Notes under the pieces: generated by a model
What the model saw: only the letters and a program-made list of their open reading frames with translations
The model's database searches: none
What the model was told of the DNA's origin: nothing
Program-made: the position numbers and the translations under genes
Shown here: in pieces, positions 1 to 46,714 of the stretch
Layout: every line of letters starts with the position of its first letter
Numbering within the stretch: the first letter of the stretch is position 1
Source of the DNA: Bacteroidia bacterium
GTDB lineage: Bacteria; Bacteroidota; Bacteroidia; J057
Direction: 5' to 3'
Length of the DNA stretch: 46,714 bases
NCBI GenBank assembly: GCA_019695295.1
Contig: JAIBAH010000022.1
Location: 1-46,714, forward strand

Positions 1-902
1 CCGCAGGTATTGACTCCCTGACGCGGCTGAGCAGTTTTGGGAATACTGATTTTCTGAAAAAGGTCAAACTGCACGAGGTCTTCACCCGGCTCCGATACGA
101 CAAGCGGACTATCCTGACCAAAAACCGGCATAGCCTGATGATACAGCCATTCATTTTCCCGGGAAATATAATAAGGAATCGGGAAAGTTTGTTCCGTATC
201 TCTTTCAAAATGCACCATTCCATACCGGGTACTGATACCCTTAAAAATCGGGTTCTCCTCAAAATCAAATATTTCTTTTACAGAAAAATGAGTACCGTTG
301 ATATGATACTTCCGGAAATGATTGTTGGCGCCTTCATTCTGAAATATAGAAAGCGGAATATAGAAAAATGCTTTTCCGCCGGGTTTGAGGTTTTCCTTCA
401 GGGTTTTGGCCAGTACGAGCGTAGCAATATCTATACGGGAGTTGCCCAGCAAAACGTCTTTTGCATTGGGTACGAGTCCGTAATGAGTATAGAGCGGTTT
501 AATCCCGGGTTTATATTCGTCCGGTAAGTCATTGAAATTCAGCCACGGCGGATTTCCTACGAGATAATCTGCCTGTATTTCTTTTTTACAGAAAAAAATA
601 TCGGAGTGGATGAAGTTCTCTGCCGGAAAGGATATACCGTAGAGGTTCCGGATTTTGTGATGAAATTTATCAATCCACTGTTTTTCTTTTTCGATAGCAA
701 AAAGCGAGTTCAGCGGAAGCGAAGACAGGCTCATGCCTCTCTGACTGGCAATAGCAAGAAATGCCTCGGGAAAATTACCTTCTCCCGCAGTGGGATCAAG
801 AATTACGGCTCCCTTCATCCACTCCTCAAACAATCCGTATTTCTCAATCACCCAAACAGTCCAGGACAAGGGCGTAAATACTACTCCTATCCCGTTTTTC
901 AT
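1..902 (-). CDS. Adenine-specific DNA methyltransferase, N-terminal part (runs off the left edge)
   Basis: The open reading frame continues past base 1, so only about 300 N-terminal residues are present. Two motifs of amino-methyltransferases are readable: DPTAGEG (about residue 34, S-adenosylmethionine binding, motif I) and NPPW (about residue 117, catalytic motif IV of N6-adenine enzymes). Near the edge the frame reads PRQGVNTCG, a stretch seen at the start of target-recognition regions in Eco57I-like enzymes. It therefore probably methylates adenine in a specific DNA site. Whether it is a lone methylase, half of a restriction-modification pair or a fused type IIG enzyme cannot be told. The ATG at 902 is chosen because a promoter element lies 44 bp upstream and AGAGGA precedes it; a TTG at about 929 is the alternative start. 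Confidence 0.85.
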   Translation of the reverse strand, partial: MKNGIGVVFTPLSWTVWVIEKYGLFEEWMKGAVILDPTAGEGNFPEAFLAIASQRGMSLSSLPLNSLFAIEKEKQWIDKFHHKIRNLYGISFPAENFIHSDIFFCKKEIQADYLVGNPPWLNFNDLPDEYKPGIKPLYTHYGLVPNAKDVLLGNSRIDIATLVLAKTLKENLKPGGKAFFYIPLSIFQNEGANNHFRKYHINGTHFSVKEIFDFEENPIFKGISTRYGMVHFERDTEQTFPIPYYISRENEWLYHQAMPVFGQDSPLVVSEPGEDLVQFDLFQKISIPKTAQPRQGVNTC

Positions 903-945
903 GGATGTTTCCTCTGCTAAATTTCTCAAGTCACCGATTTTTTTA

Positions 946-953
946 CAAATTTA
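946..953 (-). promoter_or_regulatory. -7 promoter element of the methyltransferase gene
   Basis: The minus strand reads TAAATTTG, an exact match to TAnnTTTG. The predicted transcript start near 939 leaves about 37 nt before the ATG at 902. No TTG at the right spacing was seen. Confidence 0.5.
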
Positions 954-1077
954 TAAAAAAAATCCAATATAATAAGAAAACAATTGAGAGGTCTCTTTCA
1001 AGAAGGCATTCATTCAGGGGTAAATTTCTGTATAAAAGAGAACTTTCATAGCCTTTAAATCCAATCCAACCCCCGCC

Positions 1078-1509
1078 TTAAAGTTCAGGATTTTGTTCAA
1101 AATCAATAATTTTCTTTCGGACATCCTCCGGAATCGGAAATGTTTTACTCGTTTGATAATCAATCATCACTCCTACACAGGTGATGACTGCAACCAATTC
1201 CGGCGTTTCTCCTTTTTCATCCATGATAATATGTTCCATATCAAAACTTTTATTTCCCAGTTTAGCAATGCGTACATAAATAAAAGGATTATCCGTATAA
1301 AGCAGGGGCTTTTTAAAAAGGAGTTCTGCTTTTGCCAGGATTAACCCGTGTTTTTGCCAGTCCCACTCCAGTTTTTCGCAGTATTCTGTACGGGCCTGCT
1401 CTGCGTAGGTCAGGTAAACAGCATTGTTCACATGTCCAAGCATATCACAATCCGACCATCTCATCCGGACAGTACCCTTAAAATGAAAAGAAGATAAATT
1501 CAGTTCCAT
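1078..1509 (-). CDS. Acyl-CoA thioesterase, 4HBT/YbgC-like hotdog family
   Basis: This 143-residue protein is a single hotdog domain of the usual length. The segment WSDCDMLGHVNNAVYLTY (residues 18-35) is the hallmark of the 4-hydroxybenzoyl-CoA thioesterase family; the Asp-x-Asp and GHVNN residues form the active-site region. The family hydrolyses acyl-CoA thioesters in the cytoplasm; the natural acyl chain cannot be predicted. No signal peptide is visible. It is transcribed alone, divergently from the WcaF-like gene, with a perfect palindrome just upstream of its start that may be an operator. Confidence 0.85.
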   Translation of the reverse strand: MELNLSSFHFKGTVRMRWSDCDMLGHVNNAVYLTYAEQARTEYCEKLEWDWQKHGLILAKAELLFKKPLLYTDNPFIYVRIAKLGNKSFDMEHIIMDEKGETPELVAVITCVGVMIDYQTSKTFPIPEDVRKKIIDFEQNPEL

Positions 1510-1524
1510 ATTCTCAGTAAAATT

Positions 1525-1541
1525 ATTTAGTACAACTAAAT
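1525..1541. promoter_or_regulatory. Perfect 7-3-7 palindrome upstream of the thioesterase start
   Basis: The sequence reads ATTTAGT-ACA-ACTAAAT, centred about 24 nt upstream of the thioesterase ATG, a position suited to a repressor operator or promoter overlap. Its half-site resembles that of the palindrome at 36044-36065. The function is inferred from symmetry and position only. Confidence 0.4.
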
Positions 1542-1587
1542 GAGTATGAAAAAGATTGATTCTTTCGTTTTTTCTTCTGAGCCGGAA

Positions 1588-1619
1588 TTTGCATTTTCGG
1601 ATAAATAAATGTTCTTTTG
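1588..1619 (+). promoter_or_regulatory. Promoter of the WcaF-like gene
   Basis: TTTG at 1588-1591, 20 nt, then TTCTTTTG at 1612-1619, one mismatch from TAnnTTTG. The predicted transcript start near 1626 rules out a start codon at 1617 and favours 1689 or 1698. Confidence 0.55.
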
Positions 1620-1688
1620 CAGTGTAAATTACCTTTTAATCCTGAGAGAAAGGCCTTTCCGGGTCTCTTTCAGGGATTCAATATTCAA

Positions 1689-2252
1689 ATGAGTGGTATG
1701 AAAAAAACCGATTTATCCAGATTCGAAAATAAGTGGTATCACCCCGGTGCTTCTCCCGTAAAGCGGCTTTTGTGGTATTATACCAATGAAATATTTTTTA
1801 AGTCGGCATTTTTCCCGCTTTATGGAATGAAATCCGCTATACTAAGGCTATTCGGGGCAAAAGTTGGGGTGGGAGTCATAATAAAACCCTGTGTGAATAT
1901 CAAATCTCCCTGGAGGCTGACGATTGGGGATTATAGCTGGATAGGCGAAAACTCATGGATTGACAATCAGGCCAATGTAAGCATTGGCGCCAATGTATGT
2001 ATCTCGCAGGGAGCAATGCTGCTCACCGGAAATCATAACTACAAAGCCATCGCTTTCGATTTAATCATTGGAGACATTGTGCTGGAGGATGGAAGCTGGG
2101 TAGGTGCGCAGACGGTAGTATGTCCGGGTGTAACCCTCAAAAGTCATTCGATTTTAAGTGTAGGCTCTGTCGCCACCAAAGACCTGGAGGCTTACGGAAT
2201 TTATCAGGGAATCCCTGCTGTAAAAGTAAGGGAAAGAGTGATTTCCGAATGA
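1689..2252 (+). CDS. WcaF-like hexapeptide-repeat acyltransferase
   Basis: About 187 residues. The N-terminal part (FENKWYHPGASPVKRLLWYY) and the following left-handed beta-helix repeats match the WcaF type of acetyltransferase, which acetylates sugars during capsule or exopolysaccharide assembly. Hexapeptide repeats run from about residue 55 to the end (IGDYSWIGENSWID, IGANVCISQGA, LEDGSWVGAQTVV). GNHNYK carries the likely catalytic histidine. The start was moved inward from 1617 because the promoter lies there; 1698 (MKKTDLS) is equally possible. No polysaccharide gene cluster surrounds it, so its acceptor is unknown. It ends 2 bp from the convergent protease gene. Confidence 0.8.
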   Translation: MSGMKKTDLSRFENKWYHPGASPVKRLLWYYTNEIFFKSAFFPLYGMKSAILRLFGAKVGVGVIIKPCVNIKSPWRLTIGDYSWIGENSWIDNQANVSIGANVCISQGAMLLTGNHNYKAIAFDLIIGDIVLEDGSWVGAQTVVCPGVTLKSHSILSVGSVATKDLEAYGIYQGIPAVKVRERVISE

Positions 2253-2254
2253 TT

Positions 2255-3448
2255 TTACCCTTCAAAAATAGAAACTGGTGAGGGCGAAAAAGTAAGGATA
2301 AATATAGCAATTGCGAGCCAGCCCAGTAAGATTCTCCCCCTACTGAGCGGATGCTCCATCAAAGCCGGCGGATGATCCAATCCGATGAACCGCACACCCA
2401 TAAAAGCATAAATTGCCCAAATCATATTCGGCTGTATAGCAGGAAACTGATATTTTAGCCCTGCCTGAATCAGAAAAGTAATTACTGTAGCCGCAAAAAC
2501 GAGCCAGGAGTTGTCCGGTTTATTCAGAATGCGATTCCAGACAAAGGTCAGGAAGAAGAGATATACCCCCAGTGAAACATAATTTTCCCTGAGGTTAAGC
2601 AAATCTACCAAACCGGTTCCTCCGGCCAGAATCAGGCCTACCACCGAAATACGGGAAATGATTCCGGCGTTTTTTTTGCCAAACATTCCGTAAATGATAT
2701 GGCCGCCATCGAGTTGCCCGATAGGAAGGAGATTGAGTGCGGTAAAAAACAGGGTAAGATACCCTACAAATAAAAGGGGATAATGATATAACTCAAAAGG
2801 CGTGGGGAAATCCGCTGCATTATGGGGAATGATGTATTTCAGCAATTCAAACAAAAGATTTGTGCCTACAAAATAGCTCATCTGAGGGGCGTCAGGATGG
2901 GCAAGGTTATAGGAGCGGATAAAGTTTTCCTGCATGAGTTGTGTAGGAACCCCTCCGTAATCCTTGAGATAATCCGGATGGATATTCAAAAGATACTGGG
3001 AATCCGGAAGAGTAAGCAGGCCGGCAATAATCAACCCAACCGAAACCACAAAACCTGCAAGCGGTCCCGCAATCCCGATATCAAAAAACTTCCCTGTGGT
3101 ATCCGGCGTTTGCTTCAGCCGGATTACTGCACCAAAAGAGCCAATATTGAGGATACCGGGAAAAGGGATAAAAATGGGGATATAATAAGGCAGCGTGGCT
3201 TTCACCTGATGGTATAAAGCCGTAAAATAATGCCCGAACTCATGTACGGTCAGAAATAATAGAAAGGAGAAAGAATACAGAAGCCCTTTGGGTAAATCTG
3301 AAAAATGAAGGAGAGAACTTTCTGGCAGTATTCCCCAGCCCCACCAGGTTTTTCCGGTCACGTTCTCTGCCCCTACGAGGGTAGTGGATACGACCGTAAG
3401 AATAAATAACCCTGCATGTATAAGGTACTTTCTGGTATTTTGATTCAC
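2255..3448 (-). CDS. Site-2 protease family membrane metalloprotease (peptidase M50)
   Basis: A 397-residue polytopic membrane protein. HEFGH at residues 69-73 supplies the zinc-binding histidines and catalytic glutamate, and QLDGGH near residue 245 supplies the third ligand, as in site-2 proteases. These enzymes cut transmembrane helices of membrane proteins such as anti-sigma factors. There is no PDZ domain between the two motifs, unlike RseP, and the C-terminal part contains additional hydrophobic helices, so the RseP role should not be assumed. It follows the DUF721 gene by 12 bp and probably shares its promoter at 3777-3784. Confidence 0.88.
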   Translation of the reverse strand: MNQNTRKYLIHAGLFILTVVSTTLVGAENVTGKTWWGWGILPESSLLHFSDLPKGLLYSFSFLLFLTVHEFGHYFTALYHQVKATLPYYIPIFIPFPGILNIGSFGAVIRLKQTPDTTGKFFDIGIAGPLAGFVVSVGLIIAGLLTLPDSQYLLNIHPDYLKDYGGVPTQLMQENFIRSYNLAHPDAPQMSYFVGTNLLFELLKYIIPHNAADFPTPFELYHYPLLFVGYLTLFFTALNLLPIGQLDGGHIIYGMFGKKNAGIISRISVVGLILAGGTGLVDLLNLRENYVSLGVYLFFLTFVWNRILNKPDNSWLVFAATVITFLIQAGLKYQFPAIQPNMIWAIYAFMGVRFIGLDHPPALMEHPLSRGRILLGWLAIAIFILTFSPSPVSIFEG

Positions 3449-3460
3449 GATAGATTACAC

Positions 3461-3748
3461 TTAAAGTACCCTCACCTCTTTAATTACTTCTCTTTCCAGG
3501 ATACCGTTTATCATAGAGCGGATTTTTAGCTTCGCCATAGACAGTTCGTTTTTCCATACTGGAGTATTTACCTGAATGAAAAGTGTCCCTTCTGAAAACC
3601 ATACTTTTTCGGTATGTGCAGCAATTGGCTTACCCATTAATTCTTCCCATCTGCTTACGATAGAGTGCATATCCGCTTCGTCCCGGATGCCCATCGCATC
3701 CAGATAATATGTAATTGCTTCACTTAGTCCTAAAATATCTTTTGCCAT
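3461..3748 (-). CDS. DUF721 (DciA-like) protein
   Basis: A 95-residue cytoplasmic protein with the features of the DUF721 family: a helical N-terminus, the central WEELMGKPIAAHTEKV segment and a C-terminal half rich in beta strands (LFIQVNTPVWKNELSMAK). DciA, the best-known member, loads the replicative helicase DnaB in bacteria lacking DnaC. That role is possible but not shown, because small DUF721 proteins are diverse. First gene of a likely two-gene operon with the M50 protease. Confidence 0.75.
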   Translation of the reverse strand: MAKDILGLSEAITYYLDAMGIRDEADMHSIVSRWEELMGKPIAAHTEKVWFSEGTLFIQVNTPVWKNELSMAKLKIRSMINGILEREVIKEVRVL

Positions 3749-3776
3749 AGCATTTCCGGTTTGTAATTATCGAAAA

Positions 3777-3784
3777 CAAAGATA
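3777..3784 (-). promoter_or_regulatory. -7 promoter element of the DUF721-protease operon
   Basis: The minus strand reads TATCTTTG, an exact TAnnTTTG, 29 bp upstream of the DUF721 start. A TTG lies about 23 bp further upstream (3808-3810). Confidence 0.55.
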
Positions 3785-3931
3785 CTACTTTCCGGGGGAT
3801 TTCCCTTCAAAAAAATAAAAAAACATACAAAGAAAATTCACAGGGAAACAGTAAGAATAATCAACAAGTTAATTCTCTTACACTTATGATTAAAATTTAC
3901 ACACGAATCCGTAAAGAGCCGGTAATTATTG

Positions 3932-3939
3932 TAATTTTG
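3932..3939 (+). promoter_or_regulatory. -7 promoter element of the TPR/ankyrin gene
   Basis: TAATTTTG is an exact TAnnTTTG. Transcription would begin near 3946, which makes the ATG at 3953 unlikely and supports the ATG at 4010, directly before a signal peptide. Confidence 0.55.
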
Positions 3940-4009
3940 CAGCGCAAAGGATATGTTTTTTTCGTATAAATCAGAAACAATATATTTCTCACTATTAAAG
4001 AATATCTAT

Positions 4010-7000
4010 ATGAAACAGTATTTACTTTTACTCTTTTTGAGTTTTACATTCCTTTCCGGGTTGTCCGTGCGAAGAGAAGGAACCCTGGAAGTCAAAGGCT
4101 GGGCACCCTTCAGGGGGATGAAAAGCGCTCCTCAGATAGAGAGCATTACACTGAAATGGGCTATGGACGATAACGACGGTACAGGGACTCCCGTCAGAAT
4201 TACCGCAGTAAAGTGGAAAATAGGAGAGTTTTATATGCTGGACGGGCAAAAATATCCGGTAGCTTCTTTAGGAGACGTGGCAGATAAACTGAGCATTACC
4301 CAACTTTCCCTTAAATCCTACCTGTGCTTTAAAGGCGGACAGAGTGACTACACTACTTTTGTGGAAATGGCGGGATTTGTGCCCAAAAGTGGCTCAGACT
4401 TTGGCGCAGAAAAGAGAGATTTTATAGACTGGAAAACACTTTTTACAGATATTGAGGCGGATTCAGCAAAAAAGATTTTTGCGAAAAACTTTATCCTCTG
4501 TAATCTTCAGGTGGCAGGCATTGAATTTGGAGGAACTCAGTTTGTAGAGCAAAAGATACTTTATGCAGCAAAAGAAACGGAGTTTAATGCTAAAATTGCA
4601 GAGGGAGACCTGGCCATGAAACAGGAAAATTATTCTCAGGCCGAAAGTCTCTATCAGCAGGCACTTCAGATTATTCCCAATCATGTAACCGGATTGGAAA
4701 AATTAAACAGGGCTCGGTTTTTTATGAAAATTAAGGATGGAGATATCGCATTTAATCAGGGAGAATACACCCGTGCAAAACAAATTTATATGGAAGCGGC
4801 TCAGATTCTGCTCAATGACCAGAGTGCTCAGAACCTAGTTCAGAGTAAAATAAAAGATACGGACTTTCAACTCGCAAAAACGGAATATAACGGGCTGCTT
4901 CAAAGAGGAGATGCCGCAGTAAAACAGGGAGACTACAATACGGCAAAAGGCTATTATGACCAGGCATCCCGGATTTTCCCCAATGATGCTGCTGCTCAGA
5001 ATGAAATTCAAACCCGGATTCAGAATATTGCTGCAATGGTGGCTCAGGCTCAGTTTAATCAGTATATGGGGTTGGGAGACGCTGAACTAAGAAATAAAAG
5101 CTATCGTTCTGCTAAAGATTACTATCAGCAAGCGTTATCGGTTTTCCCCGGTCATCCACAGGCATCGGCAGCTGTTGTGGAATGTGAAAGACAATTGGAG
5201 TTGATACGAAAACAGGAAAATACACAAAGAGAGTTAATGGAACAATATATCAAACAAGGAGGACAAGCAGCGAATGAATTAAAAGAAGCCATAGCCAAAG
5301 CTGCCGAAAGTTTTGACCTAAATGCCGAAAATTGTAATTTAGAATCTGCGAAATATTATGATTGTATGGCTAAATATTTCAAGCAAAAATCAGAAGGGGC
5401 ATGGGAAGAGTCCAAATGGATTGTATATGGAGATGCTTCTGGAAAAGCTAAATTTGATATTCCTAACTTATGTATTAAGCCTGGGTGTAATACCGTGGAT
5501 AATGCAGAAGCTGCTCAGAAATCTTCTTCTCAGGTTTGGTTAGATGTGGCTAAGCGTAAGTATAATTTTGCAAAAAACAATGCTGCTTCAGCCGACCTTT
5601 TTCTTGCTAGTGCAAAGGCTTTTACTCAGACAGCGATTCAGAAAGACAATCAAAATATTAGTGCATTGGCATTCAGTGCTTTATTCGGACAGGACTTACT
5701 AGAAAGTATGGCTGCAATTCAGAAGGCTCTCTATCTCTCTCCTTCCAATCAGGACGCACTTGCATTAAAAAGTGAATTTGAGTCTAAGTTTGCACAAGAG
5801 TTACTGTCAAAAATTGATAAAGGAGAAGCCGGATACGTCAAAAGAGCTGTGGACGCAAGGCTTTTGAATGGAATTAGTCTAAACGGTATAAGCCCTGCAC
5901 AATATGCGGTAGAAAAAAATCAGGGAGACATCCTTTCTGTAATACTCGGCGGAGTGGTGACTGAGACGGGCGCTCAGAATATTCAGAATCTTTTATTCAG
6001 AGCGGTAGAGAAAAACAGTAAAAACTGTGTGGGAATACTGATGCAATATGGAGCAAAGCCGGATGTATCCAATGATAAAGGAGAAACACCGCTTACGATC
6101 GCTTCTCGGAAAGGATATAAAGAAATCGTAGATGCTTTATCTGAACAGTCATTTGACAAGGGAAATGCTCTCATGATAGCCGTTATGGAGAATCAATTAG
6201 AAACCGCTAAGTCTCTGCTTGCAAAAGGAGCAAACCCAGAGGAAAAGGATAAAAACGGGGACAATCTCCTGATGAATGCCATCCGAAAAAAAAATGAATC
6301 TATGGCGGAGTTATTGATTTCCAAAGGGGCAAATGTAAACCATCAGAACTTTCGGGAGGAAACCCCCTTGTCGTATGCCGTAAATCAGGGTATGACTAAT
6401 CTCGTGAACCGCCTGCTGAGTGAGAACGCAAGTCCTGCTGATGCTTTGGAGGTGCTTCAGCGTCAGAGTGAAAAAGAAACGGAATCGCTGGCTGTGACTA
6501 CCGCAATGTATGCAATAGAAAAAAACAGGCCGGAGTTTACTCCGCTGATTGTAAAATATTATCCCAAAGTGGCCTTTGCCCTGAATGACAGAAACGAAGC
6601 GGTGATTTTTTATGCCCTTACTAAAAATGCATTTGAAATCGGGAAGCAACTTCTTGGGAATATACAGATAGACCTCAATCAGCCTGTGAATGGAAAGTTT
6701 CTGTTGCTGGAAATGGTGTCTCAGAACCGGAAAGAATGGATTGCGGAAATGCTGAAAAGAAGTGATATTAATGTAAATGTCAAAAGCGCAGGGAGTGAAA
6801 ATGCACTGCATCTCGCAGCCAGAAACGGACTTGCCGAAATCGCGTCTATGCTTATCGCTCAGAGTTGTGACAAAGAACTGAAAGATAGTCAGGGAAATAC
6901 GCCCCTGATGGTTGCCGTAGAGGCCGGAAAAGAAAGTGTCGCTACTCTGCTGCTAAAATCCGGGGTTTCTCTGAACAACAGAAACAACAAAAATCTGCAG

Positions 7001-7255
7001 GCACTTCACCTTGCCGTAATCAACCGGGATATGAACTTGGCGGAAGCTCTGCTGAATGCCGGTGCAGGGGTGAACGTGGCGGGAGATTCCGGACTTACGC
7101 CTCTGCATTATGCCGCTCAGATGGGCAATACCGATATGGCAAGACTCCTTTTATCCAAAGGGGCAGATAAAAAAATGACAGATAACTTCAAAAGAACTCC
7201 CTCTAAACTTGCGGCGAAATACAAGCATAAAGCCCTGGCCAAAATGCTGAAATAA
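4010..7255 (+). CDS. Large exported protein with TPR and ankyrin repeats
   Basis: About 1081 residues from the chosen start, which opens a clear signal peptide (MKQYLLLLFLSFTFLSG), so the protein is exported. After an N-terminal region of about 180 residues without a recognised fold come four TPR-like units, each with a G-D-x-A core and a Y-x-x-A-K/E-x-x-Y-x-x-A helix (for example EGDLAMKQENYSQAESLYQQA). A 250-residue helical stretch follows. The last 450 residues are ankyrin repeats (GETPLTIASRKGYKEIV, GLTPLHYAAQMGNTDMARLLL). Both repeat types bind proteins; no enzymatic motif was seen. It is a single-gene unit with its own promoter and terminator. Bases 5230-5560 look more AT-rich than the rest. 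The partner and function are unknown. Confidence 0.85.
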   Translation: MKQYLLLLFLSFTFLSGLSVRREGTLEVKGWAPFRGMKSAPQIESITLKWAMDDNDGTGTPVRITAVKWKIGEFYMLDGQKYPVASLGDVADKLSITQLSLKSYLCFKGGQSDYTTFVEMAGFVPKSGSDFGAEKRDFIDWKTLFTDIEADSAKKIFAKNFILCNLQVAGIEFGGTQFVEQKILYAAKETEFNAKIAEGDLAMKQENYSQAESLYQQALQIIPNHVTGLEKLNRARFFMKIKDGDIAFNQGEYTRAKQIYMEAAQILLNDQSAQNLVQSKIKDTDFQLAKTEYNGLLQRGDAAVKQGDYNTAKGYYDQASRIFPNDAAAQNEIQTRIQNIAAMVAQAQFNQYMGLGDAELRNKSYRSAKDYYQQALSVFPGHPQASAAVVECERQLELIRKQENTQRELMEQYIKQGGQAANELKEAIAKAAESFDLNAENCNLESAKYYDCMAKYFKQKSEGAWEESKWIVYGDASGKAKFDIPNLCIKPGCNTVDNAEAAQKSSSQVWLDVAKRKYNFAKNNAASADLFLASAKAFTQTAIQKDNQNISALAFSALFGQDLLESMAAIQKALYLSPSNQDALALKSEFESKFAQELLSKIDKGEAGYVKRAVDARLLNGISLNGISPAQYAVEKNQGDILSVILGGVVTETGAQNIQNLLFRAVEKNSKNCVGILMQYGAKPDVSNDKGETPLTIASRKGYKEIVDALSEQSFDKGNALMIAVMENQLETAKSLLAKGANPEEKDKNGDNLLMNAIRKKNESMAELLISKGANVNHQNFREETPLSYAVNQGMTNLVNRLLSENASPADALEVLQRQSEKETESLAVTTAMYAIEKNRPEFTPLIVKYYPKVAFALNDRNEAVIFYALTKNAFEIGKQLLGNIQIDLNQPVNGKFLLLEMVSQNRKEWIAEMLKRSDINVNVKSAGSENALHLAARNGLAEIASMLIAQSCDKELKDSQGNTPLMVAVEAGKESVATLLLKSGVSLNNRNNKNLQALHLAVINRDMNLAEALLNAGAGVNVAGDSGLTPLHYAAQMGNTDMARLLLSKGADKKMTDNFKRTPSKLAAKYKHKALAKMLK

Positions 7256-7269
7256 CCGGTTTGCGGGAA

Positions 7270-7318
7270 AAATAAAATCAGGGTTGGAAAATATGTTTTT
7301 GCAATCCTGATTTTATTT
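7270..7318 (+). terminator. Terminator of the TPR/ankyrin gene
   Basis: A 17-bp stem with one G-U pair (AAATAAAATCAGGGTTG against CAATCCTGATTTTATTT) encloses a 15-nt loop, starting 15 bp after the stop. The AT-rich outer stem supplies the U-rich 3' side. The element is almost symmetrical and could work both ways. Confidence 0.75.
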
Positions 7319-7345
7319 GTAAATTCGTATAAAAAACAGAAATAA

Positions 7346-7948
7346 ATGAAAAAAAACTATAATACGGTAATGATAATTGAAGATAAGCTCGTCAGTGGGG
7401 AGGTTACAGAGGAGTTGTTTGCCTGCGATTTATCCAAATGCAAAGGAGCCTGTTGTGTACAGGGAGATTTGGGTGCTCCGTTAGAGAAAAGCGAGTTGAA
7501 AATACTGGAAGAAATATATCCGGAAGTGGAGCCTTACCTCAGGGAGGAAGGAAAGTTTGCCATCCTGGATCAGGGCACATCGGTGTATGATACAACCGGG
7601 AATTATTCTACCCCGCTTGTCAACGGGAGAGAGTGTGCTTATGTGGTTTTTGATAAAAATAAAGTGGCATTGTGTGGAATCGAAAATGCGTATTTTGATG
7701 GAAAAATTTCATTCCGTAAGCCTGTCTCTTGTCATTTATACCCCATCCGAATCAAGAAAACCAAACAAATGGAAGCTGTTAATTATGAACGCTGGGATGT
7801 TTGTAGTGAGGCCTGCGTGAGAGGAGCCAAAGAGGGGATAAAGGTATATGAATTTGTTAAAGACGCACTGATACGGAAATACGGTCAGAATTTCTATGAT
7901 GAACTGGATGCTTTGGTAAAAGCGCAGGATTCCAATCCCGGAAAATAA
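7346..7948 (+). CDS. DUF3109 family cysteine-rich protein
   Basis: A 200-residue cytoplasmic protein. CDLSKCKGACC near residue 28, then further cysteines in ECAYV, ALCGIEN, VSCHLYPI and CSEACVRGA, are the conserved cysteine pattern of DUF3109, a family probably binding zinc or an iron-sulfur cluster; its role is not established. MIIEDKLVS at 7370 matches the family's usual N-terminus, so the true start may be 7370. It is transcribed alone and ends 10 bp from the convergent kinase gene. Confidence 0.85.
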   Translation: MKKNYNTVMIIEDKLVSGEVTEELFACDLSKCKGACCVQGDLGAPLEKSELKILEEIYPEVEPYLREEGKFAILDQGTSVYDTTGNYSTPLVNGRECAYVVFDKNKVALCGIENAYFDGKISFRKPVSCHLYPIRIKKTKQMEAVNYERWDVCSEACVRGAKEGIKVYEFVKDALIRKYGQNFYDELDALVKAQDSNPGK

Positions 7949-7958
7949 CCCCGAAAGA

Positions 7959-9272
7959 TTAAGAGACCTGAAGATTGGGAAGGGTTACCGTAAAGCAGGT
8001 GCCCACTCCTTCCATACTTTCTACCGTAATTTGCCCCTTTAGTTTGGTAACGGCTTCTTTTGCAATATAGAGCCCGAGTCCGCTGCCTTTGGAGGTTTTA
8101 TTTCCTCTGTAAAACATATCAAATATTTTTTCTATATGTACCGGGGGGATTCCCTCCCCGTTATCAGATACGGTAAAGGTAGCAGAATTTTCTTTAATAC
8201 TGGCATTAATTATAATGTATTTGCCTGATTTATCGGAGGAGTGGTAGCGAATGGCGTTGGAAATCAGGTTGCTGAAAATCAGACTGAAACGATAATTGTC
8301 GGTAAGAAACTTTCCGTCAGGAGGACTTACCTGAATAGAAACACTAATATTTTTTTCGTTTCTCTCTGTTTCAAGTAAAGACAGGATTTCCAGAAACTCA
8401 TTCTCAACTGTAACAGGAATAAGGTCAAGCCCCATTCGGGCATTCCGGGAGTAACCCAACACATCTTTGATGAAGGTATCCAGTTTATAGAGGCTTCGTT
8501 CTTTTAATTCATTATAGTATTTGATTTTACCAAGGTCTTCCTCTTTTTTACATAATTCTATGAGCCCGAGAGTGGAGGCAATTGGTGCCCTGAGGTCATG
8601 ACCGATGCTGTACACAAAGCTATCCAGTTCCTGGTTTGTTTTGAGGAGGGCGTCATTTATTTGCTGAAGTTCTTTCGCATTGTTTTTTTGCTGGGTAATA
8701 TCAATGATAGCCCCGTCGTAATAGATATTCCCATCTTTATCCGTTAAAGAAACGCTGTTGACCATTCCCCAGAAAGTAGAGCCATCTTTTTTTCTGAAAA
8801 GAATTTCTTCCCCTTTTACAAACTTATCTAAGCCTAGTTTTTGCAGAAACGTAAATCTGTATTCAGGGTCTGCGTAAAGCGATTCCGGAAGGGTATTATA
8901 TACTTCTTCTTCAGAGTTAAATCCAAAAAGTTCTATAAATGCCCGGTTAATAAATAAAATTCCACTTTTGGGGGTAGTGCGGTAAACGGCTTCACTTACA
9001 TTATCATTGATGCTTTCAAGAATCTGTTCTTTTTCATAGGCAATTTTTTGAGCAATGAGTTTTTGTTCAAACTCCTGTTTAGCCTTCAGGTTAGCCACCG
9101 TTACCTCATCCGAGCTGATGGCCATCGCTCTTTCAAGCAACTCTCTGTCCTTTTCATAATCATTATAGGTTTCACTTACGATTGACAAAAAAAACTCAAA
9201 CTCAGGGGGAATCACTTTCCCTGCAAGATGTTTGCTGACTTGTCGTTCTAAAAGTTTATGCCTTTTGTTCAT
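7959..9272 (-). CDS. PAS-domain sensor histidine kinase
   Basis: 437 residues, no membrane segment, hence a cytoplasmic sensor. An N-terminal coiled region (1-85) leads to a PAS domain (about 86-197) ending in DITQQK, then the phosphoacceptor helix with H225 in SIGHDLRAP, and a GHKL ATPase domain with the N box (LISNAIRYH), G1 box (DNGEGI) and G2 box (GSGLGLYIAK). It should autophosphorylate H225 and pass the phosphate to a response regulator, none of which is encoded nearby. It follows the FIST gene by 15 bp; FIST proteins are known or predicted small-ligand sensors often encoded with signalling proteins, so the pair probably forms one pathway. Confidence 0.9.
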   Translation of the reverse strand: MNKRHKLLERQVSKHLAGKVIPPEFEFFLSIVSETYNDYEKDRELLERAMAISSDEVTVANLKAKQEFEQKLIAQKIAYEKEQILESINDNVSEAVYRTTPKSGILFINRAFIELFGFNSEEEVYNTLPESLYADPEYRFTFLQKLGLDKFVKGEEILFRKKDGSTFWGMVNSVSLTDKDGNIYYDGAIIDITQQKNNAKELQQINDALLKTNQELDSFVYSIGHDLRAPIASTLGLIELCKKEEDLGKIKYYNELKERSLYKLDTFIKDVLGYSRNARMGLDLIPVTVENEFLEILSLLETERNEKNISVSIQVSPPDGKFLTDNYRFSLIFSNLISNAIRYHSSDKSGKYIIINASIKENSATFTVSDNGEGIPPVHIEKIFDMFYRGNKTSKGSGLGLYIAKEAVTKLKGQITVESMEGVGTCFTVTLPNLQVS

Positions 9273-9287
9273 TTAGTAAAAAACAGA

Positions 9288-10430
9288 TTACAAAACCTCA
9301 GTATAAGTTGTTATCGTCATAGTTTGATTGTATAACTCACATACAGGAGATTCTACGAGAGGAGAAATTTCTCCGTTAGAATAAAAGCCTGACATGGGAA
9401 CTGTTTTTCCCAATACCCCTCTTACTTCCTCCACTTCTTCTTCCACTCTGTGTTTCAGCAGAAGTTTTCTGCCAACGCAGCTAATCAGCAAAGCGTAGTC
9501 AGGTTCAGTATAGGCATTTGTCATCAGACTATAGTTTGCTGCAAGAATCGCGCCATCTATGAGTTTGTTAAAGTTTGCAAACATTAGTTGCGCCTTTGCT
9601 CCTTCGGGAATATCCCCTGCAAAAATCATGGACTGATCTTCTTCATTGATAGAAAGAATTGTTCTTACCACTGATTCGCCGCTCACAGAAGAGCGAATAC
9701 TCAGGGGAAACAATAATGCAGTACCCGGAAGACCATTTGCCTGTTCTCCCAGATAAATTTTATATAATTGTAAGGCAGACTGATTGTCCAGCTCATACAG
9801 GATATTCGCTTTAGATTTTGTAATTGTTCTTTCGGGTCCGAAAACGCTCCATCCTCCCATAGAACCATGCCCCACTTTCAGGCTGGTTCCATAAAAGCCG
9901 ACAGCAATAATTTGTCCTTCTCTGGGGGTTTCGTTCAGCCCTACGGCAGTTCTTTCAAATCTTGCATTATCTCCCGCGAGGCCGCCACACACCGGAATCT
10001 GTATCCGGAGATTTTCATTAATCCCTCTTACCAGTTCGCTTCCGTTGACAATCTGACCATCGGAAAACACGAGCATATGAATAATGTCTTCTTTGAAAAG
10101 GGATTCAGCTATTTTTTTTCCCGCTTCATAACTTTCATCCGAGCCTTTTAATGTTGTCCTGACGACTTGTATCGGAGTATTTTCAAAGTACAAAGCAGAA
10201 ACCACAATGCTTTCATCTGATACTTTTGTGTCTATGATTTCTCCCGAGGTAGAACAGAAAATAATATTTGCGTTAGGGTAGATAAGCCTTAAAACCTGAT
10301 AGTGTTCGGAATTTTGAATAATATCTCTGTGCCCGAACGCCAATACAAGCTGAACTTTTTCTTTTTCAGGAATTTCAGATAAAAACCTCCAGCCTGTTTC
10401 CTTTGTCCATTTTAGTTGTTCTACTTTCAT
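9288..10430 (-). CDS. FIST domain sensory protein
   Basis: 380 residues covering the FIST N domain (about 25-220, with GHRDI, FCSTSGEI, VFSDGQIVNGSELVRGI, PVCGGLAGDN) and the FIST C domain (about 225-365, ending in GFYSNGEISP). FIST was defined by genome analysis as an intracellular small-molecule sensor domain, possibly for amino acids, and it accompanies signalling proteins. No catalytic or membrane element is visible. First gene of a two-gene operon with the histidine kinase, which fits a ligand-sensing protein that tunes the kinase. Direct contact between the two is an inference. Confidence 0.88.
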   Translation of the reverse strand: MKVEQLKWTKETGWRFLSEIPEKEKVQLVLAFGHRDIIQNSEHYQVLRLIYPNANIIFCSTSGEIIDTKVSDESIVVSALYFENTPIQVVRTTLKGSDESYEAGKKIAESLFKEDIIHMLVFSDGQIVNGSELVRGINENLRIQIPVCGGLAGDNARFERTAVGLNETPREGQIIAVGFYGTSLKVGHGSMGGWSVFGPERTITKSKANILYELDNQSALQLYKIYLGEQANGLPGTALLFPLSIRSSVSGESVVRTILSINEEDQSMIFAGDIPEGAKAQLMFANFNKLIDGAILAANYSLMTNAYTEPDYALLISCVGRKLLLKHRVEEEVEEVRGVLGKTVPMSGFYSNGEISPLVESPVCELYNQTMTITTYTEVL

Positions 10431-10478
10431 AAGCGCAGTAATTGATATATAATTCTACAATGATGGATGATTAAAATG

Positions 10479-10486
10479 CAAATTTA
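10479..10486 (-). promoter_or_regulatory. -7 promoter element of the FIST-kinase operon
   Basis: TAAATTTG on the minus strand, an exact TAnnTTTG, 49 bp upstream of the FIST start codon. No well-spaced TTG was found. Confidence 0.45.
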
Positions 10487-10671
10487 GAATTAAATCCGGA
10501 CTTGTACTTCTTTTTTTCCAAGAAAAATTATTTCCATATATAGGCATATCAATAAATAGTAAATTTATTTCCATGCGTTTACAAAAAAGAATATTTGAGA
10601 TTTGAAAAGGCATTTCCGGTAAATATTTTTTATAAAAAATGGTTTACTGATAAAAGTTGATTACTTTTGTC

Positions 10672-10679
10672 ATATATTT
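10672..10679 (+). promoter_or_regulatory. -7 promoter element of the DUF6438 gene
   Basis: TACTTTTG, an exact TAnnTTTG, 22 bp upstream of the ATG at 10702, predicting a short leader starting near 10686. Confidence 0.5.
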
Positions 10680-10701
10680 TTTTATTTACTATTTAATTTA
10701 A

Positions 10702-11187
10702 ATGATTAAGCTAATGCGTACATTTTTCGTGATTATCGCCTTTCTGGGTTTATTTTTTATTGCCGGCGCCCCTGAGGCTGTTGCCCAGAAAAAAAAGACA
10801 AAGCCAGGAAAGGATTTTATGCTTATGATGGAAAGAAGCCCGTGCAGAGGCAATTGTCCGTCTTATATTGTCACAATTGATTCAAAAGGAAACGTTATCT
10901 ATGAAGGAAGACGCTCCGTAAACTATATCGGAACGTACAGGAAGACAATTTCATCGGCTCAGCTGAAGCAGATTGTTGCTGCTATGAATAATGCCAACTA
11001 TTTTTCCTTCGATGAAAAATATGATAATGAGAATATAGCAGATGCTGTAACCTGGACAATTAATTATACGAACAGAGGTAAAACAAAACAGGTAACCGAC
11101 CGCTACGGCGCACCTGAAACCCTCAAGGAATTACAGATTAAACTGGAAGATATTATTGGAGACAGCGGATATACAAAAGCCGATTAA
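10702..11187 (+). CDS. Exported DUF6438-type protein
   Basis: 161 residues. An N-terminal hydrophobic segment (MRTFFVIIAFLGLFFIAGAP, then VAQ) is a signal peptide with a probable cleavage site after AVAQ, so the protein is periplasmic or surface-exposed. The mature part has MERSPCRGNCPSYIVTIDSKGNVIYEG, the cysteine-pair signature of DUF6438, a domain of unknown function common in Bacteroidota. The ATG at 10717 would give a tighter signal peptide. First of three consecutive plus-strand genes for small exported proteins; each has a gap of 50-150 bp, so co-transcription is possible but uncertain. Confidence 0.78.
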   Translation: MIKLMRTFFVIIAFLGLFFIAGAPEAVAQKKKTKPGKDFMLMMERSPCRGNCPSYIVTIDSKGNVIYEGRRSVNYIGTYRKTISSAQLKQIVAAMNNANYFSFDEKYDNENIADAVTWTINYTNRGKTKQVTDRYGAPETLKELQIKLEDIIGDSGYTKAD

Positions 11188-11213
11188 TTTCTATGCTGTT
11201 TTGGCCGGCTTTT
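11175..11213 (+). terminator. Possible terminator overlapping the DUF6438 stop codon
   Basis: AAAAGCCG at 11175-11182 pairs with CGGCTTTT at 11206-11213, followed by one more T and GC. The loop of about 23 nt contains the stop codon, which makes it weaker than a standard terminator. Confidence 0.35.
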
Positions 11214-11335
11214 TGCTGTTTCCGGAGAGCGGACGGCCTTTGGTATAAATGAAAAATAAACCATTCAGGAATTGGTATGAAAGGATTAAAAAACAACCTT
11301 CATTGAATATAAAAAACCATAGAATCAAATAATAT

Positions 11336-11518
11336 ATGAAAATCAGAAAAATATTATCAAAACTTGCATTGCTGGCACTGCTTTTGTTTATTGCTGTTTC
11401 GACACCTTCCTGCGCCAAAGTAAAGCGTATTGTAATGGGAGACCCCCGCAAAAATTGCAATCACCCTAAACATGGAGACTGGGTGAGGGAAAAAAGGATG
11501 CAGAAAAACGGTTATTAA
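11336..11518 (+). CDS. Small predicted lipoprotein
   Basis: 60 residues. A basic start (MKIRKILSK), a hydrophobic core and a lipobox-like VSTPSC with the cysteine at about residue 26 predict a lipoprotein. The mature part is only about 35 residues and contains CNHPKHGDWVREKRM, a cysteine- and histidine-bearing tail. I recall similar very short lipoproteins in other Bacteroidota but know no function for them. The metal-like Cys/His content is suggestive only. It lies between the DUF6438 gene and the DUF4476 gene on the same strand. Confidence 0.65.
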   Translation: MKIRKILSKLALLALLLFIAVSTPSCAKVKRIVMGDPRKNCNHPKHGDWVREKRMQKNGY

Positions 11519-11567
11519 ACTAAGTGGTTTTGCCGGATAAGAAAGCGAAAATTATTATATAAAGCGT

Positions 11568-12740
11568 ATGTCTCGATTTATTTGGATCAGATGGATATTA
11601 ATCCCCATCTTCAGCCTGAGTGTTCATTTTGTCTTTGGGCAAATGTATGTTGCTGTACTTTCTAAAGGAAATGCCGGATACAGGCAGGTATATAGTATTC
11701 AGGACAGGTTTCCGGAAGACAAAATCAAAGAGTACCAGCAGAATGGGTATTTTGTGGATGATATCAGTTACGGAAGTGATATCTGGACAATCACAGCGTC
11801 CGACAGAAAAGATTATTACAATCAGATCGTCATTACTTCAGAAGATTTTCCGCAGGAGACTTTAGACAGTAAAGCAAAAGAAGGGTACTTTATCTCTGAT
11901 TTAACCTATGGCAAAAGTCAGGGGGTAAGGGTTTGGGGGGTAGTGCTTGTGCAGGGAGCCGCTGCCGAATCTCAGATTGTATTGAGTGGTGAGAGTTTCC
12001 CCTTCGATGAGGTATATGACCAGCTCCTGAATGATTACAGGATTACGGATATTGCCGTTGGAAAAGAAGGGGTAAAAGTAGTGATGATTAAGGGCCGTAA
12101 AATGAAAATGGTTAGTCAGGATATCATCGTTACAGAAGAGTTCCCCGGAGAATTTATCGAGCAAAAAACCAAAAGCGAAAACCCCAGCGTAATCACTCAT
12201 ATTTCCTATCAGGACAATAAATGGTACGTAGTACTCGGTTTTGGTTCGGAGCATAATTCCCAGTATTATACCGTTCAGAAGGCAATGCCCTCCAATACCA
12301 TTCAGCAGGGATGGGAAGAAGGCTATATCGTAACGCAGTTTCAGAAGTTTGTGTACAGAAACGAAAGGATATCCAGCTCAATTCCGGCTTATCTGACAGA
12401 TTATACCGGTCGTATTCGCTGCAATGATATTATGACAGACCGCACCTTTAACAAAATCAGTAATGGAGTCTCCAATATCACGGTCAGCGGGCTGGAGGGA
12501 GATCAGATGAAGCTCAAAATCATTAATGACTGGATGTATAAAGAAAGCATTTGTATGTGTACCGAACAAATAGCCAAACTCATTAATGTATTCGAGTACG
12601 ATGATTCCCGCTATGATTTTCTGGAAATGATGTACTCCCGCGTTTATGATATTGATAATTATACTTTCTTTGAAGAAGCCCTCGGTGACGACTCAGAGGT
12701 TAAGAAAAAGTTTAAAAAATTACTGAAAAGCGAAAAATAA
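11568..12740 (+). CDS. Exported repeat protein with a C-terminal DUF4476 domain
   Basis: 390 residues with a signal peptide (cleavage near VFGQ, residue 25). Residues 26-265 hold about five copies of a 45-50 residue unit with a pattern of a Q-containing strand, F-P, a helix, G-Y-F/I and I-S-Y-G (for example SEDFPQETLDSKAKEGYFISDLTYG); they resemble DUF7477-type repeats. Residues 280-385 look like DUF4476: ICMCTEQIAKLINVFEYDDSRYDFLEMMYSRVYD is the characteristic segment. Both are of unknown function. It ends in a strong terminator and probably acts in the periplasm or on the surface. Confidence 0.72.
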   Translation: MSRFIWIRWILIPIFSLSVHFVFGQMYVAVLSKGNAGYRQVYSIQDRFPEDKIKEYQQNGYFVDDISYGSDIWTITASDRKDYYNQIVITSEDFPQETLDSKAKEGYFISDLTYGKSQGVRVWGVVLVQGAAAESQIVLSGESFPFDEVYDQLLNDYRITDIAVGKEGVKVVMIKGRKMKMVSQDIIVTEEFPGEFIEQKTKSENPSVITHISYQDNKWYVVLGFGSEHNSQYYTVQKAMPSNTIQQGWEEGYIVTQFQKFVYRNERISSSIPAYLTDYTGRIRCNDIMTDRTFNKISNGVSNITVSGLEGDQMKLKIINDWMYKESICMCTEQIAKLINVFEYDDSRYDFLEMMYSRVYDIDNYTFFEEALGDDSEVKKKFKKLLKSEK

Positions 12741-12772
12741 GAAAAAATCCCATAACCGGATTTCAAAATAAT

Positions 12773-12805
12773 CAACGCCTGTGAATTGTATATTCACGGG
12801 CGTTG
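12773..12805 (+). terminator. Terminator after the DUF4476 gene
   Basis: A 14-bp stem with one G-U pair (CAACGCCTGTGAAT against ATTCACGGGCGTTG) around the loop TGTAT, 33 bp after the stop. Only a short broken T tract follows. Confidence 0.7.
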
Positions 12806-12880
12806 TGTATCTTTACGGCCTTAATGAAAAACAGAAACAGGTTCTGTTTTGTAAGCATTTGATTAACAGCTTTTTGTTTA

Positions 12881-15253
12881 ATGAAGTGGATTATTAACTA
12901 TAAAAGGCAACTACTTGTCATTACCATTTTGGTTACCCTCTTTCTGGGTTATGGGATGAGAAATCTGGTCATAGACTTTAATTTCGAAAGTTTTTATCCG
13001 AAAGGGTTACCGGAGGCAGTATTTTATAAAAAATTTCAGGAAACATTTACTGAGGACCAGAATTACATGATTTCTCTTGCCCTGAAAAGCCCGGAGAAAG
13101 ATGTTTTTGATGTAAATTTTTTGAAAAAAGCAGATTCTCTGTTTACGATTATTTCTCAGTATGACCACGTAGATTCTTTTATTATCGGAACACAGTTTGG
13201 TTATCCTAAACGTTCCGGTATGGGAAGCGTAAAGCAAGTGCCCTATTTTAATCTGGATTCTCAGGAAGAAGTAGATGCCGCAAGAGAAAAAATAGAAAAA
13301 GATACGGCCATCACCGGAACGATTATTACAAAGGATCAGAAGTATATTTGCAGTCACTACCTCGTTGAGCCGGAATTTTATGACTCAAAAGCAAAAGATA
13401 CCCTCGTAGCCAAAATGGACGCCATTCTGGAATCTAATAATATTGAATACATCGCAACAGGTGTTCCGTATATCCGTTCTGAATATTCCCGAAAACTTCG
13501 TTTTGAGGCTTTTTTGTTTCCTATGCTTTGCTCTGTAATGATTGCCATTTTCCTCATAATTACCTTTCGTAACTTCTATCTCGTGGTAATTCCCCTTGTA
13601 ACGGTATTGCTTGGAGGGGTATGGACTTACGGGTTGATGGCAACCATCGGACAACCCATTAATCTGCTTACAAATCTGATTATTCCGGTAATTCTCGTCG
13701 TGGGAATCTCGGACATTGTGCATATTACGACCAAGTATCTGCACGAACTCAAAGCCGGTTTGCTGCCGGACAAAGCCATGCGGGTAACCCTGGAGGAAAT
13801 CGGATTTGCCACCTTCCTCACCTGTATCACAACGGCTACGGGTTTTGCCTCGCTTTCGCTTTCCGACCCGGAATTTATGAAGCCCCTGATTCAGTCTTTG
13901 GGTATAAAGTATATTTTCGGGGAAGATATTCCCCCAATCCGCAACTTTGGAATATACGGATGCTTTGGGGTTGTATCTACATATTTTATTTCTATCACCC
14001 TCATCCCCAATATTCTTACCCTTATTCCCAAAGAAAAACTCATGAGCGCAAGGTCTTTTGAAGGGTCTAAAAAATGGGATTCAGTATTATTGTGGATTTT
14101 GAAAACCAGTACAGGAAATAAAGGAAAAGTGATAGCCGTTTTTCTGGCAATTATTCTTTTTTGTGTCTATTGGACCTTTCAGATTCCGACCAATATGCAT
14201 ATGCTTGAGGAGCTAACCCACAAAGACCCTGTACGAAAATCACTTACTTTCTTTGAAAAAAATCTCTTTGGAGTACGGCCTTTTGAAATGGAGGTCAGAG
14301 CGAAGGGAGGTAAAACCCTGATGGACAGAGAGGTACTATTAGAGGTGGAAAAAATTCAGCGTTATCTGCAAAAAGACACCACATTTAATCTTTTTATTTC
14401 GCCTGTTACCTTTATCAAGTCCGCCAATTATGTCTATCATTTTAACCGCCCCAAATATTTTGCGATTCCGGATTCTCAGGAAACCATTGATGAAATCTAT
14501 GCTTTTGCTGAAGCAAGTGGCGATAATACGGATTTTCTGAGGCATATTCTTACAGAAGACAATAAAAAAGGACGAATCAGTGCCCGTACGGCAGATGAAG
14601 GCAGCGATACTCACAGGGAGAAAGAAGAAAAACTCAAGGAGTTTATCCGTCAAAATTGTAACCTGAATTTATTTGAATATCAGATTACCGGACACGGACA
14701 CCTCACGGAAAACAGCCTCAATTATTTAAGAGACAATCTGATGAATGGATTAATTATCGATTTCATCGTCATCGGACTCGTAATGGGACTGGTGTTCCGG
14801 TCGTTCAGGATGGTGATTCTGGGGCTGTTGCCCAATATGATTCCGCTTCTTGCCACCTCTGCGGTAATGGGAATGGCAGGAATCACCCTGACTGCCTCTA
14901 CCTCGATTATCTTTGTGGTAATCTTTGGAATAGCAGTGGATGATACCCTACACTTTATGGCGCACTATAAACTCGAGATTGATAAAGGCGTGCCCAAAAA
15001 GGACGCAATCCGGATTACTATGCTCGAAACCGGAAAAGCCATGATTCTTACTTCGGTAATCCTTCTGAGCGGGTATTCCATTCTGCTTACCTCTACCTTT
15101 GGCAGTACGGTTTGGATTGGGTTGTTCAGTTTGATGACAATCGTATTTGCTATCCTTACGGATTTGTTTTTGTCTCCTCTTTTGATTTATTATTTCGGAC
15201 CTGAGGAAAAAATTCAAAAACCGGAAATGGAAAAATCCCATACAGAAGTATAG
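12881..15253 (+). CDS. RND/MMPL-type exporter
   Basis: 790 residues arranged as two similar halves, each with one N-terminal helix, a large periplasmic loop and a bundle of five helices. The halves carry matching intramembrane motifs, GISDIVHITTKYLHEL and GIAVDDTLHFMAHYKLE, whose Asp residues are expected to carry protons. This is the MMPL/HAE-3 layout of the RND superfamily, proton-driven exporters of lipids and other hydrophobic compounds (hopanoids in some relatives). No membrane-fusion or outer-membrane partner is adjacent, consistent with this subfamily working alone in the inner membrane. Substrate unknown. Confidence 0.88.
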   Translation: MKWIINYKRQLLVITILVTLFLGYGMRNLVIDFNFESFYPKGLPEAVFYKKFQETFTEDQNYMISLALKSPEKDVFDVNFLKKADSLFTIISQYDHVDSFIIGTQFGYPKRSGMGSVKQVPYFNLDSQEEVDAAREKIEKDTAITGTIITKDQKYICSHYLVEPEFYDSKAKDTLVAKMDAILESNNIEYIATGVPYIRSEYSRKLRFEAFLFPMLCSVMIAIFLIITFRNFYLVVIPLVTVLLGGVWTYGLMATIGQPINLLTNLIIPVILVVGISDIVHITTKYLHELKAGLLPDKAMRVTLEEIGFATFLTCITTATGFASLSLSDPEFMKPLIQSLGIKYIFGEDIPPIRNFGIYGCFGVVSTYFISITLIPNILTLIPKEKLMSARSFEGSKKWDSVLLWILKTSTGNKGKVIAVFLAIILFCVYWTFQIPTNMHMLEELTHKDPVRKSLTFFEKNLFGVRPFEMEVRAKGGKTLMDREVLLEVEKIQRYLQKDTTFNLFISPVTFIKSANYVYHFNRPKYFAIPDSQETIDEIYAFAEASGDNTDFLRHILTEDNKKGRISARTADEGSDTHREKEEKLKEFIRQNCNLNLFEYQITGHGHLTENSLNYLRDNLMNGLIIDFIVIGLVMGLVFRSFRMVILGLLPNMIPLLATSAVMGMAGITLTASTSIIFVVIFGIAVDDTLHFMAHYKLEIDKGVPKKDAIRITMLETGKAMILTSVILLSGYSILLTSTFGSTVWIGLFSLMTIVFAILTDLFLSPLLIYYFGPEEKIQKPEMEKSHTEV

Positions 15254-15308
15254 ACGCTGTGAGGATTTTCTCCGGAAAACCCCTTAAAATCGCAGAAATC
15301 CGGAATTT

Positions 15309-17018
15309 TTAACGGTGTAAATCGTCTGTTTTTATTCCTTCCGGAACAGCGGCGAGCAATTGCCGGGTGTAGTCTGTACCCGGATTCTTGTATAAATGTT
15401 CTGAATATTCTGTTTCCACGATTTTACCTTTCTGCATGACCATGACGCGGTCAGAAATGTGTTTGATTACACTCAAATCATGGGAAATAAACAAGAGGGT
15501 AAGCCCCATCTCTTCCTGAAGCTGACGCAGCAGATTCAGAATCTGAGCCTGAACTGACACATCCAAAGCAGATACCGACTCATCACAAATGACAAAAGAA
15601 GGAGTCAGTGCGAGTGCCCTTGCAATACAGATTCTCTGACGCTGCCCTCCTGAAAATTCATGGGGATATCGGTGAAAATGTTCGGGTTTCAGCCCTACTT
15701 TTTCCAGCCATTCGTAGGTTTTGTCTTTTCGTTCCTTATCGTGGTTGTGGAGGTTGTGTACTTTCAGGGGTTCCATGATGGCCTGCCCGATTTTCATTTT
15801 GGGATTGAGGGAACTATAAGGGTCCTGAAAAATCAACTGAATCTCTTTGCGCATCTGCCGGAGTGCTCTTGCCGGAATCGTCCGGAGGTCAGTACCATTA
15901 TAGATAATCTCTCCTCCGGTAGGTTCGGTGAGGCGGAGAATGCTTCTGCCGAGAGTTGTTTTTCCGCATCCGGATTCGCCCACAAGACCCAGCGTTTCTC
16001 CTTTGTATATATCAAAAGAAACGGAATCCACCGCTTTTACATATTCTTTTTGGGTTCCAAACCAGCCGCTTCGTAAAGGAAACCATGTTTTAAGGGACTT
16101 TACCGACAATAAAACTCCCGCCTTCATCAGCGATTTCTGCCGGGCAAGAAAAGCTTCATCTGTTGTCTGATTTTCGGTTTCGGGATGAAGCCGGGTTTCT
16201 GATAAAAATTCCTCCACCGTAGGCAGATATTTTACCCTTCTGTGCATCTGAGGTCTGCATGCAATCAACCCTTGAGTATAAGGGTGGCGGGGCGAAAGAA
16301 AAACCTGTTTTACTGCTCCGTTTTCTACCACTTCTCCTCTGTACATTACGCATACCTCATCTGCAATTTCAGCGATAACGCCTAAATCGTGAGAAATGAA
16401 AATCATTCCCATCCGGGTTTTCTGCTGAATTTTTTGCAGCAAATGCAGGATTTCTTTTTGAACGGTAACGTCCAAGGCGGTGGTTGGTTCGTCGGCAATG
16501 AGGATTTCGGGATTACAGCTGATTGCCATTGCAATCATTACTCTTTGTTTTTGTCCGCCGGAAATTTCATGGGGATATGCGTCAAAAATTCTTTCAGGGT
16601 CGGGAAGTTCGACCTGCTCAAAAAGGGATAGTGTTTTGGCTTTCGCTTCCGGGCTGCTCATGCCTTCATGGAGTTTCAGGATTTCTGCCACCTGAAAACC
16701 ACAGGTGAAAACCGGATTAAGGGAAGTCATAGGCTCCTGAAAAATCATGGCGATGGTTTTACCTCTTATTTTTCGGATACCGGATTCGGGTAGTTCCAGC
16801 AGATTTTGGCCATTAAATGAAATTTCGCCTTCGCTGATTTCGGCATTGGGAGCCAGCAACTGCATAATTGCAAGGGAGGTAACGGACTTTCCCGAGCCCG
16901 ACTCGCCCACAATCCCAAGGGTTTTGCCTTTCTCCAGAAAAAGATTCACCCCCTTTACTGCCGGAATTATTCCGTCATCAGTTTTAAAACGGATATGTAA
17001 ATCTTTAATATTCAGCAT
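15309..17018 (-). CDS. Fused dipeptide/oligopeptide-type ABC transporter ATPase (two nucleotide-binding domains)
   Basis: 569 residues, about twice the length of a single ATPase: a DppD-like half (Walker A GESGSGKS near residue 37, signature SGGQKQR, Walker B LIADEPT) joined to a DppF-like half (Walker A GESGCGKT, signature SGGQRQR, Walker B ICDES). Each half keeps the D-loop and switch histidine (ISHDL). The HPYTQGL segment between them is typical of peptide-transporter ATPases such as DppD, GsiA and YejF. It would power import of peptides or nickel-like ligands, but no permease or binding protein of that system is here. It starts 6 bp after gldF and is probably co-transcribed with it. Confidence 0.9.
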
Positions 17019-17024
17019 GAAAAA

Positions 17025-17759
17025 TTATTTTTTCTTCCCGTTTAGTACAATTGAGGTCAATAGCAGAAAAATGGTAACCGTCGAAATAAAATAAACGATG
17101 TCCCGCGTATCAATGACTCCCCTGCTGATGCTCCGGTAGTGTTCCATGATTCCGATTTGTATCAAAATATGATTGACAGAGGAGAGAAAAGGAATAGAGG
17201 CACTAAAGTCAAACGCCAGAAATAAAAAGAAACAAAGACAGATTCCTAAAATAAACGCTACAATCTGGTTGTCGGTGAGGGAGGATGTAAATAATCCGAT
17301 GGCGGCAAAAATGCTTCCAAGGAAAAACAATCCGATGTATGCCCCCCATATTGCACCCTGATCCAGATTGCCTGCGGGTTTTCCCAGAAAATAAATAGTA
17401 AAATAATAAATCAGCGTGGGCAGAAGGGAAAAAAGGACAAGAAAAACCGTAGCCAGATATTTTCCTGTGATAATCTGCCAGTCCTGAAGCGGCTTGGTCA
17501 CCAATAATTCTATTGTTCCGGTTTTCATCTCTTCTGAAAAGGAGCGCATGGTAATTGCCGGAACCAAAAACAGAAAAAGATACGGACCAATGTCAAACAG
17601 AATATCCATAGATGCTACCCCTGTTTCCAGCACATTCATCTCAAATAACCAGAAAAATAAGCCTGCCCCGGTTAAAAATGCACCGATTACCAGATATGCA
17701 ATCAGTGAATTGAAAAAAGAGGCTACTTCTTTCCGGAATATTGTCAGCATACTTTTCAT
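17025..17759 (-). CDS. gldF: Gliding-motility ABC transporter permease GldF
   Basis: About 244 residues from the ATG at 17759 with six predicted membrane helices. MLTIFRKEVASFFNSLIAYLV and RSFSEEMKTGTIELLVTKPL are typical of the ABC-2 permease GldF. In Flavobacterium GldF works with GldG and the ATPase GldA in gliding. Here gldG is not next door, and the following gene encodes a peptide-type ATPase, so any GldG and GldA must lie elsewhere. The longer frame starting at 17783 is rejected because a promoter element lies at 17781-17788. Gliding itself cannot be inferred from this gene alone. Confidence 0.8.
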   Translation of the reverse strand: MKSMLTIFRKEVASFFNSLIAYLVIGAFLTGAGLFFWLFEMNVLETGVASMDILFDIGPYLFLFLVPAITMRSFSEEMKTGTIELLVTKPLQDWQIITGKYLATVFLVLFSLLPTLIYYFTIYFLGKPAGNLDQGAIWGAYIGLFFLGSIFAAIGLFTSSLTDNQIVAFILGICLCFFLFLAFDFSASIPFLSSVNHILIQIGIMEHYRSISRGVIDTRDIVYFISTVTIFLLLTSIVLNGKKK

Positions 17760-17780
17760 ATATAACCTTTGTTTTGGGTA

Positions 17781-17788
17781 CAAAAATA
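17781..17788 (-). promoter_or_regulatory. -7 promoter element of the gldF-ABC operon
   Basis: TATTTTTG on the minus strand, an exact TAnnTTTG. The transcript would start near 17774, just upstream of the chosen ATG at 17759. Confidence 0.5.
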
Positions 17789-17899
17789 GGATTTTTTAAG
17801 TGTATTTACGGAAAGAATATTAAAAACTGCAAGAAAATTCAATCCCTTTTTCCGCAACCGGTGGTTCCTGCCTGTAAAACGCCCGTTCTTTCCCCGGTT

Positions 17900-19855
17900 T
17901 TAGTGCCATACTACTGATATTTTCGCACTAAAGGCCCTTCCCGGCATAGGATAGGAACGGATTATCGCATACTGACTATTGAGCAGGTTACTGGTGGTAA
18001 GGTCTAAGGTATATTCCCACGTTTTCACCTTCAGACGATACCCTAACCCTGCGTCAATGAGGTTGTAGGAGTGCATTAAACTTTCTTCCCCGTTTTTGAG
18101 CAAAGAGTATCTCCAGCCGCAATAGTTTCCATTGATAAACAGATTGAATGATTTAAAATTGAATTTGTATCCGTAGTTGAGCAGCTCGCGGGGAGTATAG
18201 GGAAGAAGCGGTTTTTCCTCCCGGGTTTCATCGGTTGCTTTCTGAAGCGTGTAGTTCAGATACAGAAACTGATTGCGGGAAGGATAATACTCAAAAACGT
18301 ATTCTGCTCCGGCGGTCCGGGTTAACCCAATGGACATAGTACTCCATTGTACAGGGTTCAGGGGTACAGCAATGATTTTATCCTGAGTATAGTTGATGAA
18401 AAAGTTCCATTTAAAAGTAAAAGGTCTTTTCCTGCCACTTTTAAGATAGATTCCACCTTCTCCGGAGAGGGCTTTTTCGGGATTCAGTCCGGAATTTCCG
18501 TATCCGAAATAGTATAATTCATTAAAAGAAGGCAAGCGGTTTCCGTATTGAATACTGAAATTCATTTTCCGGTTGGGATTTCCTTTGACGGGATTCCAGT
18601 TTATCAGCAAAACACCATTGGGAAGCAAACTGTAATCCCGGCTGTAGTTAAGCCTCAGCGTGGTGTGAATCTGTAAAGGGTAAACGTCATTTGTGGCCAC
18701 TCCTGTCAGTATTGCGTGCTGAATCCCGGCATTCCAGAGGGTTCTTTGTACGGATTGTACCGGCTGAAAATTAATGGCGAGATTATCCCCTGTTAAAAAC
18801 GAGGGGTTTATCTGAAAAACAGAAGTAAGGCTCTGACGGTGAAAAAGGTGTTTTGCCTGCGCCTGAAGCATTACATCATGATTCCGGTAGCGGGCCTCCA
18901 GCCCGTTCACGGTGACAGCCATATTATTCCAGTGGTGAGAGAGACTCCACTGATACCTGAAGGGTAACCACAGGGACTTGAATTTGGGGGGGGAGTGCTC
19001 AACTCTCAGAAAGTGAAATATATCTTTCTGATTCAGACTATCTCCGGGGTTAAGGGGAAGCCCTGTAAGAATCGGGCCGGGGATTCCCTGAGAACTGTTG
19101 TGACCGGTCAGGAAATAGGTGAGGTTCCAGCCTTCTTTCAGCTTATACTGATTGTTTACCTGGAAACGCTGGGTTTGAAATCCGGCATTTTGTCGTAAAT
19201 TCTGCTCGCCGTTTATCCGGAAGGGATAACTATCTTCTGATTTCAGTACCTGAAACATAACCGATGAATGAAGTTTACGCACCACAAATCCGGACTCTAT
19301 TCCGGCACTGATTTCTCCGAAACTCCCGATTCCTCCAAAAAAGGTTTGTTTTTTTTGAGGAGGACGCACTTTCAGGTTAATATTTCCACCTCCCGGATTC
19401 TGACTGCCACTCTCTCCGGTACGGTATATCTCAATTCCGTCGTATGCGGAGAGGTAAAAGCTGCTGAAGTCCACAACGCTACTCTGAGGGGACTGATAAG
19501 GGATATCCATAATGCTCACTGTTGTTTGATTGGTGGCAAATCCCCGAAAGGAAACGGTTTTAATGCCGCCATGTCCGCCATAATTCCGGATATAGACTCC
19601 TTCAGCCTGCCTTAGTACAGCATCCGCCGAAACCCCTGCTACGCCAAAACTCCCGGTAGAGTCTTTTTGATACAGGCTATAATGACTTTGTACCCGAAAG
19701 GCAACAATGCCGGAATCCCTGATGATTTGCTCAGGAAGGGTATAAATCGTATCCTGCTGAGCCTGAAGCGGTACCGAAAACCCCCATACCGATATCCAGC
19801 ATAAGCATAAGTAACAGAAGTGTATCCCTGCCGGATAATTTTTGAATCTACTCAT
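17900..19855 (-). CDS. TonB-dependent outer-membrane receptor
   Basis: 651 residues with a signal peptide (cleavage near LQAQ). A plug domain spans about residues 40-160 (VLRQAEGVYIRNYGGHGGIKTVSFRG, then GGGNINLKV), followed by a 22-strand barrel ending in an aromatic residue near the C-terminus (ISVVWH). Such receptors import scarce ligands across the outer membrane using TonB. There is no N-terminal carboxypeptidase-like domain, so it is not SusC-type. Its neighbour upstream is an MbnP-family lipoprotein; in methanotrophs and many Bacteroidota MbnP accompanies copper uptake, so a copper or chelate ligand is plausible but inferred. Confidence 0.88.
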   Translation of the reverse strand: MSRFKNYPAGIHFCYLCLCWISVWGFSVPLQAQQDTIYTLPEQIIRDSGIVAFRVQSHYSLYQKDSTGSFGVAGVSADAVLRQAEGVYIRNYGGHGGIKTVSFRGFATNQTTVSIMDIPYQSPQSSVVDFSSFYLSAYDGIEIYRTGESGSQNPGGGNINLKVRPPQKKQTFFGGIGSFGEISAGIESGFVVRKLHSSVMFQVLKSEDSYPFRINGEQNLRQNAGFQTQRFQVNNQYKLKEGWNLTYFLTGHNSSQGIPGPILTGLPLNPGDSLNQKDIFHFLRVEHSPPKFKSLWLPFRYQWSLSHHWNNMAVTVNGLEARYRNHDVMLQAQAKHLFHRQSLTSVFQINPSFLTGDNLAINFQPVQSVQRTLWNAGIQHAILTGVATNDVYPLQIHTTLRLNYSRDYSLLPNGVLLINWNPVKGNPNRKMNFSIQYGNRLPSFNELYYFGYGNSGLNPEKALSGEGGIYLKSGRKRPFTFKWNFFINYTQDKIIAVPLNPVQWSTMSIGLTRTAGAEYVFEYYPSRNQFLYLNYTLQKATDETREEKPLLPYTPRELLNYGYKFNFKSFNLFINGNYCGWRYSLLKNGEESLMHSYNLIDAGLGYRLKVKTWEYTLDLTTSNLLNSQYAIIRSYPMPGRAFSAKISVVWH

Positions 19856-19863
19856 AGTAAATT

Positions 19864-19876
19864 GGGGAAATACCCC
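19864..19876 (-). promoter_or_regulatory. Short hairpin next to the TonB receptor start
   Basis: GGGG-TATTT-CCCC on the minus strand, ending about 10 nt before the receptor ATG, where it could hide the translation start region. Only 4 bp, so weak. Confidence 0.25.
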
Positions 19877-19889
19877 GGTTTTTTATACG

Positions 19890-19922
19890 ATAATAGAGAG
19901 AGCCGGAAGCCCTCTCTATTAT
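19890..19922 (-). terminator. Intercistronic hairpin between the MbnP and TonB receptor genes
   Basis: ATAATAGAGAG pairs perfectly over 11 bp with CTCTCTATTAT around an 11-nt loop. It lies 46 bp after the MbnP stop and 35 bp before the receptor start. There is no T tract on the minus strand, so it may stabilise or partly terminate the upstream message and set the ratio of the two proteins. Confidence 0.55.
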
Positions 19923-19967
19923 TAAGGATATCTTTATATGAAATCCAAATGAGCGGATAAAGGATTC

Positions 19968-20756
19968 TTAATGGATTTTATCAAAAGAGAACATATTCGC
20001 TGCATTTTTAGCGAGCGTTCCGGATTCTTTGGATAAATCTGTCACCATTGGATAATCTACGATAGAGAAGGGCAAATCTCCATTGAAAATTTTCAGGATA
20101 TCGGCTTTTATATGGACTTCCGGTTTTGACCCGTCCGCTACAGAGAGTTTTTCTGTGCCGAAATCGATAGTAATCGTTTTTACATTATTGATGGTCAGAG
20201 CAGAAGGAATCCCTCCCGCACCGGCGATATGATAAGCGAATTTGTCGCTGCCGCTATTGTTGATATCAGGAGAACTTCCTTCCAGTTTCCAGAAGATGTG
20301 GCCTGAGCTCCATGTCCAGTACATTCCTTCACCCGGATCAAGCGTACCGGTATGCTCAGCTGCAGGGGCATAATTTTTCGTGCTGTCAACGCCCAGTACA
20401 AAAATCAATTGTTTGTAATCTCCTGCGGGAATGTCTTGCAGGGAAACGATTTTGGAAGCAGCGTCCAGTTCGTTAATCAGGAAGTATGATTCGTCCTTAG
20501 GATAGGTAAAAAGGCTTCCGTCCTCTTTTCTCAGCTGAATATTAGAGATATAATATTTAAAGGTATTAACCGAAAACTGATGGCCGGCTGCATTGGTATA
20601 AACACCTGTACTTAAAATCAGGGATTGGTCACCCACTACATTTTTAACTTCCAGATTGATATCTCCGGTTTCAGTATTTACTTTGGGGCCGCAGGATGAC
20701 AAAAGTACGACAAGAAGAAAAGAAGAAACAGTTAAAAATAAGTTTTTAGTATTCAT
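19968..20756 (-). CDS. MbnP-family lipoprotein
   Basis: About 262 residues from the ATG at 20756; the lipobox is VLLSSC (cysteine near residue 22). The protein matches MbnP: FKYYISNIQL near residue 70, LQDIPAGDYKQLIFVLGVD, and EGMYWTWSSGHIFWKLEG, the most recognisable segment of the family. MbnP proteins are copper-binding partners of the di-haem enzyme MbnH, but no MbnH-like cytochrome with CxxCH motifs is encoded here. The gene is followed by a TonB receptor, a common arrangement. A longer frame from 20792 is possible but adds no signal-peptide logic. Confidence 0.78.
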   Translation of the reverse strand: MNTKNLFLTVSSFLLVVLLSSCGPKVNTETGDINLEVKNVVGDQSLILSTGVYTNAAGHQFSVNTFKYYISNIQLRKEDGSLFTYPKDESYFLINELDAASKIVSLQDIPAGDYKQLIFVLGVDSTKNYAPAAEHTGTLDPGEGMYWTWSSGHIFWKLEGSSPDINNSGSDKFAYHIAGAGGIPSALTINNVKTITIDFGTEKLSVADGSKPEVHIKADILKIFNGDLPFSIVDYPMVTDLSKESGTLAKNAANMFSFDKIH

Positions 20757-20827
20757 AATGTTTAAATTGATGTATTCAATAGTATAACGCAAAAAGAAAG
20801 TAAGAAGTTGGATTGAATGAAATGATC

Positions 20828-20861
20828 AAAAAAAAATAACTGCTATAAAAACAAGCAGCTA
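20828..20861 (-). terminator. Terminator of the tRNA-Lys/Leu/Lys transcript
   Basis: On the minus strand TAGCTGCT pairs with AGCAGTTA (one G-U pair) around a 9-nt loop, followed directly by nine T residues. It is the first structure downstream of the last tRNA-Lys. Confidence 0.75.
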
Positions 20862-20886
20862 TTTAAAATTGGAGAGTGTAAATGTG

Positions 20887-20959
20887 TGACCTCGCAGGGA
20901 TTCGAACCCTGGACCCCCTCATTAAAAGTGAGATGCTCTACCTGCTGAGCTACGAAGTC
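20887..20959 (-). tRNA. tRNA-Lys(UUU), second copy
   Basis: 73 nt with complete cloverleaf. The 7-bp acceptor stem (GACTTCG with CGAGGTC, one G-U), the D arm (GCTCAGCAGGTAGAGC), anticodon loop CTTTTAA with TTT, and T arm GGTTCGAATCC are all present. CCA is not encoded. Identical to the gene at 21116-21188 over the full tRNA. Confidence 0.97.
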
Positions 20960-21009
20960 GGAATTGTTTCAAATAAAAAAACAAGACCCTGTAAGTGCTT
21001 GTAAAAAAG

Positions 21010-21093
21010 TGCCCAGGACTGGACTCGAACCAGCATGCCCTTGCGAGCGCCACCCCCTCAAGATGGTACGTCTACCAATTTCGCCACCTGGGC
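21010..21093 (-). tRNA. tRNA-Leu(GAG)
   Basis: 84 nt class II tRNA with the long variable arm GGCGCTCGCAAGGGCATGC. Anticodon stem CCATC with GGTGG and loop TTGAGGG give anticodon GAG, reading CUC and CUU. The acceptor stem GCCCAGG pairs with CCTGGGC. It sits between two identical tRNA-Lys genes. Confidence 0.97.
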
Positions 21094-21115
21094 AGGGATA
21101 GATTTACAAAACTTG

Positions 21116-21188
21116 TGACCTCGCAGGGATTCGAACCCTGGACCCCCTCATTAAAAGTGAGATGCTCTACCTGCTGAGCTACGAAGTC
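21116..21188 (-). tRNA. tRNA-Lys(UUU), first copy
   Basis: 73 nt, identical to the copy at 20887-20959. First gene of the tRNA transcript that starts at the promoter at 21252-21281. Confidence 0.97.
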
Positions 21189-21190
21189 TT

Positions 21191-21219
21191 TTGTTTTTAC
21201 AAAAAAAGATGTATTTTTG
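21191..21219 (+). promoter_or_regulatory. Promoter of the BatE-like gene
   Basis: TTG at 21191-21193, an 18-nt spacer, and TATTTTTG at 21212-21219, an exact TAnnTTTG. It predicts a start near 21226 and a 59-nt leader. Confidence 0.6.
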
Positions 21220-21251
21220 TGGACAATCGCATCGTTTTTTGAAAACGTCTG

Positions 21252-21281
21252 CAAAAGTAGAGTATTTTTACGGATTTACAA
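21252..21281 (-). promoter_or_regulatory. Promoter of the tRNA operon
   Basis: On the minus strand, TTG (21279-21281), a 19-nt spacer and TACTTTTG (21252-21259, exact). It diverges from, and overlaps the leader of, the BatE-like gene, so the two transcripts are antisense near their 5' ends. Confidence 0.65.
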
Positions 21282-21284
21282 AAT

Positions 21285-21992
21285 ATGAGATTTATTTTTT
21301 TGATATTTTTTTTAAATTTATTTTTAAACTGCCTTGGTACTGTCACAAATAACCAAAAAGAAAGATCAAATCAGCTATATTCAAAGGGGTTATACAAAGA
21401 AGCAGGAGTAATTTATGATAGCTTACTGAGGGACGGAAATTATTCCAAAAATATTCTTTACCGGATGGCTTATATCTCGGAGCGGTTTAACCGCTATGGC
21501 GAAGCGATTTTTTTTCTCAGAAAAACGGCTATAGAGTATGGAGATAAAGAAGCGGAGGAAAGAATTCATATCCTGATGGATAAGTCGGGGCTTGAAGGGG
21601 TGATGGCGGATGACCGGCTCGGATATTACGATTATATAAACAGAAATACACTATACATTGTATTAACCCTGATTTTTGTAACGGCTCTTTTGGGGCTGTA
21701 TTACTGGAAGAGCCGGAATATCAAGGTTTTGAAAAATCTTTTTGGATTACTGATTGCAGATGCTATTATTATATCAGGGCTCATTTACAGCAATTATTTA
21801 ATGCCGGCCCGCTGTGTGATTATCAGTAATACTGCTTTTTACGAATCTCCTTCTTATGCAAGTCAGTCCAAAACGGAGGCTCCTGTGCCCGGAAGTATTA
21901 TGAAAATAAAGGAGAAAAAAGACATTTGGTGTGAGGTTTCCCTGAATAATAAAAATTACTGGATACCCTTTTTTACAGTGAGAGAATTCTAA
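21285..21992 (+). CDS. BatE-like membrane protein with TPR and SH3-like parts
   Basis: 235 residues. A signal peptide or anchor (residues 1-20) leads to TPR-like helices (about 25-95: YSKGLYKEAGVIYDSLL, YRMAYISERFNRYGEAIFFLRK), then two close membrane helices (about 125-142 and 153-170) and a C-terminal SH3-like fold (about 175-235, ending WIPFFTVREF). The order resembles BatE of the Bat aerotolerance cluster in Bacteroidota, where BatA and BatB contain VWA domains; a VWA-like protein is the next gene here. No BatA, BatB or MoxR ATPase is present, so the Bat role is not established. Confidence 0.65.
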   Translation: MRFIFLIFFLNLFLNCLGTVTNNQKERSNQLYSKGLYKEAGVIYDSLLRDGNYSKNILYRMAYISERFNRYGEAIFFLRKTAIEYGDKEAEERIHILMDKSGLEGVMADDRLGYYDYINRNTLYIVLTLIFVTALLGLYYWKSRNIKVLKNLFGLLIADAIIISGLIYSNYLMPARCVIISNTAFYESPSYASQSKTEAPVPGSIMKIKEKKDIWCEVSLNNKNYWIPFFTVREF

Positions 21993-21994
21993 AA

Positions 21995-22026
21995 TTTGGC
22001 AAAACCTTAAAAGAACTGTAACTTTG
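21995..22026 (+). promoter_or_regulatory. Promoter of the VWA-like gene
   Basis: TTTG at 21995-21998, a 20-nt spacer and TAACTTTG at 22019-22026: the full consensus. It begins 3 bp after the stop of the preceding gene and gives a leader of about 150 nt. Confidence 0.75.
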
Positions 22027-22065
22027 TCGTTTTCCATTCCGTTCAGAGATATACTTCGTCTTTTC

Positions 22066-22102
22066 TGCTGTTTTGAAAAATCAGATTTTTGAAAAAACAG
22101 CA
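22066..22102 (+). promoter_or_regulatory. Strong hairpin in the leader of the VWA-like gene
   Basis: TGCTGTTTT (22066-22074) pairs with AAAACAGCA (22094-22102), and inside it AAAAA pairs with TTTTT around TCAGA: about 14 bp in all with two small bulges. It sits 79 nt before the start codon and has no T tract after it, so a leader element is more likely than a terminator. Confidence 0.55.
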
Positions 22103-22180
22103 ATAACTCAGAAGTATTTTATCCGGATTCCGGTTTTTTCTGTTTCAGTATTGGTTAAATATATTTTCTAATATTATTAA

Positions 22181-24328
22181 ATGAAACTTTCTTTTACGCA
22201 TTCTCCGTATTGGATTCTCCCGATAGTATTGATTGCTGCGGCAATTACCTATATAATGTATAAAAATACAAGACATCAGTTACCATTGATTCCCGGAGGG
22301 ATTGTGAGTCTGCTGCGTTTTGTATTACTATCCGTTTTAGGTGTTTTGTTGCTGGACCTTCTGCTGAACTCTCTAACCAAACTCCGGTTTCCCCCGATTG
22401 TGGTTGTATTGCAGGATGTGTCTGAAAGTATGCTGCTGAATAAAGACTCAAGCTATATCCGGAAAACCTACCCCGGAGACCTGAAAAAAATGATGAACGC
22501 CTTGCCGGAAGAAGAATATATAGTGGAGGGATACCGTTTCGACTCTCAGTTGCGGCCCCGGCTTAATCCGGATTCCCTCTCTTTCAATGGAGGAGGCACC
22601 AATATCGCTTCGGCAATCAGGGAGGTACAAAGTATTTATCAAAACCAGAACCTTGGCGCAATTGTAGTATTAAGTGATGGAATCATTACAAGCGGTGTAA
22701 ATCCCGTATATTCGCTGGAAGGCTCGCCTCAGCCAGTCTTTTCGGTGCTTATGGGGGACACTACTCTTCAGAAAGACATTAAAATCCGGGAAGCGATTTT
22801 TAACGAACTTGCTTACCTGAATACGGATATTCCCGTAAAAATAAAAATTGCCAACGACGGATACGACGCAGCTCCGCTTAAAGTAACGCTTCAGCAGGGC
22901 GAAAAAGTGCTTGATACCAAATCCCTGAATTTATCCAAAACGGCAGTACAGGGAGAAGTGGACTTTATCATACGGCCTTCTCAGGTAGGGTTACAGCAGT
23001 TTTCGGTCAGCGTATCCCAGCTCGAAGGCGAAATCACTTACCGGAATAATACCAGAAGTTTTTCCATCAATGTGCTCGAAAACCGGGTGAAAATTGCCAT
23101 TTTCGGAGGTTCACCTCACCCCGACCTGGGAGCACTCAATGAAGCTATGTCACATGAAGACGGATTCGTTGTCTCTGAATTTTTACTCAAGGGCAAAGCA
23201 GAATATTACACAAGTCCTTTAAATGCAAATCTCAGGGACTTTGATTTATTCATTCTGCACAATTTCCCCAACTCGCCTGCGGATGCCCCGGTAGTGCAGA
23301 AGATTCTTGCGGAAGTCAGAGACAGAAAGGTGCCGGTAATTTATTATATAGGAATGTTTACAGACCTCAATACGATGCGTCCGCTTTTTGAATATATGGC
23401 AATTGCCCCGGAAAGTATCAACCCCAAATCCGAAGAGGTAGTTCCGGACTTTAATGCCAAAATCAAATCTCATTCTACTTTTACCTTTGATGATAACTGG
23501 ATTAGAATGATGAGTAATACGCCGCCGGTTTACAGAAACAAATCGGAATGGAAAGCCAAATCCACTGCCGAGGTGTTTGCAACAGCGAAGGTGAAAAACA
23601 TTGCAATGAATCAATATCCTGTATTTGCGTTGCAAAGCCATCTCGGAAGAAAAAATATGACCTTTATCGGGGAAAATTTCTGGAGAATGCGGATGAATTC
23701 GTATATGGAAACAGAATCGTTTGAGTCTTTTGATGACTGGTATTTCAATACCGTAAAATGGCTCATGGTTACAGACGATAAACGGAAATTCAGAATTTAT
23801 CCTTCAAAGGGCGTATTTACGGGCAATGAGCCGGCTATTCTGAAGGGCGAAGCTTATGACGACAGCTATAATCCGCTTTCAGGGGTAGAAATGAAAGTAG
23901 CGGTGAAATTTCCGAATGGAAAAATCAATGATTATTTTCTCAAGGAGACCTCAGCCGCTCAGTATTACCTGGAAATATACAACCTTCCGCAGGGAGCCTA
24001 TACGTACAATGCCGAAGGAAAAAAGGGGAGTACGCTGATTGGTACCGATAAGGGACAGTTTTCCGTAGGAAGAGCCGATATCGAGCATGTCAATCTCAGG
24101 GCAGACGCCGGCCTTATGCAGCAAATGGCTGTACGAACCAACGGCAAAATGATTCATTACAAAGAACTGGATAAACTCCCTGATTTAATCAAACAACAAT
24201 CTCTCAAAACCATCACGGACTTTAAAAAGAATAAAAAATCGGTAATGGACTGGTGGCATATTCTGGCCTGCCTGCTCGGGGTTGTTTCGGTGGAGTGGAT
24301 TATAAGAAAATGGTATAGTTTACTATAA
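22181..24328 (+). CDS. Membrane protein with a von Willebrand factor A-like domain
   Basis: 715 residues. Two N-terminal helices (about 10-27 and 38-62), then a VWA-like region beginning VVVLQDVSESM (about 70-80); the Asp-x-Ser-x-Ser metal-binding motif is replaced by DVSES with the same spacing, and a GGTNIAS segment and VVLSDGI follow as in VWA folds. The rest (about 220-690) has beta-rich, partly glutamine-amidotransferase-like stretches, ending in a final helix (ILACLLGVVSVEWII). Such proteins occur in Bacteroidota near Bat-type genes; their function is unknown. It should face the periplasm. Confidence 0.75.
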   Translation: MKLSFTHSPYWILPIVLIAAAITYIMYKNTRHQLPLIPGGIVSLLRFVLLSVLGVLLLDLLLNSLTKLRFPPIVVVLQDVSESMLLNKDSSYIRKTYPGDLKKMMNALPEEEYIVEGYRFDSQLRPRLNPDSLSFNGGGTNIASAIREVQSIYQNQNLGAIVVLSDGIITSGVNPVYSLEGSPQPVFSVLMGDTTLQKDIKIREAIFNELAYLNTDIPVKIKIANDGYDAAPLKVTLQQGEKVLDTKSLNLSKTAVQGEVDFIIRPSQVGLQQFSVSVSQLEGEITYRNNTRSFSINVLENRVKIAIFGGSPHPDLGALNEAMSHEDGFVVSEFLLKGKAEYYTSPLNANLRDFDLFILHNFPNSPADAPVVQKILAEVRDRKVPVIYYIGMFTDLNTMRPLFEYMAIAPESINPKSEEVVPDFNAKIKSHSTFTFDDNWIRMMSNTPPVYRNKSEWKAKSTAEVFATAKVKNIAMNQYPVFALQSHLGRKNMTFIGENFWRMRMNSYMETESFESFDDWYFNTVKWLMVTDDKRKFRIYPSKGVFTGNEPAILKGEAYDDSYNPLSGVEMKVAVKFPNGKINDYFLKETSAAQYYLEIYNLPQGAYTYNAEGKKGSTLIGTDKGQFSVGRADIEHVNLRADAGLMQQMAVRTNGKMIHYKELDKLPDLIKQQSLKTITDFKKNKKSVMDWWHILACLLGVVSVEWIIRKWYSLL

Positions 24329-24333
24329 TTTTG
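24326..24333 (+). promoter_or_regulatory. -7 element overlapping the VWA gene stop codon
   Basis: TAATTTTG is an exact TAnnTTTG; its first three bases are the TAA stop of the VWA-like gene. It would start a short leader for the rhomboid gene at 24352. Confidence 0.45.
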
Positions 24334-24351
24334 TACGGTAAATAAAATAAA

Positions 24352-24978
24352 ATGGAAATAGCTTCATCTCCGGTTACGTTGCTCATTCTTCTGATTACTG
24401 TGGTTACCTCTATCATGGCTTGGAATGATGCTTCTTTGTTTAATCGTTTTATTCTTTATCCCTATCAAATGGCGAGGGATAAAAGTTGGTACCGGACAGT
24501 TACGAGCGGACTGATTCATGGAGATACGTGGCACCTTGCCTTCAATATGATTTCCCTGTATAGTTTTTCCTCCGGCGTATATGGGCTTGAAAACGTGATG
24601 GGAAGCCTGAAGCTCCTTATTTTTTATATTGTCTCTCTCATCCTGAGTGACCTTACTACGGTTTTAAGACATAAAGACAATCCCGCCTACAGGGCTCTGG
24701 GGGCCTCAGGAGCAGTGAGTGCAGTAGTGCTTGCTTCAATTCTGAACAATCCTGATTCAAAACTGATTATGCTTATGTTTCCGGTGCCGATACCGGGATG
24801 GCTTTTCGGGATTTTATATATAGCTTATAGTCAGTATGCTTCCAAAAATGCAAAAGACAATATAGGCCATGAAGCCCACCTTTGGGGAGCAATCGTAGGG
24901 GTGGTTCTGGCGTGGATTATGAGTCCCGAAATCAGAGAAAATTTTATTGCATTTTTACAGGTAAAAGGAATTCTGTAA
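24352..24978 (+). CDS. Rhomboid family intramembrane serine protease
   Basis: 208 residues with six predicted helices. The catalytic dyad is visible as GASGAVS (Ser119) and GHEAHLWGA (His176), and HGDTWHLAFNM (57-67) matches the conserved loop-1 and helix-2 region with the oxyanion-related His and Asn. Rhomboids cut transmembrane helices of client proteins. The upstream VWA-like protein is a membrane protein and a conceivable client, but adjacency is the only hint. It ends 61 bp from the convergent Crp/Fnr gene. Confidence 0.92.
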   Translation: MEIASSPVTLLILLITVVTSIMAWNDASLFNRFILYPYQMARDKSWYRTVTSGLIHGDTWHLAFNMISLYSFSSGVYGLENVMGSLKLLIFYIVSLILSDLTTVLRHKDNPAYRALGASGAVSAVVLASILNNPDSKLIMLMFPVPIPGWLFGILYIAYSQYASKNAKDNIGHEAHLWGAIVGVVLAWIMSPEIRENFIAFLQVKGIL

Positions 24979-25039
24979 GCCTTTTACCGAAAAAGGAAAA
25001 GAATAGCGAAGGTGTATTTTTATTGCCTGTCAGAATGGA

Positions 25040-25747
25040 TTAATCCTGAATGCTGGCAATTTTTAACAAACCATCAATTTTTAAAAGCCTGATTTTTTTA
25101 CCATTAAGCTCAATCAGGCCTTCATTCTTAAATTCTGACAGAATCCGGATGGTCGTTTCGGTAGCGGTTCCTATGAGATTTCCCAGTTCCTCCCGGGTTA
25201 GCAATACATTTATCGTTTCTTTATCGCTCTCACATCCAAATACCCCTTTCAGAAAAAGCAGGGTTTCTGCGGTTCTTTCCCGAACGCTTTTCTGGCTCAA
25301 AACCGTAATTTTGTCCTGCGCCTTTTTTAATTCATCAGAAAGCCTTTTCATTACTTCTTTCGTAACCGCTCCGTCATGATCAATCACATTGTAAAACTGC
25401 TCCCTGGGAATATAGCATACTTTTGTGTCTTCCATCGCAATTGCTGAAACACTAAAGTGTTCATCCCCCAAAATCGCCCGATACCCCAGCATATCTCCCT
25501 CCATGGCAAATCGCAATATCTGCTCCTTTCCGTCTTCTCCTGACTTTACCACTTTGACTTTCCCCTGACTGATACAAAATACTCCGAATGCAGGTTGTGA
25601 TTCCTGAAAGAGCCTTTGTCCTTTCTTGTAAATCCCGCATTTTTTGTAGTCGTCTATTTCAGGAAGATTTTCTTCCCGGGCATTACAAAATACGGAAGTG
25701 TGTTTTTGAGTACACAGATTACATGGATTAGCAGTATTTTCTCTCAT
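25040..25747 (-). CDS. Crp/Fnr family transcriptional regulator with an N-terminal cysteine cluster
   Basis: 235 residues: cysteines at 9, 12, 21 and 37 in a short N-terminal region, then a cyclic-nucleotide-type beta barrel (about 38-150) with the GEDGKEQILRFAMEGDMLGYRAIL segment, a long dimer helix and a C-terminal winged helix. The recognition helix reads TATETTIRILSEF, with Glu and Arg placed as in FNR. This cysteine-bearing type is common in Bacteroidota; some members sense oxygen or redox state, but the cofactor is not determined here. A 641-bp region with an FNR-like site lies upstream. Confidence 0.85.
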   Translation of the reverse strand: MRENTANPCNLCTQKHTSVFCNAREENLPEIDDYKKCGIYKKGQRLFQESQPAFGVFCISQGKVKVVKSGEDGKEQILRFAMEGDMLGYRAILGDEHFSVSAIAMEDTKVCYIPREQFYNVIDHDGAVTKEVMKRLSDELKKAQDKITVLSQKSVRERTAETLLFLKGVFGCESDKETINVLLTREELGNLIGTATETTIRILSEFKNEGLIELNGKKIRLLKIDGLLKIASIQD

Positions 25748-25820
25748 ATATGGAACTGAATTTAAAGAAATTTAAATATTAATCTACACTATTCTTAATA
25801 CCCCCGTCTATTTCACATTA

Positions 25821-25828
25821 CAAAGCTA
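25821..25828 (-). promoter_or_regulatory. -7 promoter element of the Crp/Fnr gene
   Basis: TAGCTTTG on the minus strand, exact TAnnTTTG, predicting a leader of about 67 nt. Confidence 0.5.
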
Positions 25829-26091
25829 ATACTGGTTAGGGTTATTTTTCATTACATTTTATCGCTATATTATTGACTTTTAGGCGGTTTTAGATTCCGT
25901 ATATGATAGAGAAACAGTATTCCTAATCTATAAGGTGTCCGGCGTCACTCTTCATAAACAATACTCAACTGGCTGATAATAATGTAGTTATGAAATCATA
26001 GTTACCTAAAAGGAGTTTCACAAAGAAAAAAAAATCATACAGCGATACATTACACGTTTTTAGAATGTTTTGCCGAAGGGGTATATAAATC

Positions 26092-26105
26092 TTGTTTCAA
26101 ATCAA
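26092..26105. promoter_or_regulatory. FNR-like palindromic site
   Basis: TTGTT-TCAA-ATCAA differs at one position from the FNR consensus TTGAT-N4-ATCAA. It lies in the gap next to the Crp/Fnr gene and about 284 bp before the PfkB start. Confidence 0.35.
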
Positions 26106-26388
26106 GGAATACAGGAAAAACGACGATGATATCCTGTTTTTCACCCGTTCTTTTTTCAATAAACAATCAATTTCGGGGATTATACATATTTAAAACTGCG
26201 ATTGTCGGCTGGGTATTTGAAAAAAAGGAGGATATTCTTGTCTTACAATAAAGATTCTTTTAACCCGTTTACGCCGTAACCCGCAAAAATGTATTTGTTT
26301 CGCAATAGAAAAATACAGAAATTTGTCGCCGTTTCCCTGTTTTGAATAAACCGGGATAATTTTAATATTTATCAAAGATTCTAAATTT

Positions 26389-27297
26389 ATGGGAAATTTA
26401 TTAACGGTGGGTTCCGTTGCGTTCGATACGATAGAAACCCCTTTTGGAAAAGCAGAGAGAATACTCGGAGGTGCAGGAACTTATATTTCGCTCACTGCTT
26501 CTTATTTCCGGAAGCCGGTTCAGCTGGTATCTGTAGTAGGAAATGACTTTCGTCAGCGGGATTTGGCTATGATGGAGGAGGCTGGGATTGATATCTCCGG
26601 AGTTCAGCAAAAAACGGATGAAAAGTCTTTTTTCTGGGCAGGGAAATATTTTAATGATATGAATCACCGGGACACCCTCGAAACCCAACTCAACGTGTTG
26701 GGTACATTTGACCCCGTAATTCCGGAGTCTTATAAAGACTGTGATTATCTGATGCTCGGGAATCTCTCTCCTGCGGTACAGCAGCAAGTAATCGACAGGC
26801 TCCCTTCCAGACCCAAACTTGTGGTAATGGACACCATGAATTTCTGGATTAGCAGTTTTATGGATGACCTCAAAACTGTAATCGGGAATGTGGATGTTTT
26901 GATCATCAATGAGGAAGAAGCGAGACAACTTACGGGTCAGTATTCGCTTGTGGTAGCAGCAAGAGAGATTAATGCGATGGGTCCCAATATTGTGGTCATC
27001 AAAAAAGGAGAGCATGGAGCACTTCTTTTTTATCATGGTCAGATTTTCTTCGTACCGGCTCTTCCGCTGGAGGTCGTGTTTGACCCTACGGGAGCGGGCG
27101 ATACCTTTGCCGGCGGATTTATCGGGCATATCGCAAGAAAAGACAGCACTTCTTTTGAAACCATGAAGGAAGCGATGGTTTACGGAAGCGCCATGGCCAG
27201 TTTTTGTGTTGAAAAATTCGGAGTGGAAGGGATTCTGAATCGGAGCAATGAAGAGATTGAAAACAGGGTGAAGTTGTTCCGCTCATTGGTTCAGTAA
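26389..27297 (+). CDS. PfkB/ribokinase family carbohydrate kinase
   Basis: 302 residues, normal length. The N-terminal PfkB signature appears as RILGGAGTYISLTASYF (about 24-40), and the C-terminal one as DPTGAGDTFAGGFIGHIA (about 228-245), where the Asp of GAGD is the catalytic base. Family members phosphorylate sugars, nucleosides or similar alcohols with ATP. The substrate is not evident; no sugar operon surrounds it. It has no exact TAnnTTTG element immediately upstream. The HAD phosphatase gene follows on the same strand after about 100 bp, so a kinase/phosphatase pair is conceivable. Confidence 0.87.
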   Translation: MGNLLTVGSVAFDTIETPFGKAERILGGAGTYISLTASYFRKPVQLVSVVGNDFRQRDLAMMEEAGIDISGVQQKTDEKSFFWAGKYFNDMNHRDTLETQLNVLGTFDPVIPESYKDCDYLMLGNLSPAVQQQVIDRLPSRPKLVVMDTMNFWISSFMDDLKTVIGNVDVLIINEEEARQLTGQYSLVVAAREINAMGPNIVVIKKGEHGALLFYHGQIFFVPALPLEVVFDPTGAGDTFAGGFIGHIARKDSTSFETMKEAMVYGSAMASFCVEKFGVEGILNRSNEEIENRVKLFRSLVQ

Positions 27298-27400
27298 TCA
27301 GTCATACAGCAAGGGAATGATTTTACAGGGAGTATTTTCCTGATTTTCCGGCTGTTTCGGTTTCATCATTCAGGTTTTTTTAAGCACTAATAATGGTTAA

Positions 27401-28039
27401 GTGAAGAAAAAGCATAATAAACCGGCTTTTTTTCATCCGGTGGTTACAGTTACTACGATTGCAGCGTTTGATTTTGACGGAACAATAACCACAAAGGATA
27501 CAATGACAGACTATATCCGGTTTGTGAAGGGAGATTTTGCCTATTATTCGGGTCTTTTGATTCTTTCTCCTATGCTTTTCGGGTATTTATTGAAACTCAT
27601 TCCCCGACAGAAAGCAAAGGAAAAATTATTGTCTTATTTCTTTAAAGGCGATTCCGAAAGTCAGTTGTATGAATGGGGAAAAGACTATACAGAAAAATTG
27701 CTGCCGGAAAGAATCCGCCTTAAAGCCAAAGAAGTAATAGAATGGCATAAAGAAAACGGACATGCACTCTATCTTGTAACAGCTTCCCTTTCTTTCTGGA
27801 CCCGGGCCTGGGCCGAAAAAAACGGGTTTACGCTGATTGCCTCAGAGCCGGAAATTAAAGAGGGAGTATTTACGGGGAAAATCAAAGGAAAAAACTGCTA
27901 TGGTCAGCAAAAGGTAAATCGCCTGACTATACTGTTAAATGAGTCCGAAACCTATCGTTGTTTTGCCTATGGCGACTCCGGAGGCGACAGGGAACTCCTC
28001 AGCTGGGCAGACGTGCCTTTTTACCGGGCACTGGAGTAG
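27401..28039 (+). CDS. HAD-IB family phosphatase
   Basis: 212 residues with a GTG start. HAD motifs are complete: DFDGT (Asp24 nucleophile, Asp26 acid/base), VTAS (about 125), the conserved Lys in YGQQKVNRL, and YGDSGGDREL. The helical cap between motifs I and II and the overall length fit the SerB-like HAD-IB subclass, whose members hydrolyse phosphoserine, phosphoethanolamine-type or phospholipid precursors. The substrate is not predictable. The first 20 residues before the core are poorly conserved-looking, so the GTG at about 27440 (VVTVTTIAAFD) is an alternative start. Confidence 0.85.
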   Translation: MKKKHNKPAFFHPVVTVTTIAAFDFDGTITTKDTMTDYIRFVKGDFAYYSGLLILSPMLFGYLLKLIPRQKAKEKLLSYFFKGDSESQLYEWGKDYTEKLLPERIRLKAKEVIEWHKENGHALYLVTASLSFWTRAWAEKNGFTLIASEPEIKEGVFTGKIKGKNCYGQQKVNRLTILLNESETYRCFAYGDSGGDRELLSWADVPFYRALE

Positions 28040-28069
28040 TCAAGAAAAAATGGAAAAGAATTCACAATC

Positions 28070-28111
28070 AACAAAAAAAGGGAACGGTACGAGACCATTC
28101 CCTTTTTTGTT
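28070..28111. terminator. Bidirectional terminator between the HAD gene and nuoH
   Basis: AAAGGGAACGGT pairs with ACCATTCCCTTT (one mismatch), flanked by seven A and six T residues, giving a T tract on both strands. It serves the two convergent genes. Confidence 0.85.
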
Positions 28112-28137
28112 TTATGACAAATCAGTGCTTTCTGAGT

Positions 28138-29235
28138 TTACTTACCTGCGTAGATGAGAGCAAGAACGAAAGCAATCACTACTAAGTTTACGAGAGAGAG
28201 CGGGAGGAAACTTTTCCATCCGATATTCATCAGCTGATTGTACTTGAATCTTGGGATTGTCCAGCGAATCCAGACATACACACACATAAAGAAGAACGTC
28301 TTAAATGCAAACCAACCCAATCCCCAGGCAATTTGTCCCACACTACCCCATGACGCTACGCCAAGGATATTTTCTGCCGGTCCGCCGTAGCCACCAAAAA
28401 AGAGCGTAACCACCATCATGGAACCCATAATAACGTGGAGATACTCTGCAACGAAGAAGTTGGCAAATTTCATGGAGCTATACTCTGTATGAAACCCGCC
28501 CACAAGCTCCTGCTCGGCTTCTACGAGGTCAAAAGGAGAGCGGTTTGCTTCTGCAAGAGCACAAGTCATAAAAATCAGAAAACCAATCGGGTTGATAAAT
28601 ACATTCCACACACCGCTTTGCACCTGAGTTTCCACGATATTTACCAAAGAAAGACAATTTGAACCATCAGCCATTCTGAAGTTGGTAAGAAGGATAACGG
28701 ACACTACCACAATCCCCATGGCAAGTTCGTAGCTAATCATCTGAGCCGAACTACGAATTCCTCCCAGAAGAGAATACTTACTGTTTGAAGACCATCCGGC
28801 GAGGGTAATTCCGTAAACCCCGATAGAAGTAGCCGCAAGCGTAAACAATACGCCGATATTTACATCTGCGATATATACCCCTCTTGCAAAGGGAATTACA
28901 GACATAGTGATAAGCGCAATCGTTACTGCAATTACGGGCGCAAGGAAATGCACCTTTCTGTTTGCCCCGGCGGGAATAATATCTTCTTTGAGCAGAAGTT
29001 TGATGACGTCTGCGAGAGGCTGAAGCCAGCCGATATTAATGATACGCAGAAAAATAGAATTTTTTGCAGCAATCATCATTTTGCCGGATGCAGGGCTTCC
29101 TACCCGGTTAGGGCCTGTACGCTGCTGAATCCATGCAGACAAAATCCTTTCGAGTACTACCGTGTAGGCAGCGAGTGTCAGGATTATAAACAGTGCGAGT
29201 CCTGCAATAATTGAAGTAATCCCTATCGAATTCAT
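28138..29235 (-). CDS. nuoH: NADH-quinone oxidoreductase subunit H
   Basis: About 365 residues from the ATG at 29235, eight or nine helices. Complex I subunit H signatures are clear: RTGPNRVG (cytoplasmic loop), PLADVIKLLLKED, and ANRSPFDLVEAEQELVGGFHTEY. NuoH sits at the join between the quinone site and the proton-pumping arm. Normally it lies within a nuoA-N operon between nuoG and nuoI; here no other nuo gene is adjacent, so the complex I genes are dispersed. The longer frame from 29313 is rejected because the promoter element 29311-29318 overlaps it. The leader contains a hairpin. Confidence 0.92.
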   Translation of the reverse strand: MNSIGITSIIAGLALFIILTLAAYTVVLERILSAWIQQRTGPNRVGSPASGKMMIAAKNSIFLRIINIGWLQPLADVIKLLLKEDIIPAGANRKVHFLAPVIAVTIALITMSVIPFARGVYIADVNIGVLFTLAATSIGVYGITLAGWSSNSKYSLLGGIRSSAQMISYELAMGIVVVSVILLTNFRMADGSNCLSLVNIVETQVQSGVWNVFINPIGFLIFMTCALAEANRSPFDLVEAEQELVGGFHTEYSSMKFANFFVAEYLHVIMGSMMVVTLFFGGYGGPAENILGVASWGSVGQIAWGLGWFAFKTFFFMCVYVWIRWTIPRFKYNQLMNIGWKSFLPLSLVNLVVIAFVLALIYAGK

Positions 29236-29280
29236 ACTTTTTATGGTTATGAAAGAAGTTATTTTATATTCTCCGAAAAA

Positions 29281-29300
29281 CGGAAAAAACGCTTTTTCCG
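29281..29300 (-). promoter_or_regulatory. Hairpin in the nuoH leader
   Basis: A perfect 8-bp stem, CGGAAAAA with TTTTTCCG, and a 4-nt loop lie just downstream of the predicted transcript start (near 29304), about 46 nt before the start codon. Confidence 0.45.
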
Positions 29301-29310
29301 AAATCCGGCT

Positions 29311-29318
29311 CAAAAATA
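29311..29318 (-). promoter_or_regulatory. -7 promoter element of nuoH
   Basis: TATTTTTG on the minus strand, an exact TAnnTTTG. Predicts a leader of about 70 nt. Confidence 0.5.
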
Positions 29319-29366
29319 CATAAATCTTTATAAAATCTTATTTTTTAGAGAAGTTTTTTCAAAAAA

Positions 29367-30002
29367 TCATTTTTTACGGATGAATCGCATACTAAAATCG
29401 GTATTTCGGGAAAGAATCAAGTCTTCGAGTGTATCTATATCGTTTAATTCCGGGAGGAGCTTAAAGGAAATATTGTGTTTCTTCAAATCTGACAAAGTCG
29501 AGGGTAGAACGGAATCTGTACTCCAATCTTTATTTTCGAATATAAAAGGGAAATACCCGCTCATTCCGATAAGGTAATATCCGCCATCGCCGGCCGGCCC
29601 AATAACAACGGAATGCTTTTGCAGATTTTCAAATGCTTCAGTCAGAATCTTCGGGCTAAGTTCGGCACAATCACTGCCGATGAGAACTACTTTTGAGTAT
29701 CCTTCTTTTTGAGCCTCCGATATTGCATTACTCATTCTTTTCCCCAGCGTATCTCCTGACTGCATGCTGCGTTCATATCCTTTTTCTTGCCAGAAATCGG
29801 TTTCCGGGATAAAATTTCCATAAGCCACCCTTTTTTTTACAGGAACTTCCCGGACACAGGTTTCTGTATATTCCAGCAATGCATTATATACGCTGAGAGC
29901 CGTTTCGGTATTGGTATCAGCGGCGAGGCGGGTTTTTACCTGTCCGGGTACAGGATGCTTTACAAAAAGAATAAGCAGGGAGTCATTCATTTCATTATTC
30001 AT
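29367..30002 (-). CDS. DUF2064 / TIGR04282-type glycosyltransferase-like protein
   Basis: 211 residues. LILFVKHPVPGQVKTRLA (N-terminus), VLIGSDCAELSP and GPAGDGGYYLIGM identify the DUF2064 family, a GT-A-like fold related to nucleotidyltransferases. The TIGR04282 branch is linked to arsenosugar biosynthesis in some bacteria, but no arsenic methyltransferase or radical SAM partner is adjacent here, so that assignment is unproven. The gene lies downstream of tRNA-Gly but is separated from it by a terminator. It needs its own promoter between 30003 and about 30048; none matching the consensus was seen. Confidence 0.8.
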   Translation of the reverse strand: MNNEMNDSLLILFVKHPVPGQVKTRLAADTNTETALSVYNALLEYTETCVREVPVKKRVAYGNFIPETDFWQEKGYERSMQSGDTLGKRMSNAISEAQKEGYSKVVLIGSDCAELSPKILTEAFENLQKHSVVIGPAGDGGYYLIGMSGYFPFIFENKDWSTDSVLPSTLSDLKKHNISFKLLPELNDIDTLEDLILSRNTDFSMRFIRKK

Positions 30003-30047
30003 TATAAAAAGAAGGATAAATTTTTAGACAGATTCTCAGGATACTGC

Positions 30048-30077
30048 AAAAAAAAAGACCGCCCTGAAGGACAGCCT
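30048..30077 (-). terminator. Terminator of tRNA-Gly
   Basis: On the minus strand AGGCTGTCC pairs with GGGCGGTCT (9 bp, including three G-U pairs) around TTCA, followed by eight T residues. Confidence 0.8.
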
Positions 30078-30090
30078 GATTTTTCTGAAG

Positions 30091-30163
30091 AGCGAAAGAC
30101 GAGACTCGAACTCGCGACCCTAACCTTGGCAAGGTTATGCTCTACCAACTGAGCTACTTTCGC
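30091..30163 (-). tRNA. tRNA-Gly(GCC)
   Basis: 73 nt, complete cloverleaf: acceptor GCGAAAG with CTTTCGC, D arm GCTCAGTTGGTAGAGC, anticodon stem TAACC with GGTTA around TTGCCAA (anticodon GCC), T arm with GTTCGAGTC. CCA is not encoded. Has its own promoter and terminator. Confidence 0.97.
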
Positions 30164-30181
30164 TTTATGAATTTTGTGGTG

Positions 30182-30189
30182 CAAAGATA
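30182..30189 (-). promoter_or_regulatory. -7 promoter element of tRNA-Gly
   Basis: TATCTTTG on the minus strand, exact TAnnTTTG, 18 bp upstream of the mature tRNA; a TTG lies 16 bp further up (30206-30208). Confidence 0.55.
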
Positions 30190-30242
30190 AGGGGTTTTTT
30201 TTATACAAAAAAAATTTTTTCAATATTTTTTTAAAAAAATGC

Positions 30243-30250
30243 TATTTTTG
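30243..30250 (+). promoter_or_regulatory. -7 promoter element of the 91-residue gene
   Basis: TATTTTTG, exact TAnnTTTG, 52 bp upstream of the ATG at 30303. Confidence 0.45.
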
Positions 30251-30302
30251 TAGAGAAACAAGCATTTAGTTTTTGCGGAAATCACTGTAAATTATTCAAT
30301 AT

Positions 30303-30578
30303 ATGAGAGTTAGCAAAGGTACTCAGGATAAGCTTCAAAAAATTCTGGAATCACAGGGATTTATTGTAAGATACGAAAAAGGGAGCTTTCGGGGGGGATA
30401 TTGTGTCGTACATCATCAAAAAACAGTTATTGTCAATAAATTTTTCCCTTTGGAAGGCATCATTCAGGCACTGACAGAGGTAGTAAAATGGGTGCCAATA
30501 ACGGATAAAGAAGCGATGCCGGAAGAATTATACCGACTTGCAGAGAAAATTAAATCAGAAGATACAGAAATTACTTAA
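30303..30578 (+). CDS. Small conserved-looking cytoplasmic protein of unknown function
   Basis: 91 residues, basic N-terminal half, acidic tail. MRVSKGTQDKLQKILESQGFIVRYEKGSFRGGYC suggests a small alpha/beta fold, with GYCVVHHQKTVIVNKFFPLEGIIQAL as the most conserved-looking part. I recall similar short proteins across Bacteroidota, but no function. It carries no signal peptide. It overlaps the end of the convergent beta-barrel gene by 4 bp, so the two stop codons share sequence. It has its own promoter and no partner. Confidence 0.7.
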   Translation: MRVSKGTQDKLQKILESQGFIVRYEKGSFRGGYCVVHHQKTVIVNKFFPLEGIIQALTEVVKWVPITDKEAMPEELYRLAEKIKSEDTEIT

Positions 30579-31261
30579 TCCAGCTTGGCCTCAAGGTCTT
30601 TTATCATTACTTCATCCGGCACAACCGGAATAACGGGTTTTATTGCAACGGGAATCAGGGTGTATTTAAGCGTTACGGAGGGCATAAAGGTAATGAATTT
30701 TTGAGAGAGAGACTCATTCGTTCCGGAAAGGGTATAGCCGGCCAGGGGTAAAAAATAATTATTTCTGTCGTCTTTGAGGGGTTTCGTATATCCGATTTTG
30801 CCGGCAATATCAATGTTAATCCTGCTTGTAACCGGCAGCACAAATCCAAGCCCCAGCATTACTCCTCCCGTATATCCCTTTACGGCTACTTTTTCTCCTG
30901 AATCATCCGCATAAATATCATTCACATACACTCCGTTTAGATCCAGTCCGAAATAGGGGTAGGATTTGGCATAATGGTCAGCAAAGGTAAAGCCTACACT
31001 TGACCCGATACTTTTGTTTTGAAGGTCCCTGTATTGTTTCAGAAAAGATGGGGATAAGTTGGTTGGGGATAATAACGGCTGCTGCCTCAGACCCAATCCC
31101 ATTCTTAGGGTAATTGCACTTTTCAAAGGGTATTCCGCGTTAAGTTCCACGCTTCCCAAAGGGGCATTTGCAACATTCAGGCCCATAGAGAATCCTGAAG
31201 CCTGAGCAAGTCCGGTCATTGGCAATAATACACTTAAGCAGAACCCAAAAATGTTTTTCAT
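30575..31261 (-). CDS. Predicted outer-membrane beta-barrel protein
   Basis: 228 residues with a signal peptide (MKNIFGFCLSVLLPMTGLAQA). Alternating hydrophobic strands run through the mature part (GSVELNAEYPL, AITLRMGLGLR, GSSVGFTFADHY, GVMLGLGFVLP, FMPSVTLKYTL), consistent with an 8- to 10-strand outer-membrane barrel. The C-terminal tail after the last strand is not the usual terminal aromatic but a proline-rich segment (IPVAIKPVIPVVPDEV), which is unusual for a barrel protein. No family was recognised. It overlaps the convergent 91-residue gene by 4 bp. Confidence 0.6.
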   Translation of the reverse strand: MKNIFGFCLSVLLPMTGLAQASGFSMGLNVANAPLGSVELNAEYPLKSAITLRMGLGLRQQPLLSPTNLSPSFLKQYRDLQNKSIGSSVGFTFADHYAKSYPYFGLDLNGVYVNDIYADDSGEKVAVKGYTGGVMLGLGFVLPVTSRINIDIAGKIGYTKPLKDDRNNYFLPLAGYTLSGTNESLSQKFITFMPSVTLKYTLIPVAIKPVIPVVPDEVMIKDLEAKLD

Positions 31262-31334
31262 CTCAGAGAATTGAATTAGACGTAAGCAATATCATTATAA
31301 ATGTCTTTTCCCCTTAAAAAGTTGCTTCCGCTCC

Positions 31335-31352
31335 CTTTTTTAATTAAAAAAG
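31335..31352. repeat. 18-bp perfect palindrome
   Basis: CTTTTTTAATTAAAAAAG reads identically on both strands. It lies 74 bp upstream of the barrel gene start and could be a binding site or a weak terminator. Confidence 0.45.
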
Positions 31353-31413
31353 AGATAATCTGAAACTATCCTGCAAACAGCAGAGATACTTCTGATGATT
31401 TTTATCCTTAAGG

Positions 31414-31449
31414 TGAAAAATAACGGGGTAACCCTGCCTTTATTTTTCA
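31414..31449. promoter_or_regulatory. Long intergenic hairpin
   Basis: TGAAAAATAA pairs with TTATTTTTCA (10 bp), and inside it CGGGG pairs with CCCTG around TAA, with a 3-nt bulge. It looks like a terminator but no gene ends near it, so it may mark the end of a short unannotated RNA. Confidence 0.45.
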
Positions 31450-31725
31450 ATGTAAGGATATAGAAATACACTTGTTCAACTTGCTAAAAAGACCTGATAG
31501 CCAAAAGAAACCGATTAAAGTTTCCCTTATAAAACTATACAGGTGCAATACTACACAACTGTTTTTGATTATACAATACCTGTACCACAATTTTTTTACA
31601 ATAAAAAAAGATAAAGTTACATAAGCCGTGTCTGTAGCCTGACTGTGCGCCGCTTGTTTTCTGCCACAAAAGAGAGAAACAGGAATAAGTTATTATTTTA
31701 TTTACCATTATTTTGGGTAAAAAGT

Positions 31726-31733
31726 TAATTTTG
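31726..31733 (+). promoter_or_regulatory. -7 promoter element of ddl
   Basis: TAATTTTG, exact TAnnTTTG, 56 bp upstream of the ddl start. Confidence 0.5.
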
Positions 31734-31788
31734 CAACTTGTTTGATACATTTTATAATAATTATAGTCAATAAGAAAAAATAAAACCA

Positions 31789-32874
31789 ATGAAAAAAGAT
31801 AAACTTACAGTAGCACTGATGTTTGGCGGGAAATCTCCTGAGCATGAAGTTTCGGTATGGTCTGCAAAAAATATTTATTCGGCGATAGATAAAAGCAAAT
31901 TTGAAGTATTGCTGATAGGGGTGGATAAAACCGGCAAATGGAGTCTGATTCAGCCTGATTTGTTTTTGGATTCTGATTTTAAGGTAGTGACTTCGGGGGC
32001 TTATATTTCTCTGGCTCCGGGATTCGTTCAGCCGCTGTTGCTTACAGAAGAAGGGGTTTCTCTCCCAAGACCCGATGCCGTTTTTCCGATTATCCACGGC
32101 CCCAACGGAGAAGATGGTACTTTACAGGGATTATTACAACAGCTGGACTTGCCTTATGTAGGCCCGAGTACGCTGGGGTCATCGGTGGCAATGGACAAGG
32201 ATGTATGCAAAAGGCTGTTTCTGGAGGCTGGTTTATTGACGGCAAACTGTATGGTATTTCACCGCCACGAAATGGATACAATTGATTATGCCGCAGTAAA
32301 AAACAGATTGGGGAGTCCTTTATTTATCAAACCGGCCAATATGGGGTCTTCCGTGGGAGTGAGCAAAGCAACCAATGAGGAGGAATTTCATCAGGCCGTT
32401 TCACTTGCGTTTCAGTTTGACACCAAGATTCTGGTCGAGGAAATGATTACCGGAAGAGAAATCGAATGTGCGGTACTGGGGAATGAGTTTCCGGAAACAA
32501 CGGGAGTGGGGGAAATTATCGTTACGAAAGGCTTTTATGATTACGATACAAAGTATGTGACAGATGACGCTAAAATTGTAATTCCTGCCGAAAATATTTC
32601 GGACAGTGTACTCGAGAAAATAAAAATCGTGGCGCGGCAGGCATTTCAGGTACTGGGTTGTGAGGGATTGTCGAGGGTAGATGTGTTTCTTACTCAGGAT
32701 GAAAACGTATATATTAATGAAATCAATACACTCCCCGGCTTTACCAATATCAGTATGTACCCGAAATTATGGGAAAAAGCCGGAATTCCCTATGGAATTT
32801 TAATCGAAAAACTGATATCCCTTGCAATGGCAAGACATCAGCGTGATAACCGGTTGCAACGCTCAAAAGTGTAG
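31789..32874 (+). CDS. ddl: D-alanine--D-alanine ligase
   Basis: 361 residues, normal length. It joins two D-alanines with ATP to make the dipeptide end of the peptidoglycan precursor, in the cytoplasm. MFGGKSPEHEVSVWSA (N-terminal), HGPNGEDGTLQGLLQ, KPANMGSSVGVSK (ATP-grasp) and NEINTLPGFTNISMYP (metal-binding C-terminal loop) are all classical. The YPK-type end suggests a normal Ala-Ala specificity rather than the Ala-Lac variant, judged only from the overall match. It is a single gene, not part of a mur cluster. Confidence 0.95.
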   Translation: MKKDKLTVALMFGGKSPEHEVSVWSAKNIYSAIDKSKFEVLLIGVDKTGKWSLIQPDLFLDSDFKVVTSGAYISLAPGFVQPLLLTEEGVSLPRPDAVFPIIHGPNGEDGTLQGLLQQLDLPYVGPSTLGSSVAMDKDVCKRLFLEAGLLTANCMVFHRHEMDTIDYAAVKNRLGSPLFIKPANMGSSVGVSKATNEEEFHQAVSLAFQFDTKILVEEMITGREIECAVLGNEFPETTGVGEIIVTKGFYDYDTKYVTDDAKIVIPAENISDSVLEKIKIVARQAFQVLGCEGLSRVDVFLTQDENVYINEINTLPGFTNISMYPKLWEKAGIPYGILIEKLISLAMARHQRDNRLQRSKV

Positions 32875-32921
32875 TTTTAAAGGGGAATTGCAAAGAAATA
32901 ACCCCGTAATTAAAAAAAGAT

Positions 32922-33017
32922 TATTTTTGCCGCAAGTTATTATGCTAAATAAATTATTTTTGTACGCTGTAAAATATATAGCAGTTTAAAATTATAATCG
33001 TTATAAATATAATTTTG
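32922..33017 (+). promoter_or_regulatory. Three tandem -7 elements upstream of the M23 peptidase gene
   Basis: TATTTTTG at 32922-32929, TATTTTTG at 32955-32962 and TAATTTTG at 33010-33017 are all exact TAnnTTTG. They predict leaders of about 160, 130 and 75 nt. Confidence 0.45.
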
Positions 33018-33099
33018 GCATTTTATTTGTTAAATAATTAACGTGCAATAATCGTATATTAAAAAGGGTTTTGCCTTTAATCTTTCAAAAATACATAAA

Positions 33100-34005
33100 A
33101 TGAAAAAAGGAGTTATTATTTTTGTATTCAGTGCTTTACTTTGGAGTATTCCCCTGATGGGACAGAAAAGATATGGCCGTTTAGAAGATTTTGAATTGAA
33201 TCCGGTACCCAACGCCTGGGTCTCTGCTTTTACCAATCAACAGTTCCTCGGCAGGGTAATTACCAACTCAGAAGGGTATTTTGAGTTTCCGATGCTGCCT
33301 TCCGGTATTTATGATTTTACGGTTCAGCTTGCAAAAGATAGTCGTGTAATAGAAAAAATGAAAATCCCTCAGTATGAGGTAATTACTCTTAGAGTTGATC
33401 TTGAGCACAATGATGTACAATCGCTTAATGCTCCGGGATTAAAAGATGTAGGGATTGATTTGGACCGATTTCCCTGGTGGGTTATTCCCTCGGCTGATGG
33501 GTTTGATTTTCCTTTTGAGTCAGGAGAAAGAAACGGGTTTCATACAAGCCGTTTGTTTGGCGAGCACGAACATCAGGGCGAAGACTGGAACAGAGGGACT
33601 GGAAACGAAGACCTGGGAACTCCGCTCCATAGTCTTGCAGACGGTATCGTAATTTATGCAGGAAATGTAGGAAACGGCTGGGGAAATGTCGTAAGGATAC
33701 TTCATAATATTGGTACTTCTGAAGAAATTCACCTGATAGAATCTATTTATGCCCACCTCGAGAACATTGAAGTAAGTGACGGTGATATGATTGTCAGAGG
33801 ACAGAACATTGGCACTATGGGAAATGTAAACGGAAAATATAAAGCACATCTTCATCTGGAACTGCGCTCACGTCCGGGAATGCCTATCGGCGGGGGATAT
33901 GGTACCACAGACGGATATATTGAGCCTTCTCATTTTATCGAAAATCACCGTCCGTATCTCTCCAGCAGTGCCGGCGGAAGCTATCATAATTATGACATAG
34001 ATTGA
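33100..34005 (+). CDS. Exported M23 peptidase with a carboxypeptidase-regulatory-like domain
   Basis: 301 residues with a signal peptide (cleavage near MGQ, residue 22). Residues 25-105 form a CarboxypepD-like beta domain (NAWVSAF, GRVITNSEGYFEFPMLPSGIYDFTV). Residues 145-275 are an M23/LytM-type zinc peptidase: H158-x3-D162 (HQGED), YAHLENIEVSDGDMI with H219, and HLHLE with H250 and H252 complete the metal and catalytic set. Such enzymes usually cut peptidoglycan cross-links, but the full catalytic set suggests it is active here rather than a LytM-type activator. It has three possible promoters and a strong terminator. Confidence 0.88.
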   Translation: MKKGVIIFVFSALLWSIPLMGQKRYGRLEDFELNPVPNAWVSAFTNQQFLGRVITNSEGYFEFPMLPSGIYDFTVQLAKDSRVIEKMKIPQYEVITLRVDLEHNDVQSLNAPGLKDVGIDLDRFPWWVIPSADGFDFPFESGERNGFHTSRLFGEHEHQGEDWNRGTGNEDLGTPLHSLADGIVIYAGNVGNGWGNVVRILHNIGTSEEIHLIESIYAHLENIEVSDGDMIVRGQNIGTMGNVNGKYKAHLHLELRSRPGMPIGGGYGTTDGYIEPSHFIENHRPYLSSSAGGSYHNYDID

Positions 34006-34085
34006 AAAGGGGCGTGCGCTGAAGGAGACAACCGCTAAGAACAGCAAGGGTCATTTCATGCAAACTCCATAAACCTGCTTTTAGT

Positions 34086-34124
34086 ACGCTTCAGGGGATT
34101 TTTACTCCCCCGAAGCGTTTTTTT
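34086..34124 (+). terminator. Terminator of the M23 peptidase gene
   Basis: ACGCTTC pairs with GAAGCGT, and inside it GGGG pairs with CCCC after a single mismatch; seven T residues follow. Confidence 0.85.
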
Positions 34125-34145
34125 ATGGTTTAAACCTGGACTTCC

Positions 34146-34793
34146 TCAGGACTTTTCCCTGAAAAGAAGATAAGAATAGAGAACGGGTATCAATGCCAGT
34201 ACAATAATGCCTGCACTGAGAATAATAAATGCCGTTACAGAGGGAAACAGAACCACTACAAGAGCCATGATTAATCCCCCGAAAAACCAGAGCTTGCCGG
34301 CAAACTTATGCGTTTTTCTCCAGATTTCTTCATCGGATAAAGTCCAGGGAGTTCTTACTCCTGTGAAATAATTGGGTTTGATTGTACCCATATAGTTCCC
34401 GATACCTGCAAACAGCAGGCATATACTCACACTGATAATGTCGGTAAAGGAGGCTATCTGATTCGTAGCGGAAACATACAAAATCATACCCGAAAGAAAG
34501 CTGAAAAACAGGGTTATCAGCAACCGGAGTTTGTAATATGAGCCCTGAAAGGACGCATAGTTTTCTCTTTTGGGGTCAAATGCAGGCAAAAAATTCATTA
34601 ATACCTGAATCACTAAAGGCAGACCTGCCAGAAGAAACGCGGTGTTTTTTCCCGAATAACTGTCCACTTCTCCTTTATAGTTCCAGTGAGTCGGGATTTT
34701 TTCAGGGAGATAATCCCAGATAATGAGCAGATAAATAAAAGGAAACAGGCTCAATGCCCATATAACTCCTTCTCTGAAAAATTTTGTTTTCAT
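34146..34793 (-). CDS. SdpI family membrane protein
   Basis: 215 residues with six predicted helices. The N-terminal half is DUF1648 (YLPEKIPTHWNYKGEVDSYSGK) and the C-terminal half matches SdpI (NYFTGVRTPWTLSDEEIWRKTHKFAG). In Bacillus subtilis SdpI is the immunity protein against the SdpC toxin and captures the repressor SdpR at the membrane. Here it is the last gene of a hydrolase-ArsR-SdpI operon (gap 8 bp after the regulator). No SdpC-like toxin was found, so a signalling rather than immunity role is likely. Confidence 0.88.
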   Translation of the reverse strand: MKTKFFREGVIWALSLFPFIYLLIIWDYLPEKIPTHWNYKGEVDSYSGKNTAFLLAGLPLVIQVLMNFLPAFDPKRENYASFQGSYYKLRLLITLFFSFLSGMILYVSATNQIASFTDIISVSICLLFAGIGNYMGTIKPNYFTGVRTPWTLSDEEIWRKTHKFAGKLWFFGGLIMALVVVLFPSVTAFIILSAGIIVLALIPVLYSYLLFREKS

Positions 34794-34801
34794 AATAAAA
34801 A

Positions 34802-35068
34802 TTATTCTTTATTGTCGTTTTTAAGTTGGATAATCCAGTTGAGAATCTCGTCGAGTACAGTCATGTTGAGAGAGTAATGCACAAATTGCCCTTTTTTTAC
34901 GCTTTCCACCAATCCTGCCTGACTGAGTAAATCAAGGTGATGGGAAATGCTGGGTTTGGTAATACTGAAGTGGTCTGCAATTTCGCCCGCAGTCATATCC
35001 CGCTGCTGCAGCAGGGTCAGAATTTCCCTCCTCGTAGGGTCGTTTAATGCTTTAAATATAGTATTCAA
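34802..35068 (-). CDS. ArsR family (SdpR-like) repressor
   Basis: 88 residues, one winged-helix domain. FKALNDPTRREILTLLQQRDMTAGEIADHFSITKPSISHHLDLLSQAGLV is the ArsR pattern; the recognition helix is TKPSISHHLDLL, close to SdpR. No metal-binding cysteine pair is visible, so it is probably not a metal sensor. Context (SdpI directly downstream) matches SdpR, which represses its own operon and is released when SdpI binds it at the membrane. The palindrome at 36044-36065 is the expected binding site. Confidence 0.88.
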   Translation of the reverse strand: MNTIFKALNDPTRREILTLLQQRDMTAGEIADHFSITKPSISHHLDLLSQAGLVESVKKGQFVHYSLNMTVLDEILNWIIQLKNDNKE

Positions 35069-35077
35069 GGCATGGAG

Positions 35078-36019
35078 TTATTGAATGGTTTTACAAAATT
35101 TACTTACTTTGGTAATCAGGGCCGGGATCACCGGCAGGTCTGTATTTGAATAGGTTGCGATATTTTGTTCCCTGTTTTCAGGGGCTTTTTTCAAAACATG
35201 GTTCATTTCCTTTATAATCAGCAGCTTTGCTTCGGGTTTTGCTGCTTTGAGAAGTTTGGCTTCGCTGACTGCTACCTGTATATCGGTTGTGCCCTGAACA
35301 ATCATAACCGGGATTTTCAGCTTCCTGATTTCGTCCTGAGGCGTATATTGAAACCACGATATCAGATAAGGCTGAACCTCCTGACGAAAAAGAGAAGCAA
35401 GCATCGGATTGTATTTTTCTACGGTTTTTCCCATCGCCAGACTATCCAGTACCGGTTTGGCGTATTCTGCAAGCAATGCCGACTGTGCACCAATCTGACC
35501 ATATAGTATTTTGTCGGCTCTCTGACCGGCTCCGGCCAAAGAAATATAGCCGTCAGCGCCCGCCTGTCCTGCCGCAAGCATCCCGATAAGGGAGCCTTCG
35601 CTGTGACCAATGATGATTACCTTCTGGAATTTTTTTTCATTTTTCAGCCATTTTACCCAATCAGAAGCATCCGATACGAAATCTTCAAACCGAAGGTCTT
35701 TTTCCTTCAGATCAGGAATTTTGCTCTCTCCTAATCCCCGTTTATCATACCTCAGGCTTGCGATTCCGTTTTTGGAAAGCCCCTCCGCCAGCATCTTCAA
35801 TGAATTATTGGACATCATGGGGTTATTTCCGTTTCTGTCTGTGGGACCTGAGCCCGAAATAATTAATGCAACTGTCGGGGAAAGTTTTGAATCTCCCGTT
35901 AAGGTACCGTGAACCTTTCCGGCAGCAATCGTGAGCGAAACGCCGGTTTCCTGTAAGGTCTGACTCCTGAGAGGAAAAATTACAAAAAGCGACAACCATA
36001 AAATCAGGGAATTTTTCAT
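35078..36019 (-). CDS. Exported alpha/beta hydrolase
   Basis: 313 residues with an N-terminal hydrophobic segment (MKNSLILWLSLFVIFPLRSQ) that is a signal peptide, so it acts outside the cytoplasm. The nucleophile elbow is GHSEGS (Ser140); SGSGPTDRNGN (oxyanion region) and a C-terminal NHVLKK (histidine) complete the triad set, with an Asp in GTTDIQV as a likely acid. It is annotated in many genomes as a peptidase S9-like or YqiA/BAAT-type hydrolase; the substrate is unknown. First gene of the SdpR-type operon, so its expression probably responds to the same signal as SdpI. Confidence 0.82.
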   Translation of the reverse strand: MKNSLILWLSLFVIFPLRSQTLQETGVSLTIAAGKVHGTLTGDSKLSPTVALIISGSGPTDRNGNNPMMSNNSLKMLAEGLSKNGIASLRYDKRGLGESKIPDLKEKDLRFEDFVSDASDWVKWLKNEKKFQKVIIIGHSEGSLIGMLAAGQAGADGYISLAGAGQRADKILYGQIGAQSALLAEYAKPVLDSLAMGKTVEKYNPMLASLFRQEVQPYLISWFQYTPQDEIRKLKIPVMIVQGTTDIQVAVSEAKLLKAAKPEAKLLIIKEMNHVLKKAPENREQNIATYSNTDLPVIPALITKVSKFCKTIQ

Positions 36020-36043
36020 ATCGTTTTCAATTAATAATTTAAA

Positions 36044-36065
36044 TATTTAGACAAATATCTAAATA
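36044..36065. promoter_or_regulatory. Likely operator of the hydrolase-ArsR-SdpI operon
   Basis: TATTTAGA (36044-36051), a 6-bp gap and TCTAAATA (36058-36065): a perfect 8-bp inverted repeat 25 bp upstream of the first gene of the operon, where the promoter must be. Symmetry, spacing and position fit an ArsR-type repressor site. Confidence 0.6.
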
Positions 36066-36214
36066 AGTATTGAGACTTTTACATTTTATTACAAAAAAAA
36101 TAAAAAAAGTATCGCTTTATTAAATTGTATGAAATGATACGTTTTGTAAAGTACTGAAAATCAGCAAAAAAATTCTTAAAACTGGCTTTATATCAAAAAA
36201 AGTAACAGAAAAAA

Positions 36215-36787
36215 TTACCGTAATCTTCCATCTGCTTTCATCAGCATCAGTTTATAGATAGCAGCAACCGTGAGAGAGTCGGTAATCAGGCCTTTTTCCA
36301 CAAGTGCGTAAGCGTCCTCTAACTGAATTTTCCGGAGATGAAGTTCTTCTGTTTCTTCCGGTTCCGCCTCTCCGTGTGTAAGTTCAGTGGCAAGATAGAT
36401 GATGGCGTACTCATCCGAAACAGAGTTGGACAGGTGCATTTCCACGATTTTTTCATAGTTAGCAGCGGTCATTCCGGTTTCTTCCTTAAGTTCCCTGACA
36501 GCAGCCTCCAAAGTACTGATATCCAATGGCCCTCCACCTTCCGGTATTTCCCATGAAAACCGGTTTAGGGGGTAGCGGAACTGTCCCACCATCCAGATAA
36601 ATCCATTTTCGTAGGGTACTACACCGACGGCATTATTCTGAAAATGAATAACGCCATAGATACCGGGATTGCCGGCCGGATTCAAGACCTGAAATTCAGT
36701 AAGTTTAATCCATTTATTTTCATAAATTTCTTTTTCCGAAAGCGTTTTCCAGGGATTATGACTTTCCTCTGGCCCAAGATGATTCAT
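36215..36787 (-). CDS. Nudix hydrolase, ADP-ribose pyrophosphatase-like
   Basis: 190 residues. The catalytic half of the Nudix box is intact (RELKEETGM, about 107-115) and the flanking WEIPEGGG supplies the typical ADP-ribose pyrophosphatase context. The first glutamate of the box, 8 residues before the Arg, is replaced by Ile (PLDISTLEAAV), a deviation from GX5EX7REUXEEXGU that leaves the metal-binding glutamates in place. Likely action: hydrolysis of ADP-ribose or similar diphosphate compounds in the cytoplasm. The -7 element TTAATTTG (36821-36828, one mismatch) is a plausible promoter. Confidence 0.85.
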   Translation of the reverse strand: MNHLGPEESHNPWKTLSEKEIYENKWIKLTEFQVLNPAGNPGIYGVIHFQNNAVGVVPYENGFIWMVGQFRYPLNRFSWEIPEGGGPLDISTLEAAVRELKEETGMTAANYEKIVEMHLSNSVSDEYAIIYLATELTHGEAEPEETEELHLRKIQLEDAYALVEKGLITDSLTVAAIYKLMLMKADGRLR

Positions 36788-36902
36788 TGTAATTAATTAT
36801 AATGTTTGCGAATGAAAGTGCAAATTAAGTAAGGCTTACCATAAAATAAAATAGAACTCCAATAAAAAATAAAAAAGATTTTGGAGATTTAATAAAAAGT
36901 AG

Positions 36903-36910
36903 TAATTTTG
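36903..36910 (+). promoter_or_regulatory. -7 promoter element of rpsP
   Basis: TAATTTTG, exact TAnnTTTG, 51 bp upstream of the rpsP start. Confidence 0.55.
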
Positions 36911-36960
36911 CAGTCCGAAATTAAGTAATAAGAATTTAACTAATTAATTTTCAGTCCTAT

Positions 36961-37329
36961 ATGGCAGTAAAACTCAGATTGAGAAGACAAGGTAGGGGTA
37001 AAGCCCCTCACTACGCGATTGTAGCGGCAGATGCCCGCGCCCCCCGCGATGGAAGGTTTATCGAGAAAGTAGGGTACTACAACCCTGTAAAGCAACCGGC
37101 GGAGGTAAGTATTGACCACGAACTTGCGTTAAAGTGGTTAGGTTATGGTGCACAACCAACCGATACAGTAGATGCATTACTGCGTCATACCGGTATCAAA
37201 TTGAAGTATGCGCTCATTAAGCAAAATAAATCTCCGGAAGATCAGCAAAAAATCTTTGATCGCTGGTGGAGCCAGAACGGTACGAAAAAACTGGAGAGAT
37301 TCAAGTTTATCGAAACCGAAAAAAAATAA
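36961..37329 (+). CDS. rpsP: 30S ribosomal protein S16
   Basis: 122 residues: the universal S16 core ([42 protein letters not shown]) plus a basic C-terminal extension (about 85-122), as is usual in Bacteroidota. S16 is needed early in 30S assembly. It is followed by rimM, which helps mature the same 30S head region; the pair is the front of the widespread rpsP-rimM-trmD-rplS operon, but trmD and rplS are absent here. Confidence 0.97.
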
Positions 37330-37358
37330 TACGTTTATCAATTGCAAAAAATTCCAAT

Positions 37359-37384
37359 AACCCTGACATCTTTTTGTCGGGGTT
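37359..37384 (+). promoter_or_regulatory. Intercistronic hairpin between rpsP and rimM
   Basis: AACCCTGAC pairs with GTCGGGGTT (9 bp, one G-U) around an 8-nt loop, 17 bp before the rimM start. There is no T tract after it, so it more likely lowers rimM translation or stabilises the rpsP message than ends transcription. Confidence 0.5.
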
Positions 37385-37401
37385 TATTATTGAAAACCCC
37401 A

Positions 37402-37926
37402 ATGATGTACAAAGATTATATCGAAATAGGATACATACCCGATGCACACGGGATACACGGGCAGGTCAAAGTCCGGATGGAAGTACAGGATATAAACGAT
37501 TACAAAAAGCTGAAATCGGTGTTTCTGGCCAAAAAAGGCGCAAAACCGACTTTGTTCAATATTGAAAAAATCAGTTTCAAAAACTCAAGTGAAGGAATCA
37601 TTGCTTTGCAGAAAGTAGAAACGAGAGAAGCGGCAGAGGAGCTGATTGGAAGTACGCTTTTTATTTCTGAAGACCAGTTACCCAAACTGGAAGAAGGGCA
37701 GTTTTATTATTTTGAGGTCATCGGATTCCGGATCAATGACGTAAAGCTCGGGGAACTCGGAACGATAGAGGATATTCTGGAAATGCCGGGAAATGACATC
37801 ATCGTCATGAATTATCAAAACAAGGAAGTGCTGATTCCTATTGTGTTTGCAGGAGCAGTGGATAAACCCGGGCGGATACTCAATGTAACCCTGCCCGAAG
37901 GCCTTCTGGAGACCTACCTTTCCTGA
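37402..37926 (+). CDS. rimM: Ribosome maturation factor RimM
   Basis: About 174 residues. The N-terminal domain has IGYIPDAHGIHGQVKVRM (the RimM signature) and the C-terminal PRC-barrel domain follows YYFEVIGFRINDV to the end (IPIVFAGAVDKPGRILNVTLPEGLL). RimM binds S19 and helps 30S head assembly. The ATG at 37402 (or 37405) is chosen because the longer frame from a TTG at 37342 starts in the rpsP-rimM hairpin region and does not resemble the family. It probably shares the rpsP promoter. Confidence 0.95.
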   Translation: MMYKDYIEIGYIPDAHGIHGQVKVRMEVQDINDYKKLKSVFLAKKGAKPTLFNIEKISFKNSSEGIIALQKVETREAAEELIGSTLFISEDQLPKLEEGQFYYFEVIGFRINDVKLGELGTIEDILEMPGNDIIVMNYQNKEVLIPIVFAGAVDKPGRILNVTLPEGLLETYLS

Positions 37927-37928
37927 TT

Positions 37929-38240
37929 TTATTCGGAAGCAGGTGCTATTACCTGTTCCTGAATCAGAGAAAAAGCCTGAGCTTTCGACTGAAACAATAC
38001 CTTCGTGGCTGCCCAGGTCGTTTTAAAAAGCTCACTGTGGCGATAAAGATTCAACGCTTCTTCAGACTCCCAAAGGCTGTAGGTATATTTTACGTTTTCA
38101 TGGTGCAAATCCGTGTGAAGGGCGAGATAAAGACAGCCCGGAAATGCCCGGATTTTTTGTTTACTGGCATTGAAAACCTCCATAAAACCGGATACTTTTT
38201 CCGGACTAAAGTCCATTCTTACTATTCTCAGTAAATGCAT
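37929..38240 (-). CDS. Antibiotic biosynthesis monooxygenase-type protein
   Basis: 103 residues, one ferredoxin-like domain. MHLLRIVRMDFSPEKVSGFMEVFNASKQKIRAFPGCLYLALHTD and YSLWESEEALNLYRHSELF match the ABM family of small cofactor-free monooxygenases and related haem-degrading or quinol enzymes. Substrate unknown. It ends 2 bp from the convergent rimM gene and is preceded by an exact -7 element. Confidence 0.78.
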   Translation of the reverse strand: MHLLRIVRMDFSPEKVSGFMEVFNASKQKIRAFPGCLYLALHTDLHHENVKYTYSLWESEEALNLYRHSELFKTTWAATKVLFQSKAQAFSLIQEQVIAPASE

Positions 38241-38260
38241 AATGTGATATTTTTGGGTAC

Positions 38261-38268
38261 AAAGGTAG
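38261..38268 (-). promoter_or_regulatory. -7 promoter element of the monooxygenase gene
   Basis: TACCTTTG on the minus strand, exact TAnnTTTG, 21 bp upstream of the start codon. Confidence 0.5.
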
Positions 38269-38409
38269 GAATGTTTTCTGAAAACAGCGATTCCTGCCTT
38301 TGTTTTCTTTTATAGTCAAATGACTGACGGATATACTCTGTTTATCCCGGCGGATAATTATATTTTGAGGTAAATCTCACCGTTTTCTCAATAAACAGAG
38401 ATTAATTAC

Positions 38410-38417
38410 TATATTTG
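38410..38417 (+). promoter_or_regulatory. -7 promoter element of the methyltransferase-radical SAM operon
   Basis: TATATTTG, exact TAnnTTTG. Transcription from about 38424 rules out the upstream in-frame ATG at 38420 and supports 38444. Confidence 0.5.
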
Positions 38418-38443
38418 TATTGAAAGATGTTTTTATCAGAAAA

Positions 38444-39229
38444 ATGGACGAAATCACAGAGTTTGATAAGGCTGCGCCCACATACGATCAGGATTTTACG
38501 CACACCGAAACCGGAAAGGGGCAGAGAGCGTGTGTCTATTCTTTTTTGCCCGAACTCAGGGATAAGCAGATTCTGGAGATGAATTGTGGTACGGGAGAAG
38601 ATGCTGTGTATTTTTACCATTGCGGAGCAAAAGTAACAGCGACTGACATTTCCCGGAATATGATTCAGGCTACACTGGAAAAAGCCCGGAAGGAATCAGC
38701 CGAGATAAAGGCGTTTTACTGGGACCTGTCTAATCCGGAGGATGTATTTCAGGGAGAGCATTTTGATATTGCTTTTTCTGACTTCGGAGGGTGGAACTGC
38801 CTGAACGGACAACAGATTCAGGCACTGGGAGACAGGCTTCATACGCTGATTAAACCCGGAGGAAAGCTGATAGTAGTCTGGATGCCTTCCTTTTGCTTGT
38901 GGGAGACTTTTTATTTTCTGTTAAAAAGGAAGCCCGGGCCGGCTTTTCGTCGTTTAGGGTCAAAGCCTGCCGTAGCATCCGTAGAGGGCGTTTCGGTGCT
39001 GACGTATTATTATAGTCCGGGTAAACTGAAGCGTCTTTTGCCCCGGTTTAAAACCATAAAAATACGCCCGGTCGGATTGTTTTTGCCACCATCCTATCTT
39101 ACCCCCTTTTTTTTTAAACATAAATGGCTGATTCGCATTTTGTATTTCTGGGAAAAAGTATTTAACTCATTTGCAATATTTTCCCTTTTATCGGACCATG
39201 CTTATATTGAAATGGAAAGATTGGAGTAA
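38444..39229 (+). CDS. Class I SAM-dependent methyltransferase
   Basis: About 261 residues. ILEMNCGTGEDAVYF (motif I, near residue 42) has the glycine-rich S-adenosylmethionine loop, with Asn in place of the more usual Gly, and FDIAFSDFGGWNCL and IKPGGKLIVVWMP follow as later motifs. The substrate is unknown; it lacks the features of RNA or DNA methylases. It lies directly before a cobalamin-type radical SAM enzyme (31-bp gap), and such pairs are common in modification of lipids or natural products, so a joint pathway is likely. Confidence 0.82.
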   Translation: MDEITEFDKAAPTYDQDFTHTETGKGQRACVYSFLPELRDKQILEMNCGTGEDAVYFYHCGAKVTATDISRNMIQATLEKARKESAEIKAFYWDLSNPEDVFQGEHFDIAFSDFGGWNCLNGQQIQALGDRLHTLIKPGGKLIVVWMPSFCLWETFYFLLKRKPGPAFRRLGSKPAVASVEGVSVLTYYYSPGKLKRLLPRFKTIKIRPVGLFLPPSYLTPFFFKHKWLIRILYFWEKVFNSFAIFSLLSDHAYIEMERLE

Positions 39230-39260
39230 CCCTAAAAAAAAAAAAGCCCCTGTATTAATT

Positions 39261-40667
39261 ATGGTTTTATTTACGCACGGATATTTTTTATGCAATGACG
39301 AAAAAGAGCAGCAAATCATGCGGCCGTATGTTCCCCTGGGAATACTCTACCTTGCCGCCTATCTCGATGAAAATAATATCGCCAATGAAGTATTTGATAC
39401 TACCTTTTCCACGCCTGAAGCCCTCTGTCAGCATTTGCGTGTAAAAAAGCCCCCTTTTCTGGCGGTTTACGTCAATCTTATGACAAAAATCCCGGTGCTG
39501 GAAATCATTCGTTTTGTAAAAAATGAGCCTGAACTGAAAGACACGATTATCATTCTGGGAGGGCCTGAAGTAAAAAACCACGCAGAAAAATTTCTTGAAT
39601 ATAAGGCAGATTACCTGATTATCGGCGAGGGAGAAGAATCCCTGCTTGCGCTGATTCAATCTGTCAATCTTCAGACAGAGCACTCCGGCTCTATGGAAGG
39701 AATCCGGGATGGAATAGACGGGATTGCTTACCGGAACGAGTCCGGCGAAACCGTATTTACCCGGGAAAGAACCAAAATCAAAGACCTCGATACCCTCCCT
39801 TTTCCGGCAAGACAAAAAGTAGAATTACAGCTTTATCTGGATGCATGGAAGAAAAAACACGGTCAGAATGCGATTTCTGTAAGTACCATGAGAGGATGTC
39901 CTTATACCTGCAAATGGTGTAGCAGAGCCGTTTACGGATTGAGTTACAGGCGGCGGTCTCCCCGCAAAGTAGCCGAAGAATTGGAGTGGATTCAGGCACA
40001 CTATCAGCCGGATACATTATGGTTTGTGGATGATGTATTTACGATTAGCCACAAATGGCTAAGAGAGTTTGCAGACGCACTCGCTGAAAAAAACCTGCGT
40101 ATTCCCTATGAATGCATCACCCGCGCAGACAGGCTCAATGCCGAAGCAATTGCCCTGCTCAAAGAAACCGGATGTTTCAGGGTTTGGATTGGGGCAGAAA
40201 GCGGCTCTCAGAAAGTAATAGACTTAATGGACAGAAGGGTGAGTGTAAATCAGGTGAGAGAGATGATTCAGCTTGCGCAATCCAACGGAATTCAGGCCGG
40301 AACTTTTATAATGCTGGGGTATCCCGGAGAAACAGAAGAAGACATCGAAGAAACAATCCATCACCTCAAAGTCTCCAACCCGGATTTATTCACGATTACG
40401 GTGGCCTATCCTATCAAAGGAACCGAACTTTACACCGAAATAGAAACCCGTATCGCTGCGTTACCCGAATGGGCAAACAGCACCGACCGGGATATTGACT
40501 TTAAGCGGACTTACTCCCGTAAATATTATGATTATGCAGTAAGAAGAGTCGTAAACGAAGTGAATTTTTTCAAACAAAAACAAAAAAACGGAATGGATAT
40601 TCCTGCCCTGAAATTTAAAGCACGGTCAGTGGTTGCCAAAATGCTGATGTGGTGGGAGAGAAAATAG
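39261..40667 (+). CDS. B12-binding radical SAM protein
   Basis: About 468 residues. Residues 1-150 form a cobalamin-binding domain (VPLGILYLAAYLDENNIANEVFDTTF, ILGGPEVKNHAEKFLEYKADYLIIGEGEESL). The radical SAM core follows, with CPYTCKWC providing the three cysteines of the 4Fe-4S cluster, then GCFRVWIGAESGSQKVIDLMDRR and IMLGYPGETEEDIEET. Relatives methylate or rearrange unactivated carbons. The start at 39261 is used because the longer frame from 39171 overlaps the previous gene and crosses a run of twelve A residues. It is the second gene of the methyltransferase operon. Confidence 0.88.
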   Translation: MVLFTHGYFLCNDEKEQQIMRPYVPLGILYLAAYLDENNIANEVFDTTFSTPEALCQHLRVKKPPFLAVYVNLMTKIPVLEIIRFVKNEPELKDTIIILGGPEVKNHAEKFLEYKADYLIIGEGEESLLALIQSVNLQTEHSGSMEGIRDGIDGIAYRNESGETVFTRERTKIKDLDTLPFPARQKVELQLYLDAWKKKHGQNAISVSTMRGCPYTCKWCSRAVYGLSYRRRSPRKVAEELEWIQAHYQPDTLWFVDDVFTISHKWLREFADALAEKNLRIPYECITRADRLNAEAIALLKETGCFRVWIGAESGSQKVIDLMDRRVSVNQVREMIQLAQSNGIQAGTFIMLGYPGETEEDIEETIHHLKVSNPDLFTITVAYPIKGTELYTEIETRIAALPEWANSTDRDIDFKRTYSRKYYDYAVRRVVNEVNFFKQKQKNGMDIPALKFKARSVVAKMLMWWERK

Positions 40668-40799
40668 GGGGTATCACAGGTTTTTCATCCGGGAAATCAG
40701 GATAAAAAGAAAATTTAGTATTTCTTTCGGGTAATTATTTCTTTTCAGCAGATATCGGATTTTTATCTCTTCCATGAGGAAAATGTTCAGAAAAATCAT

Positions 40800-40807
40800 T
40801 AATTTTG
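40800..40807 (+). promoter_or_regulatory. -7 promoter element of the S41 protease gene
   Basis: TAATTTTG, exact TAnnTTTG. Transcription near 40814 gives a leader of about 98 nt containing the structured element below. Confidence 0.5.
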
Positions 40808-40809
40808 TA

Positions 40810-40879
40810 CTGAAGTTGGGTAGGAGTATGAATCGGAAAAAATCCGGGAGAGGAATTTTATTCATACTCAGGACTTCGG
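40810..40879 (+). promoter_or_regulatory. Structured leader of the S41 protease gene
   Basis: A perfect 10-bp stem GAGTATGAAT (40824-40833) with ATTCATACTC (40860-40869) encloses a mini-hairpin CGGA/TCCG (40834-40846). An outer stem CTGAAGT/ACTTCGG (one G-U) may extend it, though its 5' arm lies at the predicted transcript start. Confidence 0.5.
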
Positions 40880-40890
40880 AGTTTACTTAA
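40828..40890 (+). CDS. Possible 20-residue leader peptide
   Basis: ATG to TAA within the structured leader would encode MNRKKSGRGILFILRTSEFT, basic at the start. It ends 21 bp before the S41 gene. Its start codon lies inside the 10-bp stem. It may be chance, since the leader folding alone could be the functional element. Confidence 0.2.
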   Translation: MNRKKSGRGILFILRTSEFT

Positions 40891-40911
40891 AATATAACAG
40901 AATAATAAAAT

Positions 40912-42579
40912 ATGCAAACTAAAATGAAACGGGGCTTTTTATATGGTATGATAATTCTGGCGTCGTTTATCAGTGTAGGACACGTAGCAGAAGGAACCGA
41001 TGACTATTTTGAAATCACCAAAAACCTCAGTATTTTCGGTAAAGTATTCCGGGATGCCAACGCATATTATGTGGATGAGGTGGACCCTACCAAGGTAATG
41101 CGCAAGGGAATAGATGCAATGCTGGAATCGCTCGACCCCTATACCAATTATATCAGTGCCGGTGAAATAGAGGACTACCGGTTTATCAGTACCGGCTCTT
41201 ATGGAGGGATTGGGGCTTCTGTAGCCGAAAAAGACGGACATTATATCGTAACGGAAGCCTATGAAGATGACCCCGCAGTAGTTGCAGGGGTGAAGGTCGG
41301 CGATGAAATCGTAGCGATAGATAATGAAGTGATTCAGGGAAAATTCAAGGCTGATATCCGGACGCTTCTCAGAGGACAGGCCGGAAGTCAGGTAGTACTG
41401 ACGATTCAGCGATTCGGCGAAACCGCTACTCAGAAAATAACAGTTAAGAGAAGAGATGTAAAAATCGAAAACGTTCCCTATTTCGGAATGATTAATGACA
41501 AAACCGGCTTCATTGCACTGACAGGCTTCACACAGGAAGCGGGCAAAGAAGTAAGGGACGCACTCTCTGATCTCAAAAAAAACAACCCGGGAATGGAAAG
41601 TGTCATTCTGGACTTAAGGGGGAATTTGGGAGGACTTTTGCATGAAGCGGTCAGCGTTTTGTCTGCTTTTCTCAAAAAAGGGCAGGTTGTGGTAGAAACG
41701 AGAGGCCGGATGGAAGGCACTCAGAATAAATATCCAACGATTGAAGCTCCGGTTGATACTGCAATGCGTATCGTAGTGCTTGTAAACGGAAGGAGTGCAA
41801 GTGCTTCTGAAATTGTAGCCGGGGCTATTCAGGATCTGGACAGAGGGGTGATTGTCGGCACACGAAGTTTTGGAAAAGGGCTTGTACAGGCCACCAAAGA
41901 CCTGAATTATAACGCCAAACTCAAAATCACTACAGCGAAGTACCTTATTCCCAGCGGAAGATGTGTTCAGGCCATTGATTATTCCCGACGCTATACAGAC
42001 GAAGCCCCGGGAAAGGCGGCGGACAGCTTGCGCAAGCCCTTCAAAACCCGCAATAACCGCGTTGTATATGACGTAAGCGGAATTGACCCTGAAATAGAAA
42101 TTACACAGAAAAAAACGAAATCCATTACGGTTGAATTAATCTCCCAGCAGATTATTTTTGATTTTGCAACTGAGTATTATATCAAACATCCCAAAATAGC
42201 AGAAGCCAGAAAGTTTAAGCTTTCGGATACCGATTATCAGGATTTTATTGAATTTGTACGCAAGAAAAAATTCACGTATGATACTCCCGCCGAGAAAGAA
42301 ATTGCCAAGCTTAAGCATCTTTTGGAAGAGGAAAATCATCTGGAGCCTCTCCGAAAAGAAATCAATGAGTTTAAGGAGAAGTTGAAAAGCACAAAAGAAG
42401 GAGAATTGATTCAGAATAAAGAGGAAATTGCAGAGGCTATTTCTGCCGAAATCATCAAAAGATATTATTACAGAAGAGGGATGATAGAATCCGGATTTGA
42501 GAATGACCCTTATATTAAGGAAGCACTAGCTATATTGAATAATACAGCTGAATATAAAAAAATACTTTCCGGTAAATAA
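40912..42579 (+). CDS. S41 family C-terminal processing protease
   Basis: 555 residues with an N-terminal hydrophobic segment (GFLYGMIILASFISVG), a signal peptide or anchor, so it works in the periplasm. A PDZ domain (about 95-180: GSYGGIGASV, VGDEIVAI) precedes the S41 core with VILDLRGNLGG, Ser297 in NGRSASASEIVAG and Lys322 in SFGKGLVQ as the Ser-Lys dyad. CTPs trim protein C-termini and control cell-wall hydrolases. The 160-residue C-terminal helical region is typical of the Bacteroidota versions. ATG at 40924 is an alternative start. Its leader carries a strong fold. Confidence 0.93.
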   Translation: MQTKMKRGFLYGMIILASFISVGHVAEGTDDYFEITKNLSIFGKVFRDANAYYVDEVDPTKVMRKGIDAMLESLDPYTNYISAGEIEDYRFISTGSYGGIGASVAEKDGHYIVTEAYEDDPAVVAGVKVGDEIVAIDNEVIQGKFKADIRTLLRGQAGSQVVLTIQRFGETATQKITVKRRDVKIENVPYFGMINDKTGFIALTGFTQEAGKEVRDALSDLKKNNPGMESVILDLRGNLGGLLHEAVSVLSAFLKKGQVVVETRGRMEGTQNKYPTIEAPVDTAMRIVVLVNGRSASASEIVAGAIQDLDRGVIVGTRSFGKGLVQATKDLNYNAKLKITTAKYLIPSGRCVQAIDYSRRYTDEAPGKAADSLRKPFKTRNNRVVYDVSGIDPEIEITQKKTKSITVELISQQIIFDFATEYYIKHPKIAEARKFKLSDTDYQDFIEFVRKKKFTYDTPAEKEIAKLKHLLEEENHLEPLRKEINEFKEKLKSTKEGELIQNKEEIAEAISAEIIKRYYYRRGMIESGFENDPYIKEALAILNNTAEYKKILSGK

Positions 42580-42613
42580 AGTAACCCCCTGACCTTATCC
42601 TTATACTGAAAAA

Positions 42614-43717
42614 ATGGACGAGAATAAAATTCAACGAGTTGGACGGTTTAAATGTTCTGGTTGCGGTTCGCTGGATGTAGGATACAGCGCAGAAGAAAAA
42701 AAACTGAAATGCAACTTCTGTAAAAATACCTGGGATATCCCCAAAGGAAGCGATAAAGTAGTAGAAAGAAGACTGGGAGAAGGATTCAGGCTGGAAGATT
42801 TGCCTTCCGGACTGGGACTGGAGACCAAAATGTGTCATTGCAACAGTTGCGGCGCAAATACAGCTTTCCCTGCCAATCAGGTGAATACCTCCTGTCCTTT
42901 TTGTGGCTCTACTGCCGTAAATGAGGAAGCGATGGATACCAAAGTGATTCAGCCCTCAGGCGTACTTCCTTTTACCTTTCCTCAGAAAATGGCCTTTAAA
43001 GCGTTTGAAGACTGGGTGAAAGAAGGGTGGTTTCATCCCAATGACCTTCAGAAGATGGCCGAACTTCATAAAATTCAGGGAGTATATCTTCCGTTCTGGA
43101 CTTTTGACGCATTTACCGAGTCGTCATGGACTGCGGATGCCGGTTATTATTACTATGAATCCGAATCTTATACCGATGCAGAAGGCAATACTCAGACGCG
43201 GCAGGTTCAGAAAGTGAGGTGGGTTCCCGCAGGAGGATATTATGACCATTTTTTTGATGATGTAGTGGTTGTGGCTTCAAAGGGAATCCCTCAGGATACA
43301 ATTCAGCAGGTTTTTCCTTTTGAACTGAAAGAGGTGGTAAATTATGATAGTCAGTATCTGTTGGGCTGGGAGTGCGAGGTATATCAAAAAGACGTAAAAG
43401 AAGGATATCAGGTAGCGGATAATATCATGGACGAATATATCCGTCAGGAGTGTGTCAAAAGAATACCCGGAGATACTTATCGTTTTCTCAATGTGTCAAC
43501 CTGTAAGAATGAACTTACATTCAAGCATATTTTATTGCCAATCTGGATTGCTGCGTACCGCTACAATAATAAAGTTTACCGGTTTATTGTCAACGGGCAG
43601 ACCGGTAAAATTACAGGAACGAAGCCCTACTCGGCATGGAAAATCGCATTTACTATTCTTGCAGTGGCTGCTTTGATTGCAATTGGGGTTATCATCTATC
43701 AGAATACGAAACAATAG
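42614..43717 (+). CDS. Zinc-ribbon membrane protein of unknown function
   Basis: 367 residues. Two zinc-ribbon modules open the protein: CSGCGSLDVG with CNFCKNTW (residues 14-43) and CNSCGANT with CPFCGST (about 76-100). The middle (about 110-320) is a soluble domain with VYLPFWTFDAFTESSW and LPIWIAAYRYNNKVYRF, seen in PriA-like annotated but non-helicase proteins. One membrane helix ends the protein (AFTILAVAALIAIGVIIY). The zinc ribbons would face the cytoplasm. It follows the S41 gene by 34 bp and may be co-transcribed. Function unknown. Confidence 0.78.
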   Translation: MDENKIQRVGRFKCSGCGSLDVGYSAEEKKLKCNFCKNTWDIPKGSDKVVERRLGEGFRLEDLPSGLGLETKMCHCNSCGANTAFPANQVNTSCPFCGSTAVNEEAMDTKVIQPSGVLPFTFPQKMAFKAFEDWVKEGWFHPNDLQKMAELHKIQGVYLPFWTFDAFTESSWTADAGYYYYESESYTDAEGNTQTRQVQKVRWVPAGGYYDHFFDDVVVVASKGIPQDTIQQVFPFELKEVVNYDSQYLLGWECEVYQKDVKEGYQVADNIMDEYIRQECVKRIPGDTYRFLNVSTCKNELTFKHILLPIWIAAYRYNNKVYRFIVNGQTGKITGTKPYSAWKIAFTILAVAALIAIGVIIYQNTKQ

Positions 43718-43892
43718 GAAGAAACCTTTTTTTATTCTGAATGAAATATACTTTTTGTATATAAATGATTTATTAATAGTGTTTTACTGTGGTCTCCCTG
43801 TTTTTTGTTGTTTTGTTATAAATGCTTTTCTCAATTAGACAGGCAGCTATTTTACAGAATAATTCGTCTTTAGAAATAAATACAAAGAATAA

Positions 43893-44819
43893 ATGACGAT
43901 TTCACAACGGACGATTTCAAATCCGGTAAGTCTCTCCGGTACTGGATTACATACAGGAATTATTGCCACAATTACTTTTGTTCCCGCAAAAGAAAATACA
44001 GGAGTCATATTCAAAAGAACAGACCTGGCTGACAGTCCCGAACTGGAAGCCAATGCTCAGCTTGTGGTGGACACCCGTTTGGGAACTGTACTCAGCAATG
44101 GCAAAGCAGTAGTTCAGACTGTGGAGCATGTACTTGCTGCCGTTTTCGCATTAGGGATAGACAATCTTATCATTGAAATCAATACAAGCGAGCCGCCAAT
44201 TATGGACGGAAGCGCAATTGCGTTTGTTCAGGCACTGAAATCTGTCGGAATCGTGAATCAGAATGCACCTAAAAAGCAGTTTTTACTGACAGAAAAAATC
44301 ATTTACGAAGAAAAAGACCGGGACGTTTATCTCTCCGTCGAACCCCATCCGTACCTCGAAATTTATGTTGAAGTGGATTATAACTCTGAGGTATTGCCGC
44401 CGCAGTCAGCGTCTCTTACAAGCCTGGGTGATTTTGAAAAAGAAATTGCTCCCTGCCGTACATTTTGTTTTCTGAAAGACGTACTCTATATGCACAGTGT
44501 AGGGCTTATTCGGGGAGGCTCTCCGGATAATGCCGTTGTAATTGTGGATAAACCCCTTACCGAAACCGAAAAGCAACAACTATCCCGTCTGTTTCCATTG
44601 CCTGAAAATGAAATCTCATCCGGATTTCTCGGAACTGAACTCCTTTTTGACAATGAGCCCGCAAGACATAAGTTGCTGGATATAATAGGGGATTTAAGCC
44701 TTGTGGGTTTTCCGCTATCAGGGAAAATCATTGCGCGAAAGCCCGGGCACAAAGCCAATACCGAACTGGCTAAGCTGATTCAGCAGAAAATGACAGAGCT
44801 TGTTTTTTCTTCCAGGTAA
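43893..44819 (+). CDS. lpxC: UDP-3-O-acyl-N-acetylglucosamine deacetylase
   Basis: 308 residues, the length of a stand-alone LpxC. It catalyses the committed step of lipid A synthesis, removing acetate from UDP-3-O-acyl-GlcNAc. Zinc ligands are visible: His79 (TVEHV), His259 and Asp263 (RHKLLD), with the general base His286 (PGHKAN). In most Bacteroidota LpxC is fused at its C-terminus to FabZ in one protein of about 460 residues; here the frame stops normally at residue 308 and fabZ is a separate gene 157 bp downstream with its own promoter. Confidence 0.95.
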   Translation: MTISQRTISNPVSLSGTGLHTGIIATITFVPAKENTGVIFKRTDLADSPELEANAQLVVDTRLGTVLSNGKAVVQTVEHVLAAVFALGIDNLIIEINTSEPPIMDGSAIAFVQALKSVGIVNQNAPKKQFLLTEKIIYEEKDRDVYLSVEPHPYLEIYVEVDYNSEVLPPQSASLTSLGDFEKEIAPCRTFCFLKDVLYMHSVGLIRGGSPDNAVVIVDKPLTETEKQQLSRLFPLPENEISSGFLGTELLFDNEPARHKLLDIIGDLSLVGFPLSGKIIARKPGHKANTELAKLIQQKMTELVFSSR

Positions 44820-44897
44820 TAAAACAAGAAATAATTGCCCGTTTTCTGCATATTAAAAAACTACAAACTGTAGAAAATAATACTATTTAATACGCAA

Positions 44898-44930
44898 TTG
44901 TCATTAATATGAATACTTTATCTATCTTTG
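44898..44930 (+). promoter_or_regulatory. Promoter of fabZ
   Basis: TTG at 44898-44900, a 22-nt spacer and TATCTTTG at 44923-44930 (exact). It lies between lpxC and fabZ and supports separate transcription. Confidence 0.6.
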
Positions 44931-44976
44931 CAACGCGAAATATCTAAAGGAAGTCACTTTTTATTTAATTAAGATT

Positions 44977-45432
44977 GTGGAAAAATCAGAAATAGTATTT
45001 GATATACATCAAATCATGAAACTTCTCCCTCATCGTTATCCCTTTTTACTGGTGGACAGGATAACACACTTTGATGAGAATACCATTGAAGGTTATAAGA
45101 ATGTAACCATTAATGAGCCTTTTTTTGTAGGTCACTTTGAAGGCAATCCTATCATGCCGGGCGTACTTCAGCTCGAAGCAATGGCTCAGGTAGGAGGAAT
45201 CATGCTGATGAACAAGGTTGAAGATTATACAAAAGTATGGGTTTATATTGTTGGAATTGATAATGCCCGCTTTAAAAAACCGGTTACTCCAGGGGATAAA
45301 TTGTATTTTAAACTGGAAATGGATGTATTTAAAAGAGGCATTTGTAAAATGAAAGGCCAGGCTTTTGTTGATGGTAAACTTGCCTGCTCGGCAGACCTCA
45401 TTGCAAGTGTTGTCCCCAAAACCGAGGATTAA
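44977..45432 (+). CDS. fabZ: 3-hydroxyacyl-ACP dehydratase FabZ
   Basis: 151 residues with a GTG start. The hotdog enzyme dehydrates 3-hydroxyacyl-ACP in fatty acid elongation. LLPHRYPFLLVDR (17-29) and FVGHFEGNPIMPGVLQLEAMAQ, with catalytic His53 and Glu67, are diagnostic. Its product branch competes with lipid A, which uses the same 3-hydroxyacyl-ACP pool, so its place between lpxC and lpxA links the two pathways. In most relatives it is fused to LpxC. The promoter just upstream is strong. Confidence 0.95.
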   Translation: MEKSEIVFDIHQIMKLLPHRYPFLLVDRITHFDENTIEGYKNVTINEPFFVGHFEGNPIMPGVLQLEAMAQVGGIMLMNKVEDYTKVWVYIVGIDNARFKKPVTPGDKLYFKLEMDVFKRGICKMKGQAFVDGKLACSADLIASVVPKTED

Positions 45433-45456
45433 AACAAGTGTTTTTTATTTTTATAC

Positions 45457-45476
45457 GGGCTTAGGTTTTTAGGCCC
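45457..45476 (+). terminator. Hairpin between fabZ and lpxA
   Basis: GGGCTTA pairs with TAGGCCC (one G-U) around GGTTTT. Only TTCT follows, so termination would be partial; it may lower expression of lpxA relative to fabZ. Confidence 0.4.
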
Positions 45477-45499
45477 TTCTGATTTGCTAAAAATTATTT

Positions 45500-46495
45500 A
45501 TGGTTCATCCTTCTGCAATTATTTCCACTGAATCCGTCATTGAAAAGGATGTGGTTATTGGTCCTTTTTGTATAATAGAATCCGGCGTTACGATAAAAAA
45601 AGGCTCTGTTCTGGAGTCTCATATTATACTGAAAAGCGGAGTCACAATCGGAGAAAACTGCTATATTTCGACCGGTTGCTCTTTTTCTTCTGACGCAACC
45701 CGCCTCGATTTCCGGGAAAATAAATCAACAAATTCGGATCACCATGTTTTTGTTGGTAATCATGTACATTTTGAGCCCTACAGCACTGTTCACGGTTCTG
45801 TTTTTATTGGTAATAATGTATGGTTTGGGTCAAATGTTGTGATACATCACGGCGCAAGGGTAGGAAATTACTGCAAAATATTTTCAGGAGCTATCGTGGG
45901 ATCCATTCCGCAGGATTTAAAGTTTGAAGGAGAGGAAAGTACCCTTTGTATAGGAGATAATACAGTAGTAAGGGAGTTTGCCACCCTCAACAGAGGTACC
46001 AAGCACAGTAATACTACGATTATTGGCAAAAATTGCCTGATTATGGCGTATGTACATGTAGCACATGATTGCCGGATAGGAGATAATGTAATTCTGGCCA
46101 ATAGCGTAAATATGGGAGGACATGTTCAGATTGATGATTTTGTGGTTGTCGGAGGAATGGCGGCAATTCATCAGTTTGTAAGAATCGGGAAACACGCAAT
46201 GGTATCCGGAGGCTCCCTTATCGGGAAAGATATTCCGCCTTTTGTAAATGCCGGGAGATATCCGGTTCAGTACGAAGGGATTAATAGAGTAGGACTTAAA
46301 AGGAGGAATTTTTCTTCTGATCAATTGAACAGAATGCACGATATTTACAGGATTCTCTTTTGTATGGGGTATGCACACGGACACGCACTGGAAGAAATAG
46401 AGAAAAGCATTCCGGAATCAGTAGAAAAAAACGAAATCATGCTTTTTTTAAAGTCCGGCGAAAACAGAGGAATTATCAAAGGAATCAAGATTTGA
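45500..46495 (+). CDS. lpxA: Acyl-ACP--UDP-N-acetylglucosamine O-acyltransferase, extended form
   Basis: 331 residues, about 70 more than the usual 260. The enzyme starts lipid A synthesis by transferring a 3-hydroxyacyl chain to UDP-GlcNAc. The core is clear: IGPFCIIESGV, IPQDLKFEGEES, FATLNRGT, MAYVHVAHDC (catalytic His189, equivalent to His125 of Escherichia coli) and VGLKRRNFS in the C-terminal helical domain. The extra residues lie between about 52 and 117, where the segment STNSDHHVFVGNHVHFEPYSTVHGS and following hexapeptide repeats add coils to the N-terminal beta-helix. This could alter acyl-chain or partner binding. Confidence 0.9.
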   Translation: MVHPSAIISTESVIEKDVVIGPFCIIESGVTIKKGSVLESHIILKSGVTIGENCYISTGCSFSSDATRLDFRENKSTNSDHHVFVGNHVHFEPYSTVHGSVFIGNNVWFGSNVVIHHGARVGNYCKIFSGAIVGSIPQDLKFEGEESTLCIGDNTVVREFATLNRGTKHSNTTIIGKNCLIMAYVHVAHDCRIGDNVILANSVNMGGHVQIDDFVVVGGMAAIHQFVRIGKHAMVSGGSLIGKDIPPFVNAGRYPVQYEGINRVGLKRRNFSSDQLNRMHDIYRILFCMGYAHGHALEEIEKSIPESVEKNEIMLFLKSGENRGIIKGIKI

Positions 46496-46543
46496 TTGTA
46501 AGCATAAGGAAAGGGTACTGCTGCTTAACCCTGAAAAACAGAT

Positions 46544-46576
46544 AAAAAAACGAAACCGGATGAGTTTCGTTTTTTT
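46544..46576 (+). terminator. Terminator of lpxA
   Basis: A perfect 13-bp stem (seven A then CGAAAC, with GTTTCG then seven T) around the loop CGGATGA. Works on both strands. Confidence 0.85.
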
Positions 46577-46602
46577 GTTTTATTAACCCCTAACTTTTCC
46601 TG

Positions 46603-46616
46603 AACTTAGGTAACAG
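46603..46616 (+). repeat. First copy of a 14-bp direct repeat
   Basis: AACTTAGGTAACAG, repeated exactly at 46699-46712. This copy lies upstream of the promoter and may be an auxiliary binding site. Confidence 0.55.
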
Positions 46617-46657
46617 CTTTAAAAAATCAGCGAGATGTACAAAAAACTTTAAAAAAG

Positions 46658-46688
46658 TTGTTTTTTAGGGAACAAAGTTATACTTTTG
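46658..46688 (+). promoter_or_regulatory. Consensus promoter pointing off the right edge
   Basis: TTG at 46658-46660, exactly 20 nt, then TACTTTTG at 46681-46688 (exact). It drives a gene beyond base 46714. Confidence 0.7.
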
Positions 46689-46691
46689 TGC

Positions 46692-46708
46692 TACCTAAAA
46701 CTTAGGTA
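46692..46708. promoter_or_regulatory. Palindromic operator at the predicted transcript start
   Basis: TACCTAA-AAC-TTAGGTA, perfect 7-bp arms, from 4 bp after the -7 element. The right arm is part of the repeat at 46699-46712. Position and symmetry fit a repressor site for the next gene. Confidence 0.6.
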
Positions 46709-46714
46709 ACAGAA

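Follow-up and report, generated by a model that had tools for sequence, protein, structure and literature searches.

The left end of an apparently new insertion sequence carries a promoter palindrome made of its own terminal repeat core, a predicted site of transposase self-repression

In read-through protection of the type known from IS10 and IS50, an inverted repeat could make the translation start inaccessible on any transcript that comes from outside the element. Autorepression is described for IS1 of E. coli where, according to the excerpted text of PMC12428005, the InsA protein binds the inverted repeat and represses the IS promoter. Members of the IS1634 family are characterized, in the portion of PMC2266710 consulted, by ends of the form C-----YT (Table 1) and by an AT-rich target duplication of 5-6 bp. 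Here we analyze the right-hand edge of a stretch of 46,714 bp (the window, by which we mean this whole stretch), for which a preliminary description had proposed a promoter with a palindromic repressor site at its start and a second copy of the repeat upstream. The features of this edge are the following.

46582..46587, + strand: target flank ATTAAC, presumed to be one copy of a 6-bp target duplication
46588..46714, + strand: left end of an insertion sequence (IS), 127 bp, cut by the contig end and repeated at other contig ends
46588..46616, + strand: left terminal inverted repeat, identical to the right repeat at 25 of 29 positions
46603..46616, + strand: inverted-repeat core AACTTAGGTAACAG, copy 1, terminal
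46658..46660, + strand: TTG, presumed -33 element (putative function)
46665..46674, + strand: TTAGGGAACA, possible degenerate third copy of the core, recognized by eye
46681..46688, + strand: TACTTTTG, presumed -7 box, fitting the consensus TAnnTTTG given in the excerpt of PMC9723704
46692..46708, + strand: palindrome TACCTAA-AAC-TTAGGTA, presumed transposase operator over the transcription start
46699..46712, + strand: inverted-repeat core AACTTAGGTAACAG, copy 2, which is the right arm of the palindrome

The window is an entire contig (C22) of a draft assembly that comprises 223 contigs and 4,898,960 bases. Its final 127 bp terminate two more contigs, C209 over the full 127 bp and C10 over 122 bp, and matching right ends are present at C54:1-127 (exactly 127 bases) and C173:1-28, so that three left and two right ends were counted in the genome. 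The exact contig-end overlaps of 127 bases are presumably the trace of an assembler word length of 127 at a repeat. The terminal repeats, CCCTAACTTTTCCTGAACTTAGGTAACAG on the left and CCCTAACTTTTCCTTTGTTTAGGTAACAG on the right, are inverted with respect to each other. Region 46588-46714 is almost certainly the left end of an IS of which the genome contains three copies or more, and this repeat at the window edge accounts for the contig break. The interior of the element is absent from the assembly, in which just the ends were assembled; C54 encodes a 40-aa C-terminus that runs into the IS right end. Adjoining a further IS right end (L012:280-360, G000:C173), a direct repeat, ggcggaaacccaacgggttt, occurs twice within 80 bases.

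Contigs C209 and C54 flank one insertion, with ATTAAA on both sides, which corresponds to a 6-bp duplication. Joining them with a single ATTAAA restores a broken frame, which then ends in LNGKLIKQ followed by two stops; we take this frame to resemble the tail of a secreted protein. The left flank of the window copy is ATTAAC, as against ATTAAA at its candidate partner, C173. Among 16 flanks of the window's IS and of two relatives in metagenome-assembled genomes (MAGs, see below), 14 read TTAA from the second to the fifth of the six bases. The insertion in the window lies 92 bases behind lpxA (45500-46495; NCBIfam), and no gene broken by it was seen. A hairpin located between lpxA and the IS (46544-46576) is listed by the scan as a minus-strand terminator. 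Further upstream, lpxC and fabZ (43893-45432) are two separate frames about 157 bases apart, which match the two halves of the bifunctional NCBIfam model PRK13188.

In agreement with the preliminary description, TTG, 20 bases and TACTTTTG are all present in this order, as is the palindrome. The promoter points inward and is of the Bacteroidota type, and it would drive a transposase gene located just beyond the contig end. In the excerpt of PMC9723704, mapping in a flavobacterium places the -7 box at -12 to -5. Applied to the window, this rule would put the transcription start at about 46693, and the palindrome would therefore extend from about -1 to +16. The paired repeat 96 bp apart is confirmed in so far as the 13-mer ACTTAGGTAACAG occurs exactly at 46604 and 46700 (14 bases with the preceding A). 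The upstream copy, however, lacks the left arm and is just one half-site, and the layout is thus one palindrome plus one half-site and not two palindromes. The place of this upstream core copy is explained by the terminal inverted repeat, whose inner part it forms and whose right-hand counterpart contains it as well; the downstream copy has the same direction. Looping between the two core copies is possible.

Scanning 84,980 species genomes with a pattern yielded 18 stretches, eight of which are located at contig ends of two Cytophagales/Cytophagia MAGs (RDZP, 5; JAAFJG, 3); the other ten lie elsewhere than at those contig ends and were judged to be chance matches. Two contigs (L054 and L060) of the Cytophagales MAG JAAFJG (G400) carry 217 bases of the left end, consisting of the repeat, then TTTGTGTTACCTAATATTAGGTAACACAAA, which is a perfect 30-bp palindrome, 14 bases, and an ATG frame encoding the 36-aa N-terminus MATPDWALVQRKKNQEIKKIQNKYYLYEVSSVYDKE. 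By eye, the promoter of G400 is less clean than that of the window. Its right ends encode a C-terminus that is 43% identical, in aligned columns, to that of C54. A similar though imperfect palindrome was recognized by eye in RDZP (L065). G400 also contains a MITE-like piece of about 195 bp (region L063:1501-1700; G400:C67:55000-55178) which, by eye, has both IS ends and the central palindrome and is devoid of a gene. Searches of close kin for the left end, which covered 3 genomes of the genus, 13 of the family and, by a pattern, 22 of the order, each hit a single genome, the own one. Likewise, the own genome was the sole hit for the C-terminus among 395 class genomes and, with alignment A1, among 395 phylum genomes. 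Neither the left end nor either terminal peptide had a match in plasmids, the N-terminus had none in phages, and the 22 + 12 further viral-contig stretches, screened for the three peptides, contained no credible match.

Several other candidates were set aside. Locus L040 sits in a phage gene and was rejected as a relative. The 21-mer TACCTAAAACTTAGGTAACAG of the window is present within a long intergenic hairpin in three viral contigs of one phage type (L037:4602-4622, L038:951-971, L039:6326-6346); we judged this to be convergence on a plain hairpin rather than IS kinship, and it shows that such palindromes can also arise in another way. A hairpin-like repeat, TTACCTAACTTTTCCGACCGGTA-N-TTAGGTAA, which is a repeat of its own kind, occurs at differing places in three contigs of two Candidatus Nomurabacteria MAGs (L024:1934-1964, L029:2931-2961, L035:330-360).

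The family of the element was approached through its peptides and its ends. The three peptide fragments gave no credible Pfam or NCBIfam family, including NF033559. A search of 395 class genomes with the N-terminus gave something at E values up to 1 in 59 of them; the frames of L104, L106 and L107 were inspected and L106 alone was used. L106 is a 515-aa transposase with a weak N-terminus match (E 0.045, 63% over 19 residues), and NCBIfam assigns it to the IS1634 family (NF033559, E 5.9e-70). Its relatives include plasmid elements of Aliarcobacter cibarius and Carnobacterium maltaromaticum that are annotated as 'IS1634 family transposase'. In a tree of 19 transposases, for which the fragments of the window's element and of G400 are too short to be placed, these Aliarcobacter and Carnobacterium elements and one of Butyrivibrio form a clade with a support of 1.000. 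A profile built from four N-termini of this subclade retrieved the G400 N-terminus with an E value of 0.0015, the only one of 971 sequences below E 1, the value of the best decoy; the profile made from N-termini of the other IS1634 members did not find the G400 peptide. Neither of the C-terminal profiles finds the C-termini of the window's element and of G400. The IS ends of the window (CCCTAACT) fit C-----YT, and the 6-bp AT-rich duplication ATTAAA of the C209/C54 pair fits the IS1634 rule. Since the G400 N-terminus match, the ends and the duplication all point in the same direction, the element probably belongs to the IS1634-like subclade, as predicted from these sequences.

Elements of this subclade have other cores, and these too recur at the promoter. 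In the Aliarcobacter element and in Carnobacterium A and B, the cores (ATAACGA, ATAACTA) are found again in inverted pairs around the transposase -10 region, and in G366 an inverted core pair overlaps the start codon. For Carnobacterium B, the plasmid copy was replaced by a clean one, L161, located at a viral contig edge. For 18 elements we scored the longest word of the inner repeat that recurs inverted within 20 bases in the promoter region, with 1,000 shuffles for each element. Scores were 11 for G400 (p 0.001), 9 for Carnobacterium A (p 0.001), 9 for Carnobacterium B (p 0.001), 7 for Aliarcobacter (p 0.010), 7 for G366 (p 0.046) and 7 for the window's own element (p 0.096). In all six group elements the reverse copy comes first, and each palindrome is made of the element's own repeat core. 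Ten of the 12 other IS1634 elements score zero; the remaining two score weakly (Alicyclobacillus SO9, AAAAGT, p 0.014; A. fastidiosus, TGTGGA, p 0.059). An earlier version of the test, with 15 elements and without G366 and others, gave the same split and a p of 0.017 for the own element. These numbers describe rather than prove the pattern, because the test was designed after the palindromes of several positives had been seen by eye, because some element ends lack a clear duplication (e.g. Aliarcobacter and Rhodoferax), and because the elements are related, so that the six are not six independent cases. Left out of the 18 were Butyrivibrio, whose right end was not found, Rhodovulum and Gloeothece, whose ends are unclear, and L146, L147, L149, L151 and L163. 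By eye, a near-palindrome of 22 bp lies at the Butyrivibrio promoter, along with a 12-bp repeat that is shared with the presumed left end of this element. In an A. fastidiosus plasmid IS1634 element (L154:453-643) the promoter palindrome is CTGTGGATAAC-N-GTTATCCACAG, a word that recurs near both ends and which, we assume, resembles a DnaA box.

A cross table of promoters versus repeats shows three motif blocks, in which a core fits best the promoter of its own element or of a close relative. For four of the six promoters, the own repeat gives the best fit or one equal to that of a near relative; the Carnobacterium B promoter ties with the Aliarcobacter repeat, and the Aliarcobacter promoter fits the Carnobacterium A core (8) better than its own (7). 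On the sequences compared, the core-palindrome layout seems to be typical of one IS1634 subclade.

We propose the following model. In order to move the element, the transposase would necessarily recognize the repeat core at both ends. Presumably as a dimer, it would also bind the core-derived palindrome at the start of its own gene, and bound transposase would block its own promoter. Such negative feedback would keep the transposase level low. Self-repression by DNA binding is a prediction towards which we lean slightly, and the best overall explanation of the locus, which we consider moderately probable, is that it is the left end of an IS1634-subclade IS whose transposase represses its own promoter. 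More tentatively, and with somewhat less confidence than would make it probable, we suggest that a self-made operator may exist throughout the subclade, in Bacteroidota, Bacillota and Campylobacterota: the core would be duplicated head-to-head at the element's own promoter, both copies would change together with the specificity of the transposase, and the outcome would be a private feedback that senses copy number.

The preliminary description proposed a repressor that acts on the next gene and noted a likeness of the half-site, in the opposite orientation, to sites of DtxR-like regulators; on this reading the site would be the operator of a host gene under a host regulator. A repressor site at a promoter with an upstream half-site is a sensible reading, and the arrangement of promoter, palindrome and half-site on which it was based is real. 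What does not hold is the host gene as a target: the downstream gene would be the transposase gene, the upstream copy is an IS repeat, the stretch ends three contigs, and the matching right end carries a coding frame. Moreover, allowing up to two mismatches, the 17-mer has three forward-strand sites in the 4.9-Mb genome (one in the backwards-read control), all at the contig ends that carry the IS and nowhere else. For a DtxR-like operator one would expect additional sites close to iron or manganese genes, and this search with the 17-mer found none. The host-operator and DtxR-like interpretations were rejected on these grounds, and the probability left to them is close to nil. It is also very improbable that the palindrome arose by chance in an AT-rich IS end and has no regulatory role. 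When the 127 bp were shuffled 10,000 times with dinucleotides preserved, palindromes with 7-bp arms and a spacer of up to 6 appeared in 1,726 cases (17%), and the palindrome by itself is therefore unremarkable; the p of 0.096 of the own element points the same way. Direct repeats of at least 13 bases, however, appeared in 18 of 10,000 such shuffles, and a palindrome with an arm inside such a repeat in just 3 of 10,000. The combination of palindrome and 13-bp repeat occurs a single time in the 46.7-kb window, and the relatives share the layout.

Two further explanations assign the palindrome another function. According to one, it protects at the RNA level: transcripts from outside would fold the whole palindrome and hide the transposase start, and the element's own transcript, starting inside the left arm, would escape. 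In line with this, the expected start in the window falls inside the left arm, the starts of the window's element and of both Carnobacterium elements would lie inside or after it, and the right arm reaches the presumed ribosome site in both Carnobacterium elements. Predicted hairpin energies (kcal/mol) are -19.6 for Carnobacterium B (z -4.6), -18.4 for Aliarcobacter (z -5.2), -16.5 for G400 (z -4.7), -13.9 for Carnobacterium A (z -4.1), -8.1 for the own element (z -2.7) and -7.9 for G366 (z -2.4). The hairpin of the window is thus weak, and a hairpin as such requires neither arms equal to the element's own repeat core nor a fixed orientation. As a rival to self-repression we take RNA protection seriously but regard it as unlikely; the two are compatible and may both hold, and since a hairpin has no need of the core sequence, DNA binding is favored as the older role. 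It is less likely still that the inner copies are additional transposase sites with a role in assembling the transposition complex or in labeling the left end, effects on the promoter being a by-product. Retention of the ends and the central palindrome in the gene-less G400 copy (L063) would agree with this, but in the elements examined the palindrome lies at the promoter or the start codon, and the right ends that were inspected by eye had none in their vicinity.

If the self-repression model is correct, a promoter palindrome built from the repeat core would be a cheap marker of transposase self-control that can be read from sequence, and it would predict the binding site of each transposase from the DNA. 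The window also holds a warning, namely that IS ends can be misread as host operators. A thin literature check found no description of a core-derived promoter palindrome in IS1634; the IS end is new and, as far as this check goes, its layout seems to be undescribed.

Compared with known systems, the element resembles the IS1634 subclade in its C-starting ends that fit C-----YT, the 6-bp AT-rich duplication, the G400 N-terminus and the core-derived promoter palindrome. It differs in its core motif, TTAGGTAAC as against ATAACGA or ATAACTA. IS1634 elements are 1500-2000 bp long and have DDE residues; the window's element is known from its ends. With IS10 and IS50 it would share an inverted repeat able to hide the translation start in outside transcripts, but its arms are equal to the core of its terminal repeat. 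The proposed analogy with IS1 lies in the double action of one IS protein, which binds the inverted repeat and represses the IS promoter. The IS1 promoter has a partial overlap with the left repeat itself, whereas in the window's element it is an inner copy of the core, some 100 bp from the end, that is doubled to form a palindrome.
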